From Syntrophobacteraceae bacterium (GTDB lineage: Bacteria > Desulfobacterota > Syntrophobacteria > Syntrophobacterales > Syntrophobacteraceae), in NCBI GenBank assembly GCA_013314815.1, contig JABUEY010000015.1:1-44174 (forward strand): a DNA stretch of 44,174 nt. The letters run 5' to 3'. This document shows positions 1-44,174 of the stretch, one piece after another. Numbering within the stretch: the first letter of the stretch is position 1; each line of letters opens with the position of its first letter. Below the pieces are notes generated by a model that worked only from the letters and a program-made list of their open reading frames with translations, did no database searches and was not told the origin of the DNA. The position numbers were made by a program, and so were the translations under genes.

Positions 1-15
1 GAGAGGTTCTTCTCA

Positions 16-106
16 CAAACACGTACCCGGACACTTGCCGCACAAAGGTGGAATATTCCTGCAGCCGTGTCATTCCCACAACAACGTCCGTCCCGCCAAG
101 GCGGGA
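16..106. repeat. Dispersed repeat copy 1 (imperfect)
   Basis: Bases 16-55 match 40644-40684 at most positions, sharing CGTACCCGGAC and CACAAAGGTGGAATA with one single-base indel. Both copies are followed 35-50 bp later by a palindrome built on CCCGC/GCGGG and ending GCGGGAATCC. This resembles the short intergenic palindromes scattered through many proteobacterial genomes. The copy is degenerate. Confidence 0.6.
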
Positions 107-295
107 ATCCGGTCTGAGCGCGGACCGCGCCGGAAAGATCTCTCATTCTGAATCCGAGTTTCCTTCTGAATCCTTCGACCACGACCTGTTTGTGATGCCC
201 TGCCCGCTGCACCGGATTCGGTGTCACAGCCGCGTACAGCCTACCGTTCGGTCTGCCTGCCATGATGTCTATTTCGTCATGCACGGTTGCCCTGG

Positions 296-339
296 ATTCC
301 CGCCTCTTGCGAGAAGGAACTTGTGATGTTCGCGGGAAT
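296..339. repeat. Palindromic repeat, copy 2
   Basis: ATTCCCGC (296-303) and GCGGGAAT (332-339) are perfect inverted arms separated by 28 bp, flanked by CCTGG on the left and GACGG on the right. It is the same arm sequence as the copy at 40698-40717, with a longer loop and in the opposite orientation. Confidence 0.55.
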
Positions 340-395
340 GACGGTGGTATGCTGAATGGCGGTGTGGGAATGGCGGTGGGATGCCATCGATCCTT

Positions 396-431
396 TGCGT
401 GAAAAGCGCCGGATGCGTGAAAAGCGCGGGA
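396..431. repeat. 18-bp tandem duplication
   Basis: Two adjacent 18-bp units, TGCGTGAAAAGCGCCGGA (396-413) and the same with one C-to-G change (414-431). The preceding sequence plus this unit (380-411) is closely similar to 39127-39156, which places both among remnants of the same dispersed intergenic element. Confidence 0.7.
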
Positions 432-779
432 GGTAATCGTTTGCCGGATGAACCAAAAAAGATCCCGGTTCATGCAGATTTTTCCGGTTTCACTTCCCCT
501 GCTCTTTCCCCGCCTCTACCGGCGGCGGCTCTGCGCCGCCGAACGGAAATTTCCCCCCTTTTCTTTCCAGGGCGCGGCGTAATTTTCAATCTATCATTTT
601 CCTTTCTTTATGCGTTGACAGCACCGCGGGGATGCTTCCATCATAAGACAAGAGGTGCCCGAGACATTTCGGCACAAGAGATCGTTCAGGGATGGGCGTG
701 GAATTTCGCCTGGAGGCAGGAATCCGGTTCGCTTCTCGACGGCCTGCCGGGAAGCCGATTGTTCACAGGGAGACTTGGA

Positions 780-1118
780 GTGGGAGAGCACGAGTGGGTT
801 CGAGAATTTCCCGGTGCCATTGTGGTCTGTGACACCGGGGGTACGATTGTCGAGATGAATGACAGGGCTGTCGCGGTTTTCGGGAGGAAGGGCGGAGATC
901 GATTGATCGGAAGCAATATTCTGGATTGCCATCCCGAACCTGCACGGTCCAGGCTTGAAATATTGATGAGAGATCAACAGCCCAATATCTATACGGTTGA
1001 AAAGGAAGGTGCCAGGAAAATGATCGTTCAGGTTCCCTGGCACAGGAGAGGCGTTTATTCGGGTTTCATGGAACTTCAGATCGAACTGCCGGGCGATGTG
1101 CCTCATTATGTCCGATGA
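780..1118 (+). CDS. Single-domain PAS protein
   Basis: A 112-residue protein that is almost entirely one PAS-like domain: an N-terminal FPGAIVVCDTGGTIVEMND segment (strand-turn-strand into the first helix), then LIGSNILDCHPEPARS and a C-terminal strand pair ending GFMELQIELPGD. No kinase, GGDEF or HTH output domain is attached, so it probably acts as a sensor or partner in trans. I chose GTG at 780 because GGGAGA lies about 8 bases upstream and the conserved domain begins a few residues later. The open frame upstream to 381 reads through repeat DNA. Ligand and partner are unknown. Confidence 0.72.
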   Translation: MGEHEWVREFPGAIVVCDTGGTIVEMNDRAVAVFGRKGGDRLIGSNILDCHPEPARSRLEILMRDQQPNIYTVEKEGARKMIVQVPWHRRGVYSGFMELQIELPGDVPHYVR

Positions 1119-1347
1119 GGCGTCCGGGATGCAATGTTTGCACTCCCCTGGTCGACAACCGCCGGAGGATAATGAAGTGGAATTCGAGTCCCTGCCGGGC
1201 ATGTAGAAACCGCTGAGTTTCCGCGGTCTGCCGTCTCATCTCCTTCACCGTCGCGGACTGGTGTGCGCTTGCGCAGGGGACCAGAATCTCCTGAAGGAGC
1301 AGCGGGACGCCCTGTTGAAAGCGCTTCGACGGGATGGAGGCAGCCCG

Positions 1348-2112
1348 CTACAGTTCGACCATGTCTCCGGGTTCCGGCAGACTGACACGAATATCCCGGA
1401 CCGAAGCTGCAAGCTGGAGGATTTCTTCGGACCGTTTTCTTCTTTCATCCCGCTTCACGTGAACGAGTGCCAGGATGCCGGCTCCGGCCTTCCCGGCGAA
1501 CTCGATGTTCTGTCTGACCGTTGCGTGGCCGGCCGTTACCTCTTCGAGCATATAAGATTCGTGGATAACCAAGCCGCAGCCTCGAGCAAGATTCAGCGAT
1601 TCAGGCGTCGCAGCCCCGTCTCCGCTGTAAAACAGACTGCTGTTGCCGTCCGTGATTTTCACGGCAAGGTCCGGCTGTCCGTGACCGTTTTCCGCGAAAG
1701 ACCAGTCATGTCCCACCACATGGAGATCCCTGCCCGCGGCCGCTTCAACGAATTCCAGGGGATATTCGAACCTGGACATGAATTTCGGAAACGCCAGTTC
1801 CATGCCGCTGACAATGACGGATTCAATGCCTTCGCGGCCGATGACGGTGAGTGGCCTGGTTCTTCCCATCTCCCAGAATCTCAACAGCATGGCGGGCACA
1901 CCGAAACAATGATCACCGTGGAAATGGGATATCCAGACGGCGTCGAGTTCGTTCGGGTCCGTTACGTGCCGCCAGTAAAGAGGCGGCACGGTGAAACCGC
2001 ATTCGAGCAGGATCGACCGGTCAGCACCCTCAGCGTGGTTCCTCAACCAGATGGAGACGTTGGGATATCGTTCATCACAGGCCTCTCCCACTCCCAGAAA
2101 GACAACCTTCAT
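1348..2112 (-). CDS. MBL-fold metallo-hydrolase, ribonuclease Z-like
   Basis: A 254-residue metallo-beta-lactamase-fold protein. The metal-binding signature is HFHGDH near residue 82, preceded by VWIS. Later ligands fit the Asp in FYSGDGAA and the His in IHESYM, and a final His in LALVHVKRDER resembles the C-terminal His of the RNase Z/ElaC group. It is shorter than typical RNase Z (about 300 residues), and I cannot see the extended flexible arm used for tRNA binding, so a role in tRNA 3' processing is only possible. The start has a strong RBS (GAGAGGAG). It is divergent from the peptidase gene to its right. Confidence 0.8.
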   Translation of the reverse strand: MKVVFLGVGEACDERYPNVSIWLRNHAEGADRSILLECGFTVPPLYWRHVTDPNELDAVWISHFHGDHCFGVPAMLLRFWEMGRTRPLTVIGREGIESVIVSGMELAFPKFMSRFEYPLEFVEAAAGRDLHVVGHDWSFAENGHGQPDLAVKITDGNSSLFYSGDGAATPESLNLARGCGLVIHESYMLEEVTAGHATVRQNIEFAGKAGAGILALVHVKRDERRKRSEEILQLAASVRDIRVSLPEPGDMVEL

Positions 2113-2451
2113 ATGCGCGCTCCTCTCAGCGGTGGAATGTCACTGTTCAGCTATCGTTTCGTTTCTGACCCGGGCAACTCTTGAACCCTGCGGCGCGCCC
2201 GTAAACATCCCTTTTCTCCAGGTTCTTTTCTTCCTTTTCGGGTATGAAACAACGGACAAAAGCGGTGCGACCTTGCAAGAATGGCTTTACGTTATCACTC
2301 CTGGAAATTATATTCACCAGGATTTTTGTCGCACGACCCCCGCAACTCTCGAAGGCGGGAGAAGTGCTTCATGCAGCCCGGACGGATACCGCTCAGCGGC
2401 AGCAGCCTGACATCCCGCCGGCATACACGGACAAGCATCCCGGAGGAGTAG
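2113..2451. other. Divergent intergenic region between MBL and peptidase genes
   Basis: It carries the start regions of both flanking genes. Apart from the candidate promoter at 2286-2314 and the GGAGGAG ribosome binding site just before 2452, I recognise no conserved element. Confidence 0.5.
2286..2314 (+). promoter_or_regulatory. Candidate sigma-70 promoter for the M16C peptidase
   Basis: TTTACG (2286-2291, 4 of 6 to TTGACA) and TATATT (2309-2314, 5 of 6 to TATAAT) are separated by exactly 17 bp, pointing toward the peptidase start 138 bp downstream. Confidence 0.45.
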
Positions 2452-5367
2452 ATGACCATCCATAGAGACTTCGAACTGCTGAAAACTCAAAACATCCCTG
2501 AACTCAACACCGAAGCAAGACTTTACCGACATATCGAGACAGGAGCACAGGTTCTGTCCCTCATCAATGAAGAAGACAACAAGGTGTTCGGAATCACCTT
2601 CAGGACTCCTCCAAAAGACTCCACCGGTGTAGCCCATATCCTGGAACACTCCGTCCTCTGCGGCTCCAGAAAATATCCGGTCAAGGAACCTTTCGTCGAA
2701 CTTCTCAAGGGCTCTCTGAAAACCTTCCTCAACGCCTTCACCTACCCGGACAAGACCTGTTATCCAGTGGCGTCCACCAATACCCAGGACTTCTACAACC
2801 TGATAGACGTCTACCTCGACGCCGTCTTTTACCCCCTGATCACCCGGCATATCTTTCAACAGGAAGCCTGGCATCTTGACATGGAAGACGCCTCCGGACC
2901 CATTACATACAAGGGGGTCGTCTACAACGAAATGAAAGGCGCCTATTCATCCCCCGACAGCCTCCTGGCCGAATACTCCCAGCGGTCCCTCTTCCCCGAC
3001 AATACCTACGGGTTCGACTCGGGAGGGGAACCCTCGTCGATCCCCACTCTCACATACGAAGAATTCCTGGAATTCCACAGGCGCTATTACCATCCATCCA
3101 ATGCACGCATTTATTTCTATGGCAATGACGATCCGGACAGGCGCCTGGACATCCTCTCCACATTTCTAAATGACTTCACAAGGATGGAAATCGATTCAGG
3201 GATTCCGCTTCAGGGGCCTTTTCCGAGTCCGAGGCGCGTCATGCGGGCCTTTGCCGCTTCGGATTCCGAAGGCAAACCCAAAGGCATGATGACCGTCAAC
3301 TGGCTGCTCCCCGAACTGTCCAGCCCTGAACTCAACCTGAGCCTCCAGGTTGTTCAGTATGTTCTCCTCGGGATGCCCGGCTCTCCCCTCCGCAAGGCGC
3401 TCATCGACTCCGGCCTGGGAGACGACATTGCCGGGACAGGGCTCGAAAAGGAATTGAGGCAGGGATATTTCTCGACCGGACTAAAAGGCATCGCCCCTGA
3501 AAACGCAGACCGCATTGAGTCGCTCATCATCGAGACTCTCGAATCCCTGGCCCGTGAGGGTGTCGATGTCGAGACAATCGAAGCTGCATTGAACACCGTG
3601 GAGTTTCGACTGCGCGAGAACAACAGTGGAGCCTACCCACGGGGCCTGGTGCTCATGCTGCGTTCGCTCAGCACATGGCTCTACGACGGCGATCCCCTGG
3701 CTCTCCTGGCGTTCGACGCCCCGCTCTCGAGGGTCAAATCCCGGTTCTTGACAGACCGATCGTACTTCCGGCAGATGATCGAGAAGTGCTTTCTGGAAAA
3801 TACCCATAGAACCTCGGTGATCCTCACGCCAGATCCGACTCTGGCCGACCGGGAGAGGGAGGAGGAAAACGAGCGGTTCGAGGCCCTGCGACGGAAACTG
3901 ACCCGGGAGGATATCGAGAGGATCGTCCGGGACACGGCCGAACTGCGCCGCCGGCAGGAGACTCCCGATCCTCCCGAAGCCCTGGCCAGGATCCCTGCTC
4001 TCAAGATCCCGGATCTCGATAGACGGAACATAACGATTCCGTTAAGCGTGGCAGAGCTAAACGGAGCCAGGATTCTCTATCATGACCTTTTCACAAACGG
4101 CATACTCTACCTGGACATGGGTTTCGACCTGCACCAGCTGCCGCAGGAAATGATTCCTTATGCCCCGCTGTTCGGCAGGGCCCTGGTGGAAATGGGAACC
4201 GCGGACGAAGACTTCGTCTCTCTCACTAAACGAATCAGCCGCAAAACGGGCGGAATCAAGCCCGATCTTTTCACTTCCTCCGTCGCTCATGGGAAACAGG
4301 GAGCGGCATGGCTGATCCTGCGCGGAAAGAGCATGCTGCCTCAATTTCGGGACATGCTCCGAGTCATCACCGATGTCCTTCTCACCGTACGCCTCGACAA
4401 CCGGGACCGCTTCCGGCAGATGGTCATGGAGGAAAAGGTGAGGCACGAACACAGACTCGTTCCCCACGGCCACCAGATCATCAATCTGCGGCTGCGTTCC
4501 CATTTCAACGAGGCAGACTGGGCAAGGGAACAGATGAGTGGAGTCGGCTACCTTTTCTTTCTTCGTGCGCTGGCACGTGAAGTGGATGAAAACTGGCCCA
4601 CCGTGCTGTCTACTCTTGAACGCATGCGCACCATTCTGGTAAACCGTGGCTCAATGATTTTCAATGTTACACTCGATGAGACGAACTGGAAGGAATGCGC
4701 AGGCGCCTTCGAGGAATTCATCGATGCCCTCCCCTTCGAGGCGTCGTCCGGAACCGCCTGGCAAACCGATCATTCGGCGGAACACGAGGGCCTGATCGTT
4801 CCCAGCCAGGTCAACTACGTGGGCAAAGGCGCAGACCTGTACGAACTCGGCTACCGATTCCACGGATCGATCCAGGTCATCACCGGATATCTGCGCAGTT
4901 CCTGGCTCTGGGATAGAATTCGTGTTCAAGGGGGGGCCTATGGAGCCATGTGCCTGTTCGACCGACTGTCGGGCGTACTGACCTTTGTTTCCTACAGAGA
5001 CCCGAACCTGATCCGGACCCTGGACAACTTCGACCTGGCGGCCGAATTTCTCCGCAACATAGAGCTTCCCGACCGGGAACTCACCAAGGCTGTCATCGGT
5101 GCCATCAGCGTAATCGATTCCTATCTTCTTCCGGACACGAAAGGCTACGTTTCCATGCTTCGCCATCTTACCGGAGACACGGAAGAAGCCAGGCAGTCCA
5201 TGAGAGAGGAAGTCCTTTCCACTTCGGAGCGGGAATTCAGGGCATTTGCCGACGTACTCGAACAGGTCAGGCACAGAGGGCTGGTCAAGGTGCTCGGATC
5301 CAGGGATGCCATCGAAGCGGCCAACGCCGGGAAATCCCGGTGGCTGCAGCCCATCAGGCTCCTCTAA
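2452..5367 (+). CDS. M16C family zinc metallopeptidase (PreP-like)
   Basis: A 971-residue protein of the length and layout of presequence protease/PreP (peptidase family M16, subfamily C). The inverted zinc motif HILEH is at residues 62-66 (zinc ligands His62 and His66, catalytic base Glu65), and the third ligand is Glu160 in VVYNEMKGAYSSPDS. The roughly 94-residue spacing is as expected for M16C. The rest forms the two-half clamshell that encloses unstructured peptides, so the likely job is degradation of short oligopeptides. There is no obvious signal peptide (MTIHRDFELLKTQN), which suggests the cytoplasm. The start follows GGAGGAG. It appears monocistronic. Confidence 0.93.
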   Translation: MTIHRDFELLKTQNIPELNTEARLYRHIETGAQVLSLINEEDNKVFGITFRTPPKDSTGVAHILEHSVLCGSRKYPVKEPFVELLKGSLKTFLNAFTYPDKTCYPVASTNTQDFYNLIDVYLDAVFYPLITRHIFQQEAWHLDMEDASGPITYKGVVYNEMKGAYSSPDSLLAEYSQRSLFPDNTYGFDSGGEPSSIPTLTYEEFLEFHRRYYHPSNARIYFYGNDDPDRRLDILSTFLNDFTRMEIDSGIPLQGPFPSPRRVMRAFAASDSEGKPKGMMTVNWLLPELSSPELNLSLQVVQYVLLGMPGSPLRKALIDSGLGDDIAGTGLEKELRQGYFSTGLKGIAPENADRIESLIIETLESLAREGVDVETIEAALNTVEFRLRENNSGAYPRGLVLMLRSLSTWLYDGDPLALLAFDAPLSRVKSRFLTDRSYFRQMIEKCFLENTHRTSVILTPDPTLADREREEENERFEALRRKLTREDIERIVRDTAELRRRQETPDPPEALARIPALKIPDLDRRNITIPLSVAELNGARILYHDLFTNGILYLDMGFDLHQLPQEMIPYAPLFGRALVEMGTADEDFVSLTKRISRKTGGIKPDLFTSSVAHGKQGAAWLILRGKSMLPQFRDMLRVITDVLLTVRLDNRDRFRQMVMEEKVRHEHRLVPHGHQIINLRLRSHFNEADWAREQMSGVGYLFFLRALAREVDENWPTVLSTLERMRTILVNRGSMIFNVTLDETNWKECAGAFEEFIDALPFEASSGTAWQTDHSAEHEGLIVPSQVNYVGKGADLYELGYRFHGSIQVITGYLRSSWLWDRIRVQGGAYGAMCLFDRLSGVLTFVSYRDPNLIRTLDNFDLAAEFLRNIELPDRELTKAVIGAISVIDSYLLPDTKGYVSMLRHLTGDTEEARQSMREEVLSTSEREFRAFADVLEQVRHRGLVKVLGSRDAIEAANAGKSRWLQPIRLL

Positions 5368-5495
5368 TCGGAAACACGCCGCACAGCTGCTCTTGGACGA
5401 CATTCGTGGCAGGTGGACAACCGGTAAGTCTTCTTTCGCTTACACGGTCGTCCTGCAAGAGCACGGCCGCGACGGTCGCCGTCCGCATGGTTCCG

Positions 5496-5783
5496 TTACA
5501 TCGACAAGGCTCCCGGAGGCGGATCGAACCATGTCATGCACATCTTCTTCTCTGCCTCCTCGAGGGCTTCGGGGCCAAGCCTGTTGTATTCCTGGATGAT
5601 TCTCCGGACACTGGCCTCGGTGAGTCCCGTGTGCATGGCTATCTCGGATGCGGGCCTCGGATCAATGATGGCATTGTAGATCACAAGCCATTTCTGCATG
5701 TTCATGAAGCCCGATTTCATCTGCATTTTCATCTTGACTTCATCGACGGATAGATGATCCGCTATTCTCGTGGTTCCGGTCAT
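5496..5783 (-). CDS. Small HTH protein, resembles an IS630-type transposase N-terminus
   Basis: A 95-residue ORF behind a strong RBS (GGGGAGGGGG). Residues from about 30 to 75 form a helix-turn-helix: KWLVIYNAIIDPRPASEIA, then HTGLTEASVRRIIQEYNRLG and PEALEE. This pattern is typical of the DNA-binding N-terminus of IS630-family transposases and related stand-alone HTH proteins. After residue 80 the sequence diverges (MCMTWFDPPPGALSM), and no DDE catalytic domain is found downstream, so it is either an insertion sequence remnant or a domesticated regulator. The good RBS and the upstream dyad at 5968-5989 leave the second option open. Confidence 0.55.
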   Translation of the reverse strand: MTGTTRIADHLSVDEVKMKMQMKSGFMNMQKWLVIYNAIIDPRPASEIAMHTGLTEASVRRIIQEYNRLGPEALEEAEKKMCMTWFDPPPGALSM

Positions 5784-6116
5784 ACCCCCTCCCCTCTGTG
5801 ATTTCCTGGAGAAAAACCATCCTGTATATCGGCTTCGGGTGATCGAGGCATACGCTCGGTCTTACCCCCTCACCTGTCTCCCCCCAGACTGCTCATTTCC
5901 CGATCTCCATCACCACAAGCCAGAGACGCCATTATTGATAGAATTAGCACAAATTGCGTTAAGAGATAAATACTGTGGTTACAGTATTTGCTGAATAGAA
6001 AGAAGTATTTTTATCACTCTATAAGCAGTATCAATGTGGACCGGAGGCAGGGGAAAGCAGCAGGATATGCGGCAATACATTCCATGCAAGTGATGTTATG
6101 ACTGGTGAGACATCTC
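5784..6116. other. AT-richer intergenic region between HTH and receiver genes
   Basis: No gene seen. Bases about 5930-6025 are clearly more AT-rich than the surroundings and contain the perfect dyad at 5968-5989. Confidence 0.5.
5968..5989. promoter_or_regulatory. Perfect 9-bp inverted repeat, operator-like
   Basis: AAATACTGT (5968-5976) and ACAGTATTT (5981-5989) are perfect inverted arms around GGTT. There is no T-tract, so it is not an intrinsic terminator. It lies 185 bp upstream of the HTH gene start. A partly matching site with the same spacing lies at 6683-6702. Confidence 0.55.
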
Positions 6117-6524
6117 TCAGTGCATCATTCCGGATCCATTTCCATGGTCGGCAGTCTTTCCAGACAGAATGGACGCCACCAGGGCCGTGATATCCGAGCT
6201 GGTCGCCATTCCTTTGGTCATGAAGTAGTTGGCCCCGGACCGAAATGCGGCTTCGCGATATTCCGGTAGATCGTGGCTCGTAAGAATCACCACGATCATA
6301 TCCGAATAGTGCTGTTTGATGTTCTTTGTGAGTTGAAGCCCGTTGGTCCCCGGCAGTTTGATGTCCATGAAAACGATATCCGGAGTAAAGGCGTTGACTT
6401 TATGCAGAGCCTCATTGCCGTCGACGGCCTCTTCGATGCTCATGTAAGGGAAGCGGGTAAACAGGAGCTCCCTCAGCGATCTGCGGAATGTGGCATTATC
6501 CTCAACAATCAACGTCAGGCACAT
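6117..6524 (-). CDS. Orphan response-regulator receiver protein
   Basis: A 135-residue CheY-like receiver domain with nothing attached. The acidic pocket is Glu8-Asp9 (LIVEDN), the phosphoacceptor Asp54 (VFMDIKLPG), the switch residue Thr82 (VILTSHD) and the conserved Lys104 (FMTKG). The ATG at 6524 is preferred over an upstream GTG because GGGGGGA sits 8 bases before it and the first strand starts immediately. With no output domain it must signal by protein-protein contact. No histidine kinase is in the window. Confidence 0.85.
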   Translation of the reverse strand: MCLTLIVEDNATFRRSLRELLFTRFPYMSIEEAVDGNEALHKVNAFTPDIVFMDIKLPGTNGLQLTKNIKQHYSDMIVVILTSHDLPEYREAAFRSGANYFMTKGMATSSDITALVASILSGKTADHGNGSGMMH

Positions 6525-7165
6525 CCTGCATCCCCCCACCAGGTTCCAGGTTTACATGGGTGAATCAGCGCTCCTCAGGGAGCGTACGCTTCGACGCACA
6601 GCTCTTTCCGGGCAGGATCGAACCTCACCTTGCTTCGATACCCCCCCTTGTGGCTCATTTTGTCCGTAGACGACTACCAGGTAAATACTTTTAAGACAGT
6701 ATCCGGAAGCCCCAAAGACTGTATTTTCTGGGTAAGCAGCCAGAAAGCACGTCTTCCCGGCAGTTCGAAAAAAAAATTACACAGTTTTTGGATCTTGATG
6801 TATTTTTTTTCAGGATTGTCTTTTATGATCTTGTAGAGAGTCTTTTCCGGCGACAGCGTATCCGGCAAGGCGGCACCGTGCAGCAATTGGAAAAGCCGCG
6901 TTCAGACTCCCTGCGAGAATAGTATTTTTCACACGATTCATTCTCTGGACACCGGGTTGGCGACGTGCACGGTTCTCGCACTGTCGGTGAGGCTCCCCGA
7001 TGGACGGCACCATCTGTTCCTGCAGCGGAGTCGACATCCGGCAGAAGGATTCCGGCTTCGCGCGGATGATTTTGCGAAGGGCTTTTGCGTAAGCCTGTCG
7101 AACCGTCTGCGGGAAGGCACGCAAGCAGGTCGGACGGTCCTTCATGTCGAGGCGAGGGAGGCGAA
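6525..7165. other. Long intergenic region upstream of both regulator genes
   Basis: No confident gene. Bases about 6680-6830 are AT-rich with homopolymer runs (A9 near 6768-6776, T8 near 6803-6810). A minus-strand frame at 6674-6886 (70 codons) has protein-like composition but no recognisable family or clear RBS. The region holds an ATACT-N8-AGTAT dyad (6683-6702) and presumably the promoters of both regulators. Confidence 0.45.
6683..6702. promoter_or_regulatory. Second ATACT-N8-AGTAT dyad
   Basis: AAATACT (6683-6689) and ACAGTAT (6696-6702) reproduce the outer arms of the 5968-5989 dyad with identical spacing, while the six central bases differ. It lies about 160 bp upstream of the receiver gene start. 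Confidence 0.4.
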
Positions 7166-7822
7166 ATGGAAGGGAAGAAAAGGATAGTCATTGCCGAGGA
7201 TCACACTATCCTGAGGGAGGGGCTGAGAATGCTTCTTTCCTCGAATCCCGCACTGGAGGTAGTCGGCGAAGCGGAAGACGGTCTGGAGGCCGTGCGATCT
7301 TCCGAAGCGCTGAAACCCGATCTTATCCTGATGGATCTTTCCATGCCCAGGATGAACGGCATGGGGGCGATCCAGGAGATCAAGAAGCAATGCCCTTCCA
7401 CCAGGATCCTGGTTTTGACGGTTCACAAGTCTGAAGAATACATCCTGGCGACTCTGAAGGCGGGAGCCGATGGCTACGTACTCAAGGACGCCACTCACAA
7501 CGAGCTGATGCTGGCCATCGAGTGCATCTTTTCAGGGAAGTCCTACCTGAGCCCCGGAATATCCGAGAAGGTCATCGAGGGTTACCTGGAAGGCAGAAAG
7601 ACCATCAAGTCCAACACATCCTGGGATACACTCACTCAACGGGAACGCGAGATTCTCAAAATGATCGCCGAAGGGTACAAGAACAAGGATATTGCCGACT
7701 ACCTGTGCATCAGTGCGAAAACAGTGGAAAAGCACCGTGCCAATCTCATGAAGAAACTGGATCTGCACAGTGCTTCCTCCCTCACTGCCTTCGCCATGGA
7801 AAAGGGGCTGATCACCAGGTAA
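7166..7822 (+). CDS. NarL/FixJ-type response regulator
   Basis: A 218-residue two-domain transcription factor. The N-terminal receiver has Glu11-Asp12 (IAEDH), phosphoacceptor Asp57 (LILMDLSMPRMNG), a Thr in LVLTVHKSEE and a Lys in YVLKDA. A short linker leads to a C-terminal LuxR-type HTH (LTQREREILKMIAEGYKNKD, then ISAKTVEKHRANLMKKLDLH). Phosphorylation by an unlinked kinase should drive dimerisation and DNA binding. The ATG at 7166 is preceded by GAGGGAGG at ideal spacing; the open frame extends further upstream but without family similarity. The 3' end lies 16 bp from the convergent aminotransferase gene. Confidence 0.92.
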   Translation: MEGKKRIVIAEDHTILREGLRMLLSSNPALEVVGEAEDGLEAVRSSEALKPDLILMDLSMPRMNGMGAIQEIKKQCPSTRILVLTVHKSEEYILATLKAGADGYVLKDATHNELMLAIECIFSGKSYLSPGISEKVIEGYLEGRKTIKSNTSWDTLTQREREILKMIAEGYKNKDIADYLCISAKTVEKHRANLMKKLDLHSASSLTAFAMEKGLITR

Positions 7823-7838
7823 AGGCATCCCAGCCCGT

Positions 7839-9035
7839 TCAAACCAGTGCTCCAACGGCGGATTCCACGCGATCGAAACCCTCCTTGAGATCCTCCATGG
7901 ACAGTGCGTAGGACAGGCGGATGCACCTGTCTTCTCCAAAGGCGTTGCCGGGGACCACGGCAACATGAGCCTTCTCCATGAGATAATCGGCCAGGTCCAG
8001 GGAGTTTCGAACGACTCTGCCGCCCGTCTTCTTTCCGTAATATGTGCTGAAGTTGGGGAACACATAAAAGGCGCCGTCCGGGGCAGGGCAGCTGACCCCG
8101 GGTAGTGCCCGTATGCGTTCCAGCACATAGTCGCACCGCTTCTCAAAGACCTTGACCATTTCGTCCACGACTCCCTGGTCCTCACGCAGCGCCGTGACGC
8201 TGGCCCACTGGGAGATGGATGAAGGATTGCTTGTGGACTGCCCCTGGATCTTGGTCGCCGCACGCACGGCATCCGCATGCCCAACCAGGTAGCCGATGCG
8301 CCAGCCCGTCATGCAGTAACTCTTGCTCACCCCGTTGACAATGAAGGTCCGGTCTCTCAGCCTCTCTTCGGCCATGGCCATATTGACCCATTCCTGGTTC
8401 CTGAACAGGATCCGGTAGTAGATATCGTCGCATACGATCAGCAGGTCCTCGTGGGGAAGGAGAACCTCGGCAAGAGCGGCCAGTTCGTCCCTTCCGTAAT
8501 GGACTCCCGTGGGATTGGACGGGCTGTTCATGATAAACATACGGGTCTTCTTCGTGATGGCTTCTTCGAGTTTTCCGGGCGGAAGCTTGTAGCCGTTTGC
8601 CTCCGGGCAGGGCACCGTTATGGGCACTGCACCCGCCAGGCGAACCATGTCCGGGTAGGAAACCCAGTAAGGCGAAGGGATGACGACTTCATCTCCGGGA
8701 TCGAGAACGGCCTGAAACAGATTGTAGAGCGCATGCTTGCCGCCGCACGAGATCAGCACATTGTCCTGCTGGAAGGACAGGCCGTAGTCGGCCTGGATCG
8801 TCCCGCATACGGCATCCTTCAGTTCATCGATCCCGCCGACGGGAGTGTACCGGGTCCGTCCGTTCTTGATGCTTTCCACGGCCGCTTCCTGAATGTGATA
8901 CGGCGTGTCGAAATCCGGCTCCCCGACTCCGAAATTGATGACCTGGACTCCACACTGCTTCAGCGCCCTGGCCTTGGCATTGATCGTCAATGTCGCCGAT
9001 GGCTGGATCGCAGCCACCCTCTGTGCCAATCTCAT
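7839..9035 (-). CDS. Aspartate aminotransferase, class I PLP enzyme
   Basis: A 398-residue fold-type I aminotransferase of the AspC/AspB-Ib kind. The PLP-binding lysine is Lys238 in NGVSKSYCMTGWRIGY. Other family marks are FGVGEPDFDTP near the N-terminus, RTRYTPVGGI, NSPSNPTG for the cofactor Asn, and DDIYY for the pyridine-N Asp. It should interconvert aspartate and oxaloacetate with glutamate/2-oxoglutarate, and many members also accept aromatic keto acids. The ATG at 9035 is preferred over TTG at 9041, which would overlap truA. The ATG begins two bases after the truA stop, so the two genes are probably co-translated. Confidence 0.92.
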   Translation of the reverse strand: MRLAQRVAAIQPSATLTINAKARALKQCGVQVINFGVGEPDFDTPYHIQEAAVESIKNGRTRYTPVGGIDELKDAVCGTIQADYGLSFQQDNVLISCGGKHALYNLFQAVLDPGDEVVIPSPYWVSYPDMVRLAGAVPITVPCPEANGYKLPPGKLEEAITKKTRMFIMNSPSNPTGVHYGRDELAALAEVLLPHEDLLIVCDDIYYRILFRNQEWVNMAMAEERLRDRTFIVNGVSKSYCMTGWRIGYLVGHADAVRAATKIQGQSTSNPSSISQWASVTALREDQGVVDEMVKVFEKRCDYVLERIRALPGVSCPAPDGAFYVFPNFSTYYGKKTGGRVVRNSLDLADYLMEKAHVAVVPGNAFGEDRCIRLSYALSMEDLKEGFDRVESAVGALV

Positions 9036-9037
9036 CC

Positions 9038-9835
9038 TCAACCCTTTCTCATCGTCTGAATATGTTCATCCCCATCGTAGTGGACCGCAACCAGGAAAAG
9101 CCCATGAGCGGGAGCAGTCATTCCTGCCCGCTTCCGATCTCTGCCGGCGAGCACGGCTCTGAACTCCTCGGGAGTCCTCCTGCCGCTCCCCACCTCCACC
9201 AGAGTACCCACCATGTTCCTGACCATGTGCCTCAGGAAGCCGTTGGCCCTGAAAACAAACATCAGGCGATGTTCTCCGTTCTGCTCCAGGCTCGCCCGAT
9301 AGACGATGCGCTCAGTGGATTTCACGGAAGATCCGGCTGCCATGAAGGCCGCAAAATCATGCAGACCCGGCAGCAATTCGAGACATTCCATGATGGCGGA
9401 TGGACACAGAGGCCGGCTGATATGCCAGGAATAGTTTCGTTCCAGAGCCGAGGGCACGGGCCGGTTCAAGATATGGTATTCATATGTCTTGCTCGTCGCC
9501 GAAAATCGGGCGTGAAACGATTCGGGTGTTTCTTCAGCGTCTTTGACCACGATGTCAGGAGGCAGCAGGCTGTTGAGTCCCCGTTGAATTTCCTCCGCTC
9601 TCAGCCTCGTCCGGGCATAAAAATTGGCTACCTGCCCCCGGGCGTGGACTCCCGCATCGGTCCGGCCCGAGGCTCGAACCCCCACGGGGTTTCCCAGCAT
9701 GACTTCAAGGCGGGATTCGATGACTTCCTGTATGGAAAGAACCCCGTTTTGCCGCTGCCACCCATGGTACCGGCTTCCATCGTACTCCAGAACGAGCTTA
9801 AAATTCCTTCTTATCTGAATATCGTACCGGTTCAT
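9038..9835 (-). CDS. truA: tRNA pseudouridine(38-40) synthase
   Basis: A 265-residue TruA. The catalytic Asp60 is in the invariant ASGRTDAGVHARGQV loop, and the substrate-binding C-terminal half includes NGFLRHMVRNMVG, which is diagnostic of TruA. It isomerises uridines 38-40 of the tRNA anticodon stem. A ten-residue N-terminal extension (MNRYDIQIRR) precedes the usual start of the first strand (NFKLVLEYDG). It sits between argC and the aminotransferase gene, consistent with an operon. Confidence 0.96.
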   Translation of the reverse strand: MNRYDIQIRRNFKLVLEYDGSRYHGWQRQNGVLSIQEVIESRLEVMLGNPVGVRASGRTDAGVHARGQVANFYARTRLRAEEIQRGLNSLLPPDIVVKDAEETPESFHARFSATSKTYEYHILNRPVPSALERNYSWHISRPLCPSAIMECLELLPGLHDFAAFMAAGSSVKSTERIVYRASLEQNGEHRLMFVFRANGFLRHMVRNMVGTLVEVGSGRRTPEEFRAVLAGRDRKRAGMTAPAHGLFLVAVHYDGDEHIQTMRKG

Positions 9836-9963
9836 GTCTCTCCGGCTGCCGATCTAGCTGCCCGCAGGAACCCGGCATTTATGGGGCCGGCACAATCAAG
9901 AGGGTCTTCCTCGAATCGAGTGCCGGAGAACACCGTCCACGGGAATTGGTTCCAGGCCGTGGA

Positions 9964-10998
9964 TCAGGGCTGCCAGGGAGGGTCTTTGAGCCCTGCGTCC
10001 TCGGGCAGGCCGCTCATAAGATTCATATTACAGACAGCCTGACCGGACGCCCCTCTCGTCAGGTTGTCGATCACCGCAACGACGACCAGCCTCCCCGTGC
10101 GCCTGTCGACACGCCATCCGATATCACAATAGTTGCTGCCTCTCACCTGCAGGGTGGACGGCAGATCGCCGGTGCCGCAGAGCCTTATGAAGGGGGAATC
10201 CCGGTAGAAGCTTTCAAAGGCTCGATCCACGTCGGCAGGAGACACACCGTCCAGCAGGTTCAGGTAGACAGTGCTGAGAATCCCTCGACTCATGGGAACA
10301 AGATGGGGCGTGAATGAAACGGCGATCGCCTCCCCTGCCAGCAGGCTCAGCTCCTGCTCAATTTCAGGAGTATGCCGATGCTCGCCCACCTTGTAGGCCT
10401 TGAACCCGTCATTGACTTCACAGAAATGCACGGTCAAGGAAGTGCCCCTGCCCGCCCCGCTCACACCGGACTTGGAATCGGCAATGATCGAGTTCCGGTC
10501 CACCAGCCTGTTTGCAACCACGGGAGCCGCGGCCAGGATCACGCTTGTCGGGTAACAGCCGGGGTTCCCCACCAGGCGGGCATTCCTTATCCGTTCCCTG
10601 TAGAGTTCAGGCAGCCCGTAAACGGCCTGCGAAAGCAGACCGGGTGTCTGGTGAAGCTGGTACCACTTTTCATACACCCCGGCATCCCGGAAACGGTAAT
10701 CGGCACTCAGATCGACCACCTTGAGGCTTCGTTCGAGAAGCGCAGGGACTATGTCCATGGCCGCCTGGTGGGGCAGAGCGGTAAAGACGAGTTCCGCCTC
10801 GGCGGCAATGGCATCCGGGTCGGCTTCCTGAAAGGTCAACTGGCAGTGCCCTCTCAGAGCAGGGTAGAACTCGTCCATCCTCCTGCCCTTCTGTATCCTC
10901 GACGTAATCAGCGTGAGCTCCGCAGCCGGATGCCGGCACAGAATGCGGACGAGTTCGAAGCCCGTATATCCTGAAGCACCAACAATGGCCACACGCAT
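9964..10998 (-). CDS. argC: N-acetyl-gamma-glutamyl-phosphate reductase
   Basis: A 344-residue ArgC, third step of arginine synthesis (NADPH-dependent reduction of N-acetylglutamyl phosphate). The N-terminal Rossmann motif is VAIVGASGYTG, and the catalytic Cys148 lies in LVGNPGCYPTSV. The ATG at 10998 has AGAGGGAA at ideal spacing; a TTG 21 bases earlier gives a non-homologous extension. It lies downstream of rpsI with a gap of about 190 bp, and no other arginine gene is in the window. Confidence 0.97.
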   Translation of the reverse strand: MRVAIVGASGYTGFELVRILCRHPAAELTLITSRIQKGRRMDEFYPALRGHCQLTFQEADPDAIAAEAELVFTALPHQAAMDIVPALLERSLKVVDLSADYRFRDAGVYEKWYQLHQTPGLLSQAVYGLPELYRERIRNARLVGNPGCYPTSVILAAAPVVANRLVDRNSIIADSKSGVSGAGRGTSLTVHFCEVNDGFKAYKVGEHRHTPEIEQELSLLAGEAIAVSFTPHLVPMSRGILSTVYLNLLDGVSPADVDRAFESFYRDSPFIRLCGTGDLPSTLQVRGSNYCDIGWRVDRRTGRLVVVAVIDNLTRGASGQAVCNMNLMSGLPEDAGLKDPPWQP

Positions 10999-11189
10999 CG
11001 TATCTTCCCTCTCACTCAAAAAAACAAAGGGGTACCCGCCCTCGGCGCAGCACCCCTGTTATTCTCGACTCCCGATCATTCCGGCTTCGTCCCCTGCGGG
11101 AAACCTCATCCTGCCGGTTCCGCCAATGCAGTCAGCCCAAAGCCGTCATGTCCACATCCGGATAAATCCCAGGCCCATGTAATTCTCGG

Positions 11190-11582
11190 CTAACGTTTCG
11201 AATACTGGAAGCGGGCGCGAGCACTGCGGCGTCCGTATTTCTTCCTTTCCTTCACCCTGGAATCGCGGGTGAGAAAACCCGCCTTCTTGAGGACATCCCG
11301 GAATTCCGGGTTCAATTCCAAGAGTGCCCTGGAAATGCCGTGGCGGATTGCACCCGCCTGCCCTGATCCACCTCCGCCCTGGACATTCACGGAAATATCG
11401 AGTTTTCCGAAAGTGCCCGTCAGAACCAGCGGCTGGAATATCACCATCTTATTGGATTCACGATCAAGGTATTCTTCCGCGGGCCTTTTATTGATGACTA
11501 CGGCCCCGGTTCCCGGCTGAAGCCACACTCGTGCCACAGCGGTCTTTCGCTTACCTGTCGCATAAAAACGCTGCTCCGCCAT
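11190..11582 (-). CDS. rpsI: 30S ribosomal protein S9
   Basis: A 130-residue S9 with family hallmarks: [15 protein letters not shown] at the N-terminus, [19 protein letters not shown] in the middle, and the basic tail [16 protein letters not shown] whose final Lys-Arg reaches the P-site tRNA. The ATG at 11582 follows AGGAG. It is second gene after rplM with a 39-bp gap, the near-universal rplM-rpsI pair. Confidence 0.99.
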
Positions 11583-11621
11583 CACCTGCTTCTCCTCGCT
11601 CTCCCTGCTTACCTGCTCAGA

Positions 11622-12050
11622 CTAAAACACTGCCGGCACGGGCTGCTGAGCCTCGTGGGGATGGTTGGCCCCAGTATAGATTTTCAGCTTTTTCAAAAGC
11701 TTGCGTCCAAGACGATTTTTGGGCAACATTCCCCACACGGCAAGGCGGATCATCCTTTCGGGATTCTCGATGTTCATCTTGCGCGCCGTGGTGGCCTTGA
11801 CTCCCCCCATATAACCGCTGTGTCGGTAATAGACCTTCTGATCCCACTTGTTGCCCGTCAACTTGACTTTTTCGGCGTTGACGACCACTACAAAACTGCC
11901 CATGTCCACGTGAGGTGTGAAGTGAGGCAGATGCTTCCCTCGCAGCTGTACGGCAATCCGGCCGGCCAGTCGGCCAAGAACCTGGTTTTCGGCGTCCACC
12001 AGAATCCAGTTGCGCTGGTTCGCTTCAAATTTTGCGCTGCTCGTTTTCAT
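11622..12050 (-). CDS. rplM: 50S ribosomal protein L13
   Basis: A 142-residue L13: [19 protein letters not shown] at the N-terminus, the central [12 protein letters not shown], and the closing [20 protein letters not shown]. The length is normal for the family. First gene of the rplM-rpsI operon, driven by a near-consensus promoter about 45 bp before the start codon. Confidence 0.99.
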
Positions 12051-12094
12051 TGATCGCTCTCCAAAGCTGAGAAATATCGAACCTGAAGCGTGGA

Positions 12095-12123
12095 TTTATA
12101 AAGTATCGTCCTGCTCTTGTCAA
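12095..12123 (-). promoter_or_regulatory. Strong sigma-70 promoter of rplM-rpsI
   Basis: On the minus strand, a perfect TTGACA (12118-12123) and TATAAA (12095-12100) are spaced exactly 17 bp, reading toward rplM. This is the best promoter match I found in the window and fits a highly expressed ribosomal operon. Confidence 0.85.
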
Positions 12124-12228
12124 GCAACTTCTTCGGGCATTTCTTCCAGCGGTCCACCTGGAGATGCCTCGTTCCGGCTCCTCGACCCCATCCGCCGAGA
12201 ATCGCTCCCCGGCCGGACGCCGGAACGT

Positions 12229-14556
12229 CTACGGCAGGCCCCGCGCTCCGCTCCCGCTTCCCGTGCCGAAGCTGCCGACGACGTTGCCGAGCCCCAGGAG
12301 GTTGAGGGAGACGATCACCCTGTTGTCGCCGGATTCCCTCTCGTAAGCCACGCCGATCGACCAGCAGCCATGAAGGTACCTGAACCCGTATCCCTGTTTA
12401 TACATTTCACCCTGGTCAAAGGAATAGTCATGATAGGTGCTCAGATACAGGTTGGGAAGAGTCTTCATGATCAACTGCGTGGTGAGCTCGTTGACGGGCT
12501 GACCTTTACGGTACTGGTAATCGAGTATAAGGGCGTGCCCTCTGCCGCTGTCCAGAGTAAGCAGGAAGTCCTGGCGATGGTCGTTGGGCGAATCGGAATA
12601 GAGATTGGAATCGTAGGATAGAGTGATATAGCGTTTAGGCATGATGTCCAGCCTCATCCCCACGGACGTGAATCCCTGTTCCTCCCCGAATTCAAACAGG
12701 CTGTCGCGCTTTGGAGGATCTTCGAGGTTGAACAGCTGGAAGATCTGAAGCCTTGCCAGTTCCCTGTAATACGTGGCCAGGTTTCCCTCCCTGTCCCTGC
12801 GGTTCTCCTTTGCAGTGAGGAAGGTTGAAAAGCCGTAACGCAGTTGATGCCGGGCCTGGTTCTCGTCCAGCCTGTCAAAAAGGGGCAGTTCCCCCTGGAT
12901 GGGCTCCGGTACGTACACATATCGGACTTCCGGGCGGATGGCGTGCTCCACAGCCACATAGTCCCCGAAATCCACGGGATACACCCGGTTCAACCGGGTG
13001 CTCAAATCCAGCCGCACGTCCGAAAACAACCTGCTTTGCATCTGGTCATGCGAATCGGACTGCCAGTCCACGTAATAGGAAGTGGACCTCAGGCCGAGTG
13101 AAGGTTCGAAGTCGAGGTAGTTCTGCCAGTGCATCGGGTAATAGACACGCGGGTAGAGATCCAGGCGGCCTCCTCGGTCCCCTTCCTTTCTCCAGTAGTT
13201 GACAACCGAACTCTGCCACGAATAATAAAGCGGCGTGTTTTCGATATGGTTGGGGAGACTGACGAAGGAAAGAGCGGGAAGCCTCTGCAGCGTGAATTCG
13301 TCGATGGATGTATCGAGCTGCTGCCAGTAGCGGGTATCCAGGCTGAGGAGAGTCGATTCCCAGCGTTTTTCGAGGTAAATGCTCGATTCGCGTGTGAGCG
13401 ATGTGTAGTCGTCCAGAATGCCCCGTCCGAACACATCCCGGAATACCGCGTTCGAACTGTCGAAGGACACCGACCCGCTGGTAAACTCACGCAGAAAATT
13501 TCGGTCGCTCACAAAATCCAGGTTGATCTTGCCTTCAATCTCGTAAGGCAGCTCGATCGAGTGCCTGGCTCGAAGCCAGTACCTGTCTTCGGTCTGAAAC
13601 GGGTACCCTTTTCTCTCCAGGAAGGACTTGTCTGCGTTGTCATGAAGGTAATTGAACTGCCAGACTCCCTCCCCCCATGTCCTGTTGGAAATCCGGTACT
13701 CGATGCCGCTCATGAATCCCCGTTTTTCCAGGTACCGTCCATAGAACGTGGCATCCATGTCTTCACGCATGGCCCAATAGAAGGGAACCTCCACATCGAA
13801 TCCACTCAGGTCGGAATACCCCCCCCAGGGAATCAGGAATCCAGTCCTTCTTTTCTGTTCGACGGGCAGTACCGCGAGGGGAGAATACAAGACAGGCACA
13901 TTGCGAACCCAGAACGAGGAATGGGATGCCCAGGCGACACCTTCCAGGTCCACCTTCATTTCATCGAAGCGAACCTTCCAGTCCGGCTGTTCCGGGTCGC
14001 AACCCGTAAGGTAACCCTCTTTCAAGGTGTACTGAGCAGGCCCCACCTTGGCGAGATAACGACTTTGAGCATAGAGCTGATTTTCGGCGAAATAGACTGT
14101 GCCGCCATCCACCCATCCCGTTTCCTTGTCAAGGTTCCAGATGACATGGTCGCCTTTGAGCCAGTTCTTCCCGAACTGAATCACCACGCCGCCCCTCAGC
14201 TCAGCCTGCCTCTTCTCCATATCCACGCGCGCCCAGTCCGCCCGGATCAGACGATCCATCGAGGACACCCTCACATTGCCTTCGGCCTCGTAAGTATCGT
14301 TTGCCTGATCATAAGAGATGCTGGCAGCCTCGATTTTCCATGTGCCCTGCAAGGCCCCCATGAGGGTATCTCTTTCGAGACCGAAGGTCGAGACGCTTTG
14401 AGCATTCGCCTTTGCGGCCTGCGCCAGGGCGCAAAGGACAAGCAGGGCGCAAACCCGGAAAACCAACTTCGAACCTCGGCACATTCTCGGAAGACGCTTA
14501 CGGGCCATCGTGTTCCAGACTCTGTCACCGATTGGATGCATCAGAAAAAGGGTCAT
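12229..14556 (-). CDS. lptD: LPS-assembly outer membrane protein LptD
   Basis: A 775-residue LptD (E. coli 784), the barrel that with LptE inserts lipopolysaccharide in the outer leaflet. The N-terminus carries a Sec signal (basic stretch, then LVFRVCALLVLCALAQAAKA), followed by the LptA-like beta-jellyroll domain (ISYDQANDTYEAEGNVRV) and a long amphipathic beta-barrel rich in YWQQ, WLRAR and RYVYVPEP patterns. Single cysteines at 186 (LTGCDPEQPDW) and 731 (YLHGCWSIGV) sit where the inter-domain disulfides are expected, giving one pair rather than two. The annotated ATG overlaps the folC stop (TGATG); an ATG at 14508 would give a shorter signal peptide and is equally possible. Confidence 0.93.
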   Translation of the reverse strand: MTLFLMHPIGDRVWNTMARKRLPRMCRGSKLVFRVCALLVLCALAQAAKANAQSVSTFGLERDTLMGALQGTWKIEAASISYDQANDTYEAEGNVRVSSMDRLIRADWARVDMEKRQAELRGGVVIQFGKNWLKGDHVIWNLDKETGWVDGGTVYFAENQLYAQSRYLAKVGPAQYTLKEGYLTGCDPEQPDWKVRFDEMKVDLEGVAWASHSSFWVRNVPVLYSPLAVLPVEQKRRTGFLIPWGGYSDLSGFDVEVPFYWAMREDMDATFYGRYLEKRGFMSGIEYRISNRTWGEGVWQFNYLHDNADKSFLERKGYPFQTEDRYWLRARHSIELPYEIEGKINLDFVSDRNFLREFTSGSVSFDSSNAVFRDVFGRGILDDYTSLTRESSIYLEKRWESTLLSLDTRYWQQLDTSIDEFTLQRLPALSFVSLPNHIENTPLYYSWQSSVVNYWRKEGDRGGRLDLYPRVYYPMHWQNYLDFEPSLGLRSTSYYVDWQSDSHDQMQSRLFSDVRLDLSTRLNRVYPVDFGDYVAVEHAIRPEVRYVYVPEPIQGELPLFDRLDENQARHQLRYGFSTFLTAKENRRDREGNLATYYRELARLQIFQLFNLEDPPKRDSLFEFGEEQGFTSVGMRLDIMPKRYITLSYDSNLYSDSPNDHRQDFLLTLDSGRGHALILDYQYRKGQPVNELTTQLIMKTLPNLYLSTYHDYSFDQGEMYKQGYGFRYLHGCWSIGVAYERESGDNRVIVSLNLLGLGNVVGSFGTGSGSGARGLP

Positions 14557-15848
14557 CAGGCAACGGGTTCCCCAAAGATCTCTTTCACCTCACCCGCAAA
14601 GTACAGGGAACCCGTAATGCAGATGAGATCGTCCGGGCCGGCAAAATGCCTGGCCTGATGAATCGCCGAGGCTGGGTCCGGTATGACGTAATGCTTCTGA
14701 ATGTAGGGTCTGGCCATCCTGCGAAGGAAATCGGGATTCGCCGCACGGGCATAGCGGGGTTGAGTAAAAATGGCCGTTTCCGCCATGGGGAGCAGGCGCC
14801 TGAACATACCGCGAATGTCCTTGTCTGCCATTACCCCGATTACGAGGTGAAGCCTGTCATAGGAGAAACACTGCCGCAGCGCTTCGCGCAGGGATTCCGC
14901 GCCCTGGGGGTTGTGAGCTCCATCGAGTACCACCAGTGGGTTTTTTTCGAGAACCTCGAGGCGCGCCGGCCATTTTACTTTTTCGAGCCCTTTCCTCACA
15001 GCGTCGTGGCGAATAGACAGCTCCCCCTGGATTTCCAGCACCTCGAGACAGGCCAGCGCCACTGAAGCGTTGCTGTACTGGTGAAGACCAGCGAGGTTGA
15101 GACGGAGCGAAGACCAGTGGTTCCTCAGTCCCCGGTATTGAAACCTTCCTCCACGTTCACGCCTGCAATGGAAATCCGCTCCCAGGCGCAGGAGGGAAGA
15201 CTCCCGCATCAGGCACGTGGTTTTTAGGATCCCCTGCACCAGGGGCTGACGGGCCGCCGTTACAACCGGAATCCCGCGCTTGATGATCCCCGCCTTTTCA
15301 CGGGCGATGGACGCAAGCGTCGCACCGAGGAATTCCTGGTGATCGAAGGAAACGTTGGTGATCGCCGACACCCGAGGGGTAATGACGTTTGTCGCATCCA
15401 GCCGGCCTCCCATACCGGTTTCGACGATCGCCCAGTCGACGTTTTCCTCCGCAAAGTAGAGGAATGCCATCGCGGTGACCATTTCAAAGAACGTGGGAGG
15501 CTCCCGGTCATTCAAACACTCGCGGATCTGCTCGAACACCGCCAGAATGCGCTCCGCGGAAACCTCCTCATCGTTTAACCTGAATCTCTCGGTGAAACGC
15601 ACCAGGTGCGGTGAAGTGTAAAGCCCGACACGCAAACCGTGCCGAGAGAGTATACTGCAGAGTGTGGCCGCAGTGGAACCCTTGCCGTTGGTACCGGCTA
15701 TGTGTATGCATCGCAGCTTCTTATGAGGATTTCCCAGGCGGGCCAGGATGTTTTCCGTGCTGTTCAGTCCGAACTTAATGCCGTACTTTTGCAGTCCGTA
15801 AAGGTAGTCGACTGAACTTTGGTAACCTGCCGGAAGGGTATCCTGCAT
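14556..15848 (-). CDS. folC: Bifunctional dihydrofolate/folylpolyglutamate synthase
   Basis: A 430-residue Mur-ligase-family enzyme that ligates glutamate to dihydropteroate and folates using ATP. It has the P-loop HIAGTNGKGSTAA, the substrate loop TSPHLVRFTERF, VETGMGGRLDATNV and the C-terminal VVLDGAHNPQG. The ATG at 15848 has AGAGGA upstream and gives the normal N-terminus; an earlier in-frame start adds 16 unrelated residues. Its stop overlaps the lptD start by one base, so the two unrelated functions are translationally coupled. Confidence 0.95.
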   Translation of the reverse strand: MQDTLPAGYQSSVDYLYGLQKYGIKFGLNSTENILARLGNPHKKLRCIHIAGTNGKGSTAATLCSILSRHGLRVGLYTSPHLVRFTERFRLNDEEVSAERILAVFEQIRECLNDREPPTFFEMVTAMAFLYFAEENVDWAIVETGMGGRLDATNVITPRVSAITNVSFDHQEFLGATLASIAREKAGIIKRGIPVVTAARQPLVQGILKTTCLMRESSLLRLGADFHCRRERGGRFQYRGLRNHWSSLRLNLAGLHQYSNASVALACLEVLEIQGELSIRHDAVRKGLEKVKWPARLEVLEKNPLVVLDGAHNPQGAESLREALRQCFSYDRLHLVIGVMADKDIRGMFRRLLPMAETAIFTQPRYARAANPDFLRRMARPYIQKHYVIPDPASAIHQARHFAGPDDLICITGSLYFAGEVKEIFGEPVA

Positions 15849-16282
15849 ATTCGGGCATCCTCTGGCCCGTACGGGCCGCCAAACGGAGAACATCATCCTT
15901 TTATCACAGCACTCTTATTACCACAGTTCCAAAACATTCTAAATGGTGATTATGCCCCTGCCACCCCGACGGTTTGCAGGCTGCTGAAGCCCCGGTTCTC
16001 CGATGCTCCGTTTCAAAATAATTTGAAATACTCTCAAGCCTTTGTTAGTGATAAACTAATTGCCTTCCTTTGCAGGGCCGGGAGGCTGGGCGTGTTCAAT
16101 CCTGGACACTCCACGAATGTGGTGGGCAGGAAATCGCTGACTTGCCGGTATGCAGGTCGAGACGCTCACTCATCGATTCTGAAGAATGCGGTCTGGAAGC
16201 GGTCCCCGATGAAATCGCGTCGTGCACCGTATTCCCGGAAACGGGGGAAAATCCACTCTGAAGGAATGTGAAAGAAAGTTCA
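15849..16282. other. Divergent intergenic region between folC and GAF genes
   Basis: No gene seen. It contains the inverted repeat at 16011-16028 and a small dyad TTAGT-GATAA-ACTAA at 16045-16059, in a local AT-rich patch. Confidence 0.45.
16011..16028. promoter_or_regulatory. TTTCAAA-N4-TTTGAAA inverted repeat
   Basis: Perfect 7-bp arms (16011-16017 and 16022-16028) around ATAA, in the divergent folC/GAF region. The dyad and AT-rich context suggest a regulator binding site; there is no direct evidence of function. Confidence 0.4.
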
Positions 16283-16891
16283 ATGACCATAAGCAATACC
16301 TGCATTTCCATTAAGGCGGCTCAACCCAAGCAGGGGGACCCCGGCAAGGACCTGTCACTGATTTATGAACTGAGTAATTTTCTTTCTGCATCGCTCAGCC
16401 TCAAGGAGATGCTTGACGGAGCCATCTGGAAGGTGCTCAAGCATTTTGACCTGGATGCGGGCCGGATCTATCTCATGCACGAAAGCGGCAGTTTTTTCAC
16501 TCTTGCCGCCGCTATCGGCACGGATCCTCAGGGCCTGGAAAAAATCAGGGCAAACGAAGGCTTCACGGGGAAGGCGGTCCGAACCCGGGCATTCATTGCC
16601 CAGCATGTTTCGGAACTGGAAGACCAGGACAGGATGTGCTTTCTTTCGCGGAAAGGATTCAATATCGTCATATGCATTCCCCTGATCGTGATGGATAAGA
16701 TCATCGGAGTGATGAATCTGGCTGTAAACAGGGAAATCGACCTCGATCAGCAGGAGATCGACCTTTTCATTGCCATCGCCAACCAGGTGGCTCTGGCAGC
16801 CAGCCATGCCATTCTTCAGGGGGAAGTGGAAAAGAAAGAGAAGACCATCGAGTTCTTCCGAAACCAATTTCAGAAGACCTTGAGGGCTTAG
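16283..16891 (+). CDS. Stand-alone GAF-domain protein
   Basis: A 202-residue protein consisting of one GAF domain with short flanks: an entry helix LIYELSNFLSASLSLKEML, the core (GRIYLMHESGSFFTLAAAIG, GFTGKAVRT, VICIPLIVMDKIIGVMNLAV), an exit helix (LFIAIANQVALAASHAI) and a C-terminal coiled-coil-like tail (EVEKKEKTIEFFRNQFQ). Such domains bind small ligands or sense redox state, but no effector domain is fused, so the output is unknown. GTG at 16268 is an alternative start with AAGGA rather close to it; I prefer the ATG without strong evidence. Confidence 0.82.
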   Translation: MTISNTCISIKAAQPKQGDPGKDLSLIYELSNFLSASLSLKEMLDGAIWKVLKHFDLDAGRIYLMHESGSFFTLAAAIGTDPQGLEKIRANEGFTGKAVRTRAFIAQHVSELEDQDRMCFLSRKGFNIVICIPLIVMDKIIGVMNLAVNREIDLDQQEIDLFIAIANQVALAASHAILQGEVEKKEKTIEFFRNQFQKTLRA

Positions 16892-16934
16892 CAGTCGGTG
16901 ACGGCACGTGTTCTGCGGTTTTCTCCAGCAACGT

Positions 16935-18239
16935 TCAGGTGCTGAAGCGCAGATCTATGACTCCGTTTGCCGGTCCGAAATCCTTGAAAGACCCTTCCTC
17001 CTTCAGCCGGATCACCACGGGAACCCCGAGTTCCTGAGACAGGTCCGCCGCAAGGCTGCGGGAAAGCCTCTCCATCTCCTTGATTTCATCGGAATAGAAC
17101 CTTTCCTCCACCTTCAGCCACACCTCCAGGCAGTCCCTCAGGTCATGCCGGACGATGAGAAAGCGGCAGGTGGACGGGACAAAACCCAGAGCGCGTTCGA
17201 GAAGCAGGAGCACCTGGCCGTGGTGTATCTTCACACCCCGGATCACCAGGATATCGTCAATGCGCCGGGGAAACCATTCCATGCGCCTGAGTGTGCGTCC
17301 GCAGGAGCATCGGCCGGGGAGTATTCTCACCCGGTCTCCGGTGCGGAAACGGACGAGGGGAAACGCTCTTGTCGTCAAGGTCGTCAGTACGAGCTCCCCG
17401 GATTCCCCCTCTTCCACCTGTCTGCCCGATGCGGGATCGACCACCTCGGGCAGAAAATGATCCTCGCTGATATGCAGCCCCTGTCGCGCTTCACACTCGA
17501 AAGCCAGGGCGGGACCGGGAACCTCGCTCAAACCATAGTGCACCCAGGTTCTGGAATGGAGCTGTTCTTCGAGGCGGATCCTCGTTTCCGGATCCGCGTG
17601 TTCTCCCACGAGTACAAGCGTCTTCAGGGCCAGTATGTTCGGGTTGATGTCCGCTCGGAACAGGTTCTGGGCAAGCTGCTCGGCGGCCGAGGCGCTGGTG
17701 ACCAGAACCGAGGTCTTGTAGTCCTTGAGGATCATGAGCTGTTTTTCAGGGGGCAGCAGAGTCAGCGGGATCACGCCGGCCCCGACCAGTTCGGCTCCAT
17801 CCTTGTAATCTCGACCCCAGTTGGTGAGTCCGGGGTCGAGTTCGATCTGGAGGATGTCCGCCGGGGATACTCCCGCCGCCGTCAACGCCCTCGCCACCAT
17901 CTCGTGCCAGACCAGCAGGTCCTGTTTTGTATATCCACTCACCGTCGGCAGCAGACCGCTGCCGGGCGCCGAATGGATGCGCACCACGTCGCGCAGCGGG
18001 ACGGCAAAAAGCCCGTACGGGTAATGTTCGCTGAAGTGCTGCAGTTCGGTGAAGGGAACCCTCGAAAGATCGCCGAAGCTGCCTACCTGAGAGGGCTCGA
18101 CTTCATGCCGTTCAAAATTGTTCCTGTAAAAGGGAACATTCTTGTAAGCCCGGTTGAGCGTGCTCTGAAGGCGTTCGATCTGCTGCTGCTGGCGCTCGTC
18201 CAGATCGAGGCATTCTTCCCGTTCGTTCCAAATGGGCAT
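16935..18239 (-). CDS. PaaK-like protein, probably catalytically inactive
   Basis: A 434-residue homologue of phenylacetate-CoA ligase, colinear with the intact PaaK of this operon through most of its length (YKNVPFYRNNFE, LFAVPLRDVVRIHS, YGLSEVPGPA, FRTGDRV). Two catalytic sites are lost. The phosphate-binding loop SSGTTGKP of PaaK is here APGSGLLP (residues 91-98), removing the TGK core. The C-terminal catalytic lysine (GKAIRVID in PaaK) aligns with Pro423 in GPANGVID. The frame is intact and the gene begins three bases after livF, so it is probably expressed as a non-adenylating protein such as a binding or regulatory partner. Annotating it as an active ligase would be unsafe. Confidence 0.8.
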   Translation of the reverse strand: MPIWNEREECLDLDERQQQQIERLQSTLNRAYKNVPFYRNNFERHEVEPSQVGSFGDLSRVPFTELQHFSEHYPYGLFAVPLRDVVRIHSAPGSGLLPTVSGYTKQDLLVWHEMVARALTAAGVSPADILQIELDPGLTNWGRDYKDGAELVGAGVIPLTLLPPEKQLMILKDYKTSVLVTSASAAEQLAQNLFRADINPNILALKTLVLVGEHADPETRIRLEEQLHSRTWVHYGLSEVPGPALAFECEARQGLHISEDHFLPEVVDPASGRQVEEGESGELVLTTLTTRAFPLVRFRTGDRVRILPGRCSCGRTLRRMEWFPRRIDDILVIRGVKIHHGQVLLLLERALGFVPSTCRFLIVRHDLRDCLEVWLKVEERFYSDEIKEMERLSRSLAADLSQELGVPVVIRLKEEGSFKDFGPANGVIDLRFST

Positions 18240-18242
18240 ATC

Positions 18243-18986
18243 TCAGGCCCTCCCGTCATAGAATTCGCGATAGTCCTTCCCCAGGTAGGCTCGTTTGACA
18301 TCCTGATCGGCAAGCAGTTCGTCGGCCGGCCCATCCAGGACAATGTGTCCGTTTTCCAGCACATAGCCCCTATCCGCAACCTGAAGGGCGGCTCTTGCAT
18401 TCTGTTCCACCAGCAGGATCGTCATTCCGTCGTCTTTGAGCTGAACCAGGATATCCAGGATGAGTTTCACAAGAAAGGGGGCGAGTCCCATGGAAGGTTC
18501 GTCCAGGAGCAGAAGGCGGGGCCTGGCCATGAGTGCCCGGCCAATGGCAAGCATCTGCTGCTCCCCTCCGGACAGAGTCCCGGCGGGCTGCCTGGCTCTC
18601 TCCCTGAGCACCGGGAAGAGATCCAGCACGTGTTCGAGGTCCCCGTTTATGGCGGCCTGTTCGCGCCTGCGATACCTCAGGTAGGCTCCAAGCTTGAGGT
18701 TGTCAAGCACACTCATGGGCGGAAACAGCAGGCGTCCCTCAGGAACCAGGCTAATCCCCCGCCGAACGATTTCAGGAGGTCTCAAACCACTGAGTGGTTC
18801 CTTTTCGTACCGCATGTCCCCCTCCCAGCCCGGGAGCAGACCGCAGATGGTTTGCAGAAGGGTGCTCTTTCCCGCCCCGTTGGCTCCGATGAGCGCAACC
18901 ATCTCTCGAGGCTTCACCGACAGGCTGACCCCGTTGATGGCTCGTATGCGGCCGTAATAGCATTTTAGATTTCTTATGCGCAGCAT
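18243..18986 (-). CDS. livF: Branched-chain/aryl substrate ABC transporter ATPase LivF
   Basis: A 247-residue ABC ATPase of the LivF group: Walker A GANGAGKST, signature LSGGEQQMLAIGRALM, Walker B LLLLDEPSMGL, and H-loop region replaced by the LivF-type VEQNARAAL. It would power the LivHM permease on the cytoplasmic face together with LivG. The ATG at 18986 is preferred over TTG at 18995. The 18-bp gap after livG and the 3-bp gap before the PaaK-like gene mark one operon. Confidence 0.93.
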   Translation of the reverse strand: MLRIRNLKCYYGRIRAINGVSLSVKPREMVALIGANGAGKSTLLQTICGLLPGWEGDMRYEKEPLSGLRPPEIVRRGISLVPEGRLLFPPMSVLDNLKLGAYLRYRRREQAAINGDLEHVLDLFPVLRERARQPAGTLSGGEQQMLAIGRALMARPRLLLLDEPSMGLAPFLVKLILDILVQLKDDGMTILLVEQNARAALQVADRGYVLENGHIVLDGPADELLADQDVKRAYLGKDYREFYDGRA

Positions 18987-19004
18987 AGTCCGCAAAGCCC
19001 GTGG

Positions 19005-19796
19005 TTATTCTTTGCCCAGGTAGGCGGAGATCACCGCCTCGTTTGCCTGGATTTCCCGTGGAGTCCCCTCGGCCAGTTTCTTTCCCTGATGAAGCACCAG
19101 AATTCGGTCGGAAATCCCCATCGTGAGGCTCATGTCATGTTCCACGAGAACCAGGGTAACCCCCCTCTTTCTGATTTCTTCCAACAGCTCCCCGAGCCGA
19201 TGAGTCTCGACGGCGTTGAGACCTGAGGCAGGTTCGTCGAGCAGAAGCAGGTGAGGTCGGGTGGCCAGGGCACGAGCTATTTCCAGGAACCGCTGCCACC
19301 CGAACGGGAGGTCCGAACTGCGGTGATCCGCCACCCCATCCAGGCCCACGAACTCGAGCAATTCCATCGAATACTCCCGCATTTGCCGCTCTTCCCTCCG
19401 AACCCATGGCCCCCTGACGATCGCTCCGAGAAACCCGCACCGGGTGCGAACGTGCTGTCCCACCAGCACGTTTTCCAGAACGCTCATGTTTCCAAATAGT
19501 TCGACGTTCTGAAACGTGCGCGCTATACCGAGGGAGACGAGTTCATGAACCTTCCTGCCTCGAACTTCCTGCTGGGCGTAGACGACTCCCCCCTCATCCG
19601 GAGGATAGGCGCCCGTGATGATATTGAAAAGAGTCGTCTTTCCGGCTCCGTTCGGGCCGATCACCGCATGAATGGTCCCGGGGGCGACTTCGAACGAGAC
19701 TTCATGAAGTGCCTGAATACCCCCGAACGCTTTCGAAACGGATTCAACCCTTAGCAGTGGTGGAAGGGACCCCAGCTCTGCGTTTCGATCGCTCAT
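19005..19796 (-). CDS. livG: ABC transporter ATPase LivG
   Basis: A 263-residue ABC ATPase: Walker A GPNGAGKTT, Q-loop RTFQNVELF, signature LPFGWQRFLEIARALA (the LivG family commonly has non-Ser residues here), Walker B LLLLDEPASGL and H-loop VEHDM. A 15-residue N-terminal leader precedes the first strand. The start lies 53 bases inside the 3' end of livM, with only a weak RBS, suggesting translational coupling to livM. Confidence 0.93.
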   Translation of the reverse strand: MSDRNAELGSLPPLLRVESVSKAFGGIQALHEVSFEVAPGTIHAVIGPNGAGKTTLFNIITGAYPPDEGGVVYAQQEVRGRKVHELVSLGIARTFQNVELFGNMSVLENVLVGQHVRTRCGFLGAIVRGPWVRREERQMREYSMELLEFVGLDGVADHRSSDLPFGWQRFLEIARALATRPHLLLLDEPASGLNAVETHRLGELLEEIRKRGVTLVLVEHDMSLTMGISDRILVLHQGKKLAEGTPREIQANEAVISAYLGKE

Positions 19797-20697
19797 AAAT
19801 GTCCAGAAGACCCCGTGTCAAACCCTGAGGCAAAAAGATCATGATGACCATTAAGACCAATCCGTAGACCACCATCTCATAGTCGGAAAAGATGTGAAGC
19901 CATTCGGGCAGAAGAGTGATGAGGGTTGCCCCGAGCAGGGACCCCCAGATACTCGCCATGCCGCCGATCACCACCATGGTCACGATCCGGATCGATGTGA
20001 GAAAATCAAAGGTATTCGGACTGATGAAACTCACCAGGTGCGCGTACAGGAAACCGGCCAGCGCAGCCAGAAAAGCACTGAGCATGAACACGGATATCTT
20101 GAGCTGCGCCGTGTTGATGCCCATGGCGCATGCAGCCTGCTCACTGTCGTGAATAGCTCGAAGCGCTCTTCCGACCCTGGAGTTCACCAGGCGCTCACAC
20201 ACAATGAATCCGAGCACCACTGTCCCCCACACCACATAGAAGCAGGCTCTGCCCGAGGAAAGGGAAACGGGCCCGATCTCGAGAGGCGGAATCCCGACCA
20301 AGCCCGAATCTCCACCGGTGAACCCGCTCCACTCCCGAATCAGAACGTAGGTGATCATTCCAAACCCCAGCGTCCCCATGCCCAGGTAATAGCCTGAAAG
20401 TTTCAGCATCGGCAGGGCGACCAGAAAGGCGATGAGGACCGCCAGGAAGAGCGCGGCAGGAAGAGCGAGCCAGGGAGACCAGTTGAAGTGCGCGGTCAGG
20501 ATCGCCGTCGTATAGGCTCCGATTCCATAAAAGGCGGCATGACCCAGCGAAATCTGGCCGGCATATCCCATCAGCATGTTGAGACCCAAGGCAAGGAGGG
20601 TATGTATGCCGATGAAAGTCAACAGCTGAAAGTGGTAGGGACTGGAAATCCCTAAACCGGCCAGCAGGATCGCAACGGCAAAAAGGATATTTCGCAT
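19744..20697 (-). CDS. livM: ABC transporter permease LivM
   Basis: A 317-residue inner-membrane permease with about eight to ten hydrophobic segments, starting MRNILFAVAILLAGLG and including the LivM marks GLNMLMGYAGQISLGHAAF, SGYYLGMGTLGFGM and VVIGGMASIWGSLLGA. The ATG at 20697 follows AGGAG at about 9 bases; the longer open frame upstream is arginine-rich and unlike the family. It pairs with LivH to form the substrate path. Confidence 0.93.
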   Translation of the reverse strand: MRNILFAVAILLAGLGISSPYHFQLLTFIGIHTLLALGLNMLMGYAGQISLGHAAFYGIGAYTTAILTAHFNWSPWLALPAALFLAVLIAFLVALPMLKLSGYYLGMGTLGFGMITYVLIREWSGFTGGDSGLVGIPPLEIGPVSLSSGRACFYVVWGTVVLGFIVCERLVNSRVGRALRAIHDSEQAACAMGINTAQLKISVFMLSAFLAALAGFLYAHLVSFISPNTFDFLTSIRIVTMVVIGGMASIWGSLLGATLITLLPEWLHIFSDYEMVVYGLVLMVIMIFLPQGLTRGLLDIYERSKRRAGVPSTTAKG

Positions 20698-20798
20698 TGG
20701 CTCACACTCCTGGCTCCAACGGCATTCAAGGCAGACGGATGCCCCGCCATCGACCGGCGGCCGCCATCGGCCTGCGCCGACTGCAGAGTCTCCACGGA

Positions 20799-20817
20799 AG
20801 ATCCGTGCCGCGGATCT
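20799..20817 (-). other. Hairpin between livH and livM
   Basis: AGATCCG (20799-20805) and CGGATCT (20811-20817) form a perfect 7-bp stem with a 5-base loop in the 157-bp livH-livM gap. There is no T-tract, so a role in mRNA stability or processing is more likely than termination. Confidence 0.4.
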
Positions 20818-20854
20818 CGCGGCGCCGGAAGAACGGCTCGACACGGATTCCCGG

Positions 20855-21730
20855 TCAGAACCTGTGCACTGCCCTGGCCCCCAGGATGCCTGCAGGCCTC
20901 ACATAAAGAATGAGCAGGAGAAGCAGGAAGGCGATGCCATCCTTGAGGCTCGACGAAAAGAAGCCGACACCGAGGGCTTCAAGTATTCCCAACAGGAGGC
21001 CTCCCAGCACCGCCCCCCACGAACTTCCCAGGCCGCCGAGCATGGCGGCGCAGAAGCCCTTGAGGCCGAGCGTCATTCCCATATCGTAGCTGCTCATGGA
21101 AATGGGCGCGATAAGTATGCCCCCTACGGCTCCCATCCCCGCACTCATTGCAAAGGCCAGCAGAACCATCGTTTCGCTGGGAATCCCCAGAAGCCAGGCC
21201 GCCCTTTTGTTGATGGCGCAGGCCTGCATGGCCTTGCCCGTGAGGGTTCCCCTGGTGAAGAAGTGCAGAGCGGTGACGATGACGAGCACAATCCCGAGGA
21301 TCCACAGGCTTTGAGGCAGCAGGGTGGCTCCGGCAACCTCGAAGGGTTCATTGCGGGAAAAGGCGGGAGAGCTGTGGGCATCCTTCCCCCATCCCAGCAT
21401 TGCCACACCCCGGAGCAGAATCGACGCTCCAATGGTGATGATAATCAGGACGATGGGATGCGGCTTTCGAACACTTCGAATCGCGAGGCGCTCGAGGATA
21501 ATCCCCACGACGGAAACCCCTGCAATGGTCAGCAGGAACGCCAGGGGCAGGGAAAGTTCAAATCCGCTCCACAACGTGATCATGCTCAGGGCGCCGAGCA
21601 TGACGAATTCACCCTGTGCGAAATTGATCAGGCCCGTGGACTTGTAGAGCATCGTGAATCCCAGGGCGATTACGGCATAAATCGCCCCGTTGGTAACCCC
21701 GGAAAACAGATACTGGAGGAATTCCTGCAT
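20855..21730 (-). CDS. livH: ABC transporter permease LivH
   Basis: A 291-residue permease of the LivH family: N-terminal LFSGVTNGAIYAVIALGFTM, YKSTGLINFAQGEFVMLGA, central ITIGASILLRG, and C-terminal GLKGFCAAMLGGLGSSWGAV. Multiple membrane segments. The ATG at 21730 has AGGGG close upstream; the six extra residues from an earlier start look non-homologous. Partner of LivM. Confidence 0.93.
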   Translation of the reverse strand: MQEFLQYLFSGVTNGAIYAVIALGFTMLYKSTGLINFAQGEFVMLGALSMITLWSGFELSLPLAFLLTIAGVSVVGIILERLAIRSVRKPHPIVLIIITIGASILLRGVAMLGWGKDAHSSPAFSRNEPFEVAGATLLPQSLWILGIVLVIVTALHFFTRGTLTGKAMQACAINKRAAWLLGIPSETMVLLAFAMSAGMGAVGGILIAPISMSSYDMGMTLGLKGFCAAMLGGLGSSWGAVLGGLLLGILEALGVGFFSSSLKDGIAFLLLLLILYVRPAGILGARAVHRF

Positions 21731-21792
21731 AGACCCCTGCTTTCCCAAAGTTCAGAACAGCATTCCAAGATGCATGGAGACCACAGTTACAC

Positions 21793-21823
21793 AAAAAAGA
21801 ATTCCCACCCCTCTCAGGGAGTG
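21793..21823 (-). terminator. Possible partial terminator after livK
   Basis: On the minus strand CACTCC (21823-21818) can pair with GGGGTG (21811-21806) across a 6-base loop, followed seven bases later by T6 (21798-21793). One pair is a U-G wobble only on the minus transcript, which supports that orientation. It overlaps the livK stop codon and could lower expression of the downstream permease genes relative to the binding protein. The stem is short. Confidence 0.35.
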
Positions 21824-22977
21824 AGCATTTTCCACTTGCCGCCTTGAATCTCCACCATCACGAACGCATCAGCCCCCAGGCCGTTGTGATCTTCCGGCGA
21901 AAAATTGAACGTGCCTGTTACTCCCGGATGTCCCTTGATCTTCTCGAGAGCATCGCGGATCTTCTCCCTGTCTCCGTTCGACCCTCTCATCGCTTCAGCC
22001 AGAAGATACATGGCGTCATACGCATACCCGCCAAAGCCGGAAACCGGCATCTGAAAGCGCTTTTCGAACTGTTCGATGTAACCCTTCAACACGGACTTGC
22101 GAGGATCCGTCTCAGGCAACTGCTCGGCTACGAGAATCTTCCCCGTGGGAAGGAGTATCCCTTCGGCGGCATCACCGGCAAGTTCGATGAACTTGGGCGA
22201 GGCCACGCCGTGACTCTGATAAAGGGGAACCTTCAGATTCATCTGTTTGACATTCTTTGCCACCACTGCCGGACCGGGGTTCGTACCCCAACAGACGATG
22301 GCCTCGGGTTGAGCGGACCTGATCTTGGTGAGCTGGGCCGTCATGTCGGTATCCTTGGCTCCGAAGCCTTCGGCCTGCACCACTTCGATACCGTACTTGG
22401 ATGCCTGTGCAAGAAGCTGTTCCTTCCCGCTTTCCCCGAAGGCGTTGTCCACGGTAAGGATGCCGATCTTCTTGATTCCCTTCTTCTGGATATGTTCGTA
22501 AATGGTCGCCACTGCCAGCATGTCATTCTGTGCCGTCTTGAAAACCCAGGGCTTGACCGGCTCGGTTATCTTGATACCGGCGGCACAGCTGATCAGAGGG
22601 ATCTTCTCCTTTTCGGCCAGTGGAATAATGGCAAGTGTCGTGGGAGTGAGGCTCGGCCCGATAATGGCCAGGACTCCATCCTTGCTGATCAGCTTGTTGG
22701 CCGCAAGAACCGTCTTGGTAGGATCACCTTCCGTGTCGTAGATCACCGCTTCCAGGCGGCGGCCGTCGATGCCTCCCCTGGAGTTGATTTCATCGATGGC
22801 CAGTTCGAGACTCTTCTTTTCGGGATCGCCCAGGAATGAACTGGGCCCCGTGACAGCAAACACTCCCCCGATCCTGTAAACTTCACCGGCCCGTCCGAGA
22901 TTCGGTGAAACGCTGAGCAGCATGCCTACAGCCAGCGCCAGGACACAAACCAGAACAGATCTACCCTTGACACTCAT
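21814..22977 (-). CDS. livK: Periplasmic substrate-binding protein LivK
   Basis: A 387-residue type I periplasmic binding protein. Residues 1-30 form a Sec signal (MSVKGRSVLVCVLALAVGML, cleavage likely after GRAG). The mature part begins VYRIGGVFAVTGPSSFLGDP and continues with the LivK-type AIDEINSRGGIDGRRLEAVIYDTEGDP-like region (about residues 61-87) and PLISCAAGIKI. It captures the substrate for LivHMGF. Next to an aryl-CoA ligase the substrate may be an aryl acid or aromatic amino acid rather than leucine; that is inference. The start follows AAGGAG. Confidence 0.92.
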   Translation of the reverse strand: MSVKGRSVLVCVLALAVGMLLSVSPNLGRAGEVYRIGGVFAVTGPSSFLGDPEKKSLELAIDEINSRGGIDGRRLEAVIYDTEGDPTKTVLAANKLISKDGVLAIIGPSLTPTTLAIIPLAEKEKIPLISCAAGIKITEPVKPWVFKTAQNDMLAVATIYEHIQKKGIKKIGILTVDNAFGESGKEQLLAQASKYGIEVVQAEGFGAKDTDMTAQLTKIRSAQPEAIVCWGTNPGPAVVAKNVKQMNLKVPLYQSHGVASPKFIELAGDAAEGILLPTGKILVAEQLPETDPRKSVLKGYIEQFEKRFQMPVSGFGGYAYDAMYLLAEAMRGSNGDREKIRDALEKIKGHPGVTGTFNFSPEDHNGLGADAFVMVEIQGGKWKMLTP

Positions 22978-22993
22978 GGTCTTCTCCTTTGTC

Positions 22994-23066
22994 GGGCCGA
23001 TGCGCCTGCAACCCGCCGTCCTTTCCCGTCTGAACCGGAAAGGACAGCCTTCTCCCGTATCGGCCC
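22994..23066 (-). other. Nested hairpin between ACT gene and livK
   Basis: An outer 8-bp stem, GGGCCGAT (22994-23001) with ATCGGCCC (23059-23066), encloses an inner perfect 9-bp stem, GTCCTTTCC (23018-23026) with GGAAAGGAC (23037-23045), with a 10-base loop. It fills most of the 96-bp gap and has no T-tract. Such elements often mark RNase processing points that stabilise the transcript of a binding-protein gene. Confidence 0.55.
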
Positions 23067-23073
23067 ATCGAGA

Positions 23074-23505
23074 CTACATGGCATAAAGCTTCTCTCCCTC
23101 GATCACCTTCACTCCGTTTTCCTTGAGGACCTTCACGGCTTCGTCTAGGTTGTCGAAACGAAAGATGATCACCGCATTGCTGCCGCTTTGCTGCACAAAG
23201 GCATACATGTACTCGACATTGACGTTTGCCTTGTGCAGCACGCTCAGGATCCTGTGGAGTCCCCCCGGCTGGTCTTCAACCTCAACGGCGACCACATCGG
23301 TCTTGCCCACGGTAAAACCATGCCTTTTCAGCGCTTCCTTGGCCCTGTCGTTGTCGTTGACAATCAGTCGAAGAATGCCGAAATCCGACGTGTCCGCCAG
23401 GGAAAGCGCCCGGATGTTTACACCCTCCTCCGCCAGAATACGAGTCACCTCCGACAGCCGACCGGCCTTGTTCTCCAAAAAGACGGAAATCTGTTCCACT
23501 CTCAT
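23074..23505 (-). CDS. Tandem ACT-domain protein
   Basis: A 143-residue protein made of two ACT domains: residues about 3-68 ([20 protein letters not shown] with the GRL turn) and 71-140 ([20 protein letters not shown] with PGGL). ACT domains bind amino acids at their interface, typically for feedback. A stand-alone pair following paaK is a recurring arrangement in anaerobes; it may sense an aromatic amino acid and modulate the ligase, though no target is proven. Good RBS (AAGGAGG), 23 bp after paaK. Confidence 0.88.
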
Positions 23506-23528
23506 TCTGAAGCCTCCTTGTTGTCGTC

Positions 23529-24830
23529 TTAGTACTTTCGGTTGTCTATGACCCGGATGGCCTTACCCTCACTTCTGGCGATACTCTTAGGTTCCACAAG
23601 CTTCACCTTCGCCGACACGCCGAGGTACTCCTTGATGTTCTTGGCGATCTTCTTCTCCAGATCCTGCAGTCTTCTCACTTCATCGGAAAAAGCCTGTTCT
23701 CCTATCTCCACCATCACCGTCAGAATGTCGAGGTTGTCCTCCCGGTCGACGACGAGCTGGTAATGAGGTTCAACACCTTCCGTTTCCATCAGGACACTCT
23801 CTATCTGAGACGGGAAAACATTGACTCCTCGTATGATGAGCATATCGTCGGTGCGACCGCTGATGCGATGCATGCGAACATGAGTTCTCCCACAGACGCA
23901 CGGTTCCGGATTGAGGGAACTGATATCGCGAGTGCGATAACGAAGAATGGGGAAGGCCTCCTTGGTGATGGAAGTGAATACCAGTTCCCCGCTGACCCCG
24001 TAAGGCAGCACCTCCTCCGTCTTCGGATCGATCACTTCGGGTATGAAATGATCCTCGAACACGTGCAGACCTTTCTTGGCTTCCAGGCATTCGATGGAAA
24101 CCCCTGGACCGATGACTTCGCTCAGCCCGTAGATATCGATGGCAGTGAGGTTGAGTTTGCGCTCGATCTCGGCCCGCATCTGTTCAGACCAGGGTTCCGC
24201 TCCGAAGATCCCTGACCTGAAACGAAAATCCTTGAAATCCAGCCCCATGTCCACGGCAACTTCAGCAAGGTGTAGAGCGTAGGAGGGAGTGCAGGTGAGA
24301 ATGGTTGGACCGAAGTCCTTCATGATCATGATCTGCCTCTTGGTGTTTCCACCGGAGATGGGAATAACGGAAGCACCCAGGCGTTCAGCCCCGTAGTGCA
24401 CTCCAAGCCCTCCCGTGAAAAGTCCATACCCGTAGGCATTGTGGATAATGTCCCCCCTCGATGCCCCCCCCGCGGAAAGTGCCCTGGCCATGAGTTCAGA
24501 CCACATGCCGATGTCCCTGGCCGTGTAACCCACAACGGTCGGCTTTCCCGTCGTTCCGGAAGACGCATGGATGCGCACGACATTGTCCATGGGAACCGCA
24601 AACATGCCGAATGGATAATTGTCCCGCAGGTCCTGCTTCGTGGTAAAGGGCAGTCGCCTGAGATCTTCGAGTGACCTGATGTCCGCCGGAGCAATCCCGG
24701 CTTCCTGCAGTTTCCTCCTGTAGAACGGTACAGTTGCGTACACGCGTTCCACCGTCGATTGAAGACGCCGCAACTGTATGGCTTCGAGAGCCTCGCGAGG
24801 CATGGTTTCATATTCGATGTTGTAAATCAT
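23529..24830 (-). CDS. paaK: Phenylacetate-CoA ligase
   Basis: A 433-residue member of the PaaK branch of the AMP-forming adenylate ligases. It makes an aryl-acetyl adenylate from ATP and then the CoA thioester. Residues 88-103 give the complete phosphate-binding loop [26 protein letters not shown] carries the adenine-site residues; RYRTRDI holds the ribose-binding Asp; Lys423 in GKAIRVID is the catalytic lysine. CVCGRTH is the usual PaaK cysteine pair. The exact acid (phenylacetate, indoleacetate or another aryl acid) cannot be read from sequence. It is the first large gene of the operon, with AGGAGG before the ATG, which overlaps the leader ORF stop. Confidence 0.9.
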
Positions 24831-24946
24831 CCTCTGTGTTCCTCCTCGATCGTGGTTTCCTCCACAAAAAAGGCCGCGGACTCTTCGGAACCCACAGCCT
24901 CAAAAACAAAAAAACCATGGGTTCGCTGTTTTGTGCGCCTGCCCAT
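24827..24946 (-). CDS. Candidate phenylalanine-rich leader peptide of the paaK operon
   Basis: A 39-codon ORF starting at ATG 24946 and ending in a TGA that overlaps the paaK ATG as ATGA. It begins [20 protein letters not shown]; Phe codons are 12, 13, 15, 26 and 27 (TTT each). The first three lie in one four-codon run directly before the terminator stem, and the last two are formed by the terminator U-tract. The start codon lies inside the first hairpin. A clear Shine-Dalgarno is missing (TAGACCTTAACC precedes the ATG), the main weakness. If translated, it would let ribosome position report Phe-tRNA charging, as in pheA or pheST leaders. Confidence 0.5.
24866..24899 (-). terminator. Leader terminator (attenuator stem 3:4) of the paaK operon
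   Basis: On the minus strand GGCTGTGGGTTC (24899-24888) pairs with GAGTCCGCGGCC (24883-24872) over 12 positions, four of them G-U, with loop CGAA, followed directly by T6 (24871-24866). This is a standard intrinsic terminator and sits only 36 bases before the paaK start codon, so it must be read through for the operon to be expressed. Confidence 0.7.
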
Positions 24947-24950
24947 GGTT
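24888..24950 (-). promoter_or_regulatory. Alternative leader hairpins (pause stem 1:2 and antiterminator 2:3)
   Basis: Stem 1:2 is AACCATGGG (24950-24942) with CCCATGGTT (24921-24913), nine perfect pairs and a 20-base loop, followed by a T-rich run. The segment GAACCCAT (24924-24917) can instead pair with GTGGGTTC (24895-24888), eight pairs with one G-U, which would destroy both stem 1:2 and the terminator. Mutually exclusive 1:2, 2:3 and 3:4 pairings are the defining layout of a transcription attenuator. Confidence 0.6.
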
Positions 24951-25181
24951 AAGGTCTATTTCAGGTCCGGTTCAGCCTACTTCACCCCCCACAGGCAGGC
25001 CTCGGGAAATAAAAGCCTCCCACAAAGAAAAAGAAGCCGCAAAAGAAGCAGAACCGACCAGACATCCACCCCTCACCCTACTTTTGATTTAATATTCGAC
25101 TCCTAGTCAACTTTGCTCCTGGTGTCAAGAAATAAATATCGAACCGAAACAGGACGAAAAAGAGTCGAAAAACCGCGCCCA
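24951..25181. other. Upstream region of the paaK operon
   Basis: The promoter of the operon should lie here. An AT-rich stretch at about 25081-25100 follows a minus-strand TTGACA near 25123-25128 and TTGACT near 25106-25111, but neither has a good -10 at the right spacing, so I do not name a promoter. Confidence 0.35.
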
Positions 25182-25925
25182 TTATGGATTCGCAGCAGCG
25201 GCACCCGGCTGGTCGGATCCAGCGGCTGCACCTGTCTTCCGTTTGATCGCCGAAACCTCGTTTTCGAGCAGTGCATCGGACGGATACTCCCCGGGCGCCT
25301 TCAGTGCCGATTCATAGTGCTCGAGCGCCCCGGCATAATCCATCTTCTTCGAAGCGATTCTTGCCTTGTTCCAGCTCACAAGCCTCTCGAGCCCCGGGAA
25401 ACCCTCCCCGCTCAGCACATTCCACTGGTTAAGGGCATCCTCATACCTTTCCATAGCCTGGTAGGTCAAAGCGACCTGGTAATGGGCCAGGGGGCGCAGG
25501 TCATTGCCCCGTGGAGTCTTTCTGAGCACTTCCGTACCCCACTTGAGTGAGTCTTCGTAGCGACCGGCATTGAAGCAGGCCACGGCGAGATCCATGCGCG
25601 CATTCAGGCCCGGCCTGGTTCCGCCGTGTTCTCCCACGAACCTTTCGAGAGCGGGGATGAGCTTCTCCCATTCGCCGGCGTTGGATGAGACCGCAGGCCA
25701 TTGGGCAAAAAGCGTCGCGTATTCCTCCTGAGCCCGCCTTTCTGCTCGGTCCTTATAGCTCCGGAACCCTACCAGTATGACCACCACCACAAGACAAACC
25801 ACGGCAGCGCCCAGGATGTATGAGTAATTCTCTTCGATCCGGATCTTTACCCGCTCCGACAGACTGACCAGACCCCTGGAATCATCTATCGTCTTTTTCG
25901 AAATCCTCTTGCCGATCGTTGCCAA
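25182..25925 (-). CDS. Membrane-anchored TPR protein, YfgM-like
   Basis: A 247-residue protein with a short cytoplasmic N-terminus, one membrane span at about residues 34-54 (SYILGAAVVCLVVVVILVGF) and a TPR-like C-terminal region: helix repeats around LAVACFNAGRYEDSLKWG, YQVALTYQAMERYEDALNQW and ARIASKKMDYAGALEHYESA. This topology matches YfgM-type proteins, which act with periplasmic chaperones or Bam components. The last 15 residues are low complexity (Ala, Gly, Pro). It is separated from rfaE2 by a hairpin. Confidence 0.78.
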   Translation of the reverse strand: MATIGKRISKKTIDDSRGLVSLSERVKIRIEENYSYILGAAVVCLVVVVILVGFRSYKDRAERRAQEEYATLFAQWPAVSSNAGEWEKLIPALERFVGEHGGTRPGLNARMDLAVACFNAGRYEDSLKWGTEVLRKTPRGNDLRPLAHYQVALTYQAMERYEDALNQWNVLSGEGFPGLERLVSWNKARIASKKMDYAGALEHYESALKAPGEYPSDALLENEVSAIKRKTGAAAGSDQPGAAAANP

Positions 25926-25952
25926 GCCTCCATCTCCCCATCACAACACAAA

Positions 25953-25973
25953 GGCCCTTCCCACCGAAGGGCC
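25953..25973 (-). terminator. Terminator-like hairpin between rfaE2 and the TPR gene
   Basis: GGCCCTT (25953-25959) and AAGGGCC (25967-25973) form a perfect 7-bp stem with a 7-base loop. On the minus strand it is followed by TTTGTGTTG, a weak T-tract, consistent with termination after rfaE2. Confidence 0.45.
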
Positions 25974-26056
25974 GCGTTTTCACGATCCTGAATTTCCCAC
26001 TGGCGCGCCTTCTGTCGACGCCTCACCGACAAAGGTCTCGGCCGACTCGATAAGCC

Positions 26057-26542
26057 TCATCCGAATCGACTGAGAATCCTTTCAATAAGCACAGAAGTCG
26101 ATATACCCGGAGTCAGGGGGATTCTTTCCACCCTCCCGCCTGCCCCCACCACGGTTTCCGCTCCAATGATCCTGTCGGGAGCCCAATCGGCCCCTTTCAC
26201 CAGGATGTCTGGCTTCAAAGTCTCGATCAGCGGCAGCGGATCGGGTGTATCGAACAGGGTAACATAATCCACCGCTTGAAGAGCTGCAACCGTTTCAGCT
26301 CTTTCCGCCTCTCCGATGATCGGCCTCAAATCCCCCTTGATCTGCTTCACGGATCTGTCACTGTTGACCGCGACAATGAGCAGGTCACCCAAGGCGCGTG
26401 CATCCTCGATGTACCGCACGTGCCCTATATGCAGAATGTCGAAGCATCCGTTGGTAAAGACGATGCGGCCGCCCTTCCGGCGAACCGACTCGCAGATCCG
26501 CTTCAGGTCCGCGGTCAACTTGATCTTGTCTGCAGCCCTCAT
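26057..26542 (-). CDS. rfaE2: D-glycero-beta-D-manno-heptose 1-phosphate adenylyltransferase
   Basis: A 161-residue nucleotidyltransferase matching the C-terminal half of HldE: FTNGCFDILHIGHVRYIEDA with the HIGH nucleotide motif, VAVNSDRSVKQIKG, RPIIGEAERAETVAAL, DILVKGADW and a closing TPGISTSVLIERI in place of the usual TxGxSTT motif. It makes ADP-heptose for the LPS inner core. It is the separate, single-domain form, so the kinase half must be encoded elsewhere. The start overlaps the upstream hypothetical gene by ATGA, implying coupling. Confidence 0.92.
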   Translation of the reverse strand: MRAADKIKLTADLKRICESVRRKGGRIVFTNGCFDILHIGHVRYIEDARALGDLLIVAVNSDRSVKQIKGDLRPIIGEAERAETVAALQAVDYVTLFDTPDPLPLIETLKPDILVKGADWAPDRIIGAETVVGAGGRVERIPLTPGISTSVLIERILSRFG

Positions 26543-27048
26543 TGCCCGCCGGGTTCTTTCTCCCTGCCGGTCAGCCTTCGCAGCTCCACCTCTATCATAT
26601 CCAGATCGGATTCGCTCAACCCGGAATGAAGTACGCAGTGCTCACATTCCAGAGCATCCACCAGGCCTTCCCGAAACATCTTCAACCAGAACAGAAGGCT
26701 CTCTTCCGTAGCGTTTTCAACCCTGATGGTGCCGGGATCTTCCACAAAAAGTTCGCCGTTGAATATCTTCCTGAGAAACCGAAGTGCCGCCTTTCCCTCA
26801 CCAGCTCTCTTCCTGCCGGTGACCTCGAGATAGTAAAGCGTAATTTCCTTGTTTCCCTCTTCCGTGATACACAGGCTGAGTTCGCCATGATAGCATCCGG
26901 GCTTCTCAAAACGAAGGACCTCCATCGGCCCGAAACCCTTCAGAATGGTAAGCAGTTCCGGAACAGAAAGATCACCGTGTGCAGCCTTCCATTTGATGCC
27001 TTTCCAGTCGATCTCCGCCAATTCTCCGATCTCCGGTTTTCTGCTCAT
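26539..27048 (-). CDS. Hypothetical protein
   Basis: A 169-residue soluble protein that I do not recognise. It has a mixed alpha/beta character (DLSVPELLTILKGFGPMEVL, GELSLCITEEGNKEITLYYL) with an acidic C-terminal half containing ECEHCVLHSGLSESDLD. The two nearby cysteines are not a clear metal site. It is translationally coupled to rfaE2 (ATGA overlap), which supports that it is real and perhaps connected to envelope biogenesis. The RBS is weak. Confidence 0.65.
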   Translation of the reverse strand: MSRKPEIGELAEIDWKGIKWKAAHGDLSVPELLTILKGFGPMEVLRFEKPGCYHGELSLCITEEGNKEITLYYLEVTGRKRAGEGKAALRFLRKIFNGELFVEDPGTIRVENATEESLLFWLKMFREGLVDALECEHCVLHSGLSESDLDMIEVELRRLTGREKEPGGQ

Positions 27049-27355
27049 TCATGAAGCCCGAAGGCATTCTTTTCGACGCACCGTAGGCCATCTTCCGCTT
27101 GGCTTCCAGCAGTGCCCGCTTCAGGTCTCGCTCCCAGGGAGGCAAATCAGGCAAGGCGCTTCCGCAATCGCCGTTACGACGAATGAGGAAGGAACTGAGC
27201 GGAGGGTTTTTCTTCAAGCAGTCCCTGCCATCGAACAGGACCACTCAGTAACGGTTGGTTTTTTCCAGTATGATCGGCAAAATGCCGAGCTGCTCCATTT
27301 CAGGACAAAGCTCATAGAGCTTCAGCCTGACCCCTTCTCTCCCAGAACTCATCAT
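26972..27355 (-). pseudogene. Small ORF interrupted by an in-frame TGA
   Basis: Starting at ATG 27355 behind GGGGGA, 36 codons (ending ILPIILEKTNRY) run to a TGA at 27247-27245. The very next codon is GTG, and the same frame continues 90 codons (VVLFDGRDCLKKNPP, then LPPWERDLKRALLEAKRKMA) to 26972. Both halves read like one continuous small protein with GC-rich third positions. Possible explanations are a TGG-to-TGA nonsense mutation (pseudogene), a sequencing error, two ORFs with reinitiation at GTG, or recoding. The 3' end overlaps the hypothetical gene by 77 bases in another frame. The family is not recognised. Confidence 0.45.
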
Positions 27356-27418
27356 GTGTCCCCCGATCCGGTTCAGGGCGGGCGCTACTCGAACACAGCT
27401 TCAACAGGATCCTCAACC

Positions 27419-27443
27419 GTCCGACCCCCCTCAGGGGTCGGAC
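27419..27443 (-). terminator. Terminator-like hairpin after trmL
   Basis: GTCCGACCCC (27419-27428) and GGGGTCGGAC (27434-27443) form a perfect 10-bp stem around CCTCA, beginning at the last base of the trmL stop codon. There is no proper T-tract on the minus strand, so it may stabilise the 3' end or act with Rho. Confidence 0.55.
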
Positions 27444-27940
27444 TAAAATGAACAGAAAGACTTTTCAGCATGATATGTCAACTGCCGCAAAGCTTCAAAC
27501 AATGCGACCCCAACACATGTGGCCAGGTTCAGGCTTCGAACCCGTGCCCGATTTATTGGAATTCTTACCACACAGTCCGTTTCCAGTTCAAGCAATTCCT
27601 TCGGCAGACCTCGCGTTTCCGAACCAAACACCAGGCAGTCCCCCGGCTCGAACTGGAACTTGTAACATGAACGGCGCGCATGGGCGGAGAAACGCACGAA
27701 CCGACTTGCCGGGAGTTCGCGCCTTAAATCCTCCAGGCAGGAATGAACCCGCATGCGAACGTGCGGCCAATAATCCAGTCCGGCCCTCTTCAGATACCTG
27801 TCCGATATGCGGAAACCCAGAGGCTCGACGAGGTGCAGCGGGGTTTGAGTGGCCGCGCAGGTCCTGGCGATATTCCCTGTATTCTGGGGTATCTCCGGTT
27901 GGTAGAGAATCACCTGAAGCAGCGATTTGACTCCAGCCAT
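27443..27940 (-). CDS. trmL: tRNA (cytidine(34)-2'-O)-methyltransferase
   Basis: A 165-residue SPOUT methyltransferase. Motif 1 is in IPQNTGNIARTCAA (residues about 17-30), motif 2 CLVFGSETRGLP, and motif 3 IPINRARVRSLNLATCVGV, whose knot binds S-adenosylmethionine. The size and NTGNIARTC fit TrmL (YibK), which methylates the wobble position of tRNA-Leu, better than the longer TrmH. A typical member has RSLNLSxxVA at motif 3, and here it is RSLNLATCVG, a small change. Confidence 0.87.
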   Translation of the reverse strand: MAGVKSLLQVILYQPEIPQNTGNIARTCAATQTPLHLVEPLGFRISDRYLKRAGLDYWPHVRMRVHSCLEDLRRELPASRFVRFSAHARRSCYKFQFEPGDCLVFGSETRGLPKELLELETDCVVRIPINRARVRSLNLATCVGVALFEALRQLTYHAEKSFCSF

Positions 27941-28071
27941 TTCCCATCATCCCTGTCCAAAAAGCCTCCCTTTGTTCGACGGCACCATCCTCGGATCCCG
28001 AAAACCCGCCCTTTACGCAACAGCCGCAGGGCCACGACAACCATCGAGCCGCCTCTACGAAAGACTCCCCG

Positions 28072-28500
28072 TCAGGCCGGACCTCTCACAGCCCGCACAA
28101 AATAATTGGCGTAGTTCCCTTCCACCAGGTACACATCCCCGTAATAAAAGTCGACGTAGCACGCCTGGTGATGAGGTCCCTCGGTGGATGTCCAGCAATT
28201 TCTCTGGGTTCCGAAGAGTGGATCGATATAAAGGCCTGTAAGACGATCCTCTTCGGCGGATATCAGCGTAGCCATTTCTTCACGGGTGGGGTAACGCCAG
28301 TCGTCGAATCCCGCAAACCGCGTTGCGTTCAAATGCTCGACGTAGCCGAATCCCTCCTTCCACACCATTCGTTCACCGGATGCGTTGCGCTGCCACAGGA
28401 GGCCGGTTTCACTATCCCTGACCACCAGGTCACCCTCCAGGACAAAACGCTCACTCGTCACCGTTCCGTACGATCTTTCGACAACCGCTTCCGCATTCAT
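28072..28500 (-). CDS. DUF1566 domain protein
   Basis: A 142-residue protein of the DUF1566 (Lcl C-terminal) type: VVRDSETGLLWQRN, WKEGFGYVEHLNATRFAGFDDWRYPTREE-like region (about residues 47-75), FGTQRNCWTSTEG and the terminal NYFVRAVRG. The recurring Trp-containing motifs (GLLW, DDWR, CWTS) are characteristic of this surface-associated family, but there is no clear signal peptide here. The function is unknown. The ATG at 28500 is preferred over a TTG at 28527; the RBS (AGGAAAGGGG) lies rather far away. Confidence 0.78.
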   Translation of the reverse strand: MNAEAVVERSYGTVTSERFVLEGDLVVRDSETGLLWQRNASGERMVWKEGFGYVEHLNATRFAGFDDWRYPTREEMATLISAEEDRLTGLYIDPLFGTQRNCWTSTEGPHHQACYVDFYYGDVYLVEGNYANYFVRAVRGPA

Positions 28501-28723
28501 GCCGACACAAACCCCTTTCCTGATCAATTCGCAGCCCCCGTCTTTCTCGGCGGGAGGCCTTTTTCAATACAAGATAATCCCATCGAAGTATATCAAAATT
28601 TAGCACACAATCCTCGGCAAAGGCAAAAGGCAACGAACCGCATTCTTCCCCTGCACAGGTCCACTCGAAAGGCTCTCGCCTCCTGCCCCTCCCACCTGTC
28701 GAAAACCATGTGAACAAAGTGGC

Positions 28724-28752
28724 TTGACCTCCCATCACCCTTCTCTTACCAT
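28724..28752 (+). promoter_or_regulatory. Candidate promoter of the YitT gene
   Basis: TTGACC (28724-28729) and TACCAT (28747-28752) are spaced 17 bp and read toward the gene at 28795. The -35 matches 5 of 6, the -10 is only fair. Confidence 0.4.
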
Positions 28753-28794
28753 TCTCCAGGATCGAGTTCAGGCAACAAGGAGGAACCAGCTAAA

Positions 28795-29691
28795 ATGCCC
28801 ATCTACACTCCGACAGATGCCGTGCGCACCCTGTCACCCCCCCGTTCCTGGAAGCGCGTCCTGCTCAGCCTTTTCCTGCTGACCGCAGGAGGAATCCTCT
28901 TCGCCATGGGCTTGAACGGCATCATCATTCCTCAGCAGTTCCTGAACGGCGGCGTGATAGGAGTCGCTCTCATCATCCATTACCTCATGCCGACACTCAA
29001 CACGGGATTCGTATACTTCCTCCTGAACATCCCCCTCCTGCTGCTCGGCTGGTTCACCGTCAGCCGCCGGTTCATCCTGTATACCTCTTATGGAATGGCG
29101 GTCCTTTCCCTGGCCACGTGGCTTGTCAAACCGGGAACTCTGCATATCGAAAACCCGATCCTGGCTGCGATACTCGGAGGCATCGTATGCGGAACGGGTG
29201 TCGGAATCACTCTGAGGTCACGCGGATCCGCCGGGGGTCTCGACATCCTGGCCGTATATCTCAATAGAAAACTCGGGTTCAGAGTCGGCATCACGTTCTT
29301 TCTGGCCAACGCAGTCGTTCTGGCCTTCGGTGCATGCCTGCTCGACCTCGAAAAAGCGCTCTATTCTCTTGTGTACGTCTATGTTTCGGGGAAAGTGGTG
29401 GATGCCGTTCTCACCGGGTTCAACCAGCGCAAGTCTGTCCTCATTGTCTCCGCCCAATCCCAGGCCATCGCCGACCAGATCCTGAACCGCCTGCATCGGG
29501 GAGTGACCTTTCTCGAGGGGATCGGAGGCTATTCTGGCGAACCCAAGCGGGTTATCCTCAGCATCATCACGCTCACGGAGCTTTCCAGGCTCAAGGAGAT
29601 GGTCTTCGACATCGATCCCGACGCCTTCGTTGTCGTGAACGACACCCTGGAAGTCCTCGGACGCAGGCACGGGTCGCTGAGAGTCTACTGA
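28795..29691 (+). CDS. YitT family membrane protein (DUF161 and DUF2179)
   Basis: A 298-residue protein with five to six hydrophobic segments in the first two thirds (LFLLTAGGILFAMGLNGIII, FLNGGVIGVALIIHYL, GIVCGTGVGITLRSRGSAGG, FFLANAVVLAFGACLL) and a soluble C-terminal DUF2179 domain (GVTFLEGIGGYSGEPKRVIL, DPDAFVVVND). The GGxxGVALI and RSRGSAGGLDI motifs are family marks. The transported or sensed molecule is unknown. Strong RBS (AAGGAGG). The next gene follows after 22 bp. Confidence 0.92.
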   Translation: MPIYTPTDAVRTLSPPRSWKRVLLSLFLLTAGGILFAMGLNGIIIPQQFLNGGVIGVALIIHYLMPTLNTGFVYFLLNIPLLLLGWFTVSRRFILYTSYGMAVLSLATWLVKPGTLHIENPILAAILGGIVCGTGVGITLRSRGSAGGLDILAVYLNRKLGFRVGITFFLANAVVLAFGACLLDLEKALYSLVYVYVSGKVVDAVLTGFNQRKSVLIVSAQSQAIADQILNRLHRGVTFLEGIGGYSGEPKRVILSIITLTELSRLKEMVFDIDPDAFVVVNDTLEVLGRRHGSLRVY

Positions 29692-29713
29692 CTTCCACCT
29701 TCAGGAGCAGGAT

Positions 29714-30520
29714 ATGCCGATCTATACCTCACCCCGTACCAGGCTCTACTACGAAACCACCGGCCAGGGCAGACCTCTGCTTCTCATCAGCGGGCTGGGG
29801 GGAGGCAGCTGGTCCTGGTACGGCCAGGTTCCTTTCTTCAAGCTTCACTACCGGGTCATTACCTTTGACAACCGGGGAGCAGGACGCTCGGGCATGCCTC
29901 CCGGTCCCTACCGCATGCAGGAGATGGCTGAGGACGCCCTTCAACTGCTCGACCACCTCCAGATACCCAGGGCCTGTGTTCTCTCCCTGTCCATGGGGGG
30001 AATGATCGCCCTGGAACTGGCTTACCTCGCACCGGACCGTATCTGTGCTCTCCTGCTCGGATGCACTCACTTCGGCGGGCCGGGTCACATTCCGTGCGCC
30101 CGGGAGACCGTCGAGAAACTGATCGACAATTCAGGTTTGAGTTACGAAGACATCATCCGCAAGAACATCCCCCTCTTTTTCAGCAGATCCTGCATACAGG
30201 AACAGCCTGAAGTGATCGAAGCCTACCGCGCAGCCCTGCTTGGAGCTCCCCACCAGCCGGAGTATGCATTTCATGCTCAGCTGGCTGCCATTCAGAGCTT
30301 TGACTTCGGCGATCGCCTACCCTCGATCAAGGTCCCCACCCTGGTCGTGACGGGAAGCGAGGATGTCCTGATACCACCGGGTAACTCAGAAATCATGGCC
30401 CAGCGAATACCGAACGCCGAACACGTGGTCATCGCCGGAGCCGGGCATGCCCTTCACGCCGAATGCCGGCACACCCTCAATCATTTGGCTCACGATTTCT
30501 TCCGTCGCCATCCTTGTTAA
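29714..30520 (+). CDS. Alpha/beta hydrolase
   Basis: A 268-residue alpha/beta-hydrolase with a complete triad: nucleophile Ser93 in SLSMGG, acid Asp217 in VVTGSEDVLIPP, and His245 in GAGHALHAE. The oxyanion region is LISGLGGGSWSW, and FDNRGAGRSG is the usual dipeptide strand. The order and spacing resemble carboxylesterase or 3-oxoadipate enol-lactonase-like members; the substrate is not deducible. The AGGAG RBS is well placed. Its 3' end overlaps the convergent hydrolase gene by 44 bp. Confidence 0.88.
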   Translation: MPIYTSPRTRLYYETTGQGRPLLLISGLGGGSWSWYGQVPFFKLHYRVITFDNRGAGRSGMPPGPYRMQEMAEDALQLLDHLQIPRACVLSLSMGGMIALELAYLAPDRICALLLGCTHFGGPGHIPCARETVEKLIDNSGLSYEDIIRKNIPLFFSRSCIQEQPEVIEAYRAALLGAPHQPEYAFHAQLAAIQSFDFGDRLPSIKVPTLVVTGSEDVLIPPGNSEIMAQRIPNAEHVVIAGAGHALHAECRHTLNHLAHDFFRRHPC

Positions 30521-31142
30521 ACCGCCCGTCGAGAAACCGAAAGATCTTGTCCGTCAGGCCTTTTTCCCGTCCGAGATAAAAGTGGTCGCAAAGCGGAAAG
30601 AATTCCAGGCTCAGGTTCCTTTCACTCACAGTCTGCCTGCTCAGCCACCTCTTCAGAGCCTGGACGCTGCAGAACAGGTCGTCGTTTCCCGCCGTGACCA
30701 GGCAGGGTCTGTCCGGAATATTCAGCGATTCAAAGGGAAGGAAATCCAGGGGCGGCGATACCAGCACAAAGGATTCCGCGTCGAGCCCCCGTTGCACGGC
30801 CTTCAGAAGAACCCACGCTCCATAGGAATAGCCCCCCCAATGAAAAATAGAATACCCAAGGCTTTTCAGATAGTTAACCACACTTCGCACATCCTCGACC
30901 TCGCCCTCGCCCTGCCCGTGCCTGCCGCCGCTTCTTCCTACACCCCTGAAGTTGAAACGCAGGGTACTCCATCCCAGTCTCGAACAGGCGAGCTGCATTG
31001 CCGAAACGACATTGTTGTGCATGGTTCCGCCATAGAGAGGGTGCGGATGGCACAGCACTGCAACCGCATCTTTGCTTCCCGTCTGCATGAGGGCCTCCAG
31101 GGTGAAATCTTCTACAGGAATACTCACGAACATCTCCGGCAT
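30477..31142 (-). CDS. Alpha/beta hydrolase of the COG2945 type
   Basis: A 221-residue hydrolase: LCHPHPLYGGTMHNNVV at residues 30-46 is the hallmark of this group, RFNFRGVGRSGG follows, nucleophile Ser106 lies in GGYSYGAW, the acid in VTAGNDDLFC, and the base in PLCDHFYLG. Members are short hydrolases of unknown natural substrate. The ATG at 31142 follows GGAAGGA at good spacing; the long open frame upstream lacks similarity and runs into the patatin gene on the other strand. Confidence 0.88.
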   Translation of the reverse strand: MPEMFVSIPVEDFTLEALMQTGSKDAVAVLCHPHPLYGGTMHNNVVSAMQLACSRLGWSTLRFNFRGVGRSGGRHGQGEGEVEDVRSVVNYLKSLGYSIFHWGGYSYGAWVLLKAVQRGLDAESFVLVSPPLDFLPFESLNIPDRPCLVTAGNDDLFCSVQALKRWLSRQTVSERNLSLEFFPLCDHFYLGREKGLTDKIFRFLDGRFNKDGDGRNREPND

Positions 31143-31276
31143 GCTTTTCCTTCCGTTCCTTCGTCGGGTTGAACCGAATTGCCAATGTCCTGCATGTGTT
31201 GTATAAAAAGATCGTCCTGTCGGCGGCTCACCCCTGTAACACCCGGTAGCGGTTCTTTGTCGGGAGGGACTGGCAT

Positions 31277-32233
31277 ATGCGGGGAAGTCCATTCAAGACC
31301 GCTCTCGTCCTGAGCGGAGGCGCCGCTCGAGCGCTGGCCCATCTGGGTGTGATTCAGGAGCTGGAAAGACACGATCTGCGGGTCGACATGGTGATCGGAA
31401 CCAGCATGGGAGCCATCGTCGGGGGTCTCTACGCCCGAGCCGGCAGGATCGAGCCGGTGCTCTTGAGAATCCGCGGCTTCCTCGAAAGCGATCTCTTCCT
31501 CAAATCCGTCCCCATGATCCTGGACGAATCGCAGGATTTCGGGCCGGAGAGCCTTCTGAACCGAATGCTGTGGCTGTTCAGGAAAGGAGCCTTCTATACC
31601 CAGTCCCTGATACGCCCGACCCTGGTATCTGAAGAGGACTACACTCAAATCATCAACGGCCTTATTCCGGAGTGCAACATCGAGGACATGAAAATCCCTT
31701 TCGCCGCCGTCGCAACGGATCTACTCACGGGAGATGAGGTGGTTTTCAACAAGGGATCACTCCGAGCAGCCGTTTCAGCAAGCGCCGCCATCCCCGGGAT
31801 CCTTCCCGCCGTTCGCAAACCCGGACGCCTGCTTGCGGACGGCGGTTGGGTGGACAACATTCCCGTTGTCCCCGCCGTTGCCATGGGCGCCCATTTCGTC
31901 CTCGCGGTGGATGCCGGTCTCAGCCTCGAAGGCCTCGGCCCGCCACCCGTTTCCGCCATCGAAACCCTGTTCCGCTGCAATGAGATCACCCGCATCACTC
32001 TGAACAGCCATCGAAAGTCCGCCGCCGATGTCCTGCTCCGCCCCCGGGTACACCACATACGACCGGGGGATTTCCCGGCCATGGACCAATGCATCGAATC
32101 CGGCCGTCAAGCTTTCATGAATGCCGTCAGGCTCATCAGGCGGAAAAGATTCAAGAGGCGATGCCTGAGCCTTTGCGGCCTGATTCATCCGGCGCGCCGA
32201 TGCTTCCAAATGCATCCTTTCGTCTTCTACTGA
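31277..32233 (+). CDS. Patatin-like phospholipase (RssA-like)
   Basis: A 318-residue patatin-fold lipid acyl hydrolase. The oxyanion loop is SGGAARALAHLG (residues 13-24), nucleophile Ser43 in GTSMGA, and dyad Asp188 in LADGGWVDNIP. Bacterial single-domain members of this size are usually intracellular lipases of unassigned substrate. No signal peptide. The oxyanion motif has AAR where GGxRG is common, a frequent variation. The C-terminal 30 residues are Arg/Cys rich and poorly conserved. Confidence 0.9.
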   Translation: MRGSPFKTALVLSGGAARALAHLGVIQELERHDLRVDMVIGTSMGAIVGGLYARAGRIEPVLLRIRGFLESDLFLKSVPMILDESQDFGPESLLNRMLWLFRKGAFYTQSLIRPTLVSEEDYTQIINGLIPECNIEDMKIPFAAVATDLLTGDEVVFNKGSLRAAVSASAAIPGILPAVRKPGRLLADGGWVDNIPVVPAVAMGAHFVLAVDAGLSLEGLGPPPVSAIETLFRCNEITRITLNSHRKSAADVLLRPRVHHIRPGDFPAMDQCIESGRQAFMNAVRLIRRKRFKRRCLSLCGLIHPARRCFQMHPFVFY

Positions 32234-32307
32234 CAGGAACTCACGACGACAATTCAGGCCGGTGGAAAGGAGCATCGGGCGGGCAAACAGCACCCCGGTG
32301 GAACCTT

Positions 32308-33132
32308 TCAGCCCTGCCTTTCCAATTTTATCCCGGAAAGCCGATACAGTTCATGAAAATGATGAACCGGTCCATGTCCCCTGCCAAGAGGCAGCCCCTC
32401 CCTGATCGCTCCCGTGACGTAGGACTTGGCCCGAGCGACAGCATCCTCGACGGAAAGGTTTCGAGCGAGCCCGGCGGCAATGGCTGATGCAAAGGTACAG
32501 CCAGTCCCATGGGTATGAGGCGTCTCGTGCCTTACGTTGGTGAATTCCCGAAACCGCTTTCCGTCGTACAGAAGGTCCATGGGGGTTCCCTGCAGGTGCC
32601 CCCCTTTGATCACCACCCATCGCGGGCCGAGTTTCCTGATCAGGAGTGCAGCTTCCCTCATATCCTCGACGCTTCTCACCTCCCCCCGTACCAGCGCCGC
32701 GGCTTCCTGCAGATTCGGAGTCACCACCAGCGCAAGTGGGAAAAGTGCGCCGGTCAGTGTTTCGACGGCGTCGGGCAAAAGCAGCGGGTCTCCGCTCTTG
32801 GCAACCATGACCGGGTCCACCACGAGCCGGTCCAGCCCGAGGTCGTGAGCGTCCCTCGCAACTCTCGAGATGATGTCCGCACTGAAGAGCATCCCCGTTT
32901 TCACCGCATCCACGCCTATATCGGTCACAACGGCATGGATCTGCGCGGATACAAAATCCGGATCCACTTCGAAGACGCTCCGCACGGTCACCGTGTTTTG
33001 GGCGGTCAAAGCCGTGACAGCGCTCATTCCGTAAACACCCAGGGCCGAGAATGTCTTTAAATCCGCCTGGATACCGGCGCCACCGCCCGAGTCGGAGCCG
33101 GCTATGGTCAATGCTCGTGGAATTCCTGTCAT
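32308..33132 (-). CDS. thiD: Hydroxymethylpyrimidine (phosphate) kinase
   Basis: A 274-residue ribokinase-fold Thi[21 protein letters not shown] at the N-terminus, [36 protein letters not shown] and the C-terminal anion hole [16 protein letters not shown] with the catalytic Asp position replaced by the usual ThiD Cys (GTGC). It phosphorylates HMP and HMP-P for thiamine synthesis. It follows thiL by 32 bp in one operon; no thiE or thiC is nearby. Confidence 0.95.
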
Positions 33133-33164
33133 AACCGATCACCATCCCTGCTGAGGTCTGAGGT

Positions 33165-34199
33165 TCAAGAATCTTTCTTCATGCCCGCAAAGTGGTCCCA
33201 CCCTGTGGGCCCCTCGGGAAAAGCCCTTTCTGTTCCGTCACCGAACATCACTCGCACGCCCTGCTGATCGAGTATCTTCCCGATCACATGGCAGCCCGTT
33301 CCCGTTGCATCCTTCACGATCTTTTGCACCTCGTGAGCGGATTCGGCAGCCACCGTGAAAAGCAGTTCGTAGTCTTCTCCTCCAGTCAGGACCCAGTCGA
33401 ACACGTTCACGCCGGCTGCAGTCGAAACCTCCCTGCACTCCTGCGTCACCGGCAGTTCATCGGCCCACAGTTCAGCCCCTGCTCCGCTTGCCCGGCAAAT
33501 GTGACGCATATCCTGGACCAGGCCGTCACTCACATCGGCCATGGCATGAACCAGGCCTGACCGGGCCAGCACCCGACCTTCCTGCAAGCGGGCCTGGGGA
33601 GTGAGATGCCTGGCACGAACATGGTCCCTGGACTGTTCACTCACAGCCAACCGGGGGTGAAGAAGGATTTCGAGCCCGGCCCTCGAATCGCCGACCGTAC
33701 CGGTGATGCAGATCAGATCGCCTGCACGGGCGCCGCTTCGCAAAAGGATCTCTCCCGGACTTACTTTCCCGAGAAGGCTGAAATCGACCACCAGGTCCGT
33801 GCGGGTCCTGCTGAGGTTGCCTCCGACAATGGCAGCGCCCGCCTTCTCCATCTCCAGGCGCATTCCGCCGTAGAGTCCGTCGACAAACGCCGTTTCGATG
33901 TCCGGAGGCAGTACGAGGGAGACAAGAGCCCAGAGAGGCGTGCCGCCGGTGGCAGCTATATCACTCACATTGATGGCTACAATCTTCCGGCCCAGCTGAA
34001 AGGGAGTAACGGCGCTGCGGATGAAATGAACGTTTTCCACCTGGACATCGCATGTGGCCAGCAGATACTCGTTCCCGGAAGTCCGCAAAACCGCCACGTC
34101 GTCCCCGATCCCGACGATCACTTCAGGAGGCGGAGGAGGCAGAGATTCGGCTATGCGGCGTATCAGGCCGAACTCTCCCAGTTCGCTCAGACTCGTCAT
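33165..34199 (-). CDS. thiL: Thiamine-monophosphate kinase
   Basis: A 344-residue ThiL of the PurM-like fold: GEFGLIRRIAESL at the start, VGIGDDVAVL, the metal-binding INVSDIAATGGTP, ALVSLVLPPD, ADVSDGLVQDMRHI and TGGEDYELLF. It makes thiamine pyrophosphate from thiamine monophosphate. The ATG at 34199 has GGAAGGGAG just upstream; upstream codons of the open frame are not family-like. First gene of thiL-thiD. Confidence 0.95.
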   Translation of the reverse strand: MTSLSELGEFGLIRRIAESLPPPPPEVIVGIGDDVAVLRTSGNEYLLATCDVQVENVHFIRSAVTPFQLGRKIVAINVSDIAATGGTPLWALVSLVLPPDIETAFVDGLYGGMRLEMEKAGAAIVGGNLSRTRTDLVVDFSLLGKVSPGEILLRSGARAGDLICITGTVGDSRAGLEILLHPRLAVSEQSRDHVRARHLTPQARLQEGRVLARSGLVHAMADVSDGLVQDMRHICRASGAGAELWADELPVTQECREVSTAAGVNVFDWVLTGGEDYELLFTVAAESAHEVQKIVKDATGTGCHVIGKILDQQGVRVMFGDGTERAFPEGPTGWDHFAGMKKDS

Positions 34200-34428
34200 C
34201 ACTGCTCCCTTCCGTCCATCGAAGCGCTCAACCCGATTCCCGCAGAACGTCAGACGGCGGTTCAAGAATCCGTGATACACGGCACGGTGATCGACTCCCT
34301 CACCCGCACCTGTCACTTACAGAGCAGGCCAAGGATCGGGAACGCCCGGCCAATGCCTGGTCCAGGATGCCTCTGCAACCCGCGCCCGACCGGGCGGCCC
34401 TGGAGCTCCCATACACCGGTTCGGATCA

Positions 34429-34469
34429 ATCCGCCGCCGTATGCGATCCTCTTATAAGCATCGGCGGAT
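34429..34469. promoter_or_regulatory. Inverted repeat overlapping the thiL promoter
   Basis: ATCCGCCG (34429-34436) and CGGCGGAT (34462-34469) are perfect 8-bp inverted arms 25 bp apart. One arm lies in the promoter spacer and the other just past the expected start site, an arrangement typical of a repressor operator. Confidence 0.4.
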
Positions 34470-34480
34470 CGACCTGTCAA
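34451..34480 (-). promoter_or_regulatory. Sigma-70 promoter of thiL-thiD
   Basis: On the minus strand a perfect TTGACA (34475-34480) and TATAAG (34451-34456) are spaced 18 bp and read toward thiL. Confidence 0.6.
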
Positions 34481-34679
34481 AGTGTTTCTCGTTTTGTTGC
34501 GCATGGCTCCCAGGTGCGGTTTTCCGGTTATTCCGGCAAAAGGACTTGTAACCTCCGACCTGTAAATCGATCCGGCATACTCGATGTGGAAACGGAAAGG
34601 CTCCTCGGCATGCAGGAGCGTGCAACCGGAGAGAAACCGTGGAGTGTCGTGTTCTGAGGGAGTACCAGGAGTACTGGAA

Positions 34680-35849
34680 TCAGTCGATGCTGCGGGAGTA
34701 TTGCCTGTCGATCTTGAGCCCTTCGATGTCGGAGGTCTTTTCGCCACGCCCGGAGCGGATCTGATCGATGCCCCGTTTGACCACAGCTTTCCTGGACGCA
34801 TAGGCGAGGGCCGTATCCTCGGAAATCATCCCGTTCTCGTACAATCCCACGATGCAGTCATCGAATGTGCACCACCCGAATGGTTTTGCCTGCTGCATCA
34901 TTTCATAGAAGGTCTTCCCCTCGCTCTCACCCTGGACGATGGCTTCCTTCACCCTCAGGTTGGATCCCATGATCTCGACAGCCGCCACACGCCCACCGGC
35001 CGTCGCGGGAAGCAAACGCTGAGATATGGCCCAGCGCAGGGTATCCGCAAGCCGGATTCGCACAAACCGCTCTTCATCGAGTTCAAACATGCCCACGATG
35101 CGATTGATGGTCTGACCCGCGTCAATGGTATGAAGAGTGGTCAGAACCAGGTGCCCGGTTTCGGCCGCGTTCAGGCCGATTTCGACGGTTTCCCGGTCCC
35201 TCATCTCACCCACCAGGATCACCTTGGGAGACTGCCGCAACGCGGCTCTCAGACCATTGGCGAAAGTGTCGAAATCGAGGCCGAGTTCCCGCTGGTTGAA
35301 GGTGGCTTTGAGTTGAGGGTGTACGAATTCGACGGGATCTTCCAGCGTGATCACGTGCGCGGATTTCTTATGGTTGATCTCGTTCAGAATCGCGGCAAGC
35401 GTAGTCGACTTGCCACTTCCCGTGGCCCCCGTTACAAACACGATTCCGAACTTCTCCTCGGCCACCTGTTTCAGTACCGAAGGCAGCTCCAGTTCGTCCA
35501 GGGTGGGCACCTTTGTGGGAAGCTGTCTCATCACAATGGAATAGGTGCCGCGCTGAGAAAACACGTTCACGCGGAATCGGGCTCGCCCGGGAAGGTGATA
35601 GGAGAGGTCGCAGGATCCCTGGTGAACAAGATTCCGCACATTGCGCCGGTCTCCACCCGCCATTCGGAGCATCAGCGTTTCCGTTTGAAAGGGGGTCAGC
35701 TTGTGGAGGGGCAGATCCCGGCAGGCCGGTAGAAGCACTCCGTCCACTTCGGCCTGGGGAGGTTTTCCCACGGTGAAATGGATGTCCGAAGCCCGTGGAT
35801 ACTGATCGAGAATATGTCCAAGCAACTGGTCAAAATCCGTTTGCTTCAA
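34680..35849 (-). CDS. PilT/PilU-family twitching ATPase
   Basis: A 389-residue hexameric secretion ATPase of the pilus-retraction type. It has an N-terminal PAS-like PilT domain (RASDIHFTVGKPPQAEVDG), Walker A GATGSGKST, the Asp box ITLEDPVEF, Walker B VILVGEMRD and His box LTTLHTIDA. The PilT-specific AIRNLIRE motif is altered (LRVKEAIVQGE), so it is closer to PilU or another PilT paralogue. The start is TTG at 35849 with GGGAGGAG correctly spaced; no closer ATG exists. The C-terminal 40 residues are basic and variable. Confidence 0.88.
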   Translation of the reverse strand: MKQTDFDQLLGHILDQYPRASDIHFTVGKPPQAEVDGVLLPACRDLPLHKLTPFQTETLMLRMAGGDRRNVRNLVHQGSCDLSYHLPGRARFRVNVFSQRGTYSIVMRQLPTKVPTLDELELPSVLKQVAEEKFGIVFVTGATGSGKSTTLAAILNEINHKKSAHVITLEDPVEFVHPQLKATFNQRELGLDFDTFANGLRAALRQSPKVILVGEMRDRETVEIGLNAAETGHLVLTTLHTIDAGQTINRIVGMFELDEERFVRIRLADTLRWAISQRLLPATAGGRVAAVEIMGSNLRVKEAIVQGESEGKTFYEMMQQAKPFGWCTFDDCIVGLYENGMISEDTALAYASRKAVVKRGIDQIRSGRGEKTSDIEGLKIDRQYSRSID

Positions 35850-35962
35850 GGCTCCTCCCTCCCCTTTTCACGGCACCCCGGTTCTCGACATTCCGGCCCC
35901 GCCCCCCTCTGCGCTTGCGTTTTCCCGATGGTATCCTCCACAAGGAATCTTTCGACAACTCA

Positions 35963-37045
35963 CTAGACCTCGGTAAAATCCTCCGGAACCTCGGTAAGGT
36001 ACGGGCGGAATTTTTCCTTGTCCACGCATTTCATATACGCCTCCCCCGCGCCGATTCGGCCGGCACGAAGGTGAGCCGCAATCCCGTCGTCGAGGGTCTG
36101 CATACCGTACTTCTTGCCTGTTTGCATGGACGACGGGATCTGATGTGTCTTGGATTCACGGATCATCGCCCGAACTGCGTGAGTGGCAATGAGGATTTCC
36201 AGGACGGGAATACGCGCCCGGGTATCGATGCGTTTGAACAGAGCCTGGGAGATGACCGCGCGGATTCCATCGGCCAGGGTCGACCTGATCTGAGGCTGTT
36301 CACCCGTGGGGAAGACCTCGATGATCCGGTCAACGGTCTTCGCGGCACTCGTTGTGTGCAGAGTCGAGAAGACCAGGTGCCCGGTTGCCGCGGCTTCGAC
36401 GGCAAGGCGGATGGTTTCGAGGTCGCGCATTTCACCGACCAGGATGATGTCGGGGTCTTCACGAAGTGCGGCTCTGAGGGCAGTCGAAAAGGAACGTGTG
36501 TGTCTGCTCACCTCGCGATGATTGACAATGCAGTTCTTGCTCGTATGAACGAACTCGATGGGATCCTCGATGGTGATGATATGGTCCTTGCGCTTCCTGT
36601 TGGCTTCATCGATGATGGCCGCAAGCGTTGTCGACTTTCCACAGCCGGTGGGTCCGGTCACCAGGACGAGGCCTCTCGGGAGCAGCGCCAGCCTGCTCAC
36701 AACGGGAGGCAACCCCAGCTGCTCGACAGACATGACCTCGCTGGGAATCTCCCGGAAGACGGCCGAAATGCCGTTCTTCTGCATGAAATAGTTTGCACGG
36801 TATCTTGCCAGGCCCGGTATCTCGTAGGCGAAATCGAGGTCTCCCGTTTCTTCGAAGACCTTTATCCTGTCTTCATGCGTGATTTCATAAAGCATGGACC
36901 GCAGTTCGTCGTCATCGAGCACTTTGTACTTGATGCGTTCGAGATCCCCTCGGATTCGAAGAACGGGCTGCTGCCCCGATACGAGATGAAGGTCTGAAGC
37001 CTTCTGCTCGTTCATGAGCTTGAAAAATGCGTCGATTCTGGCCAT
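35963..37045 (-). CDS. pilT: Twitching motility ATPase PilT
   Basis: A 360-residue PilT: KASDLHLVSGQQPVLRIRG at the N-terminus, Walker A GPTGCGKST, ITIEDPIEF, Walker B IILVGEMRD, FSTLHTTSA, and a PilT-specific HAVRAMIRESKTHQIPS segment (the AIRNLIREGK-like motif). It depolymerises type IV pili. The ATG at 37045 follows AGAGGG; the extended frame upstream is not homologous. It is transcribed just before its paralogue with a gap of 113 bp. No pilin or PilB/C/Q gene is in the window. Confidence 0.9.
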   Translation of the reverse strand: MARIDAFFKLMNEQKASDLHLVSGQQPVLRIRGDLERIKYKVLDDDELRSMLYEITHEDRIKVFEETGDLDFAYEIPGLARYRANYFMQKNGISAVFREIPSEVMSVEQLGLPPVVSRLALLPRGLVLVTGPTGCGKSTTLAAIIDEANRKRKDHIITIEDPIEFVHTSKNCIVNHREVSRHTRSFSTALRAALREDPDIILVGEMRDLETIRLAVEAAATGHLVFSTLHTTSAAKTVDRIIEVFPTGEQPQIRSTLADGIRAVISQALFKRIDTRARIPVLEILIATHAVRAMIRESKTHQIPSSMQTGKKYGMQTLDDGIAAHLRAGRIGAGEAYMKCVDKEKFRPYLTEVPEDFTEV

Positions 37046-37185
37046 GGATCCCTCTTCGACTGAAAAGGCATGTTCCGGGGCAAAATCATCAAACCTGTAC
37101 CGCACGGGATACCCGTCCAATCCTCCCCGCCGGGGGAACAGCCTTTACGCCCCGAAACATCCGTCCAGTATGTAATCGGCCAAAA

Positions 37186-38118
37186 TCAGATTTTTATAAA
37201 TATAGAGTGCTTGTACCTTTCGTCGATGCGCTTCAGTCCCACATTCTCGGCAATCTCCAGGGCTTCCCTGAACTCGGATCGCTTTATTCTCCTTCCGATA
37301 CGAGGCTTTCCGACCGCTTCGCCACACGGATGGTACTGGTCCATGATATTCACATAGGTATTGGGAGAGATCTCCTCAGCGATGAACCTCAAAATGCCGG
37401 GCGTCCCCGCGAGCCCCTCGGGCAGCACCAGGTGGCGCACCAGGAGTCCCCTTCGAGCTATACCGGACTCATCGATCCACAGGTCTCCCACCTGCCTGTG
37501 CATCTCCTTCAAGGCACGCCTGGCCTGTTCCGGGTAGTCGTATGCGTCGGCCAGTTCCTTCGCAACCTGTGGATCCCAGAACTTGAAGTCGGGCATGTAG
37601 ATGTCCACAATGCCGTCGAGCAGTTTGAGGGCGGATACCCGTTCATAGCCGCCGCAGTTGTAGACAATGGGAATTTGGAGCCCCTTTTCGATCGCTGCGG
37701 GCAGAGCCTCCAGGATCTGGCAGACGACGTGGGTGGGGGTCACGAGGTTGATGTTGTGGCACCCCGCTTCCTGAAGGCTCAACATGATTTCCGCCAGGTC
37801 CTCCGCTCCGATGGGTGTCCCCTCGCCGCCGTGGCTGATGTCGTAGTTCTGGCAGAAGACACAAAAGAGGTTGCAGTAGGAAAAGAAGATCGTGCCCGAA
37901 CCTCGACGCCCCACCAGCGGACTCTCCTCTCCGAAGTGAGGACCGTAGCTGGCCACCACCGCCTTTCTTCCCGTTCGGCAGTATCCCTTCTCGCCGGCCA
38001 GCCGATCCACTTTGCACATGCGGGGGCATAAAGTGCACCGGCCCATCCAGCGAAGGCCCCTGCGAATGCCTTCCTCCAGTTTGCCGTTCCGATAAGCCTC
38101 GAGGTATGCTGCGGGCAT
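37186..38118 (-). CDS. Radical SAM protein, PflA-like (COG1313)
   Basis: A 310-residue radical SAM enzyme. CNLFCVFC in SYCNLFCVFCQNYDISH is the CX3CX2C cluster site. An N-terminal cysteine set (RCTLCPRMCKVDR and GYC) may hold an extra cluster or zinc. NLVTPTH and VYNCGGYE follow the COG1313 pattern. Related proteins are called pyruvate-formate-lyase-activating-like, but their targets are unknown. The ATG at 38118 starts at the usual place, seven codons after an alternative start. It is upstream of the pilT genes with a 140-bp gap. Confidence 0.88.
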   Translation of the reverse strand: MPAAYLEAYRNGKLEEGIRRGLRWMGRCTLCPRMCKVDRLAGEKGYCRTGRKAVVASYGPHFGEESPLVGRRGSGTIFFSYCNLFCVFCQNYDISHGGEGTPIGAEDLAEIMLSLQEAGCHNINLVTPTHVVCQILEALPAAIEKGLQIPIVYNCGGYERVSALKLLDGIVDIYMPDFKFWDPQVAKELADAYDYPEQARRALKEMHRQVGDLWIDESGIARRGLLVRHLVLPEGLAGTPGILRFIAEEISPNTYVNIMDQYHPCGEAVGKPRIGRRIKRSEFREALEIAENVGLKRIDERYKHSIFIKI

Positions 38119-38167
38119 ATCGTTCTCCTTCCCGTACAAACGCCGACTCGGTCAACCCGCACGGACT

Positions 38168-38803
38168 CTATTCCACCTTCCTCGCAAGGATCACAACCTC
38201 CATCTCCTGTTCCAGGGCCTCCCTGAAACGTTGCGCATCCGCTTCGTCCCCGACGATTTCACCGTAGTGCATCGGAATCACCAGCTTCGGCTTCAGAACC
38301 CGCGCAGCCTGCACCGCTTCCTCCGCCGTCATGACATACGTGCCGGAAACGGGCAGAAAAGCCACATCCGCCTTCAGTTCACTCATCTCAGGGATCAAAT
38401 CCGTGTCTCCCGCGTGGTAATACCTCACTCCGTCCAGGGTAACCACGAAGGAAAGCATACCTGCGCGCTTCGGGTGAAATTCCTTGTCGGTGTTGTAGGC
38501 CGGCCAGACTTCCACATCCACTCCCTTCACCTGAATACGGTCCCCCGGCGCCACGATCCTGACTTCCCCCTTGAATTTTCGCGCCGACGAGGCATCCGTC
38601 ACGATGACCGTATCCTTCCCGCGGATCTTCGCAACATCTTCAGGAGAACAATGATCGAAGTGGTCATGGCTGATGAGGATCAGATCAGCCGGTTTACTGG
38701 TCTTGATCCGGAACGGATCGAAATAGACGACGATGCTTCCCTCGATGCGAATCGAGTCATGCCCGAGCCAATGAATTCTCTTGACAATCTCATCATGATG
38801 CAT
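38168..38803 (-). CDS. MBL-fold hydrolase, UlaG/UPF0173-like
   Basis: A 211-residue metallo-beta-lactamase-fold protein of the UlaG/UPF0173 type: IHWLGHDSIRIEG at the N-terminus, metal motif ISHDHFDHCS near residues 44-53, YYHAGDTDLIPEM with the bridging Asp, and MHYGEIVGD with the last His. Both length and the HAGDTD motif fit the family, whose substrates are mostly unassigned. About 50 bp upstream of the radical SAM gene on the same strand. Confidence 0.88.
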   Translation of the reverse strand: MHHDEIVKRIHWLGHDSIRIEGSIVVYFDPFRIKTSKPADLILISHDHFDHCSPEDVAKIRGKDTVIVTDASSARKFKGEVRIVAPGDRIQVKGVDVEVWPAYNTDKEFHPKRAGMLSFVVTLDGVRYYHAGDTDLIPEMSELKADVAFLPVSGTYVMTAEEAVQAARVLKPKLVIPMHYGEIVGDEADAQRFREALEQEMEVVILARKVE

Positions 38804-39211
38804 GTCTGTTTCCCCCTTCTTTTCTTGTTCTCCCCTTTTCCCTGCGTACGATCCATCCCCGTTCTGCAGACACTCGCCCGCAAACCTTCGTGACCCCGTG
38901 TGAACCGCAACGACCCGTCATGCTCCTGAATAAGATATTAATCATTCTTTCCTGGCCTATCGATTGACTCCCCTACCATGCCATCGTACCCTTTGTCACT
39001 TGGTGATGCACCCAAACCCAACGGGTGAAAAGATCTTTACGGCGCGGTCTGCGCTTGGACTGGATTCCCGTTTTCCCGGCAATGACGTTATGGAAGAAAT
39101 GATGTTATGGAAGGAGCAACGTTGCCGTGCCATCGATCCCGTGCGTGAAAGGCACCCGAGGTACTCGTCTGTAAAGAATCATTGGATGGAAGCGGTTTCG
39201 GGGAGGATCGA
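38804..39211. other. Intergenic region with repeat remnants
   Basis: No gene seen. It contains a degenerate palindromic repeat (about 39058-39085) and the 39127-39156 sequence shared with 380-411. Confidence 0.5.
39058..39156. repeat. Degenerate dispersed repeat copy
   Basis: The CTGGATTCCCG and CGGCAATGACG flanks near 39060-39088 match the palindromic element at 291-343 with decayed arms. Bases 39127-39156 (TGCCATCGATCC followed by TGCGTGAAA) match 380-411 at about 26 of 30 positions. Confidence 0.5.
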
Positions 39212-40360
39212 CTAGATATACTGATCCCCCAGCTCGGTTATGATCCGTTCCACGTCACTGCCGGTCCGGACCGCCAGGTCACTCAGGGCAGATTCGAGTC
39301 TTCGCCGCATGGACGGGTTGTAGAGGTCATCGAGGGACCTCAGGGCGCCTCCCCGGCGCCCCAGGCGGAACAGGAGTTTCTCTTCGGGAGGCATTGCCAG
39401 GTAGCGGTCGATCACATCGATCATTGCCTGCCTGTCCTCGGGGAAAGAGCCCTGCACTTCTTCCAGGAGGTTCATGATGTGATCGGAAGTGAGGGTGCTG
39501 TGGATCCCTTCCAGGGATTGGATGAACAGCCTGATTTCCCGCACAGTGTCGTCGTCCGACAGGGGCACGAACCGGCGGGAGAGCTTTTCGACGTAAAGGG
39601 GCGCATGAGGGGGGACGCGGAGGCTGCGCAGCCTGATGTAATGAGGGTCGATGGCATTGAGGACCCTTGCGGTCTCGACGGCGTGTTCCCTGGACAGATC
39701 CTGTCCTCCCAGGCCCGGCATGATGTATTCCGAAAGGGTCATACCGGCCTCGATCACCTTCCTGCCGGCGTCGATGTGATCCTTTGCCGTGGTTCCCTTC
39801 TTTACCCGTTTCAAGACCCGGTCCGAACCGCTTTCGAGTCCGATGTGGATGCGGTCCAGGCCTGCATGGAATATCTCCTTCAGTTCTTCCAGGCTCCTGC
39901 GGGCCAGGGTACTGCTGCGCGCATACGAAGTAACCCTCGATATTCCCGGGATCTTCTCCTTGAGATACCGTAACGCCTGGACCAGGAACGAAGTGGGCAG
40001 AATCAGGCTGTTGGCGTCCTGGATGAAGACGGTTCCCTTTCCCGAGAAATACCATACAGCCACCTGCCTTGTGCAATGATCATAAGAAGAGCCTGTGAGA
40101 ACCGTATTCAACACCTCACGGTCCAGGCGGCCTCCGTAACCCATGGACCACGACAGGCTCTGCAGGCTGTCCAGGATGCTGCGAACCGCGTCGATATCCT
40201 GGCGAATCTCCTCCAGGGACCGCCTGCTGAATTCCCGTTTCTTGTAAACCGGGCAGAAGGTGCACTTGTTCCACGGGCAGTTGCGGGTAAATCGCAGCAG
40301 AAGGCTGCCTGCTTCGCTGGGAGGCCTGATGGGGCCCTGTTCAAAGGATGGTGTCATCAT
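39212..40360 (-). CDS. Radical SAM protein (Elp3/MiaB-like core)
   Basis: A 382-residue radical SAM protein with the cluster motif CPWNKCTFC at residues 28-36 (four residues between the first two cysteines, as in the common CPWN group), then VTSYARSSTLARRS, DRIHIGLESGSDRVLKRVKKG, and YIMPGLGGQD. The C-terminal half is helical and charged. The substrate is unknown. Of the tandem ATGs at 40360 and 40357 I took the first; GGGTGAG lies directly before them. Confidence 0.87.
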   Translation of the reverse strand: MMTPSFEQGPIRPPSEAGSLLLRFTRNCPWNKCTFCPVYKKREFSRRSLEEIRQDIDAVRSILDSLQSLSWSMGYGGRLDREVLNTVLTGSSYDHCTRQVAVWYFSGKGTVFIQDANSLILPTSFLVQALRYLKEKIPGISRVTSYARSSTLARRSLEELKEIFHAGLDRIHIGLESGSDRVLKRVKKGTTAKDHIDAGRKVIEAGMTLSEYIMPGLGGQDLSREHAVETARVLNAIDPHYIRLRSLRVPPHAPLYVEKLSRRFVPLSDDDTVREIRLFIQSLEGIHSTLTSDHIMNLLEEVQGSFPEDRQAMIDVIDRYLAMPPEEKLLFRLGRRGGALRSLDDLYNPSMRRRLESALSDLAVRTGSDVERIITELGDQYI

Positions 40361-40502
40361 CTCACCCGCCCTGCTGATCGTTCTCATCCGGCATAGCCTC
40401 AACGCAGATTTTCAGGCTCCGATTCACGGAAATCAGGCTGCGCGAGGAAGAGGTTTCCACGAGCTCGTGGGACCGTCGTAACAGCAGTGATTATGTTCTC
40501 TT

Positions 40503-40528
40503 ATTATAATCATCCATTATAATCATCC
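40503..40528. repeat. Perfect 13-bp tandem repeat
   Basis: ATTATAATCATCC occurs twice without spacer (40503-40515, 40516-40528), about 145 bp upstream of the radical SAM start. Direct repeats in a promoter-like AT patch could be binding sites for an activator. Confidence 0.55.
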
Positions 40529-40643
40529 GCCTGTCAAAATCGAAACATCGATTGCCGGCAGGGTTGAATTCCGGGTGCTGCCTGGAAACACCGGCGAGCT
40601 TGTTGTCATTTCAGTACAGCTTCGGTATAAAGGATTCTTCCGG

Positions 40644-40717
40644 CAAACGCGTACCCGGACCATTTGTGGCACAAAGGTGGAATACACCCGCGCACTCATT
40701 CCCGCAAAGGCGGGAAT
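40644..40717. repeat. Dispersed repeat with perfect palindrome, best copy
   Basis: 40644-40684 matches 16-55 near the window start. ATTCCCGC (40698-40705) and GCGGGAAT (40710-40717) are perfect 8-bp arms around AAAG. This is the least decayed copy in the window. Confidence 0.65.
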
Positions 40718-40829
40718 CCAGGAAGGTTAACTGTATTTGCTGATGTTTCCATGGTGGTGCGCCTGTGCGGGACCGCCGGTGGGAACTCGAAGGCCGGACC
40801 GGAAGGCGATATGCTTATCTGAAAGCGGG

Positions 40830-41174
40830 ATGGAGATGAAGGGCGAGAAGATTACGGCAGTCTATGTAATGGTTCGAGAGGACGAAATAGGACCTGAAGA
40901 CCACGGAAGTTATGACGGGCCTGTGCAGAGGCAGAAGGATCTTCTGCTCGGGTTTCTCGAACGGCAGGGAGAATGGCACGCTGCAGGGGAGGTTGAGGTA
41001 TACAGCCGGCGTCGGCATTTGCTGCAGGATCTTGAACGCAACCGCATCGGGCGGATCCTGGTACTGGACCTGGACAGGCTGGGTAGCAGCAGGGAGGAGG
41101 TCGACGCCCTGCTGTTTGAACTTGACATACTGGGAGTCCAGGTGATGACCGTCAACCCTCGGGATTCCGCCTGA
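40830..41174 (+). CDS. Resolvase-like protein without the catalytic serine
   Basis: A 114-residue protein resembling the N-terminal catalytic domain of serine recombinases: AVYVMVREDE (where active enzymes have Y-x-R-V-S), QRQKDLLLGFLERQG (the helix usually starting QL), RRRHLLQDLERNRIGRILVL, and LDRLGSSREEVDALLFEL matching the LDRLGRS helix. The serine position is Arg, and the second Arg of DRLxR is Ser, so recombination activity is unlikely. No DNA-binding domain follows. Family assignment rests on pattern recognition. It is 156 bp upstream of the helicase gene. Confidence 0.62.
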   Translation: MEMKGEKITAVYVMVREDEIGPEDHGSYDGPVQRQKDLLLGFLERQGEWHAAGEVEVYSRRRHLLQDLERNRIGRILVLDLDRLGSSREEVDALLFELDILGVQVMTVNPRDSA

Positions 41175-41330
41175 TCCGGGCGCCCGGCTTCGCGGCAGGA
41201 CATGACCTGTGTGCAAGCCGTGGGCTCGGCGCACTCGATGCCTGGATGCTGATGCCACCGTGGTTCCTGCCTCCAACAACGAGTATGCAGGCTCTGGAAC
41301 CGGCCTTCCGATGGAATGGAACGAAAGCGA

Positions 41331-44174
41331 ATGACGGCACCTGGAAATCTGCTGCGGGATTTTCGACAAAGATCGAGGGCTCTCGATCCCTCCGGGAGCT
41401 TTCATCTGGAAGCGCCGGCCGGTTCGGGAAAGACATTCCTGCTCACTGCGCGGTTCATGCGCTTGTTGAATGTTGTGGACCATCCGCAGCAGATTCTGGC
41501 GTTGACGTTTACCAACAAGGCTGCGGGGGAGATGCGTGAGAGGGTGGGGAGGTTCCTGGCTCGAGCCGCCCAGGGGGCGGAGCCTGCCGATGCCTGGGAT
41601 GCCGATCTGCTCCATTCCGCAAGAAATGCTCTTGAACGTCATCGAAGACTTCGGGATCTGCTCCTGAGCGGAGAATCCCTGCATATCCAAACCTTCCATT
41701 CTCTTTGCTATGCCCTGGTTTCCCAGTCCCCCATCGAGGCGGGCATCGTGCCTGGTTCGAAGCTGATGGACGAGAAGGAGCAGTCCTTTTTTCTCCGGGA
41801 GGCCATTGAATCCGTGCTGAGGGATATCGCCGGCCGAAGCGTCGTCGATCCTGTTCGCAGAGCTCTTGAGAATCGGCTGCTCTTTCTGAACAATTCCTGG
41901 CGGCTGCTTGCCGGGGAACTCGAAGATCTCATGCGGCGCCGGGAGGCGCTGGCGGACCTGGTTCACGTTGTGAACCGGCAGCGGGTATCGGGTTACGTCA
42001 TGGAAGGTGCCCGGCAGATGGCGGAAGTCGAGCTTTCCGCTCTGATGGAGGTATTCTCGGCTACGGCCCTCGGCGCTTCGTGGCCTTCCTTTGTGAAGAA
42101 CATCCGGGCCAACGGAGGCTCACTTGGCGATGTCCTTCTCGATGACATTCCAGGATCTCGATGGGAAGACCTTCCTTCATGGAAGACCATCTCGGAAGCC
42201 TTGCTTACGAAAAGCGGCGATGTGAGGAGGAAATTCGGTCCTGCAAGCGGCTATTATGCCGGGTTTTCCAGGACGGACTGGTGCGGACTTGTCCAGGGGC
42301 TCGATCCGCCTGCCGTGGAAAGGCTTCTCGCCGTGCGGGAACTGCCCTCCATTGAGGATGCGGCACCGGACCTGGATACACTGTGGGATCTCATTCTCCT
42401 GCTCCACGAACTGATCAACGCCTACGACGAACGCTGCAGGAACCTTCGCCTGCTCGACTTTTCAGCCCTCGAGACGGCCGCTCTCCGGCTCTTCGATTCT
42501 GTTCAGCCTTCGGATCCACAGCTGTTTCTCGATCACCAGGTCCGGCACGTGCTCATAGACGAGTTCCAGGATACCAGCCGGCAGCAGTGGAGCCTGTTGA
42601 GGCATATATGCACGGGATGGGCGGATGAACAGGGGAGGACACTCTTCGTCGTCGGGGATCCCAAACAGTCCATTTACGGATTCCGCAAGGCGGAGGTGAG
42701 CCTGTTCATGAAGGCGCGCGACGGACTTCCACTGGATTCCTTCCGCGTTCTTTCTCTTGAATCCCTGGTGCTCGATACCAATTTCAGATCTCAGCCGCAC
42801 CTCATCCAATGGTGCAATGACCTGTTCGGCGGGACCGTCATGGCCGATCCGAGGGCGGATCTCGATGAAGTCCCCTTCAGCGGGTCTGTCGCCTCGCCGA
42901 CGACGAAGGTCGATGAGTCTCCCGCGGTGCCTGAACTGGCCCTGTTTGCCGGGTGGCCCGACGCGGAATCGGCGCGCCTGCGCGAGGCGCGGTGGCTTGC
43001 AGGCCGCTTGGCGGAAGAATGGAAGAGCGGCTCGTTGAATTCAAGTACGGGCATCCTTCTTTTTGCCAGGACGCATCTCGGGGTTTACCTGGAAGCCCTC
43101 CAGGAACGGGGGGTCCCCGTCCAGGTGGCCGAGGGGCTCAAGCTTTCGGAAAGACCGGAAGTGCGCTACCTGTGGCAGCTCTGCCGGGCCCTTGTCCTGC
43201 CCCAGGATCATTTGGCCTGGGCATGCCAGTTGCGGAGTCCCTGGTTGTCCTTGGATTTCGGAGAGATCCTGGCCGTATCCAGGGAGGAGCCCGCGGAATG
43301 GGTCGAAAAGATCATTTCCTATTCCAAGAGGGACCGTCGAGTCGAACAGTTCATGGAAGGAATCCTGGCTGCCAGGAGGCATCTCGGGCACGAACCACTG
43401 GCGGCGGTCATGGAATCGGCCTGGCTCGACCTGGGAGGCGCCCGCATCACGGGGGAGCGCTGGGGAACTCGCGGCCTGGCCTGCTGCAGGCAGTTTTTCG
43501 AACTGCTCAGGGAGGCGGAGATGCACGAGCCCGTGCAGACACTCACCCGGTTCGAACAGCTCATGGACGATGCCTACGAACCCGTCGACCCGGATACGGC
43601 TCTTTCCCCCGTTTCCCTTATGACCGTACACCGGGCCAAGGGGCTCGAATTCGATACGGTGTACCTTCCCTTTCTGGATTGGAACCCAGTCCAAAGGCAG
43701 CAGGGAAGCCTGCAGCCCTATCTCTTGGAAAGAGCCGCCGGGCGGGATGAAAGATACCTGCTTGCGACCCGCCCCGACCGGGTGAGAGGGAACCGCGACC
43801 CCATGTATACCTGGCTTGGGCGGCTTCAAACGGGAAGGCGCCTGGGGGAGGCGAAGCGGATTTTGTACGTTGCGGTGACTCGTGCTGCAAAAAGAGTGTT
43901 GATGAGCGGTGTTGTCGCCGTCAGGAATAGCGACGCAGGGCTGTCGATCCCGAAACAGACGCCTCTGTCCTGGATAGACGATCATTTCCGTTTTTCGGAG
44001 AAGCCGGGTTTCAGAGAATTCTCGCTGCCCGATGATGGGGAGAAGCATGACGAGACGGTCATGGAGACTGTGACCCTGCTCGACGGGACGCAGAAGTTCC
44101 TGGTAACGCTGGAACCGGGTATCCGGGCGGCTCCCGTTCCACTCCAGGTCACGACCGGTGCCCCCTCACTTCAA
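41331..44174 (+). CDS. UvrD-family helicase, AddA/RecB-like (3' truncated)
   Basis: 948 codons are open to the window end. Superfamily 1 motifs appear in order: I APAGSGKT (residues 28-35), Ia ALTFTNKAAGEM, II VLIDEFQDTS (near 408), III VVGDPKQSIYGFRKAE (near 440), IV NFRSQP (near 484), V MTVHRAKGLEFD (near 764), VI LYVAVTRA (near 845). The N-terminus LDPSGSFHLEAPAGSGKT is typical of the AddA/RecB-type exonuclease helicases that process double-strand breaks. The C-terminal nuclease domain, if present, is beyond the window. The ATG at 41331 is the first start in frame with homology, with only a weak GAAAG RBS. AddB is not upstream. Confidence 0.9.
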   Translation, partial: MTAPGNLLRDFRQRSRALDPSGSFHLEAPAGSGKTFLLTARFMRLLNVVDHPQQILALTFTNKAAGEMRERVGRFLARAAQGAEPADAWDADLLHSARNALERHRRLRDLLLSGESLHIQTFHSLCYALVSQSPIEAGIVPGSKLMDEKEQSFFLREAIESVLRDIAGRSVVDPVRRALENRLLFLNNSWRLLAGELEDLMRRREALADLVHVVNRQRVSGYVMEGARQMAEVELSALMEVFSATALGASWPSFVKNIRANGGSLGDVLLDDIPGSRWEDLPSWKTISEALLTKSGDVRRKFGPASGYYAGFSRTDWCGLVQGLDPPAVERLLAVRELPSIEDAAPDLDTLWDLILLLHELINAYDERCRNLRLLDFSALETAALRLFDSVQPSDPQLFLDHQVRHVLIDEFQDTSRQQWSLLRHICTGWADEQGRTLFVVGDPKQSIYGFRKAEVSLFMKARDGLPLDSFRVLSLESLVLDTNFRSQPHLIQWCNDLFGGTVMADPRADLDEVPFSGSVASPTTKVDESPAVPELALFAGWPDAESARLREARWLAGRLAEEWKSGSLNSSTGILLFARTHLGVYLEALQERGVPVQVAEGLKLSERPEVRYLWQLCRALVLPQDHLAWACQLRSPWLSLDFGEILAVSREEPAEWVEKIISYSKRDRRVEQFMEGILAARRHLGHEPLAAVMESAWLDLGGARITGERWGTRGLACCRQFFELLREAEMHEPVQTLTRFEQLMDDAYEPVDPDTALSPVSLMTVHRAKGLEFDTVYLPFLDWNPVQRQQGSLQPYLLERAAGRDERYLLATRPDRVRGNRDPMYTWLGRLQTGRRLGEAKRILYVAVTRAAKRVLMSGVVAVRNSDAGLSIPKQTPLSWIDDHFRFSEKPGFREFSLPDDGEKHDETVMETVTLLDGTQKFLVTLEPGIRAAPVPLQVTTGAPSLQ

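Follow-up and report, generated by a model that had tools for sequence, protein, structure and literature searches.

The terminal gene of a PaaK-ACT-Liv operon in a Syntrophobacteraceae bacterium encodes a PaaK-like protein (P0002) which has very probably lost the capacity to form acyl-adenylates, and Lys-less proteins of this kind almost certainly fulfil a selected function. Judged by sequence, the clade of selected PaaK pseudo-ligases to which P0002 belongs is a variant of the known PaaK family. The window, i.e., the whole analyzed stretch of 44,174 nucleotides, corresponds to contig C18 of a draft genome of 4.06 Mb.

Gene context and catalytic motifs of P0002

The open reading frame of P0002 was confirmed as real and intact on the minus strand (Table 1), and it begins 3 bp after the end of livF at position 18243, as originally predicted. 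The gene order on this strand is PaaK, tandem ACT, livK, livH, livM, livG, livF and pseudo-PaaK. Between folC and the operon lies an ORF for a 170-aa protein (16355-16867, minus strand) without Pfam or NCBIfam match, a relative of which (36%) is encoded downstream of the operon in locus L040.

Table 1. Features of the operon and motifs of P0002 in the window.
Feature	Position	Strand	Remarks
Pseudo-PaaK (P0002), 434 aa	16935..18239	-	ATG start; terminal gene of operon
livF, ABC ATPase	18243..18995	-	Immediately upstream of pseudo-PaaK
livG, ABC ATPase	19005..19796	-	
livM, permease	19744..20844	-	
livH, permease	20855..21748	-	
livK-type substrate-binding protein	21814..22977	-	
Tandem ACT-domain protein (PF19571)	23074..23505	-	
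PaaK, operon head	23529..24830	-	SSGTTGKP and Gly-Lys423 intact
A3 phosphate loop position	17946..17969	-	Residues 91-98; APGSGLLP for SSGTTGKP
A4/acyl-pocket segment	17796..17837	-	Residues 135-148; rebuilt as DPGLTNWGRDYKDG; Trp and Arg invariant in same-locus set
A5 YGLSE, kept	17523..17537	-	Residues 235-239
A7 RFRTGD, kept	17334..17351	-	Residues 297-302; Asp302 invariant
A10 catalytic Lys position	16971..16973	-	Pro423; surrounding tail eroded in orthologues

Alignment with the operon-head PaaK (38% identity) bore out the motif assignments of the original prediction, namely loss of the phosphate loop, replacement of the catalytic Lys423 by proline, and retention of YGLSE and of the (F/Y)RT-D segment. 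Further losses that it had not listed were found: the A4 segment GYGLFTGG is replaced by DPGLTNWG (the assignment of GYGLFTGG to A4 is our own, and pocket residues are set by motif rather than by ligand contacts), the A8 hinge glycine is changed and the C-terminal tail is eroded. In place of A4, a new conserved motif, DPGLxNWGRDYKD, is present. In the same-locus set this replacement reads D/N-PGLANWGRDYKD, with Trp and Arg in 34/34 proteins, Tyr>Pro in 32/34 and Phe>Ala in 30/34, besides the changes Gly>Trp and Leu>Arg, whereas the same segment is near-invariant across the 34 head PaaKs.

SSGTTG, which P0002 lacks, is present in all 34 same-locus head PaaKs. The losses are common to orthologues at this operon position, and the pattern far exceeds chance: the A10 Gly-Lys is missing in 24/24 aligned orthologues of P0002. 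Among 201 PaaK-like proteins, a set containing some genomes in duplicate, under separate locus ids, Gly-Lys is kept in 77/77 operon-head PaaKs and absent from 88 of the 110 livF-adjacent copies; after thinning at about 80% identity (99 rows), 62 livF-adjacent copies were without it and nine with it. An apparent internal stop in the genome G004 was rejected as such: it marks the true end of the protein, which is reached at residue 419, short of the A10 position.

Mean identities by region were compared for the 34 loci that show both proteins. The pseudo-PaaKs and the head PaaKs differ most in the A10 tail (0.16 vs 0.80), followed by A8 (0.53 vs 0.96) and the phosphate loop (0.58 vs 0.93), and conservation within the pseudo-PaaK is lowest in the C-domain: the A8 hinge glycine is mostly lost, and many orthologues terminate before A10. 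The A8 Arg/Asp are kept. Values for A5 (0.86 vs 0.90), A7 (0.88 vs 1.00) and the YPYGLFAVP segment (0.89 vs 0.90) were high in both, the identity within the pseudo-PaaKs spanning 0.86-0.89 over A5, A7 and the segment YPYGLFAVPLRDIVRIH.

The AlphaFold model of P0002 (mean pLDDT 85.9, pTM 0.87) superimposes on PaaK2 with bound phenylacetyl adenylate (2y4o; Z 45.8, 427 residues, rmsd 2.3) and on BT_0428 (4r1l; Z 45.0). Pfam and NCBIfam both point to a PaaK relative, with every cut-off missed: P0002 reached 301 bits for TIGR02155 (cut-off 646.3, strict enough that the intact PaaK of the window itself scores only 625.3), 174.4 bits for the DVU_1553 family CoA ligase model NF045666 (cut-off 300), and values just below gathering for PF00501 (28.6 vs 29.9) and PF14535 (23.7 vs 25). 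In adenylate-forming enzymes A3 contacts the phosphates, A4 contributes to the acyl pocket, the A10 lysine serves adenylation catalysis, and A5, A7 and the A8 arginine position ATP and ribose (PMC8388817). Following these roles, the motif pattern suggests that P0002 keeps a plausible adenosine site, while the triphosphate grip, the catalytic lysine and the aryl pocket are gone.

Orthologues, selection and linkage to livF

A sample of 97 genomes, starting with the genus of the source bacterium and extending outwards, contained orthologues with intact frames whose identity with P0002 is 57-72% within the family and order and about 46-53% at the level of the class. They occupy the same slot, PaaK-ACT-livKHMGF-[pseudo-PaaK], across Syntrophobacterales, Desulfobacterales and relatives, and a GTDB contig scan added 80 loci of mostly identical arrangement, including those of the cultured Desulfacinum hydrothermale, Desulfamplus magnetovallimortis, Desulfogranum marinum, Desulfocicer vacuolatum and Desulfobacter vibrioformis. 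An assembly error was rejected, since identical losses with open frames recur in dozens of genomes. Pairwise dN/dS of the pseudo-PaaK was about 0.06-0.25, similar to livG and up to several-fold higher than for PaaK, the PaaK value being ignored for pairs lacking a head PaaK at the locus, where it merely repeats that of the pseudo-PaaK. These values denote purifying selection and, like the open frames of the orthologues, agree with the proposed selection of the gene within the operon. After the pseudo-ligase, some lineages carry a second ACT-type gene (L043:13038-13457, L105:11301) and others a livK-like gene (L047, L151, L164).

A first tree had grouped long branches. The second was calculated after excluding the trait columns and five outlying rows, including all flagged long ones. 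Here, the group with the Trp motif forms one clade with a support of 100. It is joined by pPaaK2, a second Lys-less livF-adjacent family, to give one larger and older Lys-less clade, and Lys loss requires three changes in total. Members of pPaaK2 follow livF and mostly lie beside iorAB; in this genome the family is found on contig C219, where the livF-adjacent gene (L055:7454-8776) lacks the A10 lysine and has iorAB in its cluster. A third, more divergent livF-adjacent copy in the same genome (L094:7448-8680, contig C199), also with iorAB in the cluster, has three additional residues inserted at the phosphate loop, and its contig ends before A10.

At all loci with a visible flank livF is the gene immediately upstream, with few exceptions at about 10 bp or less from the aligned end, and chance adjacency was rejected. 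In the same family and order no copy without livF was found, and in about 11 PaaK-ACT loci that lack liv, ACT is not followed by a copy. These loci were counted by hand, and the Fisher test on them takes no account of relatedness. In three genomes (G013, G019 and G021) PaaK-ACT-liv is retained but livF is not followed by a copy, which implies that the pseudo-PaaK is not needed for every such transporter. At their loci (L070, L065 and L066, respectively; one genus) unrelated genes follow livF in place of the pseudo-ligase.

Nitrospirota and Desulfobulbales-type genomes carry a ligase with Gly-Lys in the same slot, with iorAB at the operon head where visible; due to these intact ligases in other lineages, adjacency to livF may reflect only ancestral gene order. 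Considering visible operon heads, the Lys-keeping livF-adjacent copies were in iorAB operons in 12/12 cases and operons without iorAB had a Lys-less copy in 22/22, with three Lys-less copies in operons with iorAB, a correlation that ignores relatedness and reflects few independent events. An AMP-forming ligase of Bacteroides that is linked to IOR uses arylacetates as substrates and may function in the biosynthesis of aromatic amino acids (PMC13285125), which makes an operon for uptake and activation of aryl acids or aromatic amino acids plausible here as well.

Proposed role and rival explanations

The original prediction named a sensor, a chaperone or a partner subunit, roles that sequence does not separate; the strict adjacency to livF points to the transporter first. 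A dead ligase tied to livF in an uptake and activation operon would most simply be an accessory that serves the importer and responds to a ligand or nucleotide. The broader reading, a non-adenylating pseudo-ligase that probably binds a nucleotide or ligand and is accessory to either the Liv importer or PaaK, has a little less than an even chance of being correct, and the narrower one, an accessory that acts on the Liv importer or together with it, may be considered a tentative assignment. We propose that P0002, an ancient and selected pseudo-ligase that would be incapable of acyl-adenylate synthesis, may bind an adenosine nucleotide (AMP, or an adenylate- or CoA-type ligand) in the kept A5/A7 site and a further ligand in the rebuilt pocket, that the ligand state might control or couple the LivFG ATPases, by analogy with the ligand-binding regulatory domains carried on the ATPases of other ABC importers, and that the chemistry would be left to the operon-head PaaK. 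The most specific version, recruitment in the ancestor of the two livF-linked families as a dedicated cytoplasmic Liv sensor subunit gating uptake by an adenosine-containing metabolite plus a ligand of the rebuilt pocket, is rather unlikely. A catalytically impaired PaaK paralogue selected in the operon stands as predicted; binding of an aryl acid or aryl-CoA is not supported as stated, given the rebuilt aryl pocket segment and the poor conservation of the C-domain used in thioesterification.

The main rival is a role as partner subunit, in which P0002 would pair with the catalytic PaaK of the operon as a heterodimer and tune or stabilize it. The studied PaaK1 and PaaK2 are homodimers (PMC8388817, PMC4498308), the pseudo-PaaK retains its N-terminal region and the YPxGxFAVP segment, and an intact PaaK heads nearly every operon with a visible head. 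However, many relatives have the head PaaK without the pseudo-PaaK, the latter adjoins livF rather than paaK, and at one iorAB-liv-pseudo-ligase locus (L046/L138) a head PaaK was not visible, and we regard this role as having a minor share of the probability. Transfer of a PaaK-made acyl-adenylate to CoA by P0002 as a thioesterification-only ligase would fit the kept A5 and A7 and has a reported precedent in PtmA1/PtmA2, ANL enzymes that split the half-reactions (cited in PMC6594144). It is improbable, though, since the A8 hinge glycine is mostly lost, the C-domain is least conserved, many orthologues end before A10, and an A4 pocket unlike that of PaaK makes a shared adenylate unlikely.

The near-invariant, charged motif GLxNWGRDYKD might instead belong to an enzyme whose reaction or substrate has changed through the use of other residues, but neither a conserved lysine nor any other residue substitutes for A10 and the tail is eroded, so that such an enzyme appears quite improbable. 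Relaxation of the C-terminal domain would fit a functionless, decaying duplicate, but high N-domain identity, low dN/dS and the age of the clade argue against it, and a recent duplicate decaying by frameshifts is contradicted by shared losses and by orthologue frames that are open throughout. We consider decay extremely improbable.

Significance and comparison with known systems

Among the papers searched, none described a PaaK-ACT-liv operon or a PaaK without the lysine. Naming by homology would turn these proteins into phenylacetate-CoA ligases, with the consequence that aromatic-acid activation is overstated in pathway counts for sulfate reducers and syntrophs. Should P0002 act as a metabolite sensor of the importer, it would represent a new mode of ABC uptake control, and the adenylate-forming superfamily would contain a pseudoenzyme that is both old and widespread. 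Lineages with a catalytic copy in the same slot offer a natural before-and-after comparison.

With PaaK (TIGR02155; PDB 2Y4O, 2Y27, 4R1L), P0002 shares the full-length fold, A5, A7, the N-terminal microdomain and an operon that also encodes PaaK; unlike PaaK it lacks the phosphate loop, the A10 lysine and the A8 hinge glycine, and its A4 aryl pocket is rebuilt. PtmA2 is reported to be a non-adenylating acyl-CoA ligase that retains thioesterification (Wang 2018, cited in PMC6594144 and PMC8363725). Like this ANL protein, P0002 is predicted not to adenylate and is encoded alongside an adenylating partner, but P0002 shows erosion of A8 and of the C-domain, and its gene is linked to an ABC importer. 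The DVU_1553 family AMP-dependent CoA ligase (NF045666) is likewise PaaK-like, but its 331-position model matches only the N-terminal part of P0002, and it is a different family. ABC importers such as MetNI possess regulatory domains through which ligand binding controls the ATPase (trans-inhibition). The likeness of P0002 to these domains would be one of analogy only, with no relation in sequence or fold claimed, and unlike them P0002 is a separate protein.
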